Shown one piece after another: positions 1-64,000 of a stretch of 64,000 nt of DNA; positions within the stretch are counted from its first letter, which is position 1, and every line of letters begins with the position of its first letter. A program made the position numbers and the translations under genes. Source of the DNA: Novosphingobium kunmingense (GTDB taxonomy: Bacteria; Pseudomonadota; Alphaproteobacteria; Sphingomonadales; Sphingomonadaceae); contig NZ_PHUF01000002.1 of NCBI RefSeq assembly GCF_002813245.1, forward strand, positions 868,001 to 932,000, given 5' to 3'. Under the pieces are notes generated by a model. It had not been told where the DNA came from. It ran no database searches and saw only the letters and a list, made by a program, of their open reading frames with translations.

Positions 1-347
1 TTGTCGTTGAGGATCTGGACGTCGGTGAACAGCTCGGTCGCGTAGAGATCCTTCAGAGCCTGGTCGGCGGCCTGCTGGGTGTAGGGCTGGCCGACCCGCA
101 GCTTGATGTAGGACATGATCGTATCGGCTTCGAGGCGCTGCGAGCCGGAAACGTTGATCGCCCGGATCGGCACGACGGCCGGCACCTCTGCCGCGGCGGG
201 CGCGGCCGGCGGAGTGGCCGCGGCCGGCGCGATCTGCGCCATTGCGGCGGTCGGCAGCCCGGCGAGGAACGTCGATCCCAGCAGGAACGCGCCAAGCACG
301 GCAGCCCGACGGGCGGATTTGGTACGTTCCAGGTTGTGGCAGATCAT
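1..347 (-). CDS. bamA: Outer membrane protein assembly factor BamA, N-terminal part (runs off the left edge)
   Basis: Only the first 115 codons are in the window. The ATG at 347 begins a basic N-terminus, a hydrophobic stretch and an Ala-X-Ala-type signal peptidase site near residue 37, then an Ala/Pro-rich linker. From about residue 60 the sequence reads as a POTRA domain (VPIRAINVSGSQRLEADT, then YIKLRVGQPYT). BamA is the beta-barrel core of the machine that inserts outer-membrane proteins, and its POTRA domains face the periplasm. Its place downstream of rseP matches the conserved alphaproteobacterial order. The barrel lies outside the window, so completeness cannot be judged. Confidence 0.9.
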   Translation of the reverse strand, partial: MICHNLERTKSARRAAVLGAFLLGSTFLAGLPTAAMAQIAPAAATPPAAPAAAEVPAVVPIRAINVSGSQRLEADTIMSYIKLRVGQPYTQQAADQALKDLYATELFTDVQILND

Positions 348-511
348 CGGCACGACAGTTCCCGTAAGTTGCGCATTACGCCGGCCGATTTGCCCCGAAC
401 TCCAGAGCTACCCGCGCGTTGCAGACGTGTCGCCGCCCTCTGCCCGATGCCGCCGTGTCGATCAAGCAAAGTCGCCGCGCAAATCCGCAGTTATTTCCCG
501 TTCCCTCCGCC

Positions 512-1624
512 CTAGCTGCCGATGCCGGACAGCGAGGCGAGATCGTTGAAGGTGACGAACAGAACCAGGGCCAGCACGAAGGCCAGACCGGCGCGGAACG
601 CCCATTCCTGACTGCGCGCGTCCAGCGGTTTGCGGCGGACTGCTTCCGCGGCATACATCGCCAGGTGCCCGCCGTCTAAGACCGGAATTGGCAGCAGGTT
701 GATGAATGCCAAATTAATTGAAATCGTGGCCGCAAAAAGCACCATCGCGGCCCATCCGAGTGACATGGTTTGCCCCGAATACTGCGCGATCTTGACCGGC
801 CCGCCCATCTCCTTGGTCGAGCGATCGCCGGTGATGATCTGACCGAGGCCGATCGCCGTCATCTTGATCGCGGCGACCGAATCCGAAACCCCCACGCCCA
901 GCGCCTCGCCGAAGCCGACCGGCTTCAGTTCGGGCTTCACGCTGGCGATGCCGAGCATGCCCTTGGTCGCCGATCCGCCGAAGCCGTCCTTTTCGACCTG
1001 GCTGGCCAGGGTGACCGGCAGGACGATCGGCTTGCCCTGCCGCTCGGCGGCGATGGTGATCGTCTTGCCCGGATAGAGCAGAACCTTGCGCGCGATCTGC
1101 GTGAAATCGTCGACCCGGTCGCCGTCGATGGCGGTGATCCGGTCGCCCACTTGCAGGCCCGCAGCCTGGGCTGCTGATTGCGGCGCGAAACCGCCAATCA
1201 CCGGCGGGGTCACGCGCACGCCATAGGCCATGGCGAAAGCGGCGAAGATCGCCACCGCGATCAGGAAGTTGGCAAAGGGCCCAGCAAAGACGATGATCGC
1301 CCGCTGCCACAGCCTGGCGCCGGGGAACGTGCCCTTCAGCGCCTGCGCATCGACACCCTGCAGCGCGGGATCGGCCTGGCCGGCCGCGTTCATGTCGCCC
1401 GCGAACTGGACGTATCCGCCAAGCGGGATCGCCGACAGCTTCCACCGTGTCCCACGCTTGTCGGTGCGGCCCCATAGCTCTTTGCCGAAGCCGACCGAGA
1501 AGGCATCGGCCCGCACGCCGAACAGGCGCCCGGCCAGATAGTGGCCCAGTTCGTGCAGCACGACGAGCGGTCCCAGCACGAGAACGAAGGCCAGGACGGC
1601 GGTCAGGGCAAAGGGCATCTGCAT
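512..1624 (-). CDS. rseP: RseP-type site-2 zinc metalloprotease
   Basis: Intramembrane M50 protease that cleaves membrane-bound anti-sigma factors or signal-peptide remnants. The 370-residue protein has the zinc motif HELGH at residues 24-28 in the first membrane segment, one recognisable PDZ domain in the middle (QAAGLQVGDRITAIDGDRV) and the C-terminal motif PIPVLDGGHL that supplies the third metal ligand. The E. coli enzyme is about 450 residues with two PDZ domains, so this is the short form. The ATG at 1624 was chosen because it lies 4 bases after the dxr stop; a second ATG is at 1618. An in-frame extension to 1720 only reads through dxr. Confidence 0.93.
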   Translation of the reverse strand: MQMPFALTAVLAFVLVLGPLVVLHELGHYLAGRLFGVRADAFSVGFGKELWGRTDKRGTRWKLSAIPLGGYVQFAGDMNAAGQADPALQGVDAQALKGTFPGARLWQRAIIVFAGPFANFLIAVAIFAAFAMAYGVRVTPPVIGGFAPQSAAQAAGLQVGDRITAIDGDRVDDFTQIARKVLLYPGKTITIAAERQGKPIVLPVTLASQVEKDGFGGSATKGMLGIASVKPELKPVGFGEALGVGVSDSVAAIKMTAIGLGQIITGDRSTKEMGGPVKIAQYSGQTMSLGWAAMVLFAATISINLAFINLLPIPVLDGGHLAMYAAEAVRRKPLDARSQEWAFRAGLAFVLALVLFVTFNDLASLSGIGS

Positions 1625-1628
1625 TGGG

Positions 1629-2783
1629 TCAGACAGTCTCCAGCATCCGGCGCGCATAGTCCCGCGCCTCGGCATCGATCGCGATGACCTCGTCAAGCGA
1701 TGCGGCCGGAGGCGGAGCATAGCGCGCCAGCAGTTCCTCGACCATTACCGCTATGCGGGTGAACGGCAGGTGTCCATCAAGGAAGGCGGCCACGGCGATC
1801 TCGTTGCCGGCGTTGAGCACGGCCGGTGCCGCCCCGCCCGCCTCGGCCGCTTGGCGGGCCAGCCTCGTTGCGGGAAAGCGCTCCTCGTCCGGCGCGCGGA
1901 AGGTCATTTGGCCGAGCTGCGCCAGGTCGAGCGGCGGACATGGCGTATCCATCCGTTCGGGCCAGGCGAGGCACGAGGCGATCGGCACGCGCATGTCGGA
2001 CGGACCGAGCTGCGCCAGGGTCGAGCCATCGCGGTATTCGACCATCGAATGGATCACCGACTGGGGATGGACCACGATGCGCAGCGCATCGAGACCGACC
2101 GGAAACAGGTGCCAGGCCTCGATCAGTTCGAGGCCCTTGTTGAACATCGTGGCCGAATCGACGCTGATCTTCGCGCCCATCGACCAGTTGGGATGCCTCA
2201 CCGCCTGGGCCGGCGTGGCCTTTGCCAATTGCTCCGCTGTCCAGTCGCGGAACGGCCCGCCGCTGGCGGTCAGGGTGATCGAGCGGACATGGGCCGGATC
2301 GTTCCCGGCGAGGCACTGAAAGATGGCGTTGTGTTCGCTGTCCATCGGCAGCAGCGTGGCGCCCGCCCGGGCGACCGCCGCCTTCATCACGTCACCGGCG
2401 GAGACGAGCGCTTCCTTGTTCGCCAACGCCACCGTGCGGCCCTGCTCGATTGCGGCCATGGTCGGGGCAAGGCCCGCGCAGCCGACGATCGCTGCCACGG
2501 TAATGTCCGTCGGTCGCGCCGCGGCATCGACCAGGGCCTGCGCTCCGCCTGCGGCCTCGATCCCGCTGCCGGCAAGTGCAGCGCGCAATTCGCCGAGGCA
2601 GCTTTCGTCGGCGACCACTGCCAGTTCCGCGCCGAACTGGCGGGCCAGCCGTGCCAGTTCCTCAGCCTGGCAATTGGCGGTCAGTGCGACCACCTGCCAC
2701 TCGCCCGGCTGGCGCGCGACGAGATCGAGCGTCGAAGCGCCGATCGAACCGGTCGCACCGAGGACGGAAATGCGGCGGCTCAC
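1629..2783 (-). CDS. dxr: 1-deoxy-D-xylulose 5-phosphate reductoisomerase
   Basis: Second step of the non-mevalonate isoprenoid pathway: NADPH-dependent rearrangement and reduction of DXP to MEP in the cytoplasm. The 384-residue protein opens with the nucleotide-binding motif LGATGSIGASTLD and contains the metal and substrate motifs MDSEHNAIFQ and TASGGPFRDW, all family hallmarks. Length is normal. It overlaps the end of cdsA by 4 bases and is followed after 4 bases by rseP. Its neighbour uppS makes the long-chain isoprenoid lipid fed by this pathway. Confidence 0.97.
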   Translation of the reverse strand: MSRRISVLGATGSIGASTLDLVARQPGEWQVVALTANCQAEELARLARQFGAELAVVADESCLGELRAALAGSGIEAAGGAQALVDAAARPTDITVAAIVGCAGLAPTMAAIEQGRTVALANKEALVSAGDVMKAAVARAGATLLPMDSEHNAIFQCLAGNDPAHVRSITLTASGGPFRDWTAEQLAKATPAQAVRHPNWSMGAKISVDSATMFNKGLELIEAWHLFPVGLDALRIVVHPQSVIHSMVEYRDGSTLAQLGPSDMRVPIASCLAWPERMDTPCPPLDLAQLGQMTFRAPDEERFPATRLARQAAEAGGAAPAVLNAGNEIAVAAFLDGHLPFTRIAVMVEELLARYAPPPAASLDEVIAIDAEARDYARRMLETV

Positions 2784-3538
2784 AGCGCGCCCGGCAGCAA
2801 CGGCGCGCCGCTCAGCACGCGCCCGCCCAGCATGACCAGGCCGACCAGCCCAACCGCGAAGTTCAGCGCCATCAACCCGTCGACACGGTCGAACAGACCG
2901 CCATGGCCGGGGATCAGCTTGCCCGAATCCTTCACGCCTGCGCGGCGCTTCATCCAGCTCTCAAAGAAGTCTCCTGCCTGGGCGATCATGGCGGCCACTG
3001 TCCCGCCGGCCAGGGCGAGCGGAAGGTGCTTGCCGAACCTTTCGAACTCGCAGTGGCCGAACAACGGATCGTAGCACGACGCCCAGGTCGCATAGGCGGC
3101 AATGACCAGCGCCGCCCCGGCCGCCCCGCCGATCAGGCCCGCCCAGGTCTTCTTCGGGCTCAACCGGGGCGCGATTTTCGGCCCGCCAAAGGTCCGGCCG
3201 CTGAAATAGGCGCAGACATCGATCGCGATGACGATGCCGACGATCAGCAAAGTCCGGCTGACGCCGTATTGCCCCAGGCGCAGGATGAGAAGCGTCGTGG
3301 CCGCGATGACGATGTAGACGAACCCTCCGGCCATCCAGCCGAGCCGCTGGGCCGGCCCGGTCGCGAAGCCTTTGACCAGCCCCGACCATTCCCAATAGAC
3401 GCCGGTCGCGACTGCCGCGACGAACAAGGCCCAGGTTCCGCCGCCGGCCCATAAGGCGGCACCGGCGACGATTACCATGACCAGCGCCGACAGGGCGCGT
3501 GTCGGCAGGTCGGATGCCTTGCCCTCAGCGCCCGCCAT
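2780..3538 (-). CDS. cdsA: Phosphatidate cytidylyltransferase (CDP-diacylglycerol synthase)
   Basis: Makes CDP-diacylglycerol from phosphatidate and CTP in the inner membrane, the branch point for all phospholipids; pssA at 7974-8756 uses its product. The protein is strongly hydrophobic with several membrane segments and carries the C-terminal family signature around [12 protein letters not shown] and [16 protein letters not shown]. The ATG at 3538 (252 residues) is preferred because it overlaps the uppS end by only 14 bases; an ATG at 3565 would add nine residues. The 3-prime end overlaps dxr by 4 bases. Confidence 0.93.
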
Positions 3539-4217
3539 AGCGGCGTTCCCGGTTGGCAAAGGCATCTAGGGCTTCGCGCAGGTGGTCGGGGGAAAAATCG
3601 GGCCACAACACGTCGGTGAACCACATCTCGGCATAGGCGACCTGCCATAGCAGGAAGTTTGACAGCCGCACTTCACCTGAAGTGCGGATCAGAAGGTCAA
3701 GCGGCGGGAGGCCGGCTGTGTCGAGTTCGGCTGCAATGGTTTCGGCGGTAATCGCGCCCTTTTCGGCTGCCTTGGCCGCGGCCCGTGCGATCTCGTCGTG
3801 CGATCCGTAGTTCAACGCGACGACCAGCGTGGTGCCGTCATTCGCCGCAGTGCGCGTGAGAGCGTCGTCGAGCAAATCGACAAGATCGGCGGACAATTTC
3901 CTGTAATCGCCGATAATTCTTAGCCGAACATTGTTCTCCACGAACTCCTCGAGATCGTCCTGGATATAGCGCTTGAGCAGGCCGAACAGCGCCGACACTT
4001 CGTCTTCTGGACGGCGCCAGTTCTCGGTCGAAAAAGCGTAGAGAGTCAGCGCCTGGAGGCCCATTTCCCGCGCGGCGCGGACCAGCACGCGCACCGACTC
4101 GACCCCGCGCTGGTGTCCGACCGCGCGGGGGAGGTGCCGCTTCTTGGCCCAACGCCCGTTGCCATCCATGATGATGGCCACGTGACGCGCGCCGGCAGGG
4201 GCGCGCTGCTGCGTCAC
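3525..4217 (-). CDS. uppS: Di-trans,poly-cis-undecaprenyl diphosphate synthase
   Basis: Cis-prenyltransferase that elongates farnesyl diphosphate to the C55 lipid carrier used for peptidoglycan and surface polysaccharides. Near its N-terminus it has the invariant pyrophosphate-binding motif [11 protein letters not shown], followed by [13 protein letters not shown] and, late in the protein, the substrate loop [18 protein letters not shown] with LLWQ. The start is taken as the GTG at 4217, whose GTGA overlaps the frr stop; this gives 230 residues, slightly shorter than the usual 240-250. Longer in-frame extensions only read through frr. Confidence 0.93.
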
Positions 4218-4771
4218 CGACCGAGGATTTCCTGTTCCTTGTGCGAGGCGACCGCATCGACATCCTTGATGATCTCGTCGGTCAGCTTCTGGACCTCGGT
4301 CTCGCCGCGCTTGCGGTCGTCTTCCGAGATCTCCTTCTTGCTCTCGTCGGTCTTGAGCGCATCCATCCCGTCGCGCCGCACGTTGCGGATCGCGATCCGC
4401 GCCTTTTCGGCGTACTGGTGGGCGAGCTTCGCCAGTTCCTTGCGCCGTTCCTCCGTAAGGTCCGGAATCGGCAGCCGGATGTTGTTGCCATCGTTGATCG
4501 GATTGAGCCCGAGGCCTGCAGAGCGGATCGCCTTCTCGACCGGGGTCACGTTCGACTTGTCCCAAACCTGGACCGACAGCAGTCGCGGTTCCGGCGCCGA
4601 GACGGTCGCGACCTGGTTCAACGGCATCTGGCTGCCATAGACCTCGACCGTGATCGGATCGAGAAGCGCGGTGTTGGCGCGCCCGGTGCGCAGACCGCCC
4701 AGGTCGTGCCTGAGGCTTTCGACAGCGCCCTTCATGCGGCGTTCGAGGTCGGCCTTGTCGTACTTGGCCAT
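4214..4771 (-). CDS. frr: Ribosome recycling factor
   Basis: Splits post-termination ribosomes together with EF-G. From the ATG at 4771 the protein is exactly 185 residues, the standard RRF length, and contains the conserved block [20 protein letters not shown] and the C-terminal helix [20 protein letters not shown]. The start is supported by a Shine-Dalgarno-like AAAGGGC just upstream and by homology; an in-frame extension to 4882 runs into pyrH. It lies 2 bases after the pyrH stop and overlaps uppS by GTGA. Confidence 0.97.
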
Positions 4772-4773
4772 GA

Positions 4774-5493
4774 TCAGCCCTTTCTTACGATGGTCTGGGT
4801 CCCCTCGCCGCGAAGCACCTTGGCAAGGTTGCCCTGTTCGCGGATCGAGAAGACGACGATGGGAATGGCGTTGTCGCGGCATAGGGCAACGGCGCTGGCG
4901 TCCATCACCTTCAGATTGTCTGCCAAGACAGTGTCATAATCGACTGTTTCGTAACGCTTTGCCGAAGAATTCGTCTTGGGGTCGCTGTCATAGACCCCGT
5001 CGACCGAGGTGCCCTTGAAGAGGGCATCGCACTGCATTTCCGCCGCACGCAGGGCGGCGCCGCTGTCAGTGGTGAAATAGGGCGCGCCGACCCCGGCGGC
5101 GAAGATCACCACCCGCCCCTTTTCGAGATGCCGTTCGGCGCGGCGACGGATTACCGGTTCGCAGACCTTGTCCATCTCGATCGCCGATTGAACCCGGGTC
5201 GGGACGCCAAGCTGTTCGAGCGCGTTCTGCATGGCAAGCGCGTTCATGACTGTCGCCAGCATGCCCATGTAGTCGGCCTGGGCGCGGTCCATCCCCTTGG
5301 CCGCTCCTGCCATGCCGCGAAAGATGTTGCCGCCGCCGATCACGAGGCAGATTTCGAGGCCGGTGTCCTTGGCTTCCTTCACTTCCTTCGCCAGTTCACC
5401 GACGAATTCGGGGTCAATCCCGAATTGCTGGTTGCCCATCAGCACTTCGCCGGAAAGTTTGAGGAGGACGCGTTTGTAGGCGGGTGCAGACAT
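4774..5493 (-). CDS. pyrH: UMP kinase
   Basis: Hexameric bacterial UMP kinase of the amino-acid-kinase fold, phosphorylating UMP to UDP for nucleotide and UDP-sugar supply. The 239-residue protein shows [11 protein letters not shown] near the N-terminus, the glycine-rich loop [11 protein letters not shown], and the nucleotide-binding region [15 protein letters not shown]. It follows tsf after a strong terminator (5573-5599) and has a plausible own promoter (5528-5554), so it may be transcribed partly independently of rpsB-tsf. Confidence 0.97.
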
Positions 5494-5527
5494 CGGAAAC
5501 GGATCGCCTTTTCAGGGTTTGAGCGGC

Positions 5528-5554
5528 CTTATACCCTAGCCCTGCCGATGCCAA
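5528..5554 (-). promoter_or_regulatory. Candidate sigma-70 promoter of pyrH-frr-uppS
   Basis: On the minus strand TTGGCA (5554-5549) and TATAAG (5533-5528) are separated by 15 bases, or CTTGGC and TATAAG by 16. It sits between the tsf terminator and the pyrH start, where a restart of transcription is expected. By eye only. Confidence 0.45.
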
Positions 5555-5565
5555 GGCTTCCGCAC

Positions 5566-5599
5566 AAACGAAAGGGGCGCGCACCGCGTGCGCGCCCCT
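5566..5599 (-). terminator. Rho-independent terminator after tsf
   Basis: A perfect 12-base-pair inverted repeat (5573-5584 with 5588-5599) and a 3-base loop, followed on the minus strand by TTCGTTT. It lies 19 bases after the tsf stop codon and should end most rpsB-tsf transcripts. Confidence 0.85.
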
Positions 5600-5618
5600 G
5601 ACAGTGTTCCGGGTAGGC

Positions 5619-6545
5619 TCAGTTGAGGCCGGCGGCCGCAGCCACTTCGGCCGCAAAGTCGCTTTCGGCCTTCTCGATGCCTTCGCCGAGCTGGAAACGG
5701 ACATAGTCCTTGAGCTCGATCTTGGTGCCAGCAGCCTTGCCGGCCTGTTCGACGACCTGGGCAACCGGGGTCTTGTTGTCAATGACGAAGACCTGGCTAA
5801 GCAGGGCGTTGTCCTTGGCGAACTTGGCCACGGCGCCATCGACCATCTTGGCCTGCACGTCGGCGGGCTTGCCCGATTCGGCGGCCTTTTCGGCGGCGAT
5901 CTTGCGTTCGCGCGCGATCATCTCGGCGTCGAGACCATCAGCGTTCAACGCCAGCGGGAAGGCCGCGGCGATATGCATGGCGATCTGCTTGCCCAGCGGC
6001 TCGAGCACGTCCGCGCCAGCCTCGGATTCGAGGGCGACGAGCACGCCGATCTTGCCGAGGTTCGGGGCGGCGGCGTTGTGCATGTAGGGCACCACCACGC
6101 CGCTGCCGACCGAAACGGTCTTCATGCGGCGGACCTGCTGGTTTTCACCGATAGTCGCGACGTTGTTGGTCAGCTTGTCCTCGACCGTACCGCCGTCCGG
6201 ATAGGCCGCACCCTTGAGGGCGTCGACATCGTCCGACGACTGGCCAAGCGCGACTTCGGTGGTCTTGCGCACGAAGTCCTGGAACTGGTCGTTCTTGGCG
6301 ACGAAGTCGGTTTCAGAGTTCACTTCGACGGCAACGCCCTTGGTTCCCGAAACGGCCACGCCGACCAGGCCCTCGGCCGCGGTGCGGCTCGACTTCTTGG
6401 CGACCGCAGCCAGGCCCTTGGCGCGCAGCAGGTCGACCGCGGCTTCCATGTCGCCGCCGGTTTCGTCCATCGCCTTCTTGCAGTCCATCATGCCGGCACC
6501 GGTGCGCTCGCGCAGGTTCTTCACGTCAGTGGCAGTGTAAGCCAT
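5619..6545 (-). CDS. tsf: Translation elongation factor Ts
   Basis: Nucleotide exchange factor for EF-Tu. The 308-residue protein has the N-terminal UBA-like domain and the family signature [16 protein letters not shown], the core block [10 protein letters not shown] with [13 protein letters not shown], and the C-terminal [19 protein letters not shown]. Length is normal. The start at 6545 is preceded by AGAAGGA at good spacing. It follows rpsB, with a short intercistronic hairpin between them. Confidence 0.97.
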
Positions 6546-6572
6546 CGCGTCTATCCTTCTGAATTCTAGAAA

Positions 6573-6601
6573 CGTGCGGCCGGGCGCTTAAGCCCGGCAC
6601 G
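6573..6601 (-). repeat. Intercistronic hairpin between rpsB and tsf
   Basis: GCCGGGC (6579-6585) pairs with GCCCGGC (6592-6598) around a 6-base loop; three more pairs (6573-6575 with 6599-6601) form beyond a 3-base bulge. No U-run follows, so it looks like an mRNA-stabilising or processing structure rather than a terminator. Confidence 0.5.
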
Positions 6602-6624
6602 CTACATGTTCGTGACCGTCAGCC

Positions 6625-7407
6625 TCAGGCTTCGGTCGCGGCTTCTTCGGCCGGAGCGGCAGCCAGTTCTTCGACCGGCGCTTCTTCCATTGCGCCGATG
6701 TCGGCGCCCGAATCGACCACGCCTTCGCGGTGACCCTTGGTGGCTGCAGCCGCAACGGCTTCGCAGTACAGGCGCACGGCGCGGCTGGCATCGTCGTTGG
6801 CCGGGATCGGGAACGCGATGCCATCGGGCGAAACGTTCGAATCGAGGATCGCGACGACCGGGATGCCAAGTACGTTGGCTTCCTTGATCGCCAGTTCTTC
6901 CTTGTTGGCGTCGATCACGAACATCACGTCCGGAATGCCGCCCATGTCGCGGATACCGCCAAGCGAGAGCTCGAGCTTGTCGCGTTCACGCGTAAGGTTG
7001 AGCACTTCCTTCTTGGTCAGACCCGCCGTATCACCGGCCAGCTGCTCTTCCAGCGCCTTCATGCGCTTGATCGACTGGCTGATGGTCTTCCAGTTGGTCA
7101 GCATGCCGCCCAACCAGCGGTGGTTGACGAAGTGCTGGCCGCACGAGCGGGCCGCCTGGGCGATCGGTTCCTGGGCCTGGCGCTTGGTGCCGACGAACAG
7201 CACCTTGCCGCCGGCGCGGACCGTGGCGTCGACGAAGTCGAGCGCGCGGGCGAACAGCGGAACGGTCTGCGACAGGTCGAGGATGTGGATTCCGTTGCGG
7301 GCGCCGAAGATGTACGGCTTCATCCGCGGGTTCCAGCGGTGGGTCTGGTGGCCGAAGTGCGCGCCGGCCTCGATCAATTGCTGCATGGAGACGGTAGGAG
7401 CCGCCAT
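6625..7407 (-). CDS. rpsB: 30S ribosomal protein S2
   Basis: The 260-residue protein carries the S2 signatures [20 protein letters not shown] near the N-terminus, [15 protein letters not shown] in the middle and [15 protein letters not shown] later. The C-terminal 30 residues are a Glu/Ala-rich tail common in alphaproteobacteria. The ATG at 7407 follows GGAAGGAAATGAACT, a good ribosome binding site. It is the first gene of the cluster that runs to bamA, and its leader contains a strong predicted RNA structure (7434-7490). Confidence 0.97.
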
Positions 7408-7433
7408 AGTTCATTTCCTTCCGGTTGTGCCTC

Positions 7434-7490
7434 TGGAAAGCTGGAACCGTGCGGATAGGCCCGCTGCGGCACCGGTATGAGTGCTTTCCA
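7434..7490 (-). promoter_or_regulatory. Structured rpsB mRNA leader, candidate S2 autoregulatory element
   Basis: A perfect 8-base inverted repeat (TGGAAAGC at 7434-7441, GCTTTCCA at 7483-7490) closes an inner near-perfect helix (ACCGTGC at 7446-7452 against GCACCGGT at 7469-7476, one bulge). It ends 27 bases before the rpsB start. Many bacterial r-protein genes are controlled by their product binding such leaders, and rpsB leaders are known in gammaproteobacteria; the function here is inferred. Confidence 0.45.
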
Positions 7491-7548
7491 TGTGGATTCG
7501 CCTGCTGTCACGATGCACCGATCACCGGCCCATCGCTCGCAGACCGCG

Positions 7549-7589
7549 CGCCCTTAGCCCCCAGCGGCGAAAAAATGAAGCAAAAAAAG
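7549..7589 (-). promoter_or_regulatory. Candidate rpsB promoter region
   Basis: On the minus strand T-rich runs are followed by GGGGCTAAGGGCG (7561-7549), whose GCTAAG could be the -10 hexamer. The same 13-mer occurs in front of ahcY at 27627-27639. The -35 element is not clear. Confidence 0.3.
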
Positions 7590-7630
7590 CGCACCACCCC
7601 GGATGCGCGGCCGTCACGGCAAAAACCTGC

Positions 7631-7659
7631 TTGACAACATCGGAACAAAAAGAGAACAA
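7631..7659 (+). promoter_or_regulatory. Candidate SOS promoter with LexA box
   Basis: TTGACA (7631-7636) is followed 17 bases later by GAACAA (7654-7659). Overlapping spacer and -10 is GAAC-AAAAAGA-GAAC (7643-7657), an exact match to the alphaproteobacterial LexA operator GAAC-N7-GAAC. Bound LexA would cover the promoter. The downstream plus-strand gene starts at 7769. Confidence 0.6.
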
Positions 7660-7702
7660 CGCCGCAATGGAGCCGTTAGGGAACCGTTAACCTTTTCCCG
7701 GG

Positions 7703-7711
7703 TTATCCACA
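7703..7711 (+). promoter_or_regulatory. Perfect DnaA box
   Basis: TTATCCACA matches the strict DnaA consensus. It is a single box between the LexA-type promoter and the start of the small membrane gene. One box does not make an origin, but it could give DnaA-linked control of the neighbouring gene. Confidence 0.45.
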
Positions 7712-7768
7712 AGGTATGAACAGTCTGTCCCCACGGTTCCGGACAGGCGCGCGGTGAAGGACGAGACT

Positions 7769-8020
7769 ATGTTGACGCTCGCGATTGCCACTTTCTTTGC
7801 CGTAGCCGGGGCCGGTTCGCTGGCCATTATCGCGGGCGCGCTGCGTGCGGCTGCGCCCAAGGTTGCGCTTCTCCGGCGCAACCTCGCGGAGTGCAGCGAT
7901 ACGCTGACCGTTTCGGCACGGCTGTTCGAAACCGTGACCTCGTTTGACGATGGCAAGATCGTCCGCCTGCCGGTCAGGGCGCGACTGGTCCATCAACCGG
8001 TTCTGCGCGACGCCGCCTGA
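7769..8020 (+). CDS. Small single-span membrane protein behind a LexA box, function unknown
   Basis: An 83-residue protein I do not recognise. Residues 1-25 form one hydrophobic segment (LTLAIATFFAVAGAGSLAII), followed by a short basic patch (LLRR) and a mixed polar tail with a single Cys. The ATG at 7769 is preferred over the GTG at 7754 because AAGGA sits 7 bases upstream. Its 3-prime end overlaps the end of pssA on the other strand by 47 bases. With the LexA box at 7643-7657 it is a plausible DNA-damage-induced membrane protein; Caulobacter uses small SOS membrane proteins (SidA) and the SOS-independent DidA to block division. No homology to either is claimed. Confidence 0.7.
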   Translation: MLTLAIATFFAVAGAGSLAIIAGALRAAAPKVALLRRNLAECSDTLTVSARLFETVTSFDDGKIVRLPVRARLVHQPVLRDAA

Positions 8021-8756
8021 CACGCGCATACTGCATAATGCCGATCGGCAGGATCGCCAGGTAAACCGCGCAGATCCCGATCAGCGTCCACCAGGGTTCG
8101 GTCAGGGCAGCCGCTCCCGCCACGATACCCGCCAACAGGATGACTTCCATGCGCAGGTTGCGCCGCGGACGCATCCGCCCCCAGCTGAGCGTCGGCAAGC
8201 TGGAAATCGTCAGCAAGGCAATGATCACCAGCCAGGCCCCGACGACCGGCGGCTCGCGCAGGATCGTTTCCTGTGGGAAGGTGAAGCTGAGGTACATGGG
8301 CAGAAATGCAAGTCCTGCCCCCACCGGAGCCGGCACGCCAGTCAGGAAACCTGCCATTTTACGCGGCTCGTCCGGCAGGTCGATACGGGCGTTGAAGCGG
8401 GCCAGCCGCAGCGCCATGCTGACGGCAAAGGCCAGCGCCGCGAACCAGCCGATGCGCGGCACGTCCTGCAAGGACCACATGAACAGGACGAGCGCCGGAG
8501 CGACCCCGAACGACACGTTGTCGGCCAGGCTGTCGAGCTCGGCCCCGAACCGCGATTGCGCCTTGAGCAGGCGGGCGATCCGGCCGTCGATCCCGTCGAG
8601 CAGGCCGGCGAGGATGATGGCGCCGACCGCCTTCTCGAATTCGCCGGTGATGGCAAAGCGGATCCCGGTCAGCCCCGCGCAGAGCGCCGCCGCGGTAATC
8701 GCATTGGGCACCATCGCCCGCAAGGTCAGCCCGCCCGGCAAACGCCGTGGCGTCAT
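7974..8756 (-). CDS. pssA: CDP-diacylglycerol--serine O-phosphatidyltransferase
   Basis: Makes phosphatidylserine from CDP-diacylglycerol and serine in the inner membrane, the precursor that the adjacent psd turns into phosphatidylethanolamine. The 260-residue multi-span protein has the CDP-alcohol phosphotransferase signature with all its Asp residues ([14 protein letters not shown] then [10 protein letters not shown]). The start overlaps the psd stop as ATGA, so the two enzymes are translationally coupled. The C-terminus overlaps the convergent small gene by 47 bases. Confidence 0.95.
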
Positions 8757-9511
8757 TGCGAGACGCCCTCGATCAGCGGCTGCTGCCCGATCTCGGCAAG
8801 GACGGTTTCGCCCGCGATGGTCTTCTGGCCCAACAGCACCTTGGGTTCGGTACCGGCGGGAAGATACACGTCGACCCGGCTGCCGAACCGGATCAGACCG
8901 ACGCGCTGGCCGGCCGCCAGCATATCGCCCGGCTTGACGAAGGGCACGATCCGCTTGGCCACGAGGCCCGCGATCTGGGTGAAGCCGATCTTCAGTCCGT
9001 CGCCGCGTTCGACCATGATGTGCTGGCGCTCGTTCTCCTCGCTCGCCTTGTCGAGCCCGGCGTTGAGGTACTTGCCGGGGATGTAGATCACGCGCCGCAC
9101 CGTGCCGCCGATGGGCGAGCGATTGATGTGGACGTCGAACACCGACATGAAGATCGAGATGCGGGTTACGGCCTCTTCGCCCATTCCGCCGCTGCCGCTG
9201 CCATCGTCGATCTGCAGCTCGCGCGGCGGCGGGGTCTTGGTGATCAGGGTGATCAGCCCGTCCGCCGGCGCCACGACAAGGTTGTCGCCGCGCGGGGTGA
9301 CCCGCTGCGGGTCGCGGAAGAACGCCGCGATGCAGAGCACCAGCACGGCCGTGGGCCAGGCCAGGGTTTCCCAGGCCATGAAGGCGAAAAAGGCGGATAT
9401 GGCGGCCGCGATCAGTGCGAACTTGCGGCCTTCGGGGTGGATGCTGGGCCAGTTCCAGGCGGCCTGCCCGCGTCCACGGTTATCGAGTATTTCTCCAGAC
9501 ATGGGCACCAT
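8753..9511 (-). CDS. psd: Phosphatidylserine decarboxylase proenzyme, short type
   Basis: Pyruvoyl-dependent enzyme giving phosphatidylethanolamine. The 252-residue proenzyme has N-terminal hydrophobic segments and the self-cleavage site Gly210-Ser211 in [11 protein letters not shown]; Ser211 becomes the pyruvoyl group of a 42-residue alpha chain. This is the short bacterial form, not the E. coli LGST type. ATGs at 9511 and 9502 are both possible starts. It is followed by pssA with a 4-base overlap. Confidence 0.94.
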
Positions 9512-9580
9512 CTAGGGCGTGCGGGGGTGCGCCACAAGCGCTGCGTGCCGCCACTGCAGGATTAGCTGACCCTTGAGCCC

Positions 9581-10711
9581 CTAGCCGCCGACCTTGCGGA
9601 CGAAAACGGTCCCGGCCGAATAGCCGGCGCCAAACGAGCAGATCAGCCCGGTGTCGCCATCGACAAGGTCGGCCTGGTTGAGGTGGAATGCGATGATCGA
9701 ACCCGCGCTCGACGTGTTGCCATAGGTGTCGAGGACGGTCGGGCTCTCGTCCTCGCTTGCTTCGTGACCGAGGACGCGCTGCGCGATCAGGCGGTTCATG
9801 CCCTGGTTGGCCTGGTGCAGCCACAGGCGGCGCAGGCTGACAGGGTCGATGCCCAGCTTCAGCGCTTCCTCGACGATCATGGTCGCGACCATCGGCACGA
9901 CCTCCTTGAACACCTTGCGCCCTTCCTGGACGAACAGCTTGTCCGCCGCGCCCGCGGTTTCGGGGCTCGCGCGGTTCAGAAAGCCGAAGTTGTTGCGGAT
10001 GTTGTTCGAGAAGACGGTCTTGAGCTTGGTCCCGACGATTTCCCAATGCGGGACCGGGGCGATGTCCTTGACCTCGACCAGTACCGCAGTCGCCACGTCG
10101 CCGAAGATGAAATGGCTGTCGCGATCGCGCCAGTTGAGGTGGCCGGAGCAAATTTCGGGGCTGACCACCAGCACCGAGCGAGCGTGGCCCGCCCGCACGT
10201 AATCCGCGGCGGTCTGGATACCGAACGTCGCCGAGGAGCAGGCCACGTTCATGTCGAAGCCGAAGCCGTCGATGCCCAGTGCCTGCTGGATCTCGATCGC
10301 CATGGCCGGATAGGGGCGCTGCATGTTGGACGCCGCGCAGAGCACCGCATCGACATCGGCGGGTGAACGCCCGGCGCGGGCCAGCGCGTCCTCGGCCGCC
10401 TTGACGCCGATCTCGGCCAGAACCGAGATTTCGTCGTTAGGTCGTTCGTCCCAGCGCGGGGCCATGACGTCGGGATCGAGGATCGGTGCCTTGCTGATCA
10501 CATGGCGCGCCTTGATCCCGCTAGCCTTCTCGATGAACTCGACCGAACTGGGCGCCAATTCCGCCACTTCGCCAGCCGCGATCGCCGCGGCGTTGGCCGC
10601 ATTGTGCGCTTCGACATAAGTGTTGAAGCTGTCGACCAGTTCGGCGTTGGTGATGACGTCGGGCGGGGTGAACAGCCCGGTCGCGGAAATGACGGGAATG
10701 ATGTCGCTCAT
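9581..10711 (-). CDS. FabH-like beta-ketoacyl-ACP synthase III family enzyme
   Basis: Thiolase-fold condensing enzyme of 376 residues. It has the active-site Cys in FDMNVACSSATFG, the catalytic His in LWLHQANQGMNR and the Asn in DTYGNTSSAGS, so the Cys-His-Asn triad of the KAS III group is complete. It is longer than housekeeping FabH (about 320) because of an N-terminal insertion (about residues 30-75), a form common in sphingomonads and pseudomonads, where relatives use medium-chain acyl-CoA. Whether it primes fatty-acid synthesis or serves another acyl pathway cannot be told here. The start at 10711 (MSDIIPVISATG) is chosen by homology over 10747. It lies downstream of tRNA-Tyr on the same strand. 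Confidence 0.88.
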   Translation of the reverse strand: MSDIIPVISATGLFTPPDVITNAELVDSFNTYVEAHNAANAAAIAAGEVAELAPSSVEFIEKASGIKARHVISKAPILDPDVMAPRWDERPNDEISVLAEIGVKAAEDALARAGRSPADVDAVLCAASNMQRPYPAMAIEIQQALGIDGFGFDMNVACSSATFGIQTAADYVRAGHARSVLVVSPEICSGHLNWRDRDSHFIFGDVATAVLVEVKDIAPVPHWEIVGTKLKTVFSNNIRNNFGFLNRASPETAGAADKLFVQEGRKVFKEVVPMVATMIVEEALKLGIDPVSLRRLWLHQANQGMNRLIAQRVLGHEASEDESPTVLDTYGNTSSAGSIIAFHLNQADLVDGDTGLICSFGAGYSAGTVFVRKVGG

Positions 10712-10754
10712 CCCTGCGGCTCTAATCCCGGGGGGCAGCGGCTTCAAGAGTGGG

Positions 10755-10840
10755 TGGTGGACAGGGCTAGATTCGAACTAGCGTACGCTTGCGCGGGCAG
10801 ATTTACAGTCTGCTGCCTTTAACCACTCGGCCACCTGTCC
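10755..10840 (-). tRNA. tRNA-Tyr (anticodon GTA)
   Basis: The minus strand folds as a class II tRNA: acceptor stem GGACAGG/CCTGTCC, anticodon stem-loop GCAGA-CTGTAAA-TCTGC with anticodon GTA, a long variable arm, a T arm with TTCGAAT, and an encoded CCA at 10755-10757. All stems pair. Confidence 0.97.
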
Positions 10841-10914
10841 ACACCAGTAAAGCCGGCGACGGGTTGCCCCGAAAGTGCGGTCCTCGAAGAGAACCTCCGG
10901 CCGAGGGAAGCGCG

Positions 10915-10943
10915 CCAATGCCGAAAGGCTTTGCCCCTGTCAA
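10915..10943 (-). promoter_or_regulatory. Candidate tRNA-Tyr promoter
   Basis: On the minus strand TTGACA (10943-10938) is followed 17 bases later by CATTGG (10920-10915). Transcription would begin about 70 bases before the mature tRNA. The -35 is perfect and the -10 weak. Confidence 0.35.
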
Positions 10944-11001
10944 CAGTTGCGTCGCACCCGTCGCACTGGCAGGGAGCGGCGATGCAACACGGACCCCGGA
11001 C

Positions 11002-11796
11002 ATGAACCGCCAACGCGAAGGAAAGAAGGCCTTGCGCGGCCGAGCAGGACGAATGCAGGGCGGGCGCGGCTCGGGCCGGGCCAGCACCGGGGCGGTACGC
11101 CTGTGGGGCCGCCACGCCGTGGAAGCGGCGCTGAAGAACCCCGATCGCAACCACCGCAAGCTGTGGGCGACGCGCGAGGGCGTGGCCTCGCTCGACGGCG
11201 AGCTGCCGTCCGATTTTCCGGTCGAATGGGCGCAACCGGCCGATCTGGCGCGGCTCGTCGCGCGCGACGCACCGCACCAGGGCCTCGTCCTCGAATGCGA
11301 TGCGCTGGAGGATGTGTTCCTCGAAGACGTACTCGACGGCGATCCGGCCCACCCTGTAGTCGTACTCGACCAGGTAACCGACCCGCACAATGTCGGCGCG
11401 ATCCTGCGCTCCGCCGCGGCGTTCGGCGCCTGCGCCATCGTCACCCAGGACCGCCACGCCCCGCCCGAATCGGGCACCGTCGCGAAAAGTGCATCGGGCG
11501 CGCTCGAAGTCGTGCCATGGGTCCGCGTCGTCAACCTGTCGCGCGCGCTCGAGGACATTGCCGAGGCGGGATACTGGCGCATCGGCCTCGACGGGGAAGG
11601 CACCGCCACCCTGGCGGAAGCCCTGCCCGCCGGTCCGGTCGCGCTCGTGCTCGGCGCCGAGGGCGAAGGGATGCGCCACAACGTGACCCAGCACTGCGAC
11701 GCGGTCGCCCGGCTGCCGATCAGCCGCACGGTCGAAAGCCTCAACGTATCGAACGCCGCAGCCATCGCGCTCTACGCCATTGCAACGCGAGGTTGA
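11002..11796 (+). CDS. rlmB: SpoU-family 23S rRNA (guanosine-2'-O-)-methyltransferase, RlmB type
   Basis: AdoMet-dependent 2'-O-methyltransferase of the SPOUT fold. The N-terminal substrate-binding domain begins at LWGRHAVEAALKNPDRNH; the three SpoU motifs follow in order: VVLDQVTDPHNVGAILRSAA, LVLGAEGEGMR, and VESLNVSNAAAIALYA at the C-terminus. From the ATG at 11002 it is 264 residues with a basic N-terminal extension (KKALRGRAGRMQGGRGSGR). A reading frame back to 10789 is open but begins inside tRNA-Tyr and is not credible. Confidence 0.9.
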   Translation: MNRQREGKKALRGRAGRMQGGRGSGRASTGAVRLWGRHAVEAALKNPDRNHRKLWATREGVASLDGELPSDFPVEWAQPADLARLVARDAPHQGLVLECDALEDVFLEDVLDGDPAHPVVVLDQVTDPHNVGAILRSAAAFGACAIVTQDRHAPPESGTVAKSASGALEVVPWVRVVNLSRALEDIAEAGYWRIGLDGEGTATLAEALPAGPVALVLGAEGEGMRHNVTQHCDAVARLPISRTVESLNVSNAAAIALYAIATRG

Positions 11797-11817
11797 TTTC
11801 CAGGAGGGGGGTTATCC

Positions 11818-12675
11818 GTGCCGGTCAAGCTGACGCCGAAACGCACCGCCTGTGCCGCGATTGTCGCAGCGTTGAGCCTGTTACTATCCGCCTGCCTGCT
11901 TGCCCCCGGCAAGTTCACTTCGACGCTCGACCTGCGCAAGGACGGACGTTTCAGCTTCACCTATGCGGGACAGATCTCGATGCTGGGCCTGTCGAAACTC
12001 GCGCAGATGGACCGCAAGGGCAGCGCTTTATTCGAGCCGGCCCCCTGCCGCACCGAAAACCAGGCGATCAAGCGCCAATGCACCCCCGCTGAAATCGCGC
12101 AGCAGCGCAAGGACTGGGAAGCAGGCCAGCAAGCCGGGACCGATAAGGCGAAGAAGGACGCCGAGCAAGCCAGGGTGCTGTTCGGCGGCATCGACCCGAC
12201 CAGCCCGCGCGCGGCCGAGGAAATGGCCGAGCGCCTGCGCAAGCAGGCAGGCTGGAGAAGCGTCGTCTACAAGGGCGACGGCCTATATGAAGTCGATTTC
12301 GCGTTGTCGGGGACGCTCGATCACGATTTCGCCTTCCCGACCATCGAACGGTTTCCGATGGCCAACGCGTTCGTCGTGATCAACCGCCGCGCCGACGGCT
12401 CGGTGCGCGTCGACGCCCCGGGTTTCGGCCCATCGTCGGGCAGCGGCAGCGGATTGTCCAACCTCGCCGCGATGGCCGCGATGGACAAGGCCAGGGATGG
12501 CAAACTGCCGTTGCCCGAGCTAGACGGCACCTTCACCCTGACCACCGACGGGCAGATCCTGGCCAACAACACCGAGGATGGTCCCCGGGCGGGGACGACG
12601 GGCCAGGTGCTGGCCTGGACGATCACGCCACGCAGCGGCAGCGCGCCGACCGCGCTTCTCCGCCTGACACGCTGA
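11818..12675 (+). CDS. Predicted lipoprotein, function unknown
   Basis: A 285-residue protein starting at a GTG preceded by a strong AGGAGG-like site 20 bases after rlmB. It has a basic N-terminus, a hydrophobic segment and a lipobox (LLLSAC), so it should be lipid-anchored. The mature part contains a charged helical region (about residues 85-145, rich in Lys, Gln and Glu) and a Gly/Ser stretch (SSGSGSGLS). Two further cysteines lie at about residues 75 and 85. I do not recognise a named domain; similar lipoproteins appear to be common in sphingomonads. Confidence 0.82.
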   Translation: MPVKLTPKRTACAAIVAALSLLLSACLLAPGKFTSTLDLRKDGRFSFTYAGQISMLGLSKLAQMDRKGSALFEPAPCRTENQAIKRQCTPAEIAQQRKDWEAGQQAGTDKAKKDAEQARVLFGGIDPTSPRAAEEMAERLRKQAGWRSVVYKGDGLYEVDFALSGTLDHDFAFPTIERFPMANAFVVINRRADGSVRVDAPGFGPSSGSGSGLSNLAAMAAMDKARDGKLPLPELDGTFTLTTDGQILANNTEDGPRAGTTGQVLAWTITPRSGSAPTALLRLTR

Positions 12676-12733
12676 TTCGGCCCGTCGGCAGGTGCGCTTG
12701 CCCGTGATCGCCCGGCGTCCTATGCCGCCGCAT

Positions 12734-13960
12734 ATGCCCCATGCCGTCTCCCCCCTCGCCCGGTCCTTTCCCGCGATCCCGCCAATTGCCGGCGTAACGC
12801 TGCGCGTGGCGCGCGCGGGCTACAAGGACTGGGGGCGCTGCGACCTGACCTACGCCGAACTGGCCGAGGGCACTGCAGTGGCCGGGGTCTTCACCCGCAA
12901 TGTCTGCTGCTCGTCCGAGGTCGAACTGGGTCGCGCCAATATCGCCCAGGGCAAGGCGCGCGCGCTGGTGGTCAACGCCGGAAATTCGAATGCGTTCACC
13001 GGCTATCGCGGCCGCGAGGCGGTCGAGGCGATCATGGACCAGGTCGCCGCCCGGCTGGCCTGCCCGCGCGAACAGGTCTTCGTGTCCTCCACCGGCGTGA
13101 TCGGCGTGCCGCTGCCCAAGGACAAAGCCCGGGCCGGAGTTGCCGCCGCGTTGATCGCCCCGCCCTGCTCCTGGCAGGATGCCGCCGACACCATCGGCAC
13201 GACAGACACCTTCGCCAAGGGCGCGACCGCCACCGCCGTGGTCGATGGCCGGACCGTGACGCTCGGCGCGATCGTCAAGGGATCGGGCATGATCGCGCCC
13301 GACATGGCGACCATGCTGGGCTACGTCTTCACCGACTGCGCCATTGCGCCCGGCTTCCTGCAGGACTTGCTGGTCAAGGCGAGTGCGGCGACCTTCAACT
13401 GCATCACCGTCGACAGCGACACGTCGACCAGCGACACGGTCTTGGCCTTTGCCACAGGCAAGGCGGGCAACGCACCGCTGACCGGCTTCGACAGCGCGGG
13501 AGCCGATGCCTTTGCCGCGGCCCTCAACCACGTCTGCCACCAGCTTGCCCACCTCGTCGTGCGCGACGGCGAAGGCGCGCAGAAGTTCATCGCCGTTAGT
13601 GTTACCGGCGCGACCAGCGACGAAAGCGCCCGAAAGGTAGGCCTCTCCATCGCCAACTCGCCGCTGGTCAAGACCGCCATCGCCGGAGAGGACGCCAATT
13701 GGGGCCGCGTTGTTATGGCCGTCGGCAAGGCGGGCGAACCGGCCGACCGCGACACGCTCTCGATCGGTTTCGGCGGAACCTGGTGCGCGCGCAAAGGGCT
13801 GCCACTCGCCGATTACGACGAGGCGCCGGTGGCCGCGCACCTCAAGGGCCAGGACATCACGATCGAGGTCGACCTGGGTCTTGGCGAGGGCCGCGCCACG
13901 GTGTGGACCTGCGACCTGACCCACGGCTACATCTCGATAAACGCGGACTACCGTTCGTGA
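12734..13960 (+). CDS. argJ: Bifunctional ornithine acetyltransferase / N-acetylglutamate synthase
   Basis: Transfers acetyl groups from N-acetylornithine to glutamate in the cyclic arginine pathway. The proenzyme cleaves itself before the nucleophilic Thr in GSGMIAPDMATMLGY, which is intact. The C-terminus has the conserved EDANWGRVVMAVGKAG. The start at 12734 (MPHAVSPLARSFPAIPPIAG, 408 residues) is inferred from the family; an in-frame start at 12692 would add 14 residues and no clear ribosome site decides. It ends with a GTGA overlap into the next gene. Confidence 0.94.
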   Translation: MPHAVSPLARSFPAIPPIAGVTLRVARAGYKDWGRCDLTYAELAEGTAVAGVFTRNVCCSSEVELGRANIAQGKARALVVNAGNSNAFTGYRGREAVEAIMDQVAARLACPREQVFVSSTGVIGVPLPKDKARAGVAAALIAPPCSWQDAADTIGTTDTFAKGATATAVVDGRTVTLGAIVKGSGMIAPDMATMLGYVFTDCAIAPGFLQDLLVKASAATFNCITVDSDTSTSDTVLAFATGKAGNAPLTGFDSAGADAFAAALNHVCHQLAHLVVRDGEGAQKFIAVSVTGATSDESARKVGLSIANSPLVKTAIAGEDANWGRVVMAVGKAGEPADRDTLSIGFGGTWCARKGLPLADYDEAPVAAHLKGQDITIEVDLGLGEGRATVWTCDLTHGYISINADYRS

Positions 13961-14763
13961 CCACGACGGGCCTGACCGGCGACGTGCTGCGCGTCATCCG
14001 CGAGGCCGTCGATCGCGCCATCCTGCCGCGCTTCCGCACGCTGAGCTCGGGCGAGATCATCGACAAGGGCGGCAACGAGCTCGTCACGATCGCCGACCGC
14101 GAGGCCGAGGTTATCCTGGCCGAGGGGCTCGCCCGCCTCCTGCCCGGGGCGACCGTCGTCGGGGAGGAAGCGGCCAGCGCCGACCCCGCCCTGCTTGACC
14201 GGCTGGGCGATGACCTGTGCTGGATCATCGACCCGGTCGACGGGACCAACAATTTCGCCTCGGGCAAGGCGCCGTTCGGGGTGATGGTCGCGCTATCGGA
14301 AAAAGGCGTGACTCAGGCGGGATGGATCTACGACCCCCTCGGCGGGCGGCTGTGCCACGCGCATCTGGGCTACGGCGCCTTCGTCGGCGAGGATCGGATC
14401 GACGCGAAGACTTCGGGCGAGGAACCGCCGATCGCGGCAGTCTCCCTGGTGTTCATGGATCAAGACAAGCGCGAAGCCATGCGCCAGCACATCGCGCCGC
14501 ACTATACGCTGGTCGACATCCCGCGATGCGCCGCCGAACAGTACCCGCGCATCGCGCTGGGCGTGAACGACCTGTCGATCTTCGAACGCACGCTGGCCTG
14601 GGACCATGCGGCTGGCGCTCTCTTCGTCAACGAAGCGGGCGGCATGGTCGCACGACCGGACGGCCGCCCCTACCGCGTCGACGAGGCGCACCTGCCCGGC
14701 CTGATCGGCGCGGCAAGTCCGGCCCTGTTCGAACAGCTCGCCGCGCGGCTTGCAGCGTTCTAG
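13957..14763 (+). CDS. Inositol monophosphatase family phosphatase
   Basis: Mg-dependent phosphatase of 268 residues. It shows the family metal sites GEEAA (residues 69-73), IIDPVDGTNNFASG and, near the C-terminus, LAWDHAAGALFVNEAGG. The family includes inositol-1-phosphatase, histidinol phosphatase (HisN) and fructose-bisphosphatase-like enzymes; the substrate cannot be set from the sequence. The GTG start at 13957 overlaps the argJ stop. The stop TAG shares the four bases CTAG with the convergent trxA stop. Confidence 0.88.
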   Translation: MTTTGLTGDVLRVIREAVDRAILPRFRTLSSGEIIDKGGNELVTIADREAEVILAEGLARLLPGATVVGEEAASADPALLDRLGDDLCWIIDPVDGTNNFASGKAPFGVMVALSEKGVTQAGWIYDPLGGRLCHAHLGYGAFVGEDRIDAKTSGEEPPIAAVSLVFMDQDKREAMRQHIAPHYTLVDIPRCAAEQYPRIALGVNDLSIFERTLAWDHAAGALFVNEAGGMVARPDGRPYRVDEAHLPGLIGAASPALFEQLAARLAAF

Positions 14764-15080
14764 AGTTCGCTTTCCAGCCAACCCTTGAGCTGACTCTTCG
14801 GCGCGGCGCCCAGCTTCTGCGCGACCGGCTGGCCGTTCTTGAACAGCACCATGAGCGGGATCGACTGCACGCCGTACTTCGCCGCGGTGTCGGTGTTTTC
14901 CATGATATCGACCTTGGCGATGGTCACCTTGTCGGACAGTTCGTCGCTGATCTCTTCCAGCGCCGGGCCGATCATCTTGCACGGACCACACCAGTCGGCC
15001 CAGAAATCGACGAGCACCGGCTTGTCGCTTTGGAGGACATCGGCAGCGAAGCTGGAATCGGTAACGGCCTTGGTCGCCAT
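14760..15080 (-). CDS. trxA: Thioredoxin
   Basis: Cytoplasmic dithiol reductant of 106 residues with the active-site WCGPC in VDFWADWCGPCKMIGP, the buried Asp and the cis-Pro loop YGVQSIPLMVLFKNG. The ATG at 15080 follows AGGAG and gives the standard length. A promoter (15107-15134) lies between it and addA. It is convergent with the phosphatase gene, the stops sharing CTAG. Confidence 0.97.
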   Translation of the reverse strand: MATKAVTDSSFAADVLQSDKPVLVDFWADWCGPCKMIGPALEEISDELSDKVTIAKVDIMENTDTAAKYGVQSIPLMVLFKNGQPVAQKLGAAPKSQLKGWLESEL

Positions 15081-15106
15081 GGGGGAATCTCCTGTCTGTA
15101 GTCGCC

Positions 15107-15134
15107 AATCTAGGATGCCGCGCGCCAATGGCAA
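15107..15134 (-). promoter_or_regulatory. Candidate trxA promoter
   Basis: On the minus strand TTGCCA (15134-15129) and TAGATT (15112-15107) are separated by 16 bases, 27 bases upstream of the trxA ATG. The element lies after the addA stop, so trxA can be transcribed on its own. Confidence 0.45.
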
Positions 15135-15156
15135 CGCCCCGCGCGGCAAAGCATTG

Positions 15157-18100
15157 CTAGGTGCCGGTCAATGCCTGCTTGTGGATGGCAAGCAGCGCCG
15201 TCGGAATTACCAGCAGGCGCGGCGTCTGGGTGTAAAGCAGCGCCGCCTCCACCTTGCGGCCCGGGTAGACGGCTTCGAGCGCCGCGGCATAGGCTGCCAT
15301 CTGGCGCAGGATCGCAACCGGCACTTCGTCGAGACTGGCCGGAGGGCGTCGCGCGGTCTTGAAATCGATCAGCCGGATGCGATCAGCCCCGATCACCACG
15401 CGATCGATCGTCCCGGCGATGACTTGCCCGCCGACCGTCGCCGCTATCGGCACCTCGGCCAGCGAGCCCGGCGCGAACAGCTCGGCCCAGGCCGGATCGC
15501 CTAGCACGCGGATCGCGGACGCCGCCATGCCGGTGCGGGCATGATGATCGAGATCGCCGGCGGCGCGCGCCAGCCAGGCCAGGGCCGCCGCCTCGCGCTC
15601 CGGCGGTGGCACGTCCGGCAGGCGCTCGAGCAGGCGGTGCAGAAGCACGCCGCGCCGCGCCGCTTCACCGCCGGCACCGGGCGGATAAGGCGGATCGGCA
15701 GCGAGGTCCTCGCCCAGCGAGGATGGTGCGAGCGGGCGCGACGGGCGCGGTTCGGCGGGTGCCGGCCGTTCCAGCCAAGGTTCGAGCAGGGCCAGCTCGG
15801 CCGCGGATCGGTCCGGCGGCGGCAGCGTCGCGGTGGTCACCGCGCCATGCTCCAGCCGCGCTCCCCACAGCGGATCGTCGAGCCAGTCACCCGAGCCGAA
15901 CAGCCCCTGCAGCCGTGCGTACCAGCTGTCCGCAGCGGGCTCGGTCTCGCGCGGGCCCAGCGCGCCAGCGATGAACAGGGCTTCCTCGGCGCGGGTCATC
16001 GCGACATAGAGCAGCCGCCAATGCTCCTGCCGCTCTTCGGTCCGGGCCGCGTCGTGCGCCTGTGCGATCCGTCCGACCCGTTCGGCCTTGCGCAATGACG
16101 GCAGCGGCACGGCGCGAGGTTCACCGCCCCATTCGCTTGCCGGATCCTTCAATTCGAGCGGGCTGCCAAGCGATCGTTCGGGATCGTCGGCAGCATCGGC
16201 AAGGATGACGATCGGCGCCTGAAGGCCCTTCGATCCGTGGACCGTCATCACCCGCACCTGGTCGCCCTGCTTGCCCGCCTCGCGCTTCAACTCGCCCTCG
16301 CCCGCGTCGAACCAGCGGATAAAGCCCTGCAGGCTCGGCACTTCGGTTCCGGCAAAGGAGCTGGCGGCGTTGAGCAGTTCGTCGATCGGATCGTTGGCCT
16401 CTGCGCCAAGCCGCGCGACAAGCGCACGCCGGCCTTGCCACGGCCCGGTCAGGATCCAGTGCAGCAGCGCGAGCGGCGGTTCGTAATCGGCGAGGCGCAG
16501 CAGTTCGAACAGCCGCACCATGGCCTGCTCCGCCACCGGCTCGCGGCTGCGCCGGAGGTGTTCCCACAGGCGCAGATCACCGTCGCGGTATCCATGGGTC
16601 AGCAGGTCATCCTGCGACCAGCCAAGCAGCGGCGAAGTCAGCAGGCAGGCAAGGTTGAGGTCGTCGAACGGCTGCGCGGCAAAACGCACCGCCGCCATCA
16701 GATCGCGCACGGCCAGCGGCGCGGCAAGTCGCAGGCGATCGACCCCGGCCACCGGAACGCCTGCGGCGTGCAGCCGCCCAACGATCAGTCCTGCCAGCTC
16801 CTTGCGCTTGCGGACCAACACCATGACGTCACCCGCGCGCGCGCGGCGGGCGGTACCCGGCACCTCGCCCTTAACAAGCGGAAAACCGTGGTCGATCCAG
16901 TGCTTGACCTGCTGCGCGATGCGATCGGCCAGGCGGCGGTCGGAGCGTGCGAACCAGGTGTCCTCGCCCTCCTCGTCGATGACCTCGTCCTCTTCGCGGC
17001 CGGCCACGACGCGCCACAGCGTGACGAGGCCCGGGCGATCCTCGCCACGATGACGATCGGGTGCCTGGTCGAGCCCGATCGCCTCGAACCCGATCGCCTC
17101 GACCGCAAGATCGACGAACTCGAGCACGTCGCGCGAAGTGCGGAAGCTCTGGCTGAGGCCCAGATCCTGCAATTCGCGCGCGCTCCGGCTTTCGCGCAGT
17201 TGGAAGACGTTTTCAGCCAGGCGCATCTGGGCACGCACGCGTTCCTTGGCGCGGGCGAAGTTTTCGGGGCTGGTGCCCTGGAAGCGGAAGATCGCCTGCT
17301 TGTAATCGCCGACCACGAACAGCGTCCGCAGCACGTCGCCGCGCAGGCCCTCGCCGCTGAAGAAATCGCCGATCAGCGCATCGATGATGTGCCACTGCGC
17401 GGCGTTGGTGTCCTGTGCCTCATCGACCAGCACGTGATCGAACCGCCGGTCGAGCTTGTAGCGGATCCAGCCGGCAAGGTCGGACTGCTGTAGCAGATGG
17501 GCGGCCTGCCGGATCTGGTCGTCGAAATCGATCAGCCCCTCGCGCGCCTTGGCCTCATCCCAGGCGAGTGCGAAACGGCGGCCGAGTTCGAGAGCCGGGG
17601 CCAGCCAGGCCGCCAGGGCGATCAGCGCTTGGCGCTCGCGCACGGCGAGGACCGAGCGGAGCACCGCTTCGCCGGCCTGTTCGAAGCCTTCCTCGAACTT
17701 GACCAGCGACTTGCCGTTCTTGACTGCGTCCTTCTGGGTGAACAGCACTTTCGACAGCTCAGCCAGGCGCAACAAGCGCTCTTCGGCATCGGCCGCCAGC
17801 CAGGCGGAAATGACCGCCCTGCCGTCCTGCCCGGTCTTGACCGACCACTGGCCATAGGCCGCTAAGCACAGTTCGAGGGCATCGGTATCGAACACCCCAT
17901 CGGCGCAGAGGCCCGCGGCGCTCTCGGCATCGGCTGGCAGCCCGATCAGGCGGCGCACGTCGGCGTCCATCGGCGGCTGCCAGGCACCGGGCCCGTGCCA
18001 CAGGTCGTGCGCTTCGGCGCAGCGCAGCAGGTAAGCTTCGACCGAGTCGGGACCGAGCCGCTCGGACAGCACGGCGACGGCGTGCAGCGTCTCGGCATCG

Positions 18101-18615
18101 CCCCTTTCTTCGGCTTCGACCAGCATGCCGCCCAGCACCTCGCGCATCAGCAATTGCCGGTCGCGATCCTCCATCGCCCGTGTCCCTGGAGCCAGCCCGG
18201 CCTCGTGTGGAAAGGCGGACAGGAGCCACTGCGCAAAGGCATGAATGGTGTCGATGCGCAGCCCGCCGCCCGGGCAGTCGAGCACCGAGGCGAACAGGGT
18301 GCGCGCCCGCGCGCGCGCTTCAGGTCCTGACCTCGCGCCGATCGCTTCGAGTTCGCGGAACAGCGCATTGTCGTCCAATCGCACCCATCGGGCCAGAACC
18401 TCGTTGATGCGGGTCGCCATTTCGGCGGCGCCGGCCTTGGTGAAGGTCAGGCAGAGGATTTGAGAAGGGGCAACGTTGTCCTGCAGCAAAAGTCGCAGCA
18501 CGCGCGCCGACAGAACCTGCGTCTTGCCGGTCCCGGCCGAGGCGGAAAGCCAGACCACCTCGCCCGGATCGACCGCCGGGCGCTGTTCGTCTGTCAGGGG
18601 GAAGACGCGGCTCAT
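15157..18615 (-). CDS. addA: Double-strand break repair helicase-nuclease subunit AddA
   Basis: UvrD/Rep-type superfamily 1A helicase with a C-terminal RecB-family nuclease, 1152 residues, the partner of AddB in processing DNA ends for RecA. Visible parts: Walker A ASAGTGKTQVL near residue 25, FTKAGAAEM (motif Ia), the DExx-box region VLVDEAQDTNAAQW, MTVHGSKGLQAPIVILAD (motif V), LLYVAMTRAEEALF (motif VI), and the nuclease motif RLIDFKTARRPP near the C-terminus. The ATG at 18615 overlaps the addB stop as ATGA; the frame is open to 18651 but only through addB. Confidence 0.96.
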   Translation of the reverse strand: MSRVFPLTDEQRPAVDPGEVVWLSASAGTGKTQVLSARVLRLLLQDNVAPSQILCLTFTKAGAAEMATRINEVLARWVRLDDNALFRELEAIGARSGPEARARARTLFASVLDCPGGGLRIDTIHAFAQWLLSAFPHEAGLAPGTRAMEDRDRQLLMREVLGGMLVEAEERGDAETLHAVAVLSERLGPDSVEAYLLRCAEAHDLWHGPGAWQPPMDADVRRLIGLPADAESAAGLCADGVFDTDALELCLAAYGQWSVKTGQDGRAVISAWLAADAEERLLRLAELSKVLFTQKDAVKNGKSLVKFEEGFEQAGEAVLRSVLAVRERQALIALAAWLAPALELGRRFALAWDEAKAREGLIDFDDQIRQAAHLLQQSDLAGWIRYKLDRRFDHVLVDEAQDTNAAQWHIIDALIGDFFSGEGLRGDVLRTLFVVGDYKQAIFRFQGTSPENFARAKERVRAQMRLAENVFQLRESRSARELQDLGLSQSFRTSRDVLEFVDLAVEAIGFEAIGLDQAPDRHRGEDRPGLVTLWRVVAGREEDEVIDEEGEDTWFARSDRRLADRIAQQVKHWIDHGFPLVKGEVPGTARRARAGDVMVLVRKRKELAGLIVGRLHAAGVPVAGVDRLRLAAPLAVRDLMAAVRFAAQPFDDLNLACLLTSPLLGWSQDDLLTHGYRDGDLRLWEHLRRSREPVAEQAMVRLFELLRLADYEPPLALLHWILTGPWQGRRALVARLGAEANDPIDELLNAASSFAGTEVPSLQGFIRWFDAGEGELKREAGKQGDQVRVMTVHGSKGLQAPIVILADAADDPERSLGSPLELKDPASEWGGEPRAVPLPSLRKAERVGRIAQAHDAARTEERQEHWRLLYVAMTRAEEALFIAGALGPRETEPAADSWYARLQGLFGSGDWLDDPLWGARLEHGAVTTATLPPPDRSAAELALLEPWLERPAPAEPRPSRPLAPSSLGEDLAADPPYPPGAGGEAARRGVLLHRLLERLPDVPPPEREAAALAWLARAAGDLDHHARTGMAASAIRVLGDPAWAELFAPGSLAEVPIAATVGGQVIAGTIDRVVIGADRIRLIDFKTARRPPASLDEVPVAILRQMAAYAAALEAVYPGRKVEAALLYTQTPRLLVIPTALLAIHKQALTGT

Positions 18616-21599
18616 GGCTTGCTGGCCCAGGCGTCGGCGCGAGTTTGCCATTCGTCGAGCCGCATCAACTGATCGTAGTCGTTGTAGCCGCCGATGTCGG
18701 GGTTGAGACGCGCGGTGAAAGCCTCGTCTCCCTTGATCCAGCGAACGATCGCCTCGCGCAGGTAGGTCTCGATAGTGTAGAGGAACTCGGCGCGCGGCAG
18801 GCCCGACTTCTTCTGGCCTTCCAGCACGGGCTCGGCCACATAGCCGAAGCTGTCGTTCTTCGGATCCTTGCCCAGCGACCAGTATTCGAACCCGTCGGGA
18901 TCGCCGACCGCCTGGGCAAATCCACCGTCGCGCGCAATCAGGCCAAGAACGCCCAATTGCAGCGCAAAACCTTCCTGCACCATTCGACCCGACGGCGGCG
19001 AGCCAGTCTTGTAGTCGACAACCACAAGCTTGCCGTCAGCGCGGCGGTCGATCCGGTCGGCACGGCCGAACACGCGCACGCCATCGACCTCCATCGCGCC
19101 GTCCTTTTCGCTCAAGGCCACGCTGCGCCCTTCGTCCGCGGCAAGCCGCGCGACCTCGGCGTCGATCCAGTCGAGCGCGCGGGCCAAACGCGGCCACCAC
19201 AATGCGCGGACCAGCGGGTGGGCCTGCATCGTGCGCAGTTCGGCATCGGCGATGGCGTGAAGCGCGCCCGGCAGCTGCCCGGCCTCGTGCCAGCGGTTGA
19301 GCACGCGGTGGACCGCCGTGCCCTTCCACGCCGCACTCGGTTCGGCATCGAGGGGATCGAGCGCGCGCAGGCGCAGGATCGCCTGGGCATAGAACTGGTA
19401 GGGATCGGAGCGCAGCCGGTCGATCGCGGTGACGGCCAGCGGCACGTCGCGCTGCTCGGTCGACGGGCGCGGCTCCGGCCTGGGATAGGGCGGCGCTGGG
19501 CTGGCACGGTCGATGGCGCGGGCAAGGTCCACGGCGCGCGTCTCGCGGTGATCGCCGGCAAGATCGCCGAGCAGCGCCTCGACACGCAGGACGAAGCGGC
19601 TTGGAATCACGGGGCCACCCTCGTCGCGATCGGCCCAGCTCAGCACGACTTCGGGCGCGCCGAGCGAACCGGCCAGGTCGTGGGCGGCTAGGCCGATCCG
19701 AAACTCGCCCGCCGGCACGCCAAGAGCACGCAATACGGCGGGCGGCAGCAACGACTCGGGCGCGGCGGAACCGGGCCAGGCGCCCTCGGTCAGGCCGGCG
19801 CAGATGACCAGGTCCGCGCGGCTCATCCGCGCTTCGAGCAGGCCGTAGATCGCGACGCGCGGGTGGCTGCCCCACGGCGGGCGTACCGCCACGCGGTCCA
19901 TCGCATCGCGCAACACGGTCAGGACATCGCCCGGCGCGATCAGGGTGCCGACGTCCCGGGCTGCAGCGCGCTGATCCTCGACCCAGGCCGACAAGGCGCG
20001 GCCATCGGCATTGCTCCACAGCCGCAACCCGCAGAGCACCTCGCCGGCCTGCGCCAGAGCCTCGAGCGCATCGGCAAGTGGCAACTCGCCGGGCCATGCC
20101 AGCAGCGGGCCGAGCGTTGCTTCGACGCCGGTCCACCAGTCCTGCGCCGGCTGGTCCATCTTGCCGATCAAGTCGGCGATCGGCGCGAGCCCGGGGGCGA
20201 GGCGCGGCCCGCGCAGCCGGCGGTCGAGGTGGCGGGCGTGCTCCAGCCACGCGGCGCGGTCCCCGTCGCCTCCCGCAAGCGGATGTTGCAGAAGCGCAAG
20301 CAGCGCCACCGGCGCGGCTTTGGTGGCGACGACTTCGGACAGTTGCAGAACCAGGCGGCCCGCAGGGGTCTGCGAAAGAGGCTGGCCAGCAGTATCGTCC
20401 GCCGCAATCTGCCAGCGGCGCAGATGCGCCACGACGCGGCCCGCCAGCTTGCGGTCGGGAGTTACCAGCGCGACGCGGCGTTCGGGCACCTCCAGCGCCT
20501 CGCGGATCAGCACCGCGATGGCCTGCGCTTCTTCGCCGGGGTGGGCGCTGTTCATCAACCGCACGCCCGACAGACGGCGCTGTGCGGCGGGCAGATCGAC
20601 CCAGCGCGCGCTGGCGCGCGAGGGCAGGAACAGGTTCGAGATGGCGCGGCTGCGCTCGGGCGGTGCCGGCGACAGGCCGGCGCGATGCCAAGGCTCGACC
20701 TCGCCGCGGTTCACGCCCATGCGGTTGAGAAGCAGCTTGAGATGGTACTGCGGGTGAGTCAGCGCGTCATGCTCGCCGAACGGCGGATCGTCGGACCTCT
20801 CCGGCGCCCCGGCCGTGCCCAACAGATCCCAGGTTTCCTCGTCCAACGACAGGTCGAGATCGGGGAGGATGACCGCGCCGCGCGGGGTTTCGGCCACGAC
20901 GCGCAGCAACCGGGCCAGCGCGGGCGAGGCGCTGGTGATCCCGGCAGCGACCAGCGGGCTTTTCGGCGGCGTGTCGCGCCAGCGCGCGGCAGCATGGTCG
21001 AACAGGCGGTTGCGCCGCTCTGGCCCGTCGACCTCGCCGCGCTCGGCCAGCTCGGCCTGCCAATGCGCCAGCACGACCGCGAACTGGCGGGTGGAGGCGA
21101 TCCAGTGCTGCGCCTGTTCGCCGACGATCCCGGCAATCCGCTCTTCGATCAGCCGCTCGAAGCCGATGCCCTCGATCGCCAGCCGGTCGATCGTGCGTCC
21201 TGTGTCGAAGGCAAGGCGCAGCAAGGCCGGCATGGGCGGCGCGCCGTCACCCATTGCCTCGCGCAGCAATTCAGCAAGCCGCAGTTGCCGCCGCAGCGGA
21301 TCGGCGGCCGGGGGAATGGTCGTGCCGGCCCCCAGCGGATCGAGCAGCGGGCCGAGCGTTTCGTCGAGGTCGAGATCGCCGACCACGGCCATGCGCGGCA
21401 GCAGCAGCCCCTGCCCAGACAAGCGAACGAACGCTTCGGTGACGATCCGTTCGGCGCGTCGGCTGGGCAGAAGAAGGGTCAACCGCGCCAGACCGAGCTG
21501 GTCCTCGCCGTAGCGCGGGATGAGTCCGGCGACGAGCGCGTCGGCGAAGCCGCGGTGCGCCGCGATCGAATAGACCTGCGGCCCGCCCCGTTCAGTCAC
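18612..21599 (-). CDS. addB: Double-strand break repair protein AddB
   Basis: The 995-residue second subunit of AddAB, of the alphaproteobacterial type. It has an N-terminal helicase-like domain (LTLLLPSRRAERIVTEAF) that lacks an obvious Walker A motif, and a C-terminal nuclease with KLVVVDYKTGSPPSGRM and QLGVLGLIA. It overlaps murU upstream by 8 bases and addA downstream by 4, so it is probably made in fixed ratio with AddA. Confidence 0.94.
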   Translation of the reverse strand: MTERGGPQVYSIAAHRGFADALVAGLIPRYGEDQLGLARLTLLLPSRRAERIVTEAFVRLSGQGLLLPRMAVVGDLDLDETLGPLLDPLGAGTTIPPAADPLRRQLRLAELLREAMGDGAPPMPALLRLAFDTGRTIDRLAIEGIGFERLIEERIAGIVGEQAQHWIASTRQFAVVLAHWQAELAERGEVDGPERRNRLFDHAAARWRDTPPKSPLVAAGITSASPALARLLRVVAETPRGAVILPDLDLSLDEETWDLLGTAGAPERSDDPPFGEHDALTHPQYHLKLLLNRMGVNRGEVEPWHRAGLSPAPPERSRAISNLFLPSRASARWVDLPAAQRRLSGVRLMNSAHPGEEAQAIAVLIREALEVPERRVALVTPDRKLAGRVVAHLRRWQIAADDTAGQPLSQTPAGRLVLQLSEVVATKAAPVALLALLQHPLAGGDGDRAAWLEHARHLDRRLRGPRLAPGLAPIADLIGKMDQPAQDWWTGVEATLGPLLAWPGELPLADALEALAQAGEVLCGLRLWSNADGRALSAWVEDQRAAARDVGTLIAPGDVLTVLRDAMDRVAVRPPWGSHPRVAIYGLLEARMSRADLVICAGLTEGAWPGSAAPESLLPPAVLRALGVPAGEFRIGLAAHDLAGSLGAPEVVLSWADRDEGGPVIPSRFVLRVEALLGDLAGDHRETRAVDLARAIDRASPAPPYPRPEPRPSTEQRDVPLAVTAIDRLRSDPYQFYAQAILRLRALDPLDAEPSAAWKGTAVHRVLNRWHEAGQLPGALHAIADAELRTMQAHPLVRALWWPRLARALDWIDAEVARLAADEGRSVALSEKDGAMEVDGVRVFGRADRIDRRADGKLVVVDYKTGSPPSGRMVQEGFALQLGVLGLIARDGGFAQAVGDPDGFEYWSLGKDPKNDSFGYVAEPVLEGQKKSGLPRAEFLYTIETYLREAIVRWIKGDEAFTARLNPDIGGYNDYDQLMRLDEWQTRADAWASKP

Positions 21600-22311
21600 C
21601 GGACAGTGCGGCTTCTGTGAGGCCGATCGCCTCGGGATAGCCGACGTCGAACCAGGCTCCTTCGTGAACCAGCCCGAAACAGCGACCCTGCGCGATGGCG
21701 CGATCCCAGAAAAGGTTGGTGGAAAAGACGTCGGATGGCGGATCTGTCACCACCTTGCGCGCCAGCATCTGGATCCCCGTCCAGACAAAGGGTCGCGGCC
21801 GCTTGGGTCCGTCGCGCGACAGGCGGCCATCGGCGTCCATGTCGAAATCGCCGGTCCCCTGCGTGTTGCCGGCCCGCTCGGTCGGCACGACCAGCATCAG
21901 CACGTCCATCCGCTCCGCATCCCACATCGCGGCCATGCGATGCAGCGCGTGCTCGTCGGTATCGGCGAACCAGTTGTCGGCGTTGATGCAGAAAAACGGA
22001 TCGCCTTCGATCAGCGGCAGCGCCTTGACCAGACCGCCACCGGTGTCGCGCAGCAGGTCGCGCTCGTCCGACACGGCGACCGTGAAGTCCCGCGCATGAG
22101 TTGCAAGATGCGCCTCGATCTGTTCGGCGAAGTAGTGGACGTTGACGACGATGCGTCCGACCCCCGCGTTGCGCAGCAAGTCGAGCACGTGGTCGAGCAG
22201 AGTTGTGCCAGCTACTTCGACCAGCGGCTTGGGCCGGCTCGCGGTCAGCGGCATCATCCGCGTGCCCTTGCCCGCGGCCATGATCATCGCGGTGCCGGGC
22301 TGCTCGCTCAT
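21592..22311 (-). CDS. murU: N-acetylmuramate-1-phosphate uridylyltransferase (MurU-type nucleotidyltransferase)
   Basis: A 239-residue sugar nucleotidyltransferase with the N-terminal motif MIMAAGKGTRMMPLT followed by RPKPLVEVAG, the sugar-phosphate site FFCINADNWF, and WFDVGYPEAIGL at the C-terminus. In Pseudomonas and Caulobacter the amgK-murU pair recycles MurNAc directly to UDP-MurNAc, bypassing MurA; that context is exact here, so the MurU assignment is preferred over a generic mannose-1-phosphate guanylyltransferase-like call. The start at 22311 overlaps amgK by ATGA. Confidence 0.88.
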   Translation of the reverse strand: MSEQPGTAMIMAAGKGTRMMPLTASRPKPLVEVAGTTLLDHVLDLLRNAGVGRIVVNVHYFAEQIEAHLATHARDFTVAVSDERDLLRDTGGGLVKALPLIEGDPFFCINADNWFADTDEHALHRMAAMWDAERMDVLMLVVPTERAGNTQGTGDFDMDADGRLSRDGPKRPRPFVWTGIQMLARKVVTDPPSDVFSTNLFWDRAIAQGRCFGLVHEGAWFDVGYPEAIGLTEAALSGD

Positions 22312-23291
22312 ACCGAAAAGGCGCCGCCACCCGCCTTGCGCAAGTCCGACGGGATGAAGCGATCGAACCACAACGCCACCGGCTCGAGCGCCGGATGGGT
22401 CAGGTCGCGCTCAAGCGCCGCCCAGACCCGCGGGATGAGATCGAGGTAGCGCGGCTTGCCGTCGCGCTGCCACAGCCGCACGAAAATGCCGACGATCTTG
22501 GCGTTGCGCTGCGCACCGAGGCGGGCGTAGTCGGCCAGGAACTCGGGCCCCGCTCCACTCTTCGCGACGTAATAGTCGAACATTTCGGTCTCGAGCGCGG
22601 TCGACACGTCGCGGCGGGCGTCCTGCAGCAGCGAGACGAGATCGTAGGCGGGATGGCCGACCAGCGCGTCCTGGAAATCGAGCAGCCCCTGCTTCTGCAG
22701 CGAGCCCAGCAGCATGATGTTCTCGGCGTGGTAATCGCGCAGCACCGTCACGCCGGGGCGCTGACGAGGAAGAAGTTGGCTCATCACCTGCTCCCACGCC
22801 TTGTCATAGGCGGCCGCGTCGACGGTTAGCCCCTGCGCCGGGCAATACCATTCGGTGAACAGCCGCGCCTCGCGCTGGTATTCGGACAGCCCATAGGCGG
22901 TGAACGGGCCCGGCGGCAGGCGGTGCAAGGCCACCAGCGCATCGATTGCGCTCTTGTAAACCTCGGCTTCGTCCTGCGGCCATTCGTCAAGGTATTCGCG
23001 CATCCGCACCTCGCCGAAATCCTCGATCAGGACCAGCCCGCGCGACGCGTTCTCGGCCAGGATCACCGGCGCGCGCAGGCCGTTGGCATCGAGCCACTTG
23101 GCGGCGCGCAGGAACGGGGTGGGGTCCTCGTGCGGAGGCGGCGCGTCCATCAGCATTGCCGTCGCCTTGTCGCGGCGGACGCGGAAATAGCGCCGGAACG
23201 AGGCGTCACCGGCCAATGGCTCGATCACGGCGTCGGACCATCCGGCGGTGGCGAGGAAAGCGTCGATGCCCTCGGGCAGGGATTGCGTCAT
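22308..23291 (-). CDS. amgK: Anomeric MurNAc/GlcNAc kinase AmgK
   Basis: Aminoglycoside-phosphotransferase-fold sugar kinase of 327 residues. It has the nucleotide-binding start LAGDASFRRYFRV, the catalytic loop VLRDYHAENIMLL with its Asp, and the metal-binding LLDFQDALVGHPAYDLVSLLQD. It phosphorylates MurNAc at the anomeric position for MurU, the next gene. The ATG at 23291 overlaps the tsaE stop. A pathway of this kind is known to reduce fosfomycin sensitivity. Confidence 0.88.
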   Translation of the reverse strand: MTQSLPEGIDAFLATAGWSDAVIEPLAGDASFRRYFRVRRDKATAMLMDAPPPHEDPTPFLRAAKWLDANGLRAPVILAENASRGLVLIEDFGEVRMREYLDEWPQDEAEVYKSAIDALVALHRLPPGPFTAYGLSEYQREARLFTEWYCPAQGLTVDAAAYDKAWEQVMSQLLPRQRPGVTVLRDYHAENIMLLGSLQKQGLLDFQDALVGHPAYDLVSLLQDARRDVSTALETEMFDYYVAKSGAGPEFLADYARLGAQRNAKIVGIFVRLWQRDGKPRYLDLIPRVWAALERDLTHPALEPVALWFDRFIPSDLRKAGGGAFSV

Positions 23292-23731
23292 GGCAGGCGC
23301 CCTAGCCAATCGGCCCCGCCCTCGACAATGGCAATCCGACCCGTTTCCGCAGTTTCGAGGCGAAGCGACAGGCACGCCGGTTCGTGCGCGAAGCCGCCGG
23401 CGTGTTCGGGCCATTCGGCCAGCAGTGCGGCCCCCTCGCGGTAATCGTCGAGGCCGATCTCCTCCGCCTCCTCGGGCCGTTCGAGCCGGTAGAAATCGGC
23501 GTGGACCAGCGGCAGGCGCACTGTTGGCGGATCATAGGTCTCGATGATCGCAAAGCTCGGCGACGGCACCTCGCCCGGATGGCCCAGCGCGGCGATGATC
23601 GCGCGGGCCAGCGTGGTCTTGCCGGCGCCCAGCCCGCCGGACAGTGCCACGACATCGCCGGGACGCAGCCGATCGGCGATGCGCGCCCCTAATGCCGCCG
23701 TGGCGGCAAGGTCGGGCAGTTCCACCTTCAC
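23288..23731 (-). CDS. tsaE: tRNA threonylcarbamoyladenosine biosynthesis ATPase TsaE
   Basis: Small P-loop ATPase (147 residues) that works with TsaB and TsaD to place t6A on tRNAs reading ANN codons. It shows Walker A GGLGAGKTTLARAI and the conserved VPSPSFAIIETY and LVHADFYRLERPEE blocks. Start and end both overlap the neighbours (divL and amgK) by 4 bases, which is the conserved alphaproteobacterial order. Confidence 0.95.
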   Translation of the reverse strand: MKVELPDLAATAALGARIADRLRPGDVVALSGGLGAGKTTLARAIIAALGHPGEVPSPSFAIIETYDPPTVRLPLVHADFYRLERPEEAEEIGLDDYREGAALLAEWPEHAGGFAHEPACLSLRLETAETGRIAIVEGGADWLGRLP

Positions 23732-26085
23732 GGCAACTCGACGATCGCCGCAGTGCCCTGCCCCGGCTCGGACAGCAGTTCGAGCGTGCCGCCGTGGGCT
23801 TCGATAAGCTGGCGTGCCAGCGGCAGGCCAAGGCCCTGGCGGCGCTCGATCGTCTTGCCGTCGGCGGCGACCTTGATCCCTTCGAGCGCGCGAGCCAGGG
23901 TGGCCGCGTCCATGCCGGGACCGTTGTCCGAAACGACGATCTGCGCCTTGCCCTTGCGGCCTGACAATTCGACCAGGATGCGTCCTCCTGACGGCGTTGC
24001 GGCAATGGCGTTGTCGATCAGGTGACCGACGGCGCGGCCCAGGCGGCGGCGATCCCCGGTCAGGCGCCCGGCGCTGCGATCGCCCCGCATGTCGAGCGTG
24101 ATCGACCCGGCCTTGATGGCTGCAGCGCGTTCCTCGACCAGCTTGGTAACGAAGGGCAGCAGGTCGATCTCCTCCTGCGCCAGCGGCAGCAGGCCGGCCT
24201 CGCTCTGTGACAGGTCGAGCACGTCGTCGATCTGCTCGCCAAGGCGGGCCACCGAACTGAGGATCGCCGCGACGTAGTCGTTGCCCTGTTCGCTCAATTC
24301 GCCGCCCAGCCCCGCTTGCAGCAATTCGGCAAACCCGCCGATCGAGGTCAGCGGGGTGCGGAACTCGTAGCTCATCGTGGCCAGGAAGCGGGTCTTCATC
24401 GCGTCCGCCTCTTCCAGGGCAGCGTTGCGCTGCTTCAGCGCCTCCTCCGCCTTCTGGCTGTCGGTGATGTCGAGTACGGTCAGCAGGCCGTTGCCGTCGG
24501 GCAGCGGCACGCCAGCAAACTCGAGCGTTCGCCCGTCGGCCAGCGTGGCGCGGCCTTCGCGCTGCTTGCGGTCGAGCGTGGCCGAACGGATCGCGTCGCC
24601 GACCTGCCTGACACGGCCGGGGTGGACCAGCTTCTGCGAGATCCTGTCGAGCAGCGCCTCGATCCGGGGATGACCGTCAAGGAAGGTATCCTCCAGGCCC
24701 CAGTCGGCAGCGAAGCGGCGGTTCCACAGCTGCATCTTGCCGTCAGGGGCAAAAACGGCGACCGATTCGAACAGGCTGTCGAAGGTCGCGGTGCGGGTGC
24801 GCAGCAGCGTGTCGCGGACCGCCGAAAGGCGGAGCTGTTCGGTGCGATCCTCGGCGATCAGCATCATGCCGCCATCGGGCAGCGGCTGGCCAACTACGCG
24901 CAGGTGCGTTCCGTCGGCCAGGGTCCAGGCCTCTTCCTGCGGGGCGCTGGCGGTAAACCAACCCGCACGCTCGCGCCGCCAGGCAGGAAAGTCGCGCGCC
25001 TCGGGCACGCGTCCGGCATCGCGCGCCAGATCGAGCAGCCGCTCGAAAGGCGGCGGATCGAGCATGGTCGTGGGCTTCAGCGCAAAGATCCGCTGGAACG
25101 GCTGGTTGGCGAAGGTCAGTTGGCGTCGGACATCGAACTGTGCAACCCCTGCCGAAAGCTGGTCCAGCATGGCGCGCTGGGCATCGCGGAAGGCGCGAAA
25201 ATCGCGGCTCAGTTCTTCCATCTCCTCGACATCGACCGCGTAACCGGCAACGCCCTCGTCCCCCAGCGGCAAATCGGAGACGCGCAGCGCGCGGCGCTGG
25301 CCGCCGATCGTTGCGGAGACCATGCGCTCGATAGGCAACTTGCGTGCGAAAGACTGCAGAGCGACCTGCCGCGCAGTCAGTCCGTCGACCGATTCGATCA
25401 GTTCCACACCCGTTTCCGCGACGCTGCGCGCGTCCTCGCCAGCGACGGCGCGGACATAGGCCTGGTTGACCAGGCGCAGGTCGCCGTCGGGGCTGCGGAA
25501 CCACATCGGCATGGGGGCGGCTTCGATCAACCCGACGAGCGCGGCAAAGTCGCCTCGTGCCCGGGCGGCATCCTCACGCAGTTGAACCAGTTCGCTTTCG
25601 CTGTCGGAAAAGTCGAATACCCAGACCAGCGCCGCGCCGCCCGGCGACACCTGCGGGTCGGCCAGGTGCCCGCGCAGGGCCAGGCTGCGGGTCGAGCCGC
25701 GCGGGGTGGCGACCATGCGGAAGGGTGCGGCCGTGCGCTGGGTGCGGCGCACCGCCTCGGTCAGTTCGGCGAGCTTTTCGGTCGAAAGCCCCCCGGACCC
25801 GCCATCGACTCGTTCGCCGTCCAGTTCGGTCAGATATTGCGGGACCTTCTCCAGACCCAGCCAGTTGGCCAGCCGTAGCGGCGCCTCGATCCGCCCGTCG
25901 ACCCTGACAAGCAGCGGCAAGGCCGGACTCTCGTCGACCATCCGCCCCAGTCGGCGGGCATGGCGCTGGCTGGCTTCGGCGCGCTTCTGCCGGGCCCGCG
26001 CCGCCAGCACCGCCCAGATCGCCGCGACGGTCCATGCGGCCAGGAGCAGGCCGAGAAGTACCAGTGCGGTGGGGGTAAGCGTCAT
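23728..26085 (-). CDS. divL: DivL-type PAS sensor kinase with Tyr in place of the phospho-His
   Basis: A 785-residue membrane-anchored kinase homologue. One membrane segment (residues 7-29) is followed by several PAS-like regions, the last before a short coiled coil (KAEEALKQRNAALEEADAM), then the dimerisation domain and a C-terminal ATPase domain. The H-box reads FLATMSYEFRTPLT: residue 573 is Tyr (codon 24367-24369) where His is expected. The ATPase motifs are kept (HLIDNAI, DNGPGMD, RQGLGLPLARQLI). Caulobacter DivL has the same substitution, similar length and layout, and regulates CckA through DivK. Gene order with tsaE, amgK, murU and addBA supports the assignment. An RNA hairpin overlaps its ribosome binding site (26085-26111). 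Confidence 0.9.
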   Translation of the reverse strand: MTLTPTALVLLGLLLAAWTVAAIWAVLAARARQKRAEASQRHARRLGRMVDESPALPLLVRVDGRIEAPLRLANWLGLEKVPQYLTELDGERVDGGSGGLSTEKLAELTEAVRRTQRTAAPFRMVATPRGSTRSLALRGHLADPQVSPGGAALVWVFDFSDSESELVQLREDAARARGDFAALVGLIEAAPMPMWFRSPDGDLRLVNQAYVRAVAGEDARSVAETGVELIESVDGLTARQVALQSFARKLPIERMVSATIGGQRRALRVSDLPLGDEGVAGYAVDVEEMEELSRDFRAFRDAQRAMLDQLSAGVAQFDVRRQLTFANQPFQRIFALKPTTMLDPPPFERLLDLARDAGRVPEARDFPAWRRERAGWFTASAPQEEAWTLADGTHLRVVGQPLPDGGMMLIAEDRTEQLRLSAVRDTLLRTRTATFDSLFESVAVFAPDGKMQLWNRRFAADWGLEDTFLDGHPRIEALLDRISQKLVHPGRVRQVGDAIRSATLDRKQREGRATLADGRTLEFAGVPLPDGNGLLTVLDITDSQKAEEALKQRNAALEEADAMKTRFLATMSYEFRTPLTSIGGFAELLQAGLGGELSEQGNDYVAAILSSVARLGEQIDDVLDLSQSEAGLLPLAQEEIDLLPFVTKLVEERAAAIKAGSITLDMRGDRSAGRLTGDRRRLGRAVGHLIDNAIAATPSGGRILVELSGRKGKAQIVVSDNGPGMDAATLARALEGIKVAADGKTIERRQGLGLPLARQLIEAHGGTLELLSEPGQGTAAIVELP

Positions 26086-26111
26086 GCCCCCCAGCTATGC
26101 GCCGGGGGGCA
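26085..26111 (-). promoter_or_regulatory. Hairpin hiding the divL ribosome binding site
   Basis: On the minus strand TGCCCCCC (26111-26104) pairs with GGGGGGCA (26092-26085) around an 11-base loop, 8 perfect pairs. The G-run is the only purine-rich element before the divL ATG (26085), and the last paired base is the A of that ATG. Folding should block initiation. No U-run follows, so it is not a terminator. Confidence 0.5.
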
Positions 26112-26134
26112 CGATGGCAAGCCGGTGCAACCGC

Positions 26135-27553
26135 TTAGTAGCGGTAATGCTCGGGCTTGAACGGTCCCTGCTGGGGAACGCCGATATAGTCGGCCTGCTT
26201 CTTCGACAGCGTGGTCAGCTTGACCCCGAGCTTGTCGAGATGCAGCGCCGCGACTTTTTCGTCGAGGTGCTTGGGCAGCACGTAAACCTCGTTCTTGTAT
26301 TCGGCCGCCTTGGTGAACAGTTCGATCTGGGCCAGCGTCTGGTTGGTAAAGCTCGAGCTCATCACGAAACTCGGGTGACCGGTGGCGCAGCCCAGGTTGA
26401 CCAGGCGCCCCTTGGCCAGAACGATGATCTGCTTGCCGTCCGGGAATTCGACCAGGTCGGTGCCCGGCTTCACCTCGGTCCACTTGTAGTTGTCGAGCGC
26501 TGCGATCTGGATCTCGCTGTCGAAATGGCCGATGTTGCACACGATGCTCATCGGTTTCATCGCCTTCATGTGTTCGGCGGTGATGACGTCCTCGTTGCCG
26601 GTGGCGGTGACAAAGATGTCGCAACGGCTGACCGCTTCTTCCATCGTCACGACCTCGTAACCCTCCATCGCCGCCTGCAGCGCGCAGATCGGATCGATTT
26701 CGGTGACCATCACGCGCGCGCCGCCCTGGCGCAGCGAAGCGGCGCTGCCCTTGCCGACGTCGCCGAAGCCCGCGACGCAGGCAACCTTGCCGGCCAGCAT
26801 CACGTCGGTCGCGCGGCGGATCGCGTCGACTAGCGATTCCTTGCAGCCGTAGAGGTTGTCGAACTTCGACTTGGTGACGCTGTCGTTCACGTTGATCGCG
26901 GGGAACGGCAGCTTGCCATCCTTGGCGATCTGGTAAAGGCGGTGAACGCCGGTGGTCGTTTCCTCCGAAACGCCCTTGATGTGCGCCACCGACATGGTGA
27001 GGTAGCCGGGCTTTGCCTTGACGAAAGCCTTGAGCGCGCGCTGGAATTCGATCTCCTCGGCGTTGCCGGGTTCGGGCATCGTGTCGCCGGCTTCAAGCCT
27101 TGCGCCCCACAGGGCGAACATCGTGGCATCGCCGCCATCGTCGAGGATCATGTTGGCGGTGCGGCCGGTGCCGTCGTCCCAGTCGAAAATCTTGCCGACA
27201 TAGTCCCAGTAATCGGCCAGGCTCTCGCCCTTGACCGCGAAAACCGGAATGCCCGCGGCGGCGATCGCGGCGGCAGCGTGATCCTGGGTCGAAAAGATGT
27301 TGCAGGTGGCCCAGCGCACTTCGGCGCCCAGCGCGACGAGCGTCTCGATCAGCACCGCGGTCTGGATCGTCATATGCAGCGAACCGGTGATCCGCGCCCC
27401 CTTCAGTGGCTGCGATGCTCCGAATTCTTCTCTCAGCGCCATCAGCCCGGGCATTTCGGTTTCGGCGATGCGGATTTCAGCGCGGCCGAATTCCGCGAGG
27501 CCGAGATCGGCGATTACATAGTCCTTGGCGGCAATGTCAGCTGCGCTGGCCAC
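26135..27553 (-). CDS. ahcY: Adenosylhomocysteinase
   Basis: NAD-dependent hydrolysis of S-adenosylhomocysteine to adenosine and homocysteine, clearing the product inhibitor of methyltransferases. The 472-residue protein contains [17 protein letters not shown], the substrate region [15 protein letters not shown], the NAD-binding [14 protein letters not shown] and the C-terminal Lys-x-x-x-Tyr end (KPEHYRY). It starts at a GTG (27553) 8 bases after AAGGAG. The leader holds a palindrome and a hairpin (see 27601-27677). Confidence 0.97.
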
Positions 27554-27600
27554 AGGGCAAACTCCTTGATCGTGTCGTGCAAGAAGGCGCCGGCCGGATG

Positions 27601-27630
27601 CAAAAAGGCGGCGCCAAAGCTGACGCCGCC
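27601..27630 (-). terminator. Hairpin with U-run between the 27767 gene and ahcY
   Basis: GGCGGCG (27607-27613) and CGCCGCC (27624-27630) form a 7-pair GC stem with a 10-base loop, followed on the minus strand by TTTTTG. It can terminate transcripts from the upstream secreted-protein gene; if ahcY is transcribed from further upstream it would instead act as an attenuator. Confidence 0.6.
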
Positions 27631-27677
27631 CTTAGCCCCTGATGCGCGCAGAGGCAAACATAAAGAAATCTTTATAT
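27630..27677 (-). promoter_or_regulatory. Candidate ahcY promoter with a 16-base palindromic operator
   Basis: The palindrome ATAAAGA-AA-TCTTTAT (27660-27675) is perfect. Just downstream on minus come TTTGCC (27658-27653) and, 17 bases on, CTAAGG (27635-27630), inside a GGGGCTAAGGGCG block shared with rpsB. Proteobacterial ahcY genes are known targets of the ArsR-type regulator SahR; that this palindrome is its site is a guess. Confidence 0.45.
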
Positions 27678-27766
27678 CCGTGATGGGAGCCGCAGTCACG
27701 ACCCGTGCGGCCCGCGCGCTCCCATCCGTTCAGCCGATCGCGCCCCCCCGAGCGCAATGCGGTTGC

Positions 27767-28228
27767 CTAGCGGCGGGCGTAACCGTACTGGCCGCCGCCA
27801 CCCTGGCCGAGCAACTGGTCGGCCGCCTCGACAAGCGGCGCCGTGCCCTTGGCCGCAGCAAGGCCGCTGGCAACCTTCTTGAGCTGATCGCAGCCGAGCC
27901 AGGGATGGCCGTTGCCGTATTCGTTCGCCATGGTGACGCTCAGCTTGTCCAGTGCGCGGTTGGCACCGGTCGCGCCGTGGCGCTTGGCAAGGCCGGCCTT
28001 CATTTCACGGCTGGCCGCGTTGAGCGCGACGAGGTGCCTGGTCGTGAACTTGCCGTATTCGCTCTGAAAATTGTACGCCGTGGTGCGGCAGCGCAGCCCC
28101 GTAACCATCAGCATGATGTCCAGCCGGCGCAGCTTTTCGGCCTGGCTCATCGCACCGGCAGCCTGGGCCGGAACGGATGCCAGCATCGATATGGCGGCAA
28201 GCCCTGCCGCAACCCCCTTGATAATCAT
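27767..28228 (-). CDS. Small secreted protein, function unknown
   Basis: A 153-residue protein with a clear Sec signal peptide ending near VPAQA-AGA (residue 23). The mature part is mostly helical, with two Cys (LRCRTT and LGCDQL) that could form a disulfide, and a Gly-rich end. The start follows GGGAGACTGCAG. I do not recognise a domain. It lies upstream of ahcY on the same strand but is separated by 213 bases and a terminator-like hairpin, so the two need not be co-regulated. Confidence 0.75.
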   Translation of the reverse strand: MIIKGVAAGLAAISMLASVPAQAAGAMSQAEKLRRLDIMLMVTGLRCRTTAYNFQSEYGKFTTRHLVALNAASREMKAGLAKRHGATGANRALDKLSVTMANEYGNGHPWLGCDQLKKVASGLAAAKGTAPLVEAADQLLGQGGGGQYGYARR

Positions 28229-28337
28229 CTGCAGTCTCCCCGCAGGACGACCTATCCCGCTGCGAAGACAGTCCTCTCAATCCGTTTACGGAAAGTTAAA
28301 TCGCGTTGGTGAAGCGAAATTAACCATGGGTCCAAGG

Positions 28338-28365
28338 TTGCCCTCACGCTACACCCCCCTATATC
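28338..28365 (+). promoter_or_regulatory. Candidate promoter of the peroxiredoxin gene
   Basis: TTGCCC (28338-28343) and TATATC (28360-28365) are 16 bases apart. Transcription would start about 45 bases before the ATG at 28417. Confidence 0.4.
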
Positions 28366-28416
28366 CTGCGGGCAATTCGCAACCCGCCCTGCGCGGCATG
28401 AGAAGGAGATGGAAAC

Positions 28417-28896
28417 ATGACGATTTCGGTTGGAGACAAGCTGCCCGACGTGAAGCTGGTCAAGGCTACCGAGAATGGCCCCGAGGCGGTGCAGAGCGCC
28501 GATTACTTCAAGGGCAAGCGCGTCGCCCTGTTCTCCGTCCCTGGCGCCTTCACCCCGACCTGCTCGGCCAAGCACCTGCCGGGCTTCGTGGACAAGGCCG
28601 AAGACCTCAAGGCAAAGGGCATCGACGAGATCGTCGGCACCGCGGTCAATGATCCCTTCGTGATGGGCGCCTGGAATAAGGCTTCGGGTTCCGACGCGAT
28701 CACCATGCTGGCAGACGGCAACGGTGACTTTGCCGAAGCCGTGGGCCTTACCATGGATGGCAGCGCCTTCGGCCTTGGCAAGCGCGGCCAGCGCTTCTCG
28801 ATGGTCGTAAACGACGGCGTGGTCGAGCAGCTCAATGTCGAGGCGCCGGGCGAGTTCAAGGTAAGCAGCGCCGAGCACATGCTCGAGCAGCTTTGA
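28417..28896 (+). CDS. Peroxiredoxin of the Prx5 type
   Basis: Thiol peroxidase of 159 residues using reduced thiol partners to remove H2O2 and alkyl hydroperoxides. The peroxidatic Cys lies in FSVPGAFTPTCSAKHLPGF at about residue 49; the conserved later Arg is in GLGKRGQRFSM. No other Cys is present, so a one-Cys mechanism resolved by glutathione or glutaredoxin is likely. AAGGAG precedes the ATG. The DUF3147 gene follows 12 bases later and may be co-transcribed. Confidence 0.92.
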   Translation: MTISVGDKLPDVKLVKATENGPEAVQSADYFKGKRVALFSVPGAFTPTCSAKHLPGFVDKAEDLKAKGIDEIVGTAVNDPFVMGAWNKASGSDAITMLADGNGDFAEAVGLTMDGSAFGLGKRGQRFSMVVNDGVVEQLNVEAPGEFKVSSAEHMLEQL

Positions 28897-28908
28897 GGTA
28901 AAGCGCTC

Positions 28909-29262
28909 ATGTGGGGGCAGCTCGCGGTCAAGGCTCTACTTTCGGGTCTGGTGATCGCGGCTGCCTCCGAACTGGCGCGACGCAATCCGGGTTGGGGCGG
29001 CCTGGTCGCCAGCCTGCCGCTGACGACGCTTCTCGCGCTTGTCTGGCTATGGCGTGACGCGCCCGATCCGCTGCGTGCCTCCGACTTTCTCATCGGCACC
29101 TGCGCCTATGTCCTGGCCGCCCTCCCGTCCCTCTTCCTTGTCGCCATCCTGCTGCGGCGCGGACTGTCCTTCGCCCCCGCACTGTTGTGCGGCGCGCTAA
29201 CGGCCATGGCCGGCTATCTGGTTCTTATGTGGCTCGGCCGCCGCTACGGGCTACCGGTCTGA
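28909..29262 (+). CDS. DUF3147-type membrane protein
   Basis: A 117-residue hydrophobic protein with four likely membrane segments. It shows the family pattern KALLSGLVIAAASELARRNP followed by GGLVASLPLTTLLALVWLW. The function of the family is not known. Its TGA abuts the TGA of the convergent thioesterase gene, giving the palindrome TGATCA at 29260-29265. Confidence 0.8.
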   Translation: MWGQLAVKALLSGLVIAAASELARRNPGWGGLVASLPLTTLLALVWLWRDAPDPLRASDFLIGTCAYVLAALPSLFLVAILLRRGLSFAPALLCGALTAMAGYLVLMWLGRRYGLPV

Positions 29263-29697
29263 TCAGCCCGGAATGGCGTAGGTCACCGTGGCCTGGCCGA
29301 CGACATTGCCCGGATCGTCCTGCCACAACCGGACGTCGACCGTGGCGAGCCGCCTGCCTAATTTGAGCAGCACCGCATCGGCGTGGACGCGGCGAAAGGC
29401 GACCGCGCGCAAGAAGCTGTAGTTGAGATTGCTGGTCATGGCCATGGCGACCGGCCCGATATGCGCGAGTATGACCGCATAGGCAGCGCGGTCAGCGAGG
29501 CCCATCTGTGTCGGCCCCGATACGATGCCGCCTGGCCGGAGCCCGGCTTCGTCGGGATCGAAGGCGATCCGCACGAAGCCCGGAGCGATCGTGAAGCGTT
29601 CCGCCGCGTGGACGTCTTGGGCACCATGCGGAAAGGCCTCGGCAAAGAAGGCCGACAGCGCCTCGGCGTCCATCACCGGCGCCAGATCGATAGCCAT
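29263..29697 (-). CDS. PaaI-family hotdog thioesterase
   Basis: A 144-residue hotdog-fold protein, probably hydrolysing a small acyl-CoA. Visible is the PaaI-like core RPGGIVSGPTQMGLADRAAYAV followed by TSNLNYSFLRAV and a final beta strand VVGQATVTYAIP. The usual acidic catalytic residue may be Asp in GLADRA. The substrate is unknown. It lies 4 bases after the folE stop side in the same direction and may be the last gene of the pld-folE unit. Confidence 0.82.
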   Translation of the reverse strand: MAIDLAPVMDAEALSAFFAEAFPHGAQDVHAAERFTIAPGFVRIAFDPDEAGLRPGGIVSGPTQMGLADRAAYAVILAHIGPVAMAMTSNLNYSFLRAVAFRRVHADAVLLKLGRRLATVDVRLWQDDPGNVVGQATVTYAIPG

Positions 29698-29701
29698 CCG
29701 A

Positions 29702-30313
29702 TCAATAGCCCATCAGGCTGAGCACTTCCTTGCGGCTGCGCGAATCGTCAAGAAAACAGCCAATCAGGCGGCTGGTGACCATGCCGACGCCCGGCGTCTT
29801 GACCCCGCGGCCGGTCATGCAGCCGTGCTGCGCCTCGATCACCACAGCCACTCCCTGTGGCTGAAGGTTGTCCCAGATGCATTGCGCCACTTCGGCGGTC
29901 AGCCGCTCTTGTATCTGCAGGCGCTGCGCAAAGCCGTGCAGCACGCGGGCCAGCTTTGAAATGCCGACGACCCGCTCGTTCGGCATATAGGCGATGGCCG
30001 CCTTGCCGGTGATCGGCGCCATGTGATGTTCGCAGTGCGACTGGAAGGGAATGTCCTTCAACAGCACCAGCTCGTTGTAGCCGCCAACTTCCTCGAAGGT
30101 GCGCGACAGGTGGTACGCCGGTTCCTCCTGATAGCCGAGGCAGTATTCCTTCCACGCGCGCGCAACGCGGGCCGGTGTGTCGAGCAGGCCTTCACGGGAC
30201 GGATCGTCCCCCGACCACCGGATCAGGGTGCGGATCGCTTCCTGCACGTCGTCGGGCACCGGCAGCTTGGCCATGGGCCCGGCATCGCCGTAGTCATCGT
30301 GGTCGTGCGTCAT
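29702..30313 (-). CDS. folE: GTP cyclohydrolase I (type IA)
   Basis: First enzyme of tetrahydrofolate synthesis, making dihydroneopterin triphosphate from GTP. The 203-residue protein contains DIPFQSHCEHHMAPITGKA with its zinc Cys and His ligands, YMPNERVVGISKLARV, and the second zinc Cys in EAQHGCMTGRGV. The ATG at 30313 overlaps the stop of the upstream phospholipase D-like gene as ATGA. Confidence 0.96.
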   Translation of the reverse strand: MTHDHDDYGDAGPMAKLPVPDDVQEAIRTLIRWSGDDPSREGLLDTPARVARAWKEYCLGYQEEPAYHLSRTFEEVGGYNELVLLKDIPFQSHCEHHMAPITGKAAIAYMPNERVVGISKLARVLHGFAQRLQIQERLTAEVAQCIWDNLQPQGVAVVIEAQHGCMTGRGVKTPGVGMVTSRLIGCFLDDSRSRKEVLSLMGY

Positions 30314-31827
30314 GCTCTCGAATCTCCTCGCTCCGGCCGCCTGAGCCACCCGCCGCGGCGGAACAGACCGCGACGCTTGTGTATCGGCTCGAACATCTCT
30401 TCGGGGCGCTCTGGATCAAGAAGGGCGTTGTCGGCAACCGTCTTTTCGGCTTCGGTCAGTTCCTGCAGCACGAACGGCTCGAGCCGCTTGCCGTTGTCGG
30501 GCGCCCTGGCGATCAGGTCATGCATCGATTGCCCATCGACAAGCGCGGCCGCCACCTGGTCGAAGGGCAGGCCGGTGTGCTCTGCCAGCAGGCGCGCGCG
30601 CAGATTGCGGATCGCAGCCACCGCCTGCTCATTGCCCGGTCGCTCGGCGTCGATGAACACGTCACATTCGCTGTCGAGGCCGAGCGAGCGGTTGTTCATG
30701 TTGGCAGAGCCGATGCGCAGGATCGCATCGTCGACGATCATCATCTTCGAATGGACATAGATCGCCGTCCCGGCGGCATTGTAGGGCAAATAGATCCGGA
30801 ACCGGTTGCCGGGGTCGTGACGGCCGATGGCATGGCACAATTGCACACGCGCGCCGTCCATGGCGGCCTGTTCCAGCCAGCCGTCGGCGGTCTCGGGGTT
30901 GATGATGACGATGTCGGGCGGGTCGGGTTCGGCCATCTTCTTCGCGATGGCCTCCGCAATCACGCGCGAGGCAAAATACTGGCTTTCGGCATAGATGAAT
31001 CGCTTCGCGCGCCCGATGTGTTCGACGAACAGGTTCTCGATCTCGCGGATCTCGCCGCAGTCGCGGTACGCGGCGCGGGTGCGCGCAATGCCGATCTCGA
31101 CATCGGTAAACTCTGCCTTGAGGCGTTCGGGCCAGGCCGTTCCGTCCTGCTCCTTGCACGCTTGCAGCGGTTCTCCGCCGGCCGCCCGCCAGCGGTCGCG
31201 CGCCAGAGCGGCGATCGCGCCGGCCGCCGGCCCCTCGAGCATCATGGTCATGTCGTGCCACGGGCCGTAAAGCTTGCGACCGTCGGGCCTCTTGCGGCGC
31301 GGATCGTCTTCCTTGTGTTCGGGCGTGTCCCACCGATCCGAGGTCATGTCGATGCCGCCGCAAACGCCGAAACAATCGTCGATCGTCACAATCTTCTGGT
31401 GGTGGCTGCAGCCCAGTGGGTGCGCGCTGTCGAACTTGAAGTCGATCTGGGGTGTCAGGTACCAGCGGATCAGATCGAGGATCATCGAACCGCGGAACAC
31501 GAACTTGAGCGCGCCGAAGTTCCACTTGAGCACGCGCACCTGCAACTGCGGTCGCCGCCTGCACAGCCAGATGATGAACCGCCCAAGGCGCGCTGGCGGA
31601 CGCCGCCTCCCCTCGCCATCCCGGCGTCGCCGCCGTCCCGGCTCGAGCCGCGCGCGGGTGTCGAAATCCCAACCCACCAGATGAATCCGCTGCCGCGCGG
31701 CCATCATCGCTTCTTCCATCAGGGTGAAGTAATCGGCCGCATCGACCACAACGTGGGCCCTGGTGGCCCTGGCAAACCGCCAGGCGGACGGAGTTGCCGA
31801 ACGATCGTCGAAGTCAGTATCCTGCAT
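30310..31827 (-). CDS. Phospholipase D / cardiolipin synthase-like protein
   Basis: A 505-residue PLD-superfamily protein with two HKD motifs: CSHHQKIVTIDDCFGVCGGI and YVHSKMMIVDDAILRIGSAN, each with the following Gly/Asn-rich turn. Such enzymes use a phospho-His intermediate to hydrolyse phospholipids or join two of them. It has no strong N-terminal membrane anchor, unlike ClsA, and has a very basic Arg-rich stretch at about residues 63-75 that could bind membranes. The start at 31827 (MQDTDFDDRS) is preferred over 31872. It is translationally coupled to folE, an odd pairing. Confidence 0.87.
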   Translation of the reverse strand: MQDTDFDDRSATPSAWRFARATRAHVVVDAADYFTLMEEAMMAARQRIHLVGWDFDTRARLEPGRRRRRDGEGRRRPPARLGRFIIWLCRRRPQLQVRVLKWNFGALKFVFRGSMILDLIRWYLTPQIDFKFDSAHPLGCSHHQKIVTIDDCFGVCGGIDMTSDRWDTPEHKEDDPRRKRPDGRKLYGPWHDMTMMLEGPAAGAIAALARDRWRAAGGEPLQACKEQDGTAWPERLKAEFTDVEIGIARTRAAYRDCGEIREIENLFVEHIGRAKRFIYAESQYFASRVIAEAIAKKMAEPDPPDIVIINPETADGWLEQAAMDGARVQLCHAIGRHDPGNRFRIYLPYNAAGTAIYVHSKMMIVDDAILRIGSANMNNRSLGLDSECDVFIDAERPGNEQAVAAIRNLRARLLAEHTGLPFDQVAAALVDGQSMHDLIARAPDNGKRLEPFVLQELTEAEKTVADNALLDPERPEEMFEPIHKRRGLFRRGGWLRRPERGDSRA

Positions 31828-31990
31828 GCCCCCTCCATAGCGCCTGCGCGTTCCCGACTCCAAGTAACGCACAGCCAGTTTAGTCGTTCCGATGCGTCGG
31901 CCCGGTTACGGCATTGCCTGCACGCCAGGCATCTCTGATTCGAGTTGATCGATGGCCTGCGCTCGGCCAACCTGACTTGTAGAAAGGCCG

Positions 31991-33547
31991 GTGCACTTGG
32001 CGCAACCTTCTGGAATGTTGGACAACCAACAGGCATCGCGCGCGCTTGCCGGCAACAGGCTGCAAATGTTGCGCCACTACTGGCTTGAGATCGCAATCGT
32101 CACGGCAACGATTGTAGTCCAATCCCATCTGATTCTGACGTCTGACCTGAGCTGGCTTCTGACCGTAGGGGAGCGCATCCTGGCAGGCGGCAAGCTTGGC
32201 ATCGATGTAATCGAACTCAATCCACCGTTGAGTTGGATCGTCTATCTTCCTGGCGCCTGGATTGGCCAGCGCACACCGCTGCCGGCGGATCTCGCGGTCC
32301 TGACCATGACCGTCCTGTTCGCACTCCTGCAGGTCAAGCTGACCTTGTCGCTAGCGGGCCCATGGCACCATGACGGTGCATCACGTCGACGGGCCCGAAT
32401 CGTCCTGCTTGCGGCAACCCTGCTCTTGCCGGCGATGCATTTCGGTCAACGCGAACACCTTGCGGTTCTTGGTCTTCTGCCGTTCGTCGCGTTGGTCGCT
32501 TCGCCTGTGCCATCCACCCGAACGCTGCGCGTCCTGTGCGGTCTTGGGGCTGGCTTCGCGATGTGTCTGAAGCCTCATTTGGCCGCCGTCGCCGGTCTTC
32601 CGTTATTATGGGCATTGGCGAGGCGCCCATCGTGGCGAAACGTTTTTCGTATCGAAGCGCTTGTCGCGGCAGCGGTCGTATTTGCCTACGTCGGAATGAT
32701 AGTCCTGTTTTTCCCGCAAATTCTTACCGCTGACGCGCGATTGGCATCGCAAGTCTACGTTACCAACCGAGAAGACCTGCGCACCTTGCTGGCATACGGT
32801 TTCGGTGCAACGTCAATAGCTTCGATCCTTCTGGTCGTTCTGGTCATAGGGCCGAAATCCCCGGATTGGCGACAGGCTGGCCCCTGGTGCATGGCGGCGC
32901 TGGGTGGAGCAATCTCCTATCTCGTTCAAGGCAAAGGGTTCGGATACACACTACTGCCGATGGTAACCTTGAGCCTGTGTATTGCCTGGTTATCGCCCAC
33001 GATGTTACGCGAAACGACGCCGTTCTCGGGACGCTTTGCCAAAGCGCGGTTTGCGGCAGTCATCGTTCTGACGTTGGAACTGTGGGTTGCGATGGTCGAA
33101 TTTCGCCAAGACCACGGTCGTTTTGTCCCTCTTATCACGGCACATGCGCCGCCGCATCCTGCGCTTATTGCGATAACACCGCACATCAGCATCGGCGAGC
33201 CGCTCGTCCGGCTCGTACATGGCACGTGGGCCAGTGCTGCCGGTAGCCAGCTTACGTCGGGCGCAGTCGCCAGACTTGAGCGCGAAAGCAAAGTCTCACC
33301 CGAAGACCGGCCGGGCTATGCAAGGCTCGTGTTCGCGGAGCGTGCCCGACTACGATCAGATCTCGTCACGCGCCGACCCGACGTCGTCATGATCGATACA
33401 TACAACTTCAGGCAGAAGTTCGACTGGGAAGGCTGGGCGCGGACGGACGGCGAGATCGACCGCGTCCTGCGCAGCGACTATGCCTTTTTTGGGGAGCATG
33501 AGGGCATCCGATTTTATTTCCGCCGCAAGCCCGGCGCGGCGGAGTAA
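31991..33547 (+). CDS. Multi-span membrane protein, probable GT-C-fold glycosyltransferase, low GC
   Basis: About 518 residues with ten or so hydrophobic segments. The first loop reads LTSDLSWLLTVGERILAGGK and then ELNPPLSWIVYLPGAW, a pattern seen in GT-C membrane glycosyltransferases (acidic residue after the first span, then a PPL segment). A soluble C-terminal part (about 390-518) follows. The start is uncertain: GTG at 31991, ATG at 32015 or ATG at 32066. Base composition is clearly lower in GC than all neighbours, it stands alone, and it lies beside tRNA-Arg, all of which suggest acquisition by transfer. No closer function is claimed. Confidence 0.7.
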   Translation: MHLAQPSGMLDNQQASRALAGNRLQMLRHYWLEIAIVTATIVVQSHLILTSDLSWLLTVGERILAGGKLGIDVIELNPPLSWIVYLPGAWIGQRTPLPADLAVLTMTVLFALLQVKLTLSLAGPWHHDGASRRRARIVLLAATLLLPAMHFGQREHLAVLGLLPFVALVASPVPSTRTLRVLCGLGAGFAMCLKPHLAAVAGLPLLWALARRPSWRNVFRIEALVAAAVVFAYVGMIVLFFPQILTADARLASQVYVTNREDLRTLLAYGFGATSIASILLVVLVIGPKSPDWRQAGPWCMAALGGAISYLVQGKGFGYTLLPMVTLSLCIAWLSPTMLRETTPFSGRFAKARFAAVIVLTLELWVAMVEFRQDHGRFVPLITAHAPPHPALIAITPHISIGEPLVRLVHGTWASAAGSQLTSGAVARLERESKVSPEDRPGYARLVFAERARLRSDLVTRRPDVVMIDTYNFRQKFDWEGWARTDGEIDRVLRSDYAFFGEHEGIRFYFRRKPGAAE

Positions 33548-33556
33548 TCATCCAAG

Positions 33557-33602
33557 CACACACCAAAAGAGCCACCCTTGCGGATGGCTCTTTTGGTGTG
33601 TG
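33557..33602. terminator. Bidirectional terminator, 18-pair perfect stem
   Basis: Positions 33557-33574 pair perfectly with 33585-33602 around a 10-base loop; the stem includes CTCTTTTGG on both strands. It follows the plus-strand membrane gene (stop at 33547) and the minus-strand tRNA-Arg; its last two bases are inside the encoded CCA. Confidence 0.8.
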
Positions 33603-33677
33603 GCGCGCCCGGAACGATTCGAACGTCCGACCCTCAGATTCGTAGTCTGATGCTCTATCCAGCTGAGCTACGGGCGC
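33601..33677 (-). tRNA. tRNA-Arg (anticodon ACG)
   Basis: The minus strand folds as a standard tRNA: acceptor GCGCCCG/CGGGCGC, D arm with AGCTGGATAGAGC, anticodon stem-loop CAGAC-TACGAAT-CTG giving anticodon ACG (read as ICG after deamination), T arm with TTCGAAT, and encoded CCA at 33601-33603. Confidence 0.97.
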
Positions 33678-33689
33678 GTTGGAAGGGCG

Positions 33690-33718
33690 CACATAGGGGG
33701 GTCTTTCGGGCTTGGCAA
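33690..33718 (-). promoter_or_regulatory. Candidate tRNA-Arg promoter
   Basis: On the minus strand TTGCCA (33718-33713) and TATGTG (33695-33690) are exactly 17 bases apart, with a C-rich spacer. The mature tRNA begins 12 bases after the -10. Confidence 0.55.
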
Positions 33719-33722
33719 GCGG

Positions 33723-34154
33723 CTAATTTGCCCTTTTTGCGGCTTTGTGCAGCGCAGCTGCCAAGGGCACGTCAAGCGGCGGCATGGCCAGCCCGGCAAG
33801 CCGCTCGGGCGGAAACCAGGCGATCGCTTGCGCGTCGAGCGCCTGCGGCTCCCCTTGCCACCGAAGGCAGGTGTAAAGCATGACGACATGCGGCTGATCG
33901 GATGCCGAAGCGAAGGAAAACGGCACAAGCGCATCGTGCGCAAGGGCGATTCCCAATTCTTCGCCGATCTCGCGAATCAACGCTTCTTCGAGCCTTTCGC
34001 CGGCTTCGACCTTGCCTCCTGGAAATTCCCACAGCCCACCATGGTGCTTGTGGGCCGGTCGCTGCTGCATGAGTACCGCGCCCTCGCCATCCATCAGGGC
34101 GACGGCGACGACCGGGACGATTGTCGGAAATCTTGGCACTCCGGCCTCCGCCAT
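33723..34154 (-). CDS. mutT: 8-oxo-dGTP diphosphatase, MutT type
   Basis: Nudix hydrolase of 143 residues that sanitises oxidised guanine nucleotides. The Nudix box is complete: GGKVEAGERLEEALIREIGEELGI, preceded by HHGGLWEFP as in MutT. The start at 34154 (MAEAGVPRFP) is chosen by length; an in-frame ATG at 34196 adds 14 residues. It is divergent from the Flp pilin gene at 34217 and ends just before the tRNA-Arg promoter. Confidence 0.92.
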   Translation of the reverse strand: MAEAGVPRFPTIVPVVAVALMDGEGAVLMQQRPAHKHHGGLWEFPGGKVEAGERLEEALIREIGEELGIALAHDALVPFSFASASDQPHVVMLYTCLRWQGEPQALDAQAIAWFPPERLAGLAMPPLDVPLAAALHKAAKRAN

Positions 34155-34216
34155 TAACGTTTTGGTGATGAACCCCTGCCAGTTTGGCTTCAACACCGAT
34201 GGGGTGGGAGACGACG

Positions 34217-34396
34217 ATGTTCAAGACGACGTTGCACAATCTCGCACGTGACGACCGCGGAGCCACCGCGATCGAATACGGGCTGATTGTCGCCATGATC
34301 GCGATTGCGTGCATCGCCGCGTTCGACAAGCTCGGAAACGGTGCCAACGGCAGCCTGGCTGGCGTCATGGGCAAGATCGGTTCCGTTCTTTTCTGA
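34217..34396 (+). CDS. Flp/Fap-type pilin (first copy)
   Basis: A 59-residue prepilin. A short basic leader ends in DDRG, followed by the Flp mature start ATAIEYGLIVAMIAIACIAAF, a single hydrophobic helix with the conserved Glu and Tyr. A TadV/CpaA-type prepilin peptidase would cut after the Gly. The tail is short and Gly-rich. The ATG at 34217 is preferred by the leader length and a GGGAGACGACG site. No tad/cpa assembly genes are in the window. Confidence 0.88.
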   Translation: MFKTTLHNLARDDRGATAIEYGLIVAMIAIACIAAFDKLGNGANGSLAGVMGKIGSVLF

Positions 34397-34516
34397 ACGG
34401 ATTGCGAAACGAATTAAGAGTTTTTCAACGACTGCAAGTTAACCCGGTGTCGTCCTTTCCGGGGTTCTGAAACGAAAGGGCGGGTAAGTGAAACTGCTTG
34501 AAACTGGAGACCAATC

Positions 34517-34708
34517 ATGAAGTTCATCAACAAGCTGATCCGTGACGAAGCTGGTGCGACCGCCATCGAATATGGCCTGATCGCCGCCCTCATCGCCGTC
34601 GCCGCGATCGTTGCCATGCAGAACATGGGCAAGAGCCTGACCAACACCTTCACCGTGTCGGCCGGCAAGCTGGATTGCGCCAACGCCAACACCGGCGCTG
34701 CCTGCTAA
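34517..34708 (+). CDS. Flp/Fap-type pilin (second copy)
   Basis: A 63-residue prepilin with leader MKFINKLIRDEAG and mature start ATAIEYGLIAALIAVAAIVA. The tail differs from the first copy: it is polar and has two Cys (LDCANANTGAAC) that could form a disulfide. It is 120 bases after the first copy, with its own GGAGA site, and is followed by a strong terminator, so this copy may be the more highly expressed one. Confidence 0.9.
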   Translation: MKFINKLIRDEAGATAIEYGLIAALIAVAAIVAMQNMGKSLTNTFTVSAGKLDCANANTGAAC

Positions 34709-34731
34709 TCAGGCTGAGCAAGTCTAAAAGG

Positions 34732-34765
34732 GAGGCGGCGGATCTTATCCGCCGCCTCTTTTTTT
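34732..34765 (+). terminator. Rho-independent terminator after the second Flp pilin
   Basis: A perfect 12-pair stem (34732-34743 with 34747-34758), a 3-base loop and seven T. One of the strongest terminators in the window, 23 bases after the stop codon. Confidence 0.92.
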
Positions 34766-34783
34766 GCCTGCGGGAACCGTCGA

Positions 34784-36280
34784 TCAGTACGTAACGAGCT
34801 TGATCTTCTGGCCGGCGACGATGCGGCTCGAGGCAGTCAGGCCATTGAGCACCAGGAAGCGATCCAGCTTCGCATCGGTGTAGGCCATGCGGTTGGCCAG
34901 GCTGTTGACCGTGTCGCCAGCCGAAGCCGTGATCACCGAAAGCTTGCGCGGCCGCACGGCCGATGCCTCGTTCGCCGAGATGCGGCGCATCGACGAGTAC
35001 ATCGAACTGAACACGTTGGCGCTACCTGCCTGGGTAATCGTCACGAAGTGATAGGCATGGGTTGCGTCGAACTGATAGGCAAAGACCGTCACGTCGACCT
35101 GGCTGCTGCCATTGTTGACGCGGCTGGTCGCATAGGCGGCCGGAATGCCGTTCACCGTGGTGCGCGAGATGCTGCCCGGGTTGATCTGCGGCTGGTTCGC
35201 TTCAGTCAGGCCGGCAAAGGCCGCGCGGACATAGGCGTCGAGATCGCCGTTGTAGGCGGCGGTGGTAAACTGGCCCTTGCCCGATTGACCCGAAATGGTC
35301 ACCGCGCGGGTGCCGTTCAGCATGTAGAAGCCGTTAGGCGACTGGAAGGCGAGACGCAGGTCCGGGTGCGTGAAATTGCGCCCCTCGACGATGCCTTGGC
35401 GCGGGTCATCGCCATAGGTCAAACCACTGATCCGCGACAGGAACGTGTCGCGATTGGTGAGACCGGTCGAATTAGCGCCGGCATAGTTGAGCGCGGTCGT
35501 CACGCGCGAGGCTGGATCGGGATGGGTCGAAGCCCAGGCCGGCACCTGGTTCTGCGTTCCCATCAACCGCGCGTCGAGCGCGTTCTGCGCCGCAAGGCTG
35601 CGCAGCACCGTCGACATCGCGCGCGGATCGTAACCGGCCCGCTTCAGGTATGTGATCCCCAGGCGGTCAGCTTCTAGTTCCTGGTTGCGCGAATACTGGA
35701 GGGTCAGCAACTGCGAGCCCTGCAGGAGGCCGCGCTGCAGAACCTGGCCAATCTGGCTGTTGCCGAGCAGCACACCGGACAGGACGCTGCCAAGCACGCC
35801 TAGGATCGAGTTGCGGGTAGCCTGGCTTTGCCGCTTGGCGGCATGGCGCGCGGCAACGTGGCCGACCTCATGACCCAGCACGCCGGCCAGTTCGGCTTCG
35901 TTGTTCATCAGCGCCACCAGTTGGCGGGTGGTATAGACGTAGCCCCCAGGGATCGCGAAGGCGTTGTTCACCGACGAGTTGAGCAAGGTCACGGTAAAGT
36001 CGCCGCGCGCGTTGCTGAGACCAGACTGCACCGAGATGTTCTTGCCGATGCCTTCGACGTAGCTGGCCTGCGGGCCGGTTTCGGCGCCGCCGAACTCGGC
36101 CAGAAGCTGCGGGTGCGCCTTGGCGCCTTCGGCCTTTTCGGCCGCGCTGATCGACTGCGCGGTGGCCGTCGAACTGCTGGGTGCGGCGGTCTGCGCTGTG
36201 CTGCACGCGGGCAGTGCGACAAGCGACACGCCGGCGGAATAGGCAACGAGCAAGCGGGTAAAGCGGGAATGACGGTTCAT
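34784..36280 (-). CDS. M48-family zinc metalloprotease lipoprotein with C-terminal LysM-like domain
   Basis: A 498-residue exported protease. The signal peptide ends in a lipobox (LVALPACS). The M48 domain has the zinc motif LGHEVGHVAARHAAKRQ and the downstream Glu ligand in NQELEADRLGITYLKRAGYDP. The middle part is uncharacterised, and the last 45 residues (SAGDTVNSLANRMAY to VAGQKIKLVTY) resemble a LysM fold that could bind peptidoglycan. The family includes BepA/LoiP-like outer-membrane quality-control proteases. AGGAGG precedes the ATG at 36280. Confidence 0.9.
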   Translation of the reverse strand: MNRHSRFTRLLVAYSAGVSLVALPACSTAQTAAPSSSTATAQSISAAEKAEGAKAHPQLLAEFGGAETGPQASYVEGIGKNISVQSGLSNARGDFTVTLLNSSVNNAFAIPGGYVYTTRQLVALMNNEAELAGVLGHEVGHVAARHAAKRQSQATRNSILGVLGSVLSGVLLGNSQIGQVLQRGLLQGSQLLTLQYSRNQELEADRLGITYLKRAGYDPRAMSTVLRSLAAQNALDARLMGTQNQVPAWASTHPDPASRVTTALNYAGANSTGLTNRDTFLSRISGLTYGDDPRQGIVEGRNFTHPDLRLAFQSPNGFYMLNGTRAVTISGQSGKGQFTTAAYNGDLDAYVRAAFAGLTEANQPQINPGSISRTTVNGIPAAYATSRVNNGSSQVDVTVFAYQFDATHAYHFVTITQAGSANVFSSMYSSMRRISANEASAVRPRKLSVITASAGDTVNSLANRMAYTDAKLDRFLVLNGLTASSRIVAGQKIKLVTY

Positions 36281-36384
36281 GCGATCCTCCTGGCCAGCCA
36301 TTAAGGCACGGCGACTACGCCATGAAAACGGGAACAACACGCGATTGTTCCCCAGTCTACACTGGCCTGTCGGGGAGACTGCGG

Positions 36385-37332
36385 TCAGTTGGCCCCGATC
36401 CGCAGGAAACGCTCCTCGCGCATGGATTGCAGCTGCGCAGGGCCCAGCTTGCACAGGTCGTCCAGTTCGCCCGCGATCGCTTGACCAAGCATCTCCGCCG
36501 CGCCTTGCGGGTCACGATGCGCGCCGCCGACCGGTTCCTTGACGATGCGGTCGATGACCTTGAGAGCCAGCAGATCCTGCGCGGTCACCTTCATCGCCTC
36601 GGCGGCGTCGGATGCGCGGTCGCTGGTGCGCCACAGGATCGAGGCGCAGCCTTCGGGCGAGATCACCGAATAGATCGCGTGTTCGAACATCAACACGCGT
36701 TCGGCACTGGCCAGCGCGACCGCGCCGCCGGACCCGCCTTCGCCCACGATCACCGCCACCATCGGCACCGGCAGCGCGAGGCACGCCTCGGTCGAGCGGG
36801 CGATCGCTTCGGCCTGGCCGCGCTCCTCCGCCTCGACGCCGGGAAAGGCGCCGGAGGTATCGACCAGCGTCACCACCGGCAGCCCGAAGCGTCCGGCCAT
36901 GTCCATGAGGCGAATGGCCTTGCGGTAGCCTTCGGGCTTGCCCATGCCGAAATTGTGCTTGATCCGGCTTTGCGTGTCATTGCCCTTTTCATGGCCGATC
37001 AGCATGATCTTGCGGCCGCCAAGGCGGGCAAATCCGCCGATGATAGCCTGATCGTTGCCGAAGTAGCGATCGCCGCCCAGGGGCATGAAGTCGGTGAAGG
37101 TCGAAGCGACGAAATCGCTGAAATGCGGCCGCATCGGGTGCCGAGCGACCTGCGTCTTTTGCCACGGCGTGAGCGCGCCGTAGGTGCTGGCGAGGAGATC
37201 GGCGCTCTTGGCTTCGAGGCGGCGGATCTCGCCGGAAATGTCGACGTCGCCGGCACTGGCGGTCTGCCGAAGCTCGGCGATACGGGCTTCGAGCGCGGCA
37301 ACAGGCTTCTCGAATTCGAGGTAGGAAATCAT
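36385..37332 (-). CDS. accA: Acetyl-CoA carboxylase carboxyltransferase subunit alpha
   Basis: Together with AccD transfers the carboxyl group from biotin-carrier protein to acetyl-CoA, committing carbon to fatty acids. The 315-residue protein has the N-terminal FEKPVAALEARIAELR helix, the CoA-binding GHEKGNDTQSRIKHNFGM, VTLVDTSGAFPGVEAEERGQ and VIVGEGGSGGAVALA motifs. Length and order are normal. The gene follows xerD on the same strand, as in other sphingomonads. Confidence 0.97.
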   Translation of the reverse strand: MISYLEFEKPVAALEARIAELRQTASAGDVDISGEIRRLEAKSADLLASTYGALTPWQKTQVARHPMRPHFSDFVASTFTDFMPLGGDRYFGNDQAIIGGFARLGGRKIMLIGHEKGNDTQSRIKHNFGMGKPEGYRKAIRLMDMAGRFGLPVVTLVDTSGAFPGVEAEERGQAEAIARSTEACLALPVPMVAVIVGEGGSGGAVALASAERVLMFEHAIYSVISPEGCASILWRTSDRASDAAEAMKVTAQDLLALKVIDRIVKEPVGGAHRDPQGAAEMLGQAIAGELDDLCKLGPAQLQSMREERFLRIGAN

Positions 37333-37384
37333 CGCGCTGCGCTAGCCCTGACCGCGCCGCATCGCAAGTGCCAACGCGGCGCGG

Positions 37385-38239
37385 TCAACCGCCGGGCGCG
37401 CGGGTCGCCAGGGGGTGCCGCGCGTTGACCAGGGCGACCAGCCGGGCGCTGTCGACATGGGTGTAGATCTGCGTCGTCGCGATATCGGCATGGCCCAGCA
37501 GCGTCTGCAGCACGCGCAGGTCGGCGCCGCCTTCGAGGAGGTGGGTGGCAAAGGCGTGGCGCAGCACGTGCGGGCTGACCTTGTCCGGATCGATCCCCGC
37601 CCGCGCGGCGAGCCCGCGCAGAAGCTGGAACAGCCGCACCCGGGTCAAATGCCCCTCGCGCGAGGTCGAGGGGAACAACAAGCGCCCGCCCTCGCCCCGC
37701 AACGCCAGCCAGCGCGACAACGCCTGACGCGCGCGGGTGCTGACCGGGACCATCCGCTGCTGCCCGCCCTTCCCCGTGACGGTCAGGAACGGCGCATCGC
37801 GCGGCACTGCAGCGAGCGGCAAGGACACGAGTTCGGTCGCTCGCAGGCCGGAGCCGTAAAGCAGTTCGAGCAAGGCCAGCAGCCGCACTGCTGCGGAATT
37901 GTCTACGGACGCTTCGTCTTCGGCCCGCTCGAACAGCGCGCTTACTTCGGCGTGGCTCAGCAGCCGTGGCAGCGGACGCCGGCTGCGCGGCCGGGGCAGC
38001 GCGGGAGAGGGATCGTCGCGGCGCCATCCCTCATCGAAGAGAAAGGCGAAAAACTGCCGCAGTGCCGAACTCTTTCGCGCAACGCTCGACGGGGCGAGCG
38101 AGCCAAACACGGTGCCGAGCGAGGCGATGGCCGAACGATCGGCCGTCGTCAGATCGCCGATGGCTTCCTCCGCCCCTTCGAGATCGCGGCGATAGGCCGC
38201 CAGCGTATTGCGCGCCGCGCCGCGTTCGGCGGCGAGCAT
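37385..38239 (-). CDS. xerD: Tyrosine recombinase XerD
   Basis: Site-specific recombinase that resolves chromosome dimers with XerC at dif. The C-terminal catalytic domain shows the Arg in YGSGLRATELVSLPL, the Lys region TVTGKGGQQRMVPV, the box SPHVLRHAFATHLLEGGADL, the His/Trp-type residue in LLGHADIATTQIYTHV with the nucleophilic Tyr, and the XerD-like tail RLVALVNARHPLA. From the ATG at 38239 it is 284 residues, but the homologous region seems to begin about ten residues earlier (LSAAVDAFLA), where no ATG, GTG or TTG exists; a CTG at 38269 is the only near-cognate start. Confidence 0.9.
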   Translation of the reverse strand: MLAAERGAARNTLAAYRRDLEGAEEAIGDLTTADRSAIASLGTVFGSLAPSSVARKSSALRQFFAFLFDEGWRRDDPSPALPRPRSRRPLPRLLSHAEVSALFERAEDEASVDNSAAVRLLALLELLYGSGLRATELVSLPLAAVPRDAPFLTVTGKGGQQRMVPVSTRARQALSRWLALRGEGGRLLFPSTSREGHLTRVRLFQLLRGLAARAGIDPDKVSPHVLRHAFATHLLEGGADLRVLQTLLGHADIATTQIYTHVDSARLVALVNARHPLATRAPGG

Positions 38240-38274
38240 GGCCAGGAAAGCGTCGACCGCCGCCGACAGCGCAG

Positions 38275-40104
38275 TTAAGCCCGGGCGACGGCTTCGGCCG
38301 CGATCATTCGCGCTTCTGCCGAAAGGCCGACCTTGTTGAGAGCGTTGACGATGTGAAACAGGTTGACGCTGGTCATCTTGTCCCACCCATCGCCTTGCAT
38401 GCCGACACCGGCGAGAAGCACGACCAAGGCCTGGTTGTCGACCGCCGCGGCCTGGTCGATCAGCGCCGTCCAGCGCGTCTGGCGCGCCGGATCGATGCCC
38501 AGCTTGGCGGCGAAATTGCCCGCAACGCCGGCATCGACGCGGCCAAGCCCGGCGAGGCCGGCCAGGAGGAAGCGCGACTTGCGGTAACCGTTCGAGGTGT
38601 CGTTGTCGTAAAAGTCGTCCAGGGCGCCGGCATCGACGGCGCCTTGCGCCGTCGGAGCAGCCAAGGCGAGCTGTCCCCAGGCCAGGCTGCCCGGTTCGGC
38701 CTGCGACAGCCAGCGCAGCGCGTTGGCATCGAGCCCGGCCGCCAGCATCGAGGCGATCAGATCGGGTGCGTCGGCGCTGAAACTTTGGTCCACCGGCATG
38801 CGTGCGGCGGCATAGGCGGTCAGCACCTGGCGCGAATAGCGAGCCTGCGCGTCGCCGCTGTCGCTCCACAGCGCCTTGATCGCAGCCAGCCGGTCGGCCG
38901 GGGCTTCTCCGACATAGGCCGTGCGCAGCGAGGCAGCCCGATCGGCCCACTCGCCCTCGATATCCTCCTGCGCATAGATCTGGCCGTAAAGGTCGACCAT
39001 CGCAGCGGCCGAGAGGATCCCCGCGCCCGCCGCACGGTCGGCCCCGGCCGCCCGGGCGGTCAGGGGCAGCATCGGCGCGGTCGCGTTGATCAGGCCGTAC
39101 CGCACGGCATTATCATCGGTCAGCCGGGCCGGAGGCTCGAGCCCGACGCCGATCGCCAGCGCATAGCGCCACGGCTTCATATCCTCGACCTTGTCCCATT
39201 CGATCGTCACGGCCTGGCGGCTCTTGCCGATGGCGCCGGCGTATTTCTTCGCGAGGAGGATGTCGATCTGCGGCCAGACCCCGGTGCGCTCCATCTGCGT
39301 GAGCTGCGCCATGCCGGCCGAGCCATCGCCCTGGAACGAAGCGCAGAGCGAGCGCAGCACTCGCCAGTCTGGATCGCGGCGAACGCTGCCGTGAACGGCA
39401 ATGACCGGGCAGACGCCCGTCACATCGGCGGTAAAGGCGAAAGCGTCGAGCGCCGCCTGGGTCAGGCCCGGGGTGTAGTTTCCGGCATCGACGTCCTGGA
39501 CTAGGGCACGGGCGGCCTCGCCCTCGCCCATGCGCAGCAGCAGCTGCGTGCGGGCCGCGGCAAAGTCTGCCGGGTTCATTCCCTGCGGCGCGTCCATTCG
39601 CGAGGCTAGCGCGCGGCGCACGAGGATGTGCCCCCAGCGCGAGACCATCTGCCCCTTGTTGCCTTCGATCGCCGCCTTGACCAGCACCGGCGACTGGCCG
39701 CGCACTGAAAGCGGCGGCAAGCCACCCTCGTCCGCGGCGAGCACGCCGACCCGATCGAGCGAGCGGCGTGCCGCCCCGGGCATGTCGAACTTGGGTTTGA
39801 GCCCGAGCAGCTCGTCAAGCTCGTCGGGCGTCATCGCCTCCAGCTCGCGCAGCGTGGGGATGCGCATGCCCGATGGCAGCGTGATCGGGCGCGGTCCGGC
39901 CGAGGATGCGCGCGAGCTGTCGCTGGGAAGCGGCTGCACAACAGGAGAAGCCGCCGGATTGGGCGCAGGGCTATCCTGCTTGGGCGGCGCCTTGGGCCGC
40001 TCGAACCCGGGCGGCAGCAGGCTTTCAGGTGAATCCTGCGCCGCCGCCCAGACCGAGCTCAGCGCCAGCAGACCGCCGCCTGCAAAAAGCAGAACGCGCT
40101 TCAT
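38275..40104 (-). CDS. Large secreted protein, function unknown
   Basis: A 609-residue protein with an N-terminal signal peptide (LLALSSVWAAAQ), a Pro-rich linker (about residues 30-75), then a long Ala/Leu-rich helical body that looks like an alpha-solenoid without clear TPR consensus. No catalytic motif is seen. It is coupled by ATGA to the 54-residue membrane protein upstream and lies between xerD and the divergent aroK, a placement that appears conserved in sphingomonads. A periplasmic scaffold or envelope role is possible but only a guess. Confidence 0.78.
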   Translation of the reverse strand: MKRVLLFAGGGLLALSSVWAAAQDSPESLLPPGFERPKAPPKQDSPAPNPAASPVVQPLPSDSSRASSAGPRPITLPSGMRIPTLRELEAMTPDELDELLGLKPKFDMPGAARRSLDRVGVLAADEGGLPPLSVRGQSPVLVKAAIEGNKGQMVSRWGHILVRRALASRMDAPQGMNPADFAAARTQLLLRMGEGEAARALVQDVDAGNYTPGLTQAALDAFAFTADVTGVCPVIAVHGSVRRDPDWRVLRSLCASFQGDGSAGMAQLTQMERTGVWPQIDILLAKKYAGAIGKSRQAVTIEWDKVEDMKPWRYALAIGVGLEPPARLTDDNAVRYGLINATAPMLPLTARAAGADRAAGAGILSAAAMVDLYGQIYAQEDIEGEWADRAASLRTAYVGEAPADRLAAIKALWSDSGDAQARYSRQVLTAYAAARMPVDQSFSADAPDLIASMLAAGLDANALRWLSQAEPGSLAWGQLALAAPTAQGAVDAGALDDFYDNDTSNGYRKSRFLLAGLAGLGRVDAGVAGNFAAKLGIDPARQTRWTALIDQAAAVDNQALVVLLAGVGMQGDGWDKMTSVNLFHIVNALNKVGLSAEARMIAAEAVARA

Positions 40105-40265
40105 CGAGCGGCCTCCGGCAACGTGGCCGGCGCGGTCAGCGGGCGAACGGGCTCGACCCCGGCATCGACCCAGGCCAGCGCCAGCAACGACGCCACGGCC
40201 AGCAGCCCGATCACCAGTCCGACCTTCAACCGACCTTGCACGCTATCCGCCACCCGCGACCTCAT
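40101..40265 (-). CDS. 54-residue single-span membrane protein
   Basis: The ATG at 40265 starts a basic N-terminus (MRSRVADSVQGRLK), one membrane helix (VGLVIGLLAVASLLALAWV) and a short Pro-rich periplasmic tail, the topology of an N-in bitopic protein. Its TGA overlaps the ATG of the large secreted protein. It is divergent from aroK with only 49 bases between starts. It was missed as a separate gene because the frame stays open upstream. Function unknown. Confidence 0.65.
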   Translation of the reverse strand: MRSRVADSVQGRLKVGLVIGLLAVASLLALAWVDAGVEPVRPLTAPATLPEAAR

Positions 40266-40273
40266 GAACCCGA

Positions 40274-40301
40274 TACTTGCGCGTCCGGTTAGCCCATCTA
40301 T
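40274..40301 (+). promoter_or_regulatory. Candidate aroK-aroB promoter
   Basis: TTGCGC and TATAGG are separated by 16 bases shortly before the aroK start, in the narrow divergent gap. The ribosome site GGCGAGG follows directly after, so the leader would be very short. Confidence 0.3.
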
Positions 40302-40314
40302 AGGCGAGGCCGCA

Positions 40315-40890
40315 ATGGACCATGACGGCCACACCCTCAGTTCGGCGGAAATCGAGGCACTCGCCGCGCGTCTCGACCGGCCCATCGTGCTGGTCGGGAT
40401 GATGGGGGTCGGCAAGTCGAGCGTGGGGCGCAAGTTGGCAGGCCTTCTCCACCTCCCGTTCACCGACGCCGACGAGGCGATCGAGCAGGCCGCGCAGATG
40501 ACCATCCCGGAAATCTTCGAACAATTCGGCGAGGCCTATTTCCGCGATGGCGAGCGCCGGGTGATCGCCCGCCTGCTCGACGGTGCGAGCCACCGCAGCG
40601 TGCTGGCGACCGGCGGAGGAGCCTTCGTCAACCCGGATACGCGCCGCCTGATCCTCGACAAGGGCATAGCGGTCTGGCTCGACAGCGATATCGATACGCT
40701 GATCGAGCGCGTCGGGCGCCGCGACAACCGGCCGCTGCTGCGCGGGGGCGATCCCCGCACGGTCCTGACGCGGCTGCGCGAGGAACGCGCATCGGCCTAT
40801 AGCCAGGCGCCGATCCACGTGACCAGCACCGCCGGCCCCCATGGGCGAACCGTGGCCAAAGTTCTGAAGGGAATTGACGAATGGCTGTAA
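40315..40890 (+). CDS. aroK: Shikimate kinase
   Basis: Phosphorylates shikimate in the common aromatic pathway. The 191-residue P-loop kinase has Walker A LVGMMGVGKSSVGRKLA, the Asp-bearing FTDADEAIEQAAQM, the shikimate-binding ATGGGAFVNP and the lid Arg in GRRDNRPLLRGGDP. The ATG at 40315 follows GGCGAGG at good spacing; an in-frame ATG at 40264 is possible. It overlaps aroB by 10 bases. Confidence 0.95.
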   Translation: MDHDGHTLSSAEIEALAARLDRPIVLVGMMGVGKSSVGRKLAGLLHLPFTDADEAIEQAAQMTIPEIFEQFGEAYFRDGERRVIARLLDGASHRSVLATGGGAFVNPDTRRLILDKGIAVWLDSDIDTLIERVGRRDNRPLLRGGDPRTVLTRLREERASAYSQAPIHVTSTAGPHGRTVAKVLKGIDEWL

Positions 40891-41987
40891 TCCCCGTCGC
40901 CATTGCCGGCGCGCCGTACGAGGTTCGGGTCGGCACCGGCCTGCTCGCCGGCCTGGTCGATCAATGCCGCGGCAAGCTGCGCAAGCGGCGCGTGCCGGTG
41001 ATCACCGATGCCAATGTCCATGACGCCTGGGGTTCCGTGATCGAAAGCGCGCTCCACGACGGCGGACACGAGGCCGTGTGGCGCATTCTTCCCGCCGGCG
41101 AATCGAGCAAGAGCTGGGCGCAGCTGGCCGCGACGATCGACTGGTTGTTGGCCGAAGAGGTCGAACGCGGCGATCATGTGCTTGCCCTTGGCGGCGGGGT
41201 GATCGGCGACCTAACGGGTTTTGCCGCGGCGATCCTCAAGCGCGGCTGCCAGTTCATCCAGCTTCCGACCAGCCTTCTGGCCCAGGTCGATTCCTCGGTC
41301 GGCGGCAAGACTGCGATCAACACAGCTGCGGGCAAGAACCTGGTCGGCGCGTTCCACCAGCCCGCGCTAGTCCTGGCGGACCTTGCCGTCCTCGATACCC
41401 TGCCCCCGCGCGAATTGCGCGCCGGTTATGCCGAAGTGGTCAAGTACGGCCTGATCGACGATGCGGACTTCTTCGCCTGGTGCGATGCCAATGGCGCCGC
41501 CATGCTGGCCGGTGATGCGGCACTGCGCGAATATGCGGTCGCCCATTCGATCGCGGCCAAGGCGCGGATCGTCGCCGAGGACGAGCGCGAGACGACCGGC
41601 CGCCGCGCGCTGCTCAACCTCGGCCACACCTTCGGCCACGCGCTCGAGGCGCAGACCGGCTTTTCCGATCGGCTGCTCCATGGCGAAGGCGTGGCGATCG
41701 GCATGGTCCTGGCGGCGAAGTATTCGGCGCGCCTCGGCCTGATGCCGCAGGCCAGCGCCGAACATCTCGCCCGCCACCTGCGCGATGTGGGGATGACCGC
41801 CGATCTCGGGGCGATGGGCCTCAGCTGCGACGGTGCGGCCCTTGTCGGGCACATGCTGCACGACAAGAAGATGGACGCGGGCACCCTGCCCTTCCTGCTG
41901 ATGCGCGGGATCGGGCAGACCTTCCTGGCGAAGGACGTCGCGCTCGACGATGTCGCCGCTTTCCTCGACGGCGAACTGGCAGCCTAG
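40881..41987 (+). CDS. aroB: 3-dehydroquinate synthase
   Basis: Converts DAHP to 3-dehydroquinate, the second step of aromatic amino-acid synthesis, with NAD and zinc. The 368-residue protein contains LALGGGVIGDLTGFAAA, PTSLLAQVDSSVGGKTAIN, the metal-binding GYAEVVKYGLIDD, and NLGHTFGHALEAQTGF with LLHGEGVAIGM. Length is normal. The stop shares CTAG with the convergent thioesterase gene. Confidence 0.97.
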   Translation: MAVIPVAIAGAPYEVRVGTGLLAGLVDQCRGKLRKRRVPVITDANVHDAWGSVIESALHDGGHEAVWRILPAGESSKSWAQLAATIDWLLAEEVERGDHVLALGGGVIGDLTGFAAAILKRGCQFIQLPTSLLAQVDSSVGGKTAINTAAGKNLVGAFHQPALVLADLAVLDTLPPRELRAGYAEVVKYGLIDDADFFAWCDANGAAMLAGDAALREYAVAHSIAAKARIVAEDERETTGRRALLNLGHTFGHALEAQTGFSDRLLHGEGVAIGMVLAAKYSARLGLMPQASAEHLARHLRDVGMTADLGAMGLSCDGAALVGHMLHDKKMDAGTLPFLLMRGIGQTFLAKDVALDDVAAFLDGELAA

Positions 41988-42760
41988 CCGAACAGCGCGA
42001 TCGACTGCATGCCGACGGCGACCGCTTCGCCGCGGGTGTTCCAGATCGCCATGTCCTGGCTGGAGCAGCCTTTTTCCGCGTAGTTGCCCAGCGCGCGCAG
42101 CAGGAACCAGCCGTCATCGGTCCGCGGCTCGGCTGTCAGGAGGTTGATCAGCCAGGTCATCGAACTGATCGGCGCCGGGCCCGTCAGCGGCATGACCCCG
42201 GGCGGCAGGGCATCGGCCAGCAACAGCAGCGCGACCATCGGATCGAGACCTTCGGTATCGCGCAGGCGCTCCCACCAACAGATGACCGGCTCGGCCACGT
42301 CGGATCGTGGCAGGCCAAACCTCCGCTCGAAATTGGGGGCGAAGCTCGGTCCGCCCCGCTCGGGCAAGGGCAAGGCCTCAGCCAGCGGAACCAGATCGGC
42401 CGGCGCTGGGACTTCGTGCAGGTGAAGCGTGCTCTGCTCTACAGAACCCATGAAGACGAACGTCGCGGACAAGCCGACCGCGCCCTCGGCGCCGACCTCG
42501 GCGCTGATCCAGGTCGCGTTGCGACCCCGCCGCAGCAGCCGTGCCGTGACCTCGACCTCACCCGCCAGCGGCCCGACGAAGTTGACCGTCGCCGACCGCA
42601 GTGGCGGCAGGTCATCGGCAATCCGCTGCGCCGCGACGAGCGCCAGGGCCGCGGACAGTCCGCCATAGCTGGTGCGGCCCTGCATCCAGCCATCGGGAAT
42701 CGTTGCGGCAAAGCCGTTCTCGATGGATCGGGCGGCGGCGAGGATCTGCGGCAGGCTCAT
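41984..42760 (-). CDS. TesB-like acyl-CoA thioesterase family protein
   Basis: A 258-residue protein built of two hotdog domains. The N-terminal half has GWMQGRTSYGGLSAALALVA and ATVNFVGPLAGEVEVTARLLRRGRN, the C-terminal half SSMTWLINLL and DMAIWNTRGEAVAVGMQSIALF, both typical of the TesB/thioesterase-like family. The native acyl-CoA is unknown. The ATG at 42760 (MSLPQILAAA) is chosen over 42811. Confidence 0.85.
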   Translation of the reverse strand: MSLPQILAAARSIENGFAATIPDGWMQGRTSYGGLSAALALVAAQRIADDLPPLRSATVNFVGPLAGEVEVTARLLRRGRNATWISAEVGAEGAVGLSATFVFMGSVEQSTLHLHEVPAPADLVPLAEALPLPERGGPSFAPNFERRFGLPRSDVAEPVICWWERLRDTEGLDPMVALLLLADALPPGVMPLTGPAPISSMTWLINLLTAEPRTDDGWFLLRALGNYAEKGCSSQDMAIWNTRGEAVAVGMQSIALFG

Positions 42761-43105
42761 ACGGCGAGCCTTCGACGCAACGGCGCGGCAGGTCAACCAT
42801 ACGTTGCACACTGCAATTCATATCATCGACGCAATCCGTCGCCAGACGAGAGCTGTGAACACCAGTAGACACATCGCCCGGATGCCTTCGCCGGCAAATC
42901 ATTGGTGAGTCGGTTCATGTCGTTCGTCGATTCGTAGCGCTCGGATCGTCGTTTTCCCGGAACTGTTGCACATAGAACACGCTCGGTTCATCGCAGACCC
43001 GCACCTGACGACCCGCAAATTGACAGATTCCCGCGTTTTTGTTCATCTAGCAGACAGGTTCGCCTCAACAATCACGCGCCAAGCGTAATCCAAGGAGCCT
43101 GATCT
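42761..43105. other. 345-base intergenic region before the OmpA-type gene
   Basis: No gene is seen. On plus it holds TTGACA (43020-43025) with a weak -10 (TCATCT, 43043-43048) about 50 bases before the next ATG, and, further up, GGAAC (42959-42963) followed 16 bases later by CGCT (42980-42983), one mismatch from the EcfG general-stress promoter (GGAAC-N16-CGTT). The rest is of lower GC and shows no clear repeat. Confidence 0.5.
43020..43048 (+). promoter_or_regulatory. Candidate promoter of the OmpA-type gene
   Basis: A perfect TTGACA -35 with a 17-base spacer to TCATCT. The leader would be about 50 bases and ends in the good site AAGGAG. Confidence 0.35.
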
Positions 43106-43978
43106 ATGCCTGCCATGTCCACCCGGACCAAGATTTTGACAGCTGCTGCCCTGCTCACCCTGCCGATGGCCGGCGGTGTCTCGGCGCAGGATGCAACCAA
43201 CAACCCCGCGATCATCGTCAACGGCGAACTGCAGCCGGACATGAGCGCTATGACCCAGGGACCCGAAATCAAGGGCGTCATCACAGCCCGCGCGGCCGAC
43301 AAGATCAAGGTTACGACCGATGCCGGCGTCAGCACGGTCGTCTATGTCAACGAAACGACCAAGATCAAGTCGGGCGGCGGACTGTTCGGTGGCGGCAAGA
43401 GCAACCTGCCGACCTCGGCCCTGCTCAATGGCCTGCCGGTGACGGTCAAGACCATGCAGGCCGGCCCGGTCCTGCTGGCCAGCCAGGTCAACTTCAAGAA
43501 CAGCGACAACAAGGTCGCGACGATGATCCGCAACGGCACGGCCCAGGGCTTTGCCGAACAGACCGCCGCCACCCAGGCGCTGCGCGGCCGCATGGCGGAC
43601 ATCGACAACTACAACATCAAGGGCACGACCAACGTGTTCTTCGATACCGCGAAGTCGAACCTGTCGCCGCAAGCCAAGGCTGAGCTGTGCCAGGCCGCTA
43701 CCCAGGCCGAAGGCATGAACAACGCCCTGCTGCTGGTCGTCGGTTACACCGACTCGGTCGGTGACGAGGAATACAACCAGACGCTCAGCGAAAAGCGCGC
43801 GGCCAGCGTGATCAACTACCTGCAGCAGTACTGCAAGTGGAAGCCCTATCGCGTTCTGACCCCGACCGGCATGGCCGAAGCCGATCCGATGGCGGACAAC
43901 AACACCGAGGAAGGCAAGGCGCAGAACCGCCGCGTTGCCGTGAACATCCTCGTCAGCAAGAGCGTCGACGGCCTCTAA
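43106..43978 (+). CDS. OmpA-family peptidoglycan-binding protein with N-terminal DUF5666-like domain
   Basis: A 290-residue exported protein. The signal peptide ends at VSA (about residue 27). Residues 50-150 look like a small beta-barrel of the DUF5666 type (KGVITARAADKIKVTTDAG, LPVTVKTMQAGPVLLASQV). The C-terminal OmpA domain (about 170-290) has VFFDTAKSNLSPQAKAEL, VVGYTDSVGDEEYN, LSEKRAASVINYL and GKAQNRRVAVNIL, the residues that bind diaminopimelate. Two Cys lie in the OmpA domain. It has no beta-barrel anchor, so it is probably periplasmic. A terminator follows. Confidence 0.88.
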   Translation: MPAMSTRTKILTAAALLTLPMAGGVSAQDATNNPAIIVNGELQPDMSAMTQGPEIKGVITARAADKIKVTTDAGVSTVVYVNETTKIKSGGGLFGGGKSNLPTSALLNGLPVTVKTMQAGPVLLASQVNFKNSDNKVATMIRNGTAQGFAEQTAATQALRGRMADIDNYNIKGTTNVFFDTAKSNLSPQAKAELCQAATQAEGMNNALLLVVGYTDSVGDEEYNQTLSEKRAASVINYLQQYCKWKPYRVLTPTGMAEADPMADNNTEEGKAQNRRVAVNILVSKSVDGL

Positions 43979-43999
43979 GCCGCGGCACATTGCATGAAG

Positions 44000-44029
44000 C
44001 GGGGCGGGTCTAAGGATCCGCCCCGTTTT
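44000..44029 (+). terminator. Rho-independent terminator after the OmpA-type gene
   Basis: CGGGGCGG (44000-44007) pairs with CCGCCCCG (44018-44025), extended by three inner pairs around a TAAG loop, and is followed by TTTT. It lies 21 bases after the stop. Confidence 0.85.
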
Positions 44030-44034
44030 CGCGT

Positions 44035-44406
44035 TCAAAACAGACGCGATCCTTCGGGGACCGGGCGATCCGGCGCGAACAGGATCACAGCACCCGCCTC
44101 GTCGCCGAAGCCCAGCGTCAGCACTTCGGACATGAACTTGCCGATCTGGCGCGGGGGGAAATTGACCACCGCCGCCACCTGGCGCCCCGGCAGGTCACGC
44201 AGGTCGTAGCGATCGGTGATCTGCGCGCTCGACTTCTTCACCCCGATCCCCGGCCCGAAATCGATCACCAGCTTGTAGGCCGGCTTGCGCGCCTCGGGAA
44301 ACGGTTCCGCCGACAGGATCGTACCGACACGGATGTCGACGGCCAGAAACTGGTCGAAACCGATCAGCTCGGCGGCGGGCGCATCGGGCGCGTGGTCCAG
44401 GTGCAC
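44035..44406 (-). CDS. CsaA-type tRNA-binding domain protein
   Basis: A 123-residue stand-alone OB-fold tRNA-binding domain like CsaA/YgjH and the C-terminus of MetRS. It has FLAVDIRVGTILSAEPFPEARKP split by a short loop, KSSAQITDRYDLRDLPGRQV and PPRQIGKFMSEVLTLGF. It may act as a tRNA-binding or chaperone-like factor. The GTG start follows directly on the pccA stop (TAGGTG), so it is probably the last cistron of the propionate operon. Confidence 0.88.
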   Translation of the reverse strand: MHLDHAPDAPAAELIGFDQFLAVDIRVGTILSAEPFPEARKPAYKLVIDFGPGIGVKKSSAQITDRYDLRDLPGRQVAAVVNFPPRQIGKFMSEVLTLGFGDEAGAVILFAPDRPVPEGSRLF

Positions 44407-46425
<2,019 letters not shown>

Positions 46426-46427
46426 CT

Positions 46428-47438
46428 TTACTCCGCAAGTTCAGGGGTGCGGCAGGCACGTAGCGGTTCGGGTTGCGCCAGCGCCGTCAGCCCCAGCTTG
46501 GCGAACAGCGCGGCGTCGCTGTCGTCGCCCGCGTTCGGAGCGGTCAGCAGCTTGTCGCCGGTGAAGATCGAGTTCGCGCCGGCGAGGAAGCACAGCGCCT
46601 GGGTCGCCTCGCTCATCGACTCGCGCCCCGCGGAGAGGCGCACCATCGAGAGCGGCATCGTGATCCGCGCCACTGCGACGGTGCGGACGAACTCGATGTC
46701 GTCGATCTTGGCCATCGGGGTATCCGCCAGCATGTCGCCCAGCACGGTGCCCTTGACCGGCACTAGCGCGTTGACCGGCACGCTTTCGGGGTGCTGCGGC
46801 AGCGTGGCGAGCGTGTGGACGAAGCCGACGCGGTCCTCCCGCGTCTCGCCCATGCCGACGATCCCGCCCGAACACACGTTGATCCCCGCCGCGCGGACGT
46901 TCGACAAAGTGTCGAGCCGGTCGGCCATCGTGCGCGTGGTGATGACGCGCTCATAGTATTCCGGGCTGCTGTCGATGTTGTGGTTGTAATAGTCGAGCCC
47001 GGCCTCAGCTAGCATGTCCGCCTGCTTCGGCGTCAGCATGCCGAGCGTCATGCAGGTCTCGAGCCCCATGGCGCGCACGCCTTTCACGATCTCCACGATC
47101 GCGGGCATGTCGCGGTCCTTGGGGTTGCGCCAGGCGGCGCCCATGCAGAAGCGCTGGCTGCCATTATCCTTGGCCTGCGCGGCCTTTTGCAGAACGGCCT
47201 GAACGTCCATCAGCCTGGTCGCTTCGACCCCGCTGTCGGCCTTGACCGACTGGCTGCAATAGCCGCAATCCTCCGGACAGCCGCCGGTCTTGATCGACAG
47301 CAGGGTGCAGAGCTGCACCTGTTCGGGCGGATGGTTCTCGCGGTGGACGCTGGCCGCGCGGAACAGAAGCTCGGTAAACGGCAGGTCGAACAGCGCGGCG
47401 ATCTCCGCGCGGGTCCAGTCGGTGCGGATCGCTGTCAT
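46428..47438 (-). CDS. bioB: Biotin synthase
   Basis: Radical-SAM enzyme inserting sulfur into dethiobiotin. The 336-residue protein has the cluster motif [13 protein letters not shown], the auxiliary-cluster Cys in [11 protein letters not shown] and ETCMTLGML, and [13 protein letters not shown]. The ATG at 47438 overlaps the mutase stop by one base (TGATG); a TTG one codon upstream is less likely. Placed directly before pccA, it can supply the cofactor of the enzyme made next. Confidence 0.95.
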
Positions 47439-49573
47439 CAAGCTGCCTCTGCCTCACCACCGGCGGGCGGCATGTTGTGGCCGAGCAGGCGCAGCATGTC
47501 GGCCGCGCATTCGACCACGTTGGAGCCGGGGCCATAGATGCCCTGCACGCCTGCGTCGCGCAGGAAATCGTAGTCCTGCGGCGGGATCACCCCGCCCGCG
47601 ACAACCTTGATGTCGCCGCGTCCGGCTTCCTTCAGGCGCTGGATCAGTTCGGGGATCAGCGTCTTGTGCCCGGCGGCCAGGCTCGAGGCGCCGACCGCGT
47701 CGACCCCGCTTTCCAGTGCCAGCACCACCGTTTCTTCGGGCGTCTGGAACAGCGGCCCGCTGGTCACGTCGAAGCCCATGTCGCTGAACGCTGAAGCAAT
47801 GACGTTAGCGCCGCGGTCGTGGCCGTCCTGGCCCATCTTGGCGATCAGGATGCGGGGTTTGCGTCCCAGGCGGCGCTCTACTGCTTCCACGCCGTCCAGG
47901 ACCTGCTGGTAGCGGCTGTCGCCCGCGTAAGCGCCGCCGTAGATGCCCTTCACCGGGGTCGGCTGGGTGCCATAGCGGCCGAACACGGCCTCCATCGCGT
48001 CGGAAATTTCGCCCAGCGTGGCGCGGTGGCGCGCGGCTTCGACCGCGAGTTCGAGGAGGTTGCCCTGCCCCCTGGCGCCTTCGGTCAGCGCAGCGAGCGC
48101 GGCCTGGCACTTGCCTTCGTCACGCGCGGCGCGGGTGGCTTTCAGGCGGGCGATCTGCCCTTCGCGGACCACGTGGTTGTCGACTTCCAGCGTTTCGAGC
48201 TGGTCTTCCGATGCCAGGCGGTACTTGTTGACGCCGACGATCACGTCCTCGCCCTTGTCGACACGGGCCTGACGGCCGGCGGCGGCTTCCTCGATCATCG
48301 CCTTGGGCCAGCCGGCGGCGACCGCCTTGGCCATGCCGCCCTCGGCCTCGACCCGTTCGATGATCGCCCAGGCCTGATCGACCAGTTCCTGGGTCAACGC
48401 CTCGATGTAGTACGACCCACCGAGCGGATCGACCACCTTGGTCATGCCCGTTTCTTCCTGGATCACGATCTGGGTGTTGCGGGCGATGCGCGCGGAAAAG
48501 TCGGTCGGCAGTGCGATCGCTTCATCCAGTGCGTTGGTGTGGAGCGACTGTGTTCCGCCCAGCATCGCCGCCATCGCCTCGATCGTGGTGCGGATGACGT
48601 TGTTGTAGGGGTCCTGCTCCTGCAAGCTGACCCCGCTGGTCTGGCAGTGGGTGCGCAGCATCTTGCTGCGTTCGTCCTGCGCGCCCAGCCTGGTCATCAC
48701 GCGGTGCCACAGCACGCGCGCGGCGCGCAGCTTGGCCACTTCCATGAAGAAGTTCATGCCGATGGCGAAGAAGAACGACAGGCGCCCGGCGAACTTGTCG
48801 ATGTCGAGGCCGCTGGCGACCCCGTACTTCACGTATTCCATGCCGTCGGCGATCGTGAAGGCCAGTTCCTGGACCTGCGTCGCCCCGGCTTCCTGCATAT
48901 GGTAGCCGGAAATCGAGATCGAATTGAACTTGGGCATCTCGCGGCTGGTGTAGCCGAAGATGTCCGAGATGATCCGCATCGAGGGTTCGGGCGGATAGAT
49001 GTAGGTGTTGCGGACCATGAACTCCTTGAGGATGTCGTTCTGGATGGTCCCGTCGAGCAGTTTGCGGTCGACCCCCTGTTCCTCGCCCGCGACGATGAAG
49101 AACGCCAGGATCGGGATCACCGCGCCGTTCATGGTCATCGACACGCTCATCTGGTCGAGCGGGATGCCGTCGAACAGGATCTTCATGTCATCGACGCTGT
49201 CGATCGCCACACCGGCCTTGCCGACGTCGCCCACGACGCGCGGGTGATCGCTGTCGTATCCGCGGTGGGTGGCAAGGTCGAAAGCCACCGAAAGGCCCTT
49301 CTGCCCCGCCGCCAGGTTGCGGCGATAGAAGGCGTTCGATTCCTCGGCAGTCGAGAACCCGGCGTACTGGCGGATCGTCCACGGGCGGCCCGCATACATG
49401 CTGGCGCGCACGCCGCGAGTGAACGGGGCGAAGCCCGGCAGGCCCGGATCGGCGGTCACGTCCTCGGCAGTGTAGAGCGGCTTGACCGCGATCCCCTCGG
49501 GCGTGTTCCAGGTGAGGTCCTTGCCCTTGACCTCCTTGGTCGCGGCGGCCTGCCAGTCTTCGATTCCAGCCAT
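47438..49573 (-). CDS. scpA: Methylmalonyl-CoA mutase (single large subunit)
   Basis: Adenosylcobalamin-dependent isomerisation of (R)-methylmalonyl-CoA to succinyl-CoA. The 711-residue protein has the N-terminal TIM-barrel domain ([39 protein letters not shown]) and a C-terminal B12-binding domain with GQDGHDRG and [14 protein letters not shown]. The two domains are in one chain, as in E. coli Sbm and mutA-type large subunits. It lies 2 bases after the enoyl-CoA hydratase gene and overlaps bioB. No meaB-type chaperone gene is in the window. Confidence 0.95.
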
Positions 49574-49575
49574 GA

Positions 49576-50364
49576 TTACTTACCCTTGAATGCAGCCTTG
49601 CGCTTTTCGAGGAAGGCGAGGCCGCCCTCCATGGCGTCGGCGCTCGATCCGGCGATCCGCTGACCTTCGGCTTCAGCCAGCAGGACCTGCGGCAAGGTGC
49701 CATCGAGCGCGGTCATTATATTGGCTTTCATCGTTGCGTAAGACACCGTCGGCCCTTCAGCCAGACGGGTTGCGAGCGCGAGCGCCTCATCCATCAGCGC
49801 GGCATCGTCGACCGCCTTGTAGATCAGGCCCCAGTCTTCCGCCTGTTCGGCGCCGACGCGCTCGCCCAGCATCATCATGCGCGTGGCCCGGGCCTTGCCG
49901 ATCGCCCGGGTCAGCAGCCAGGTCGATCCGCCATCGGGGACCAGCCCGATGTTGACGAAGGCCTGCAGGAAATAGGCGCTCTTTCCGGCCAGCACGAAAT
50001 CGCCGGCAAGGCCGATCGAGCAACCGACGCCCGCCGCCGGACCATTGACCGCCGTCACCACCGGAACCGGAAGGCGAAGGATCTGGCTCAGCGCCGGATT
50101 GTAATGGTTCATCAGCGCCTTGTGGCTGGCATCCCCGCCGCTTACCGCGCTGGCAGCGCCGCGTGCCTGAAGGTCCGCGCCCGAGCAGAACGCCCGGCCC
50201 GCGCCGGTGATGAGGACGGCGCGCGCGCCATCAAGCTGGTAGAGCGCAAGGCTGATATCGTCGGCCATTTGCAGCGACGCAGCGTTGAGCCGGTCGGGCC
50301 GGTTGAGGGTGATGACCAGAACGTCACCTTTGCGCTCGGTCAGGATCGTCTCGTATTCAGCCAT
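49576..50364 (-). CDS. Enoyl-CoA hydratase/isomerase family protein
   Basis: A 262-residue crotonase-fold enzyme with [19 protein letters not shown], the oxyanion loop [14 protein letters not shown] and [21 protein letters not shown], and the catalytic region [21 protein letters not shown]. The Asp in LVPDGG fits PaaG/isomerase-type members rather than the classic hydratase Glu pair. Its substrate is not known; sitting in the methylmalonyl operon it may handle a branched or odd-chain acyl-CoA that feeds propionyl-CoA. Confidence 0.88.
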
Positions 50365-50396
50365 GTCTCTCTCCAGTCAGATCGCGTCGTGTCCGG

Positions 50397-50849
50397 TCAG
50401 TTCGACCAGTGTTCGCCCGCCTTCGGCGTTTCCATGATTTCGGTCAGCACCCCGCCCATGTCCCTGGGGTGGACGAAGAAGATCAGCGTGCCGTGCGCGC
50501 CAATGCGCGGTTCGCCCAGCACGCGCTTGCCCATGGCCTCGAACTCGGCCTTGGCGGCGTGGATATCGGGCACTTCGTAGCACATGTGGTGCTGTCCGCC
50601 GGCCGGGTTCCTGTCGAGGAAACCGGCGATGCTGGTGTTGCCGGGTAGCGGCTCGATAAGCTCGATCTGGGTGCCGTTCAGCGCCCCGTCCGCGCCGGGG
50701 GTATCGACGAAGCAGACCTTCACGCCCTGCGATTCCAGATCGAACGGCGCATGGATCTTCGTCGCGCCCATGACGTCGCGGTAGAAGACGATGGAGTCCG
50801 CGATCGACGGAGTTGCCACGCCGATGTGGTTGAGGCGGCCTAGTTTCAT
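50397..50849 (-). CDS. mce: Methylmalonyl-CoA epimerase
   Basis: VOC-fold metalloenzyme of 150 residues interconverting (S)- and (R)-methylmalonyl-CoA. It starts LNHIGVATPSIADSIVFYRD (metal-binding His) and contains NPAGGQHHMCYEVPDI and FFVHPRDMGGVLTEIME with the other His and Glu ligands. It sits between pccB and the mutase, the correct place in the pathway. Confidence 0.94.
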   Translation of the reverse strand: MKLGRLNHIGVATPSIADSIVFYRDVMGATKIHAPFDLESQGVKVCFVDTPGADGALNGTQIELIEPLPGNTSIAGFLDRNPAGGQHHMCYEVPDIHAAKAEFEAMGKRVLGEPRIGAHGTLIFFVHPRDMGGVLTEIMETPKAGEHWSN

Positions 50850-50859
50850 GTGCCTGTCC

Positions 50860-52392
50860 TTAAAGCGGAATGTTGTCGTGCTTCTTCCAGGGGTTCTCGA
50901 GCTGCTTGTTCCGCAGTTTCCGCAGCCCCAGCGCGATCCGCCGCCGAGTGTTGCGCGGGTGGATCACCTCGTCGATGAAGCCTTTGCTCGCCGCCACGAA
51001 CGGATTGGCGAAGCGGTCTTCGTACTCCTTGGTGCGCTCAGCGATCTTGGCGGGATCGCCGATGTCGGAGCGGAAGATGATCTCGACCGCGCCCTTGGCG
51101 CCCATCACCGCGATTTCGGCGGTGGGCCAGGCGTAGTTGAGATCGCCGCGCAGGTGCTTTGAGGCCATCACGTCATAGGCCCCGCCGTATGCCTTGCGGG
51201 TAATCACGGTGATCTTGGGCACGGTCGCCTCGGCATAGGCGAACAGCAGCTTGGCGCCATGCTTGATGATCCCGCCCAGTTCCTGCGCGGTGCCGGGGAG
51301 GAACCCGGGGACGTCGACGAAGGTCAGGATGGGCACGTTGAAGGCATCGCAGAACCGCACGAAGCGCGCGGCCTTCTTGGATGAATTGATGTCGAGCACG
51401 CCGGCCAGCACCATCGGCTGGTTGGCGACCACGCCCACGGTCTTGCCCTCTACCCGGCCGAAGCCGCACAGGATGTTGGCGGCGTGACCCGGCTGGATCT
51501 CGAAGAACTCACCCTCGTCCAGCACCTTCTTCACGACTTCGTGCATGTCGTAGGGCTGGTTGGCGTTGGCCGGGATCAGTGTGTCGAGGCTGTCCTCGAT
51601 CCGGTCCCACGGGTCGGTGGTCGGCCGCTCGGGCACCTCTTCGCGGTTGTTCAAGGGCAAGAAATCGAAGAAGTCGCGCGCAGTCAGCAGCGCCTCGATA
51701 TCGTTTTCGAGCGCGAGGTCAGCCACGCTGGTCTTGGTGCTGTGCGTGATCGCCCCGCCCAGTTCCTCCTGAGTCACCACCTCGTTGGTCACGGTCTTGA
51801 CCACGTCGGGACCGGTGACGAACATGTAGGAGCTGTCCTTCACCATGAAGATGAAGTCGGTCATCGCCGGCGAATAGACCGCCCCGCCCGCGCACGGCCC
51901 CATGATGAGGCTGAGCTGCGGGACGACGCCCGAGGCGAGCACGTTGCGCTGGAAAATCTCGGCATAGCCGCCAAGCGAAGCGACGCCTTCCTGGATGCGC
52001 GCGCCGCCGCTGTCATTGAGGCCGATCACCGGCGCGCCGACCTTCATCGCCGCGTCCATCACCTTGCAGATCTTCATCGCGTGGCGTTCGGACACGGCGC
52101 CACCGAACACGGTGAAATCCTGGCTGAAGACATAGACCAGCCGCCCGTTGATCGTGCCGCTGCCCGTCACCACCCCGTCGCCGGGGATGACGCTGTCCTG
52201 CATCCCGAAGTCGACGCAGTTGTGTTCGACGTACATGTCGGTTTCTTCGAAGCTGCCCTCGTCGAGCAGGATCAGCAGGCGTTCGCGCCCGGTCAGCTTG
52301 CCCTTGGCGTGCTGGGCGTCGATCCGCTTCTGCCCCCCGCCCAGGCGTGCGGCAGCGCGGCGCTTTTCCATTTCGGCAATGTTTGCAGACAT
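50860..52392 (-). CDS. pccB: Propionyl-CoA carboxylase beta chain
   Basis: Carboxyltransferase subunit producing (S)-methylmalonyl-CoA. From the ATG at 52392 it is 510 residues, the family length. Seen are [59 protein letters not shown] and [21 protein letters not shown]. First gene of the operon, divergent from the ScfR-type regulator; the shared 113-base gap carries the operator repeats. Confidence 0.95.
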
Positions 52393-52461
52393 GCTCTTCC
52401 CGTCTGAATCGCGTTGAAGCGTCGGGCTTGCCGCGCGGGGCAGGCAATGTCCAATGTGAAC

Positions 52462-52492
52462 TTGCAAAGTTGCAAAGCACGACTTTGCAAAG
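52462..52492. promoter_or_regulatory. Operator cluster of the ScfR/RamB/PrpR type
   Basis: Three sites lie within 31 bases: TTGCAAAG at 52462-52469, the same octamer directly repeated at 52470-52477, and the perfect palindrome CTTTGCAAAG at 52483-52492. TTTGCAAA-type half sites are the known targets of the RamB/PrpR regulators, relatives of the protein encoded 14 bases downstream, so it should control itself and pccB. Confidence 0.75.
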
Positions 52493-52505
52493 TAGGCTTT
52501 GTGCC

Positions 52506-53906
52506 ATGTCCCAGCGCCGCCTGTTCGCCGGAGCCCAGCTTCGCGCCATCCGCACCGAGCGGCGGCTGAAGCAGTCCGAACTTGCGGCCGCGCTGGCGAT
52601 CAGCACATCCTACCTCTCGCAGCTCGAGAACGACGACCGTCCGCTGACCACGGCGCTCATCGACAGGCTGGCCCGTGCCTTCCCGCTCGACTGGCGCGGG
52701 GTCGGCGCGGGCGATGCCGAAGAACGGCTTGCCGCGCTCCGCGAAGCCAACGCCGACCCACTGTTTCCCGAACCGCTCGATGCCGCGCAGCTCGCGCGCT
52801 TTGCCGAGCAGCAACCGGTTCTCGCCGAGCGGTTCATCGCGCTCCACGAAGCCTATCGCCGCGGCGGGCAGCGGCTCGCCATGGTGGACGAGGCTTTGGC
52901 CAGCGAAAGCGCCGGCACCGCCCGACTGCCGTGGGAGGAGGTGCGCGACTGGTTCCACCTCGAGAACAACTATGTCGACAGCCTCGACCGCGCGGCAGAG
53001 GCGCTGGCCAGCCAGCTCGGCGGGCAGACGCCGGACACGGGTGCGATCGAGGCCTACCTGAAGGACGCGCTGTCGATCTCGCTGATCTATTCGGGGCTGC
53101 AGGGTCTGCGCTCCTACGACGCCGAAATGGGCCACCTGACGGTCGATCCCGGCCAGCCGGTCGAAAGCCGCCGCTTCCTGCTGGCGCACCAGCTTGCTGC
53201 GCTGGCGCTAAAGGACGAGATCGCCGCAGTGATCGAAGGTGCGGGCCTGCGCACCGCGGCCAGCCGCCAGTTGCTGTTCGTGGGACTTTGCAACTATGCC
53301 GCCGGCGCATTGCTGATGCCCTATCGCCGCTTCCGCGCAGCCGCGCGCGAAGTGCGCCACGACATCGACAGGCTGGCCCAAGCCTTCGGCACCAGCTTCG
53401 AACAGACCTGCCACCGCCTTTCCACCTTGCAGCGCGAGGATGCGCGCGGGGTGCCGTTCTTCTTCTGCCGCGTCGATATGGCGGGCAACATCACCAAGCG
53501 TCATTCGGCAACGCGGCTGCAGTTTGCCCGGTTCGGGGGGGCCTGCCCGCTGTGGATCGTGCACGAGGCGGTGGCGATCCCCGACCGGATCCTGGTGCAG
53601 CTTGCCGAAACGCCCGACGGGGTGCGCTATGTCTCGATGGCCAAGGGTCTGGTGAAACCGAGCGGCAGCTACGACCGGGCGCCGCGCCGCTATGCCGTGG
53701 CGCTGGGCTGCGAGGCGAGCCAGGCGGGCGAGTTCGTCTATGCCGACGGGCTCGACCTGACCGCCGAGCGGGCCGCGACGCGGATCGGCATTTCCTGCCG
53801 CATCTGCCCGCGCGCCGATTGCGACCAGCGCGCCTTTCCGCCCAGCGACCGCCCGATCAGCGTCGATCCGGACAGCCGCGGCGTGGTGCCCTACCGGGTG
53901 GGCTAG
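52506..53906 (+). CDS. XRE-family short-chain fatty acyl regulator (ScfR/PrpR/RamB type)
   Basis: A 466-residue transcription factor. The N-terminal helix-turn-helix (about residues 8-65, [20 protein letters not shown] then [16 protein letters not shown]) is of the Cro/CI type. The long C-terminal region belongs to the short-chain fatty acyl sensor family; it has a Cys set ([17 protein letters not shown]) that in PrpR-like proteins binds an iron-sulfur cluster, and conserved [22 protein letters not shown]. Divergent from the propionate operon, it is the obvious controller of it. The start at 52506 matches the domain start. Confidence 0.92.
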
Positions 53907-54928
53907 ACCTTGACGACGCCCTTCTCGATCAGGCTGCGCGCGCAGTCGACGATCGACTGCTCGGGCGGGCGCGGGCTCCAGCCCAGAACCTCTTGCGCGT
54001 GGGCCGAACTCGTCGCGCGGACACGCCCCAGTTCGCCGAGTAGTTGCCGCGCCGGGGGCATGACCATCGCCAACAGATGCACCGCCCAGTTGGGCATCTT
54101 GCGTGTCGGCACCTTGCGCGCCTGCGGGCCGAGGTTGTCGCGCAGCACCCGCGCTACATCGGCAAAGCGCTGGAACGGCCCTGAGGAGCCGATGAATCGC
54201 TCGCCGTGGATCGTCGCCGCATCGGCTTCGAGCGCACGCACATGCAGATCGGCAATGTCGCGCAGGTCAACTATGCTGAACCCGACGTCGGGCAGCGCCG
54301 GGACCGACCCGTTGAGCAGCCTCAGCACGAGGTCGATCGAAGCGGCAAAGTCGCTGCCTTCGACGGGCCCGATCACGGCGACCGGGCAGACCGCGCAATA
54401 GTCCATCTCGGGCGCGTTGGCCGCAACCCAGTCGCGCGCGGCGCGCTCGGCGATGGTCTTGGACTTTATATAGGGCTGGACGCCCGGCGCATCGACGTTC
54501 GTCCAGTCGCTTTCGTCGTACTGCGACTTGCCGGGCGGGTGGCCATAGGCAATCGCCGCCGCGCTGCTGGTCATGACGAACCGCTTGATCCCCGCGGCAT
54601 GGGCAAAGCGCAGCGCGCGCAAGGCGCCCTCGCGCGCGGGGACGATCAGCTCGTTCTCGTCTTTCGGCACGCTGGTCGGGAACGGCGAGGCCATGTGGCA
54701 GACCGCGTCGCACCCGTCCATCGCTTCGGCCCAGCCGGCATCTTTCATCAGATCGGCGGCGTAGAAGCGCAAAGTCTCGGGAGATCCGCCAAGCTGGCCG
54801 CGCAGTTCCGCCTCCCGCGACAAGTTGCGGACGGTCGTGTGTACCGTCCACCCGCGCGCCAGCAACTGGCGGATCGTTTCGCCTGCGATGTATCCGCTTC
54901 CACCGCTGACCAGAACCGTGCCCGCCAT
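53903..54928 (-). CDS. NAD(P)-dependent epimerase/dehydratase of the extended SDR type
   Basis: A 341-residue oxidoreductase resembling dihydroflavonol 4-reductases. It has the Rossmann motif VLVSGGSGYIAGETIRQLL, the active-site Tyr/Lys as PYIKSKTIAERAARDW, SSAAAIAYGHPPG, and GFSIVDLRDIADLHVRAL. The substrate cannot be deduced; such genes are frequent in sphingomonads, which degrade aromatic compounds. Its stop shares CTAG with the regulator gene. No partner gene is adjacent. Confidence 0.87.
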   Translation of the reverse strand: MAGTVLVSGGSGYIAGETIRQLLARGWTVHTTVRNLSREAELRGQLGGSPETLRFYAADLMKDAGWAEAMDGCDAVCHMASPFPTSVPKDENELIVPAREGALRALRFAHAAGIKRFVMTSSAAAIAYGHPPGKSQYDESDWTNVDAPGVQPYIKSKTIAERAARDWVAANAPEMDYCAVCPVAVIGPVEGSDFAASIDLVLRLLNGSVPALPDVGFSIVDLRDIADLHVRALEADAATIHGERFIGSSGPFQRFADVARVLRDNLGPQARKVPTRKMPNWAVHLLAMVMPPARQLLGELGRVRATSSAHAQEVLGWSPRPPEQSIVDCARSLIEKGVVKV

Positions 54929-54971
54929 GTCGCTTCTCCCCGTTATGCTCGATCGAGACTAGTCGGTCCGT

Positions 54972-55283
54972 TCAATCTTGCAACGGACGTCGGCTCCCCG
55001 CGATCCGCCGCGCCGCCAGCACGACGAGCAGCCAGAAGGCGTAAGTTCCCAGCAGGTTGCCAGCCCGCAGGTCGTCCTCGACCCCGATCTGGTGGATCAC
55101 AGACGTATCCGGACTGTCGGCCAGGAACGGTGCGGGCCAGCCCGCCTGCTCGCGAGGCCGGAAATTTTCCGCCACGCCCCCTTCGTATCCGTACATCGTC
55201 CGCTCCCCGCCCGTCGTCACCACCAGCAGGCTGGACAGCGTCAGGACAGCGGCCGCGACCGCCAAGAGCAGCCCGCGCATCAT
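54972..55283 (-). CDS. Small membrane protein, function unknown
   Basis: A 103-residue protein with two likely membrane helices (LLLAVAAAVLTLSSLLVV at residues 5-22 and GTYAFWLLVVLAARR near residues 79-93) and a periplasmic loop between them (GERTMYGYEGGVAENFRPRE). Its ATG overlaps the glutathione reductase stop (ATGA), so it is coupled to gor. A longer frame back to 55892 is only a gor shadow. No family is recognised. Confidence 0.7.
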   Translation of the reverse strand: MMRGLLLAVAAAVLTLSSLLVVTTGGERTMYGYEGGVAENFRPREQAGWPAPFLADSPDTSVIHQIGVEDDLRAGNLLGTYAFWLLVVLAARRIAGSRRPLQD

Positions 55284-56623
55284 CGCATCAGGACCAGTTC
55301 CTCGGCCATCGAGGGGTGCAGCGCCACGGTTGCGTCGAAGTCCGCCTTGGTTAGCTTTGCCTGGACCGCAATTGCGGCGGCCTGGAGGATTTCGGGCGCC
55401 TCCGGCCCGATCATGTGAATGCCCAGGATCCGGTCGGTGCCCGCATCGACGACCAGTTTGTAGAGACCGCGTTCCTGGCGGCTGGCAAAGACGTTCTTCA
55501 TCGGCCGGAAGTCGCTGGTGTAGATCTTCACGTTGCCGAACTGGTTGCGCGCCTGCCCTTCGGTCAGCCCGACCGAGGCCAGCGGCGGCTGCGAGAATAC
55601 GGCGCTGGGAATGCAGTCGTAGGCGATCGCGCGCGGGTTGTTGCCGAACAGCGCATCGGCCACCGCGTGGCCTTCGCGGATGGCGATCGGGGTAAGCTGG
55701 ACCCGGTCGGTCACGTCGCCGACGGCGTAGATGCTCTCGCAGCTCGTGCGGCTGAGTTCGTCGACCGGGATCTGGCCCTTGTCGCCCAGTTGCACGCCCG
55801 CCGTCTCGAGGCCCAGCCCGTCGGTGTTGGGGCGGCGCCCCGTGGCCACCAGCACGACGTCGGCCGGGACCGGATCGTGATCGCCAACCCACACCAGCAG
55901 CGAGCCGTCCTCCTGCTTCTCGACCTTCTTGATCGGGCAGTTGAACTTGTACTCGATCCCGCGCGCCATGGTGATCTGGAGCAGGCGGTCGCGCAGTGCC
56001 TCGTCATAGCCGCGCAGCAGGGTTTCGCTGCGATTGACCACGGTGACATGGCTGCCCAACGCGTTGAAGATGCCGGCAAACTCCATCGCGATATAGCCGG
56101 CGCCCTGCACGATCACGCGGCGCGGCAGCTCGGGAAGGTGGAACACTTCGTTCGACGTGATGCAGTGCTCGTTGCCCGGGAAATCGGGCATGACAGGCCA
56201 GGCGCCGGTGGCAACGAGGATGTATTTCGCGCTGACCTCGCGGCCCGAGGCGAGCCGCACCGTGTTCGGTCCCGTCACGGTCGCGCGCTGCTTGAAATGC
56301 TCGACCTTGTGGTTGTCGAGCGTGGCTGTGTAGGCGACTTCGAGCCGGTCGACATCGCGCAGCACGGTGTCGCGCAGCACGGCCCAGTCGAAACTCATCC
56401 CCTCGACCGACCAGCCGTAGTGCGAGGCGTCCTGCAGTTCCTCGGCGAAGTGGGACCCATAGACCAGCAGCTTCTTGGGCACGCAGCCACGGATCACGCA
56501 GGTGCCGCCGATGCGGAACTCTTCCGCCACGGCCACCCGTGCCCCGTGGGACGCCGCGATCCGGCTGGCGCGAACCCCGCCCGAGCCGGCGCCAATGACG
56601 AAAAGGTCGTAGTCGAATTCCAC
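55280..56623 (-). CDS. gor: Glutathione-disulfide reductase
   Basis: FAD-dependent NADPH:GSSG reductase of 447 residues. It has the FAD motif LFVIGAGSGGVRASRIAA, the redox disulfide GGTCVIRGCVPKKLLVYG, the NAD(P)-binding IVQGAGYIAMEFAGIFNALG, and the C-terminal HMIGPEAPEILQAAAIA with an active-site HPSMAEELV. The start is a GTG at 56623 directly before the family N-terminus; the frame is open to 56704 but with no homology. Confidence 0.95.
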   Translation of the reverse strand: MEFDYDLFVIGAGSGGVRASRIAASHGARVAVAEEFRIGGTCVIRGCVPKKLLVYGSHFAEELQDASHYGWSVEGMSFDWAVLRDTVLRDVDRLEVAYTATLDNHKVEHFKQRATVTGPNTVRLASGREVSAKYILVATGAWPVMPDFPGNEHCITSNEVFHLPELPRRVIVQGAGYIAMEFAGIFNALGSHVTVVNRSETLLRGYDEALRDRLLQITMARGIEYKFNCPIKKVEKQEDGSLLVWVGDHDPVPADVVLVATGRRPNTDGLGLETAGVQLGDKGQIPVDELSRTSCESIYAVGDVTDRVQLTPIAIREGHAVADALFGNNPRAIAYDCIPSAVFSQPPLASVGLTEGQARNQFGNVKIYTSDFRPMKNVFASRQERGLYKLVVDAGTDRILGIHMIGPEAPEILQAAAIAVQAKLTKADFDATVALHPSMAEELVLMR

Positions 56624-56865
56624 TGCGGCTTGTCCTTGCTCTTTTCCAGAATCGCGTGCGGCGCGGTCGTGCCGGGATATGGGCGGCGCACGGCCAAGTG
56701 GCAATGCGGGGCCAGCGTTTCGTCTCGCGACTGGCCCGATCGTTTAATCTCTACTCTTTTAGTCGACATTTAGGAACGGCTCGCCGCTGCAGGCTTTCAA
56801 AGGCCGACGCTGTGCAGAAGTCTCTGCCAGCGACCACCCCTGGACGCGATCACGGAGACAGGCCA

Positions 56866-57531
56866 ATGCCCCTATTGCCCCCGCCCGCCAAGCCGGTCGA
56901 TCCGGCCATTCTTCTCGTCCCGGGCCTCGGCGACAGCGGCCCTTCGCACTGGCAGACGCTGTGGGAGCACGAGCTCGACGCGGCCTCCAAGGTGGAGCTC
57001 GGCGACTGGGAAAGGCCGCACCGCAACACCTGGGTCAACAAGCTGAATCTTGCCATCCACCGGGCCGGACGCCCGGTCATCCTGGTGGCGCACAGCCTCG
57101 GCTGCCTGGCGGTGGCCTGGTGGGCGCACTATGAGCAGCCGCAGCGGGGCGATCCGGTGCTGGGCGCCTTGCTGGTCGCTCCGCCCGAGGCCGACTTCTT
57201 CCCGCGCGACGAACGGCTCAATCCCTTCGCTCCGGTGCCGGTCGATCCATTGCCGTTCGAGAGCCTGCTGATCGCCAGCCGCAACGACCCGTGGATGAAC
57301 TTCCACACCGCAGCGTGGCTGGCCAGCCACTGGAAGTCGGACCTCGTCGACCTTGGCGAAGCGGGCCATATCAACGCCGATTCCGGCCTCGGCCTGTGGC
57401 ACGAAGGCCTGGCGCTGCTCGACCGGCTTAAGGCGCGCATCGGTGCCGGCAATGCGGGCCACAACCCGGCGGAGCGGATCGCGACCGGCCGCCTCGGCCT
57501 GCCCAGCCACTTCGCCGCCGGCGCTAGTTGA
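56866..57531 (+). CDS. RBBP9/YdeN-family alpha/beta hydrolase
   Basis: A 221-residue serine hydrolase. It opens with LLVPGLGDSGPSHWQTLWEHE, carries the nucleophile Ser in LVAHSLGCLAVAWW, the Asp in IASRNDPWMNF and the His in LGEAGHINADSGLG, so the triad is complete. The natural substrate is unknown. The end overlaps pgi by 8 bases. The 242-base gap upstream (56624-56865) has an AT-rich patch near 56747-56775 but no convincing promoter. Confidence 0.88.
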   Translation: MPLLPPPAKPVDPAILLVPGLGDSGPSHWQTLWEHELDAASKVELGDWERPHRNTWVNKLNLAIHRAGRPVILVAHSLGCLAVAWWAHYEQPQRGDPVLGALLVAPPEADFFPRDERLNPFAPVPVDPLPFESLLIASRNDPWMNFHTAAWLASHWKSDLVDLGEAGHINADSGLGLWHEGLALLDRLKARIGAGNAGHNPAERIATGRLGLPSHFAAGAS

Positions 57532-59038
57532 TCCCGGCGGCGTCGAGCAGGGCTTCGGTGCTCGGATCGAACCGGGCGCTGCCGGCAACGATCGACTTTG
57601 CGATCTCCTTGCCCAGCTCGACGCCGAATTGGTCGAACGAATTGATCCCGAGCAGCACGCCGTTGCAGAAGGTGCGGTGTTCGTGGAACGCGATCAGCGC
57701 ACCTAGCGTGGCGGGATTGAGATCCTCGCACAGGATCGTCGCGCTCGGCCGGTCGCCCGGATAGGCGCGGGCGCCGTCTTTCGCCGCCTTGCCGGCCATC
57801 AGCGCCGCCCCTTGCGCAAAGCAGTTGGCCAGCAGGTTGCGGTGGTGCGCCGGGTCGAGGCTGTCGCCGGGGATGATCGCGGCGATGAAATCGACCGGAA
57901 CCAGGTTGGTCCCCTGGTGGAGCAACTGGAAAACCGCGTGCTGCGCGTCGGTCCCCACCCCGCCCCAAGTGATCGGCGCGGTCGGCCCGTCGACCGGCTG
58001 GCCGTCCAATGTCACAGACTTGCCGTTCGATTCCATTTCGAGCTGCTGCAGATAGCTTGGCAGCAGACGCAGCCGCTCGTCGTAGGCGAAGACCGCGCGG
58101 GTCTGGCAGCCGCGCAGGCGGGTATAATAGAGGTCGGCAAAGGCCGCGCGCAGCGGCAGGTTGGCAAGGCCGTCGGTGTCGCGGAAATGCTCGTCCATGG
58201 CCGCCGCGCCGTCGAGGAACTCGGCGAAGTCCTGCCAGCCCAGCGCCAGCGCGATCGGAAAGCCGATCGACGACCACAGCGAATACCGCCCGCCGACGCT
58301 TTCCGCGAAGGGCAGGACGCGGGTTTCATCGACGCCCCATTCGACCGCCTTGTCCGGCGCCGCGGTCAGCGCAATCACCCGGCCAAAGGGATCCGCGACT
58401 CCACCCGCCTTCAGCCAGTCGAGCGCCGACTGCGCGTTGGTCATCGTCTCGGTGGTGGTGAAGGTCTTCGAGGCGACGGCGATCAGCGTGGTCGCCGGAT
58501 CGCAGGCCCTGAACGCCTCCTCCAGCGCGCAGCCGTCGATATTGGCGACGACGTGGACGTCGACCCGGGCTTCGTCTCGGGTCAGGGCATCGACGGCAAG
58601 GTTCGGCCCCAATGCCGATCCGCCGATCCCGATGTGGATCAGGTGCCTGACCTCGCCCAGCACGCCAGCGTGGATCGCCTCGACCAGGCCCTTCATGCGC
58701 AGGTGCAGCGCGTGGGCCTCCTCGACGCTGGTCTCGCGCCCGACGCCGCGCAGCGCGGTGTGCTCGACCGCGCGGTCCTCGGTCACGTTGATGTGTTCGC
58801 CCGCGAACATGGCGGCGCGCCGTCCGGTAAACCCGGCAGCGTCGGCGAGGCTCGAGAATGCCCTGGCGTGCGCCGCGTCGAGATGCGTCTTCGACCAGTC
58901 GAAGCGGATCCTCCCGCCCGGCAGGGCCAGCGCGCTCGACCACGCGTCGAGCCTTCCGCTATCGGCGAACAAGTCCTTCAGCGCCGGCTTGGGCAAGGCG
59001 GCAAGGTCCGCCCAGAGCGCGCGGGTGGCATCGGTCAT
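57524..59038 (-). CDS. pgi: Glucose-6-phosphate isomerase
   Basis: Interconverts glucose 6-phosphate and fructose 6-phosphate. The 504-residue protein has IGIGGSALGPNLAVDAL, KTFTTTETMTNAQSALDWL, GGRYSLWSSIGFPIALALG, the catalytic Glu in QQLEMESNGKSVTLDG, and the His/Lys region FNQFGVELGKEIA in the form FDQFGVELGKEIA. Length is slightly shorter than E. coli (549) but normal for alphaproteobacteria. It is divergent from lepB across 164 bases. Confidence 0.96.
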   Translation of the reverse strand: MTDATRALWADLAALPKPALKDLFADSGRLDAWSSALALPGGRIRFDWSKTHLDAAHARAFSSLADAAGFTGRRAAMFAGEHINVTEDRAVEHTALRGVGRETSVEEAHALHLRMKGLVEAIHAGVLGEVRHLIHIGIGGSALGPNLAVDALTRDEARVDVHVVANIDGCALEEAFRACDPATTLIAVASKTFTTTETMTNAQSALDWLKAGGVADPFGRVIALTAAPDKAVEWGVDETRVLPFAESVGGRYSLWSSIGFPIALALGWQDFAEFLDGAAAMDEHFRDTDGLANLPLRAAFADLYYTRLRGCQTRAVFAYDERLRLLPSYLQQLEMESNGKSVTLDGQPVDGPTAPITWGGVGTDAQHAVFQLLHQGTNLVPVDFIAAIIPGDSLDPAHHRNLLANCFAQGAALMAGKAAKDGARAYPGDRPSATILCEDLNPATLGALIAFHEHRTFCNGVLLGINSFDQFGVELGKEIAKSIVAGSARFDPSTEALLDAAGIN

Positions 59039-59202
59039 CGTCTACTCCTCGGGTGCGGATCCGTGGGCCGCTATGGCCTGCAGAGGTGCCCTCGCCAAGC
59101 CGCCAATCGTATGCGAAGCGGCAAATCGACGGTTAGTGATATATTCATGCAATACACCTTAGCCCTTGACGGCAGACGCCTGCGCCAACATGGACGTGCC
59201 CC

Positions 59203-60054
59203 ATGACCGAAACCCCCGTCGCCACCGTGTCCGAAAGCGCCGCCAGCCCCGATTCCGGCAAGACCAAACCGGAAAAGAAGGAGGACAGCTTTCCCGTCTT
59301 CCTTCTGAAGCTGGTGCTGTTCGTGGCCGTGTTCCGCAGCTTCTTCCTGGCGCCGTTCTACATTCCCAGCGAATCGATGCTGCCGCGGCTGCTGGTCGGC
59401 GATTACCTGCTGCTGGCGAAGTGGCCCTATGGCTATTCGCGTCAAAGCCTGCCCTTCGGCGTGCCGCTGCTGCCCGAAAGCCGGATCTTCGCCAGCCAGC
59501 CCGAGCGGGGCGACGTCGTGGTGTTCAAGGCGCCGCCGTCGAACGACGAGGACTGGATCAAGCGCGTGATCGGGCTGCCCGGCGATACCGTGCAGATGAA
59601 GTCGGGCGTGCTGTGGCTCAACGGCGAGCCGGTGCCCAAGGTCCGCGTCGCCGATTTCGAGGCCGCGGTCAGCCCCAACACGCGCTGCTACTCGCCCGAA
59701 TTCCAGGCCCGCCTCGCCAACGGCACCGACGTGTGCCGTTATCCGCAATACCGGGAAACGCTCCCGGGCGGACGCAGCTACACCATTCTCGACTTCGGCC
59801 CGCGCGAGAACGACGATACCGATCCGGTGATCGTGCCCGAAGGCCGCGTCTTCCTGATGGGCGACAACCGCGACAATTCGGCCGACAGCCGGGTGCCCTT
59901 CGATCGCAATGGCCTTGGCGGGCCGGTGCCGCAGGACAACCTGCTGGGCCGCGCGCTGGTGATGATGTTCTCGACCGATGGCGGGGCCGAATGGCTCAAG
60001 CCCTGGACCTGGTTCAGCGCGGCCCGCTGGAACCGCCTTGGCGGCGGGTTCTGA
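59203..60054 (+). CDS. lepB: Signal peptidase I
   Basis: Inner-membrane endopeptidase removing Sec and Tat signal peptides. The 283-residue protein has a polar N-terminus, one membrane span (about residues 31-50), the catalytic Ser in FYIPSESMLPRLLVGDYLL, the Lys in DWIKRVIGLPGDTVQ, and the box D/E motif FLMGDNRDNSADSR. A single span instead of the two in E. coli is usual for the group. It is followed 7 bases later by rnc, the conserved lepB-rnc-era order. Confidence 0.95.
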   Translation: MTETPVATVSESAASPDSGKTKPEKKEDSFPVFLLKLVLFVAVFRSFFLAPFYIPSESMLPRLLVGDYLLLAKWPYGYSRQSLPFGVPLLPESRIFASQPERGDVVVFKAPPSNDEDWIKRVIGLPGDTVQMKSGVLWLNGEPVPKVRVADFEAAVSPNTRCYSPEFQARLANGTDVCRYPQYRETLPGGRSYTILDFGPRENDDTDPVIVPEGRVFLMGDNRDNSADSRVPFDRNGLGGPVPQDNLLGRALVMMFSTDGGAEWLKPWTWFSAARWNRLGGGF

Positions 60055-60061
60055 CCGGCCC

Positions 60062-60730
60062 GTGCTCAGCGCCGCCAGCCACGATTTCCTTGCCGACCTG
60101 ATCGGCAAGACGCCTGCCGACCGGGCTCTGTGGCTCGAGGCGCTGACCCACGGCAGCACCGGCGCCGAGCGCGATTACCAGCGGCTCGAGTTCCTTGGCG
60201 ACAGGGTGCTCGGCATGGTCATCGCCGAATGGCTCTACCAGCTCGAAAGCGCCGACGAAGGCCGCCTGTCGCAGCGCCTGAACGCGCTGGTCAGCCGCGC
60301 CACCTGCGCCAAGGTCGCCCGCGCGATCGGCCTTGCCGACCATATCCAGCTCGGCAAGCAGGCCCGCGAAGACGGCGGCCGCGACAGCGACAACATCCTG
60401 GGCGATGTTATGGAAGCGCTGATCGGCGCCAGCTTCGTCAGCGAAGGCTTCGAACCGACCCGCGACCTGATCCGCCGCCTGTGGACCGACATGGTGGGCG
60501 GCAAGACCGGCCAGGCCAAGCATCCCAAGTCTGCGCTGCAGGAATGGGCCGCGGGCAACCGCCGCAAGACGCCCGAATACCGGCTGGTCGAGCGCTCCGG
60601 CCCCGATCACGCCGCTCGCTTCACCGTGGCGGTCAGCGTCGGCGGCGTGGGCGAAGCCGAGGCCACCGGCGCCTCGCTACGCGAGGCCGAAACCCTTGCC
60701 GCCACAGCTTTCATGCAGAGGTTCGGATGA
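60062..60730 (+). CDS. rnc: Ribonuclease III
   Basis: Cuts double-stranded RNA, including rRNA precursors. The 222-residue protein has the catalytic signature YQRLEFLGDRVLG, the second acidic cluster DNILGDVMEALIGA and a C-terminal dsRNA-binding domain (PKSALQEWAAGNRRKTPEYR, then TVAVSVGGVGEAEATG). The start is taken as the GTG at 60062, 8 bases past the lepB stop; no ATG fits. The end overlaps era by ATGA. Confidence 0.94.
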   Translation: MLSAASHDFLADLIGKTPADRALWLEALTHGSTGAERDYQRLEFLGDRVLGMVIAEWLYQLESADEGRLSQRLNALVSRATCAKVARAIGLADHIQLGKQAREDGGRDSDNILGDVMEALIGASFVSEGFEPTRDLIRRLWTDMVGGKTGQAKHPKSALQEWAAGNRRKTPEYRLVERSGPDHAARFTVAVSVGGVGEAEATGASLREAETLAATAFMQRFG

Positions 60731-61620
60731 CACAACACTGCGGTCTCGTCGCCGTGCTCGGCGCGCCCAACGCGGGCAAGTCCACGCTGGTCAACGCGCT
60801 TGTCGGCCAGAAGGTCGCAATCGTCAGCGCCAAGGCGCAGACCACCCGCGCGCGCCTGATGGGCATCGCGCTGGAGGGCGAGACCCAGATCATCCTCGCC
60901 GATACGCCGGGGCTGTTCGCGCCCAAGCGCCGGCTCGACCGCGCGATGGTCAACGCCGCCTGGGAAGGCGCGGTGGAAGCCGACGCGATCCTGCTGGTGG
61001 TCGACGGCCGCAAGAAGAAGCGCGATTACCTCGCCCCGATCCTCGAAAGCCTCAAGGATCGCCCCGAGCGCAAGATCCTCGTCCTCAACAAGGTCGACGA
61101 GACGGCGAAGGAGCCGCTGCTCGTCGCCGCGCAGGACCTGGCGGGCGACGGCCAGTTTTCCGAAGTGTTCTTCGTCTCCGCCCTGACCGGCGACGGCGTG
61201 CCCGAGTTGAAGACGCGCCTGGCCGCGCTGATGCCGGAAGGGCCGTGGCACTATCCCGAAGATCAGGTCTCGGACGCCAGCGAGCGGCTGCTTGCCTGCG
61301 AGATCACGCGTGAGCAGCTTTACCGCCAGCTTCACGACGAATTGCCCTATGACAGCGTGGTCCGTCCCGAAAGCTACACCACGCGCAAGGACGGCTCGGT
61401 CGAGATCCACCAGCAGATCGTCATCGCCCGCGACAGCCAGAAGGGAATTGTCCTCGGCAAGGGCGGCACCAAGCTGAAGGCCATCGGCGAAGCCGCGCGC
61501 AAGGAGCTGGCCGACCTGCTGGGCACGAAGGTCCACCTGTTCCTCCACGTCAAGGTCGACGAGCGGTGGAGCGAGGACAAGGAAATCTACGAGGAACTGG
61601 GGCTCGACTGGGTGCGCTAG
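60727..61620 (+). CDS. era: GTPase Era
   Basis: Essential GTPase for 30S assembly. The 297-residue protein has G1 LGAPNAGKSTLVNALVG, the switch AKAQTTRARLMGI, G3 LADTPGLF, G4 LNKVDE and a C-terminal KH domain (GKGGTKLKAIGEAARKELADLL) that binds the 16S 3-prime end. The ATG at 60727 overlaps rnc. The frame is open to 60130 in a different reading of rnc, which is not real. The stop shares CTAG with the minus-strand HTH gene. Confidence 0.97.
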   Translation: MTQHCGLVAVLGAPNAGKSTLVNALVGQKVAIVSAKAQTTRARLMGIALEGETQIILADTPGLFAPKRRLDRAMVNAAWEGAVEADAILLVVDGRKKKRDYLAPILESLKDRPERKILVLNKVDETAKEPLLVAAQDLAGDGQFSEVFFVSALTGDGVPELKTRLAALMPEGPWHYPEDQVSDASERLLACEITREQLYRQLHDELPYDSVVRPESYTTRKDGSVEIHQQIVIARDSQKGIVLGKGGTKLKAIGEAARKELADLLGTKVHLFLHVKVDERWSEDKEIYEELGLDWVR

Positions 61621-61796
61621 CGCAGCTTGGCGATCCCGATGCCGTCGATCTTGGCTCGTTCCTTGGTCGATTCCTCGCTGCGGTTCAGTGCCTTGGCGAT
61701 TTCCTTCAGGCCCTTGCCCTTGGCTGCAAGCGTGCGCAGCTTGGCGACCTCGTCGGCCTTCCAGGGCTGCTTGTGCCTGGCGAACTTGTCCGACAT
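61617..61796 (-). CDS. 59-residue HTH protein coupled to topA
   Basis: The ATG at 61796 overlaps the topA stop by one base (TGATG). The protein is basic and reads as a short helix-turn-helix: PWKADEVAKLRTLAAKGKG then LKEIAKALNRSEESTKERA, a pattern like the Myb/GcrA-type small DNA-binding domains of alphaproteobacteria. It should be translated by ribosomes that finish topA, suggesting a nucleoid or topology-linked role, which is inference. Confidence 0.7.
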   Translation of the reverse strand: MSDKFARHKQPWKADEVAKLRTLAAKGKGLKEIAKALNRSEESTKERAKIDGIGIAKLR

Positions 61797-64000
61797 CACG
61801 CTTCCGCCTTCTTCTTGGCCGGAGCCTTCTTGGCGGCAGGCTTCTTGGCCGGGGCCTTCTTCTTCGGCGCGGCCTTCTTCGTGCCCTTGGCCGGCCCCTT
61901 GGCGGCGCGTTCGGTGATCAGGACCACCGCCTCTTCCTCGGTCAGGTCCTCGGGCTTCTTGTCGCGCGGCAGGGTGGCGTTGGTGGTGCCGTCGGTGACG
62001 TAGGGGCCATAGCGCCCCGCCATCAGCTTGATCGGGCCGCCGCTTTCGGGGTGGTTCCCGAAGGTCTTGAGCGGTTCCGCCGGGGTACGCTGCCCCCTGC
62101 CCCCGCCGTTGGCCGCCTCGGCGAGCTTGGCGACTGCGCTGTTCATGCCGGTCTCGAACACTTCTGCGGTGCCGCGCAGCTTGGCGTACTTCCCGTTGTG
62201 GGCAAGATAGGGGCCATAGCGCCCGATCGCCGCTGTGATCGGCTCGCCCGTTTCGGGGTGCGGGCCGATGGTGCGCGGCAGGCTGAGCAGCTTGACCGCC
62301 CAATCCACGTCCAGCTCCGGGATATCCTTGGGGATCGAGGCACGCTTCGCCTCCTTGCCATCGCCGATCTGGATATAGGGGCCGAACCGCCCCGCCTTGC
62401 GCAGGATCGGTTCGCCGGTTTCGGGGTGCTTGCCCACCTCGCCGTCCTCGCCCGCGTCCTGCGACCCGCCCGGCTGGGCGAACTTGCGAGTGTACTTGCA
62501 CTCCGGATAGTTGACGCAGGCGACGAAGGCGCCGTAGCGTCCGCCGCGCAGGGACAGCCGTCCTCCGCTGCGCCCCTCGGCCTCGCACAGCGGGCAGCGG
62601 CGCGGGTCTGAGCCGTCCTCGGTCGGCGGGAACAGGTAGTCGGAGAGGAACTCGTCGAGCGCTTCTGTCACTTCGGAAGGCTTGCGCTCCATGACCTCGT
62701 CGCTCTTGGGCTTGAAGTCCTTCCAGAACTTGGCGAGCAGGTCCTTCCAGGCCTCGCGCCCACCCGAAACGTCGTCGAGTTCGTCCTCCATACCGGCAGT
62801 GAAATCGTAGCCGACGTAGCGCGGGAAGAAGCGTTCGAGAAACGCGGTCAGCAGGCGTCCCGATTCCTCGGCAAAGAAGCGGTTCTTTTCGGTGCGGACA
62901 TAGGCGCGATCCTTGATCACCTGGATCGTCGCGGCATAGGTCGAGGGGCGGCCGATGCCGAGCTCCTCCAGCCGCTTGACCAGTGTCGCTTCCGAATAGC
63001 GCGGCGGCGGCTGGGTGAAGTGCTGGGTGGCGTCGACGCCCTGCTTGGCGGGCTGATCGCCCTTGTTGAGGACCGGCAGCATGGCGCCGTCATCCTCGTC
63101 GTCCGCCGGCTTGGCGTCGAGCGTTTCGTCATAAACCGCCAGGAAGCCCGGGAACTTGATCACCTGGCCGGTGGCGCGCAGTTCGTGCTTGCCGGTGCCG
63201 TCGCGCAGGGTAACGGTGGTGCGCTCGATATTGGCGCTGGCCATCTGGCTGGCGATGGCGCGCTTCCAGATCAATTCATAAAGCCGCGCTTCATCGCCGC
63301 TTCCGTGGCGGTCCTTGGCGAAATCGGTCGGGCGGATCGCCTCGTGCGCTTCCTGCGCGTTCTTGGCTTTCGATTCGTAATGCCGGGGCTTTTCCGGGAG
63401 ATAATGGCCATTGTTATAGCGATCGCTGATCGCCTTGCGCGCCGCGGATATGGCGCTGGAATCCATCTGCACGCCATCGGTACGCATGTAGGTGATGGCG
63501 CCCGCTTCATACAGCGACTGCGCCACGCGCATGGTGTGGCTGGCCGAAAAGCCCAGCTTGCGCGCCGCTTCCATCTGCAGGGTCGACGTGGTGAACGGCG
63601 GATAGGGGTTGCGCCGGGTCGGCCGGGTCTCGACCTCGTCGACGGCGAAGGTCGCGGCCTCGACCGCGGCCTTGGCCTTGTCCGCCGCGCCCTTGTCGCC
63701 CAGGGTCAGCTTGTCGAGCTTCTGGCCGTCAAACTTGACCAGCCGCGCCGGAAACTGCGTGCCCAGATGCTCCAGCCGGGCGATGACCGACCAGTATTCC
63801 TGCGGGCGGAACGCCTCGATCTCGCGCTCGCGCTCGACGATCAGGCGCAGCGCGACCGACTGGACGCGCCCCGCGCTCTTGGCGCCGGGCAGCTTGCGCC
63901 ACAGCACCGGCGACAAGGTGAAGCCGAACAGATAGTCCAGTGCGCGGCGGGCGAGATAGGCGTCGATCAGATCCTGGTCGAGCTCGCGCGGAGCCTTCAT
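61796..64000 (-). CDS. topA: DNA topoisomerase I, C-terminal part (runs off the right edge)
   Basis: About 734 residues are inside the window; the N-terminal TOPRIM domain lies beyond the right edge. The ATG at the edge (64000) is internal, as E. coli TopA has about 150 residues before the corresponding RRALDYLVGF. Seen are SAGRVQSVALRLIVERE, the active-site Tyr in GAITYMRTDGVQMDSSAIS, a C4 zinc finger (CPLCEAEGRSGGRL to CVNYPECKYTRKF), three or four topo C-terminal repeats (AGRFGPYIQIGDG, IGRYGPYLAHNGKY, AGRYGPYVTDG) and a Lys/Ala-rich tail (AAPKKKAPAKKPAAKK). Confidence 0.95.
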   Translation of the reverse strand: MKAPRELDQDLIDAYLARRALDYLFGFTLSPVLWRKLPGAKSAGRVQSVALRLIVEREREIEAFRPQEYWSVIARLEHLGTQFPARLVKFDGQKLDKLTLGDKGAADKAKAAVEAATFAVDEVETRPTRRNPYPPFTTSTLQMEAARKLGFSASHTMRVAQSLYEAGAITYMRTDGVQMDSSAISAARKAISDRYNNGHYLPEKPRHYESKAKNAQEAHEAIRPTDFAKDRHGSGDEARLYELIWKRAIASQMASANIERTTVTLRDGTGKHELRATGQVIKFPGFLAVYDETLDAKPADDEDDGAMLPVLNKGDQPAKQGVDATQHFTQPPPRYSEATLVKRLEELGIGRPSTYAATIQVIKDRAYVRTEKNRFFAEESGRLLTAFLERFFPRYVGYDFTAGMEDELDDVSGGREAWKDLLAKFWKDFKPKSDEVMERKPSEVTEALDEFLSDYLFPPTEDGSDPRRCPLCEAEGRSGGRLSLRGGRYGAFVACVNYPECKYTRKFAQPGGSQDAGEDGEVGKHPETGEPILRKAGRFGPYIQIGDGKEAKRASIPKDIPELDVDWAVKLLSLPRTIGPHPETGEPITAAIGRYGPYLAHNGKYAKLRGTAEVFETGMNSAVAKLAEAANGGGRGQRTPAEPLKTFGNHPESGGPIKLMAGRYGPYVTDGTTNATLPRDKKPEDLTEEEAVVLITERAAKGPAKGTKKAAPKKKAPAKKPAAKKAPAKKKAEA

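Follow-up and report, generated by a model that had tools for sequence, protein, structure and literature searches.

A conserved LexA operator precedes a fast-changing small membrane protein gene beside pssA in Novosphingobium and its family: a candidate DNA-damage brake on cell division

Introduction

Is the small gene that lies between rpsB and pssA in Novosphingobium kunmingense controlled by the SOS response and, if so, what might its product do when DNA is damaged? The gene lies in the stretch of 64,000 nucleotides analysed here (the window), for which the original prediction had proposed an exact LexA operator, overlapping a promoter, ahead of an unfamiliar membrane protein. No report of the small gene was found among the literature matches listed, and it is not named in the rows examined of a Sphingopyxis SOS table (PMC6472365). 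For the DNA-damage checkpoint of this large family of environmental bacteria, the locus supplies a concrete candidate that can be tested.

Results

Layout of the locus

The features discussed below are as follows (positions in the window).

6625 to 7407, minus strand: rpsB (Pfam PF00318), the neighbour on the other side
7631 to 7636, plus strand: -35 element TTGACA, from the sequence, with TTGAC conserved in relatives
7643 to 7657, plus strand: LexA operator GAAC-N7-GAAC, GAACAAAAAGAGAAC, from a pattern scan and conservation
7703 to 7711, plus strand: putative DnaA box TTATCCACA in the 5' leader, from a pattern scan and conservation
7756 to 7761, plus strand: presumed Shine-Dalgarno-like GAAGGA, read from the sequence
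7769 to 8020, plus strand: small ORF of 83 amino acids with an N-terminal transmembrane helix and a basic tail, from prediction and dN/dS on relatives
7772 to 7891, plus strand: codons 2-41, one continuous helix predicted by AlphaFold2, hydrophobic at about residues 4-25
7974 to 8020, both genes: tail-to-tail overlap of the ORF and pssA, 47 nt, from the coordinates
7974 to 8756, minus strand: pssA (CDP-alcohol phosphatidyltransferase, Pfam PF01066), the usual neighbour

The ORF starts with the ATG at 7769 and has 83 codons, its stop ending at 8020. An alternative in-frame start, GTG at 7754, would give 88 amino acids; we prefer the ATG because the ATG of the relatives falls here (both start-calling scripts gave ATG a bonus) and because GAAGGA lies upstream of it. 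The leader from the box to the start codon measures 111 bases in the window and 110 on average in 84 same-genus regions. In the window, psd comes after pssA. The small ORF overlaps pssA convergently in each of 83 same-genus regions, by a median of 53 nt, and across the family the gene keeps its position at the 3' end of pssA.

On the minus strand, a terminator-like hairpin with a T run (7589-7608) reads towards rpsB just before the LexA promoter, and could end a psd-pssA transcript after antisense passage across the small gene. A conserved antisense pssA terminator was considered and rejected: it occurs in 4 of 84 regions, the window among them, against 0-1 in ten shuffles, and is thus real in few.

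The operator against its background

Our pattern scan confirmed the exact box GAACAAAAAGAGAAC on the plus strand at 7643-7657. By window statistics alone it is no better than chance, with three GAAC-N7-GAAC matches found for 1.82 expected and at least three in 27 of 100 shuffles. The whole genome (3.5 Mb) holds 120 matches against 67 for a reversed control pattern, so that about half of the genomic matches are background. We inspected the loci of 30 of these 120 sites, allowing either orientation of the box and measuring distances to the first possible start codon of each frame. A box stands 12 bp ahead of uvrA and 71 bp ahead of recA; for a uvrD/pcrA helicase gene the distance is 4 bp, and for a repair radical-SAM gene 2 bp. 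The majority of the 30 adjoin no recognised SOS gene. The genome also has lexA; about 60 bp ahead of the stretch that was matched lies a box, on the opposite strand. Taken together, the boxes at these four genes and lexA identify the motif as the SOS operator of this genome. One further gene beside a box (L020) looked imuA-like by eye; no family matched it and it was left unused.

Conservation within the genus

Direct protein search finds the small protein in 3 of 61 genomes, our own included, because the protein changes fast (mean column identity 24% over 67 sequences). Such a search being misleading, we traced the gene by its position, that is, by its neighbour genes. Within the genus, 91 of 99 genomes were matched and 90 pieces taken (without G089); after leaving out one whose orientation was not set (L068) and five without pssA (L038, L044, L048, L056, L084), 84 remained, the window's own included. 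All 84 regions carry an ORF with an N-terminal hydrophobic helix upstream of rpsB with adjoining pssA; 83 of these ORFs were picked by a script blind to the box, and that of L095 by eye, with its start set by hand.

The original prediction named orthologs with no LexA box upstream as a refuting result; the opposite was found, both here and family-wide (see below). Within the 220 bp ahead of the start codon, 83 of 84 same-genus regions contain an exact box, the exception (L104) having one mismatch, and the opposite strand has a box in 1 of 84. A second exact box follows 26-28 bp downstream in 21 of the 84, which suggests tighter repression in some lineages. Among 67 loci from named records, we left out two from unrelated bacteria (L224, L225) and three that end too early (L178, L200, L201); the box is present in all 62 with enough DNA, a set that partly overlaps the 84. 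By PssA, the nearest of the named records are Novosphingobium, at 88% identity and below. The records include N. arvoryzae, N. taihuense, N. subterraneum and N. hassiacum, and also members of Qipengyuania, Erythrobacter, Altererythrobacter and Pacificimonas.

Conservation across the family and beyond

The family search matched 126 of 129 genomes; with our own set aside, we examined 109 of the other 125, taking from each about 1 kb next to the pssA end and covering 86 genera. An exact box on the gene's strand occurs anywhere in the piece in 104 of 109 regions (83 of 86 genera). Box and helix ORF lie within 220 bp of each other in 101 of 109 (80 genera); since the ORF script preferred ORFs with a box, the 104 and not the 101 is the independent test, and genome counts of this kind are to be read as non-independent events. 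In the same 109 pieces, the other strand gave 2 matches, the reversed pattern 5 and 1, and spacings altered by one base 8 and 3. A chance box was therefore rejected, and comparison of sequences across relatives settles that the site is genuine.

Exceptions are few. Three box-bearing pieces lack a called ORF: L251, where an ORF is present on reading, L261, and G169, whose box lies near the pssA end and is followed by no helix ORF. Two calls are doubtful, the ORF of G330 stopping short of the pssA end and that of G250 having 35 amino acids. The odd ORFs of G172 and G330, and some others, were left out of one protein set (A3). Among the five pieces without an exact box, G172 has a boxed copy elsewhere (L144), and G163, G157, G319 and L255 hold one-mismatch candidates.

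A profile built from 67 of 83 proteins matched 62 of 246 genomes of the order at E<=0.01, all of them in this family; some weak matches, lying in long frames, probably arose by chance. Among 29 new loci from this search, 26 have an exact box upstream of the match or near it, the others being L135, L139 and L143. Three loci (L140, L144, L152) have neither rpsB nor pssA in their 3-kb piece, two of them lying between an OsmC-like gene and adk/secY and one beside a lon-like gene (names by ORF reading). All three keep the box upstream of the ORF, evidence that the operator goes with the protein and that the target is neither rpsB nor pssA.

Searches outside the family are weak, the protein being short and variable. 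At class level 25 of 240 genomes matched at E<=0.05, 22 of them weakly and outside family f1. We took none of the matches outside f1 as members: a box of any kind was found at 2 of 17 inspected loci there, once within a match inside a 499-aa frame and once after the match. Among 22 pieces upstream of rpsB from the order's other families, none has the box, which says little because pssA is absent from all of these pieces.

The promoter

The promoter predicted to overlap the box stood in its -35 part, a TTGACA at 7631-7636, and not in its -10. Every one of the 84 same-genus regions has a TTGAC starting 9-12 bp ahead of the box; among wider-family cases, 96 of 101 have it within 20 bp of the box, 91 of these at 7-12 bp. 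From this placement, the box would fill the spacer between -35 and -10. No -10 consensus was seen, a sigma-70 scan gave 0 promoters at the locus, and with a 17-bp spacer the -10 position would hold GAACAA (7654-7659); "promoter" here thus means the conserved -35 element plus the box. The box's internal spacer is itself conserved and A-rich.

The small membrane protein

The 83-residue single-span protein announced at 7769 is matched by the ORF and by AlphaFold2, which gives a single helix at residues 2-41, followed by a tail to which no structure is assigned (mean pLDDT 81 overall and 94-98 over the first four ten-residue blocks). It is as unfamiliar as had been thought: it falls into no sequence family of Pfam, NCBIfam or the PDB, its few matches being weak and differing between members, and the AlphaFold model found no fold match in the PDB. 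No LysM domain was detected among 67 members at E<=0.1, and no SulA domain by Pfam or NCBIfam, the protein having an N-terminal helix instead.

The sequence is under purifying selection. Synonymous exceeded non-synonymous change per site in 50 of 50 pairs (60-99% identity), and median dN/dS was 0.21 in the 40 closest pairs; the last 20 codons were left out because of the pssA overlap. The C-terminal AAA was discarded as functional evidence, since the opposite-strand frame of pssA may dictate it. Across 220 distinct proteins, median length is 86 amino acids and mean net charge +6.7. The charge is more positive after the helix in 176, the reverse in 12 and equal in 32, and by the positive-inside rule the basic tail is therefore predicted to be cytoplasmic.

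A DnaA box in the leader

The original prediction overlooked a second element, TTATCCACA at 7703-7711, which we take to be the DnaA-box consensus. It is the window's only TTWTNCACA. Genome-wide the pattern shows no excess (26 against 35 for the reversed control), and TTATCCACA itself occurs four times. Same-genus leaders carry TTWTNCACA on the gene's strand in 64 of 84 (41 with TTATCCACA) and on the other strand in 0 of 84; mononucleotide shuffles of the 84 leaders have it in 0.16 leaders on average (maximum 3). On the plus strand, 76 of 84 leaders have a best match that agrees with TTATCCACA at 8 or 9 of 9 positions; on the minus strand none does. The third base is mostly A or T among leaders, and such A/T variation is typical of DnaA boxes. 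Many leaders have a weaker TNCCAC copy about 12 bp further on. No other exact LexA box in the genome is followed by TTWTNCACA at a distance of 33-63 bp.

In the wider family, 29 of 101 leaders have TTWTNCACA on the plus strand and 5 on the minus. The candidate DnaA box is thus conserved within the genus and not universal. As TTWTNCACA it is absent from 20 of the 84 leaders in the genus and from 72 of the 101 in the wider family, so it is inessential to the gene's role. Where it occurs, the pair of sites suggests double control of the small gene by LexA and DnaA. Being one-stranded, the element could also act at the RNA level. A structured leader RNA was rejected for the window, whose leader is not unusually folded (z -0.33).

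As to the other three copies of TTATCCACA in the genome, one lies about 40 bp before ccrM (L154, 1467-1475, other strand), hinting that DnaA may also control this cell-cycle methylase gene; another lies inside an ORF and the last between ORFs.

Discussion

Based on these comparisons, there is good sequence support for LexA-mediated SOS control of the gene for this small single-span membrane protein. A fast-changing gene has thereby been traced through 83 of 86 genera by its operator and its pssA neighbour. As a family-wide SOS-controlled small inner-membrane protein, it resembles the division inhibitors SidA and DidA, and YneA, ChiZ and SosA. Sections of PMC4211646 describe SidA and DidA as small membrane proteins that inhibit division after DNA damage in Caulobacter, and sections of PMC13396833 describe YneA, ChiZ and SosA as damage-induced membrane division inhibitors; by both, these proteins act late, on FtsW, FtsI or FtsN. 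By this analogy the gene may be a DNA-damage brake on cell division like these five, a proposal whose chances we regard as evenly balanced.

From the sequences we infer LexA binding, induction, topology, division target and DnaA action along the following lines. LexA would occupy the box between the -35 element and the transcription start and repress the gene. Upon DNA damage, RecA-triggered cleavage of LexA would free the promoter, and the product would be a small inner-membrane protein with an N-terminal helix and its basic tail in the cytoplasm. Through its helix the protein most likely contacts one of the divisome's membrane proteins (FtsW, FtsI or FtsN), and septation would be delayed until repair is done. 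In Novosphingobium, DnaA at the leader box probably adds a second transcriptional brake. Against a division brake speak the predicted cytoplasmic position of the tail, where YneA has an extracellular LysM part, and the lack of a fold or family match and of a -10 consensus.

Other explanations were weighed against the same data. It is unlikely that the product acts in the manner of TisB or DinQ, as a membrane-active peptide that SOS induces and that would lower membrane potential and ATP and promote dormancy without binding the divisome. Single-helix SOS peptides are known, such as DinQ in the part of PMC3567139 devoted to it, and the long leader (mean 110 bases in 84 regions) would suit one; against this, the protein is longer (median 86 amino acids in 220 proteins), purifying selection acts on the ORF minus its last 20 codons, and the window's leader is not unusually structured. 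We likewise find improbable some other SOS role at the membrane, in which the basic tail tethers DNA or a repair enzyme or the protein serves as a protease adaptor: a mean net charge of +6.7 in 220 proteins would fit a tether, whereas there is no recognised motif, and the whole protein is poorly conserved (mean column identity 24%).

The usual neighbourhood of pssA raises the idea of an envelope or lipid adjustment, in which the protein, or its transcript running antisense into pssA, lowers phosphatidylserine synthesis during SOS. The convergent overlap in every one of the 83 same-genus regions and the family-wide adjacency to pssA favour it, yet L140, L144 and L152 keep box and protein without pssA in the 3-kb piece, so that antisense to pssA is not the constant function; we judge this adjustment quite improbable. 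That a chance box happens to precede an unrelated gene is hardly credible: the window taken by itself would be compatible with it (3 matches for 1.82 expected), but 104 of 109 regions against 1-8 of 109 in five controls contradict it.

The division brake, as our preferred reading, could be extended to a checkpoint gated twice in Novosphingobium and some relatives, with LexA reporting damage and DnaA reporting initiation capacity. We consider this extension doubtful. If it were true, the double-gated division block would peak under DNA damage combined with low DnaA, and initiation control and SOS would meet at one effector. In any case, the leader DnaA box points to a possible connection of replication initiation with SOS that can be tested.

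How does the protein compare with known systems? SidA of Caulobacter, LexA-controlled and acting on FtsW, is likewise an SOS-controlled small inner-membrane protein of an alphaproteobacterium; by description the two are set apart, SidA having 29 residues in the passages on it in PMC4211646 and the protein here 83 with a long basic tail. DidA, controlled by DriD and interacting with FtsN, is of similar size (71 residues, one helix) and is SOS-independent according to the same passages, in contrast to the conserved LexA box here. YneA, SosA and ChiZ are likewise small membrane proteins and SOS- or damage-induced division inhibitors in the relevant sections of PMC13396833, where AF3 models, not of high confidence according to their authors, put ChiZ, SosA and SidA on FtsW. 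YneA has a LysM domain outside the cell in those sections, whereas our protein is without LysM and its tail is predicted to lie inside. TisB and DinQ are SOS-induced inner-membrane peptides, DinQ being LexA-controlled with one transmembrane helix; the portion of PMC3567139 on DinQ gives it 27 residues and an antisense RNA, against 83 amino acids here, and the size criterion for type I toxins such as these (<50 amino acids) is exceeded by the median of 86. Double control would have precedent in E. coli uvrB, recN and dinJ, which take both repressors: they likewise have LexA and DnaA boxes in one SOS promoter, with additive repression in the sections of PMC6015884 that treat them. Those genes have other functions; here the product is a membrane protein, and the putative DnaA box lies downstream of the operator.
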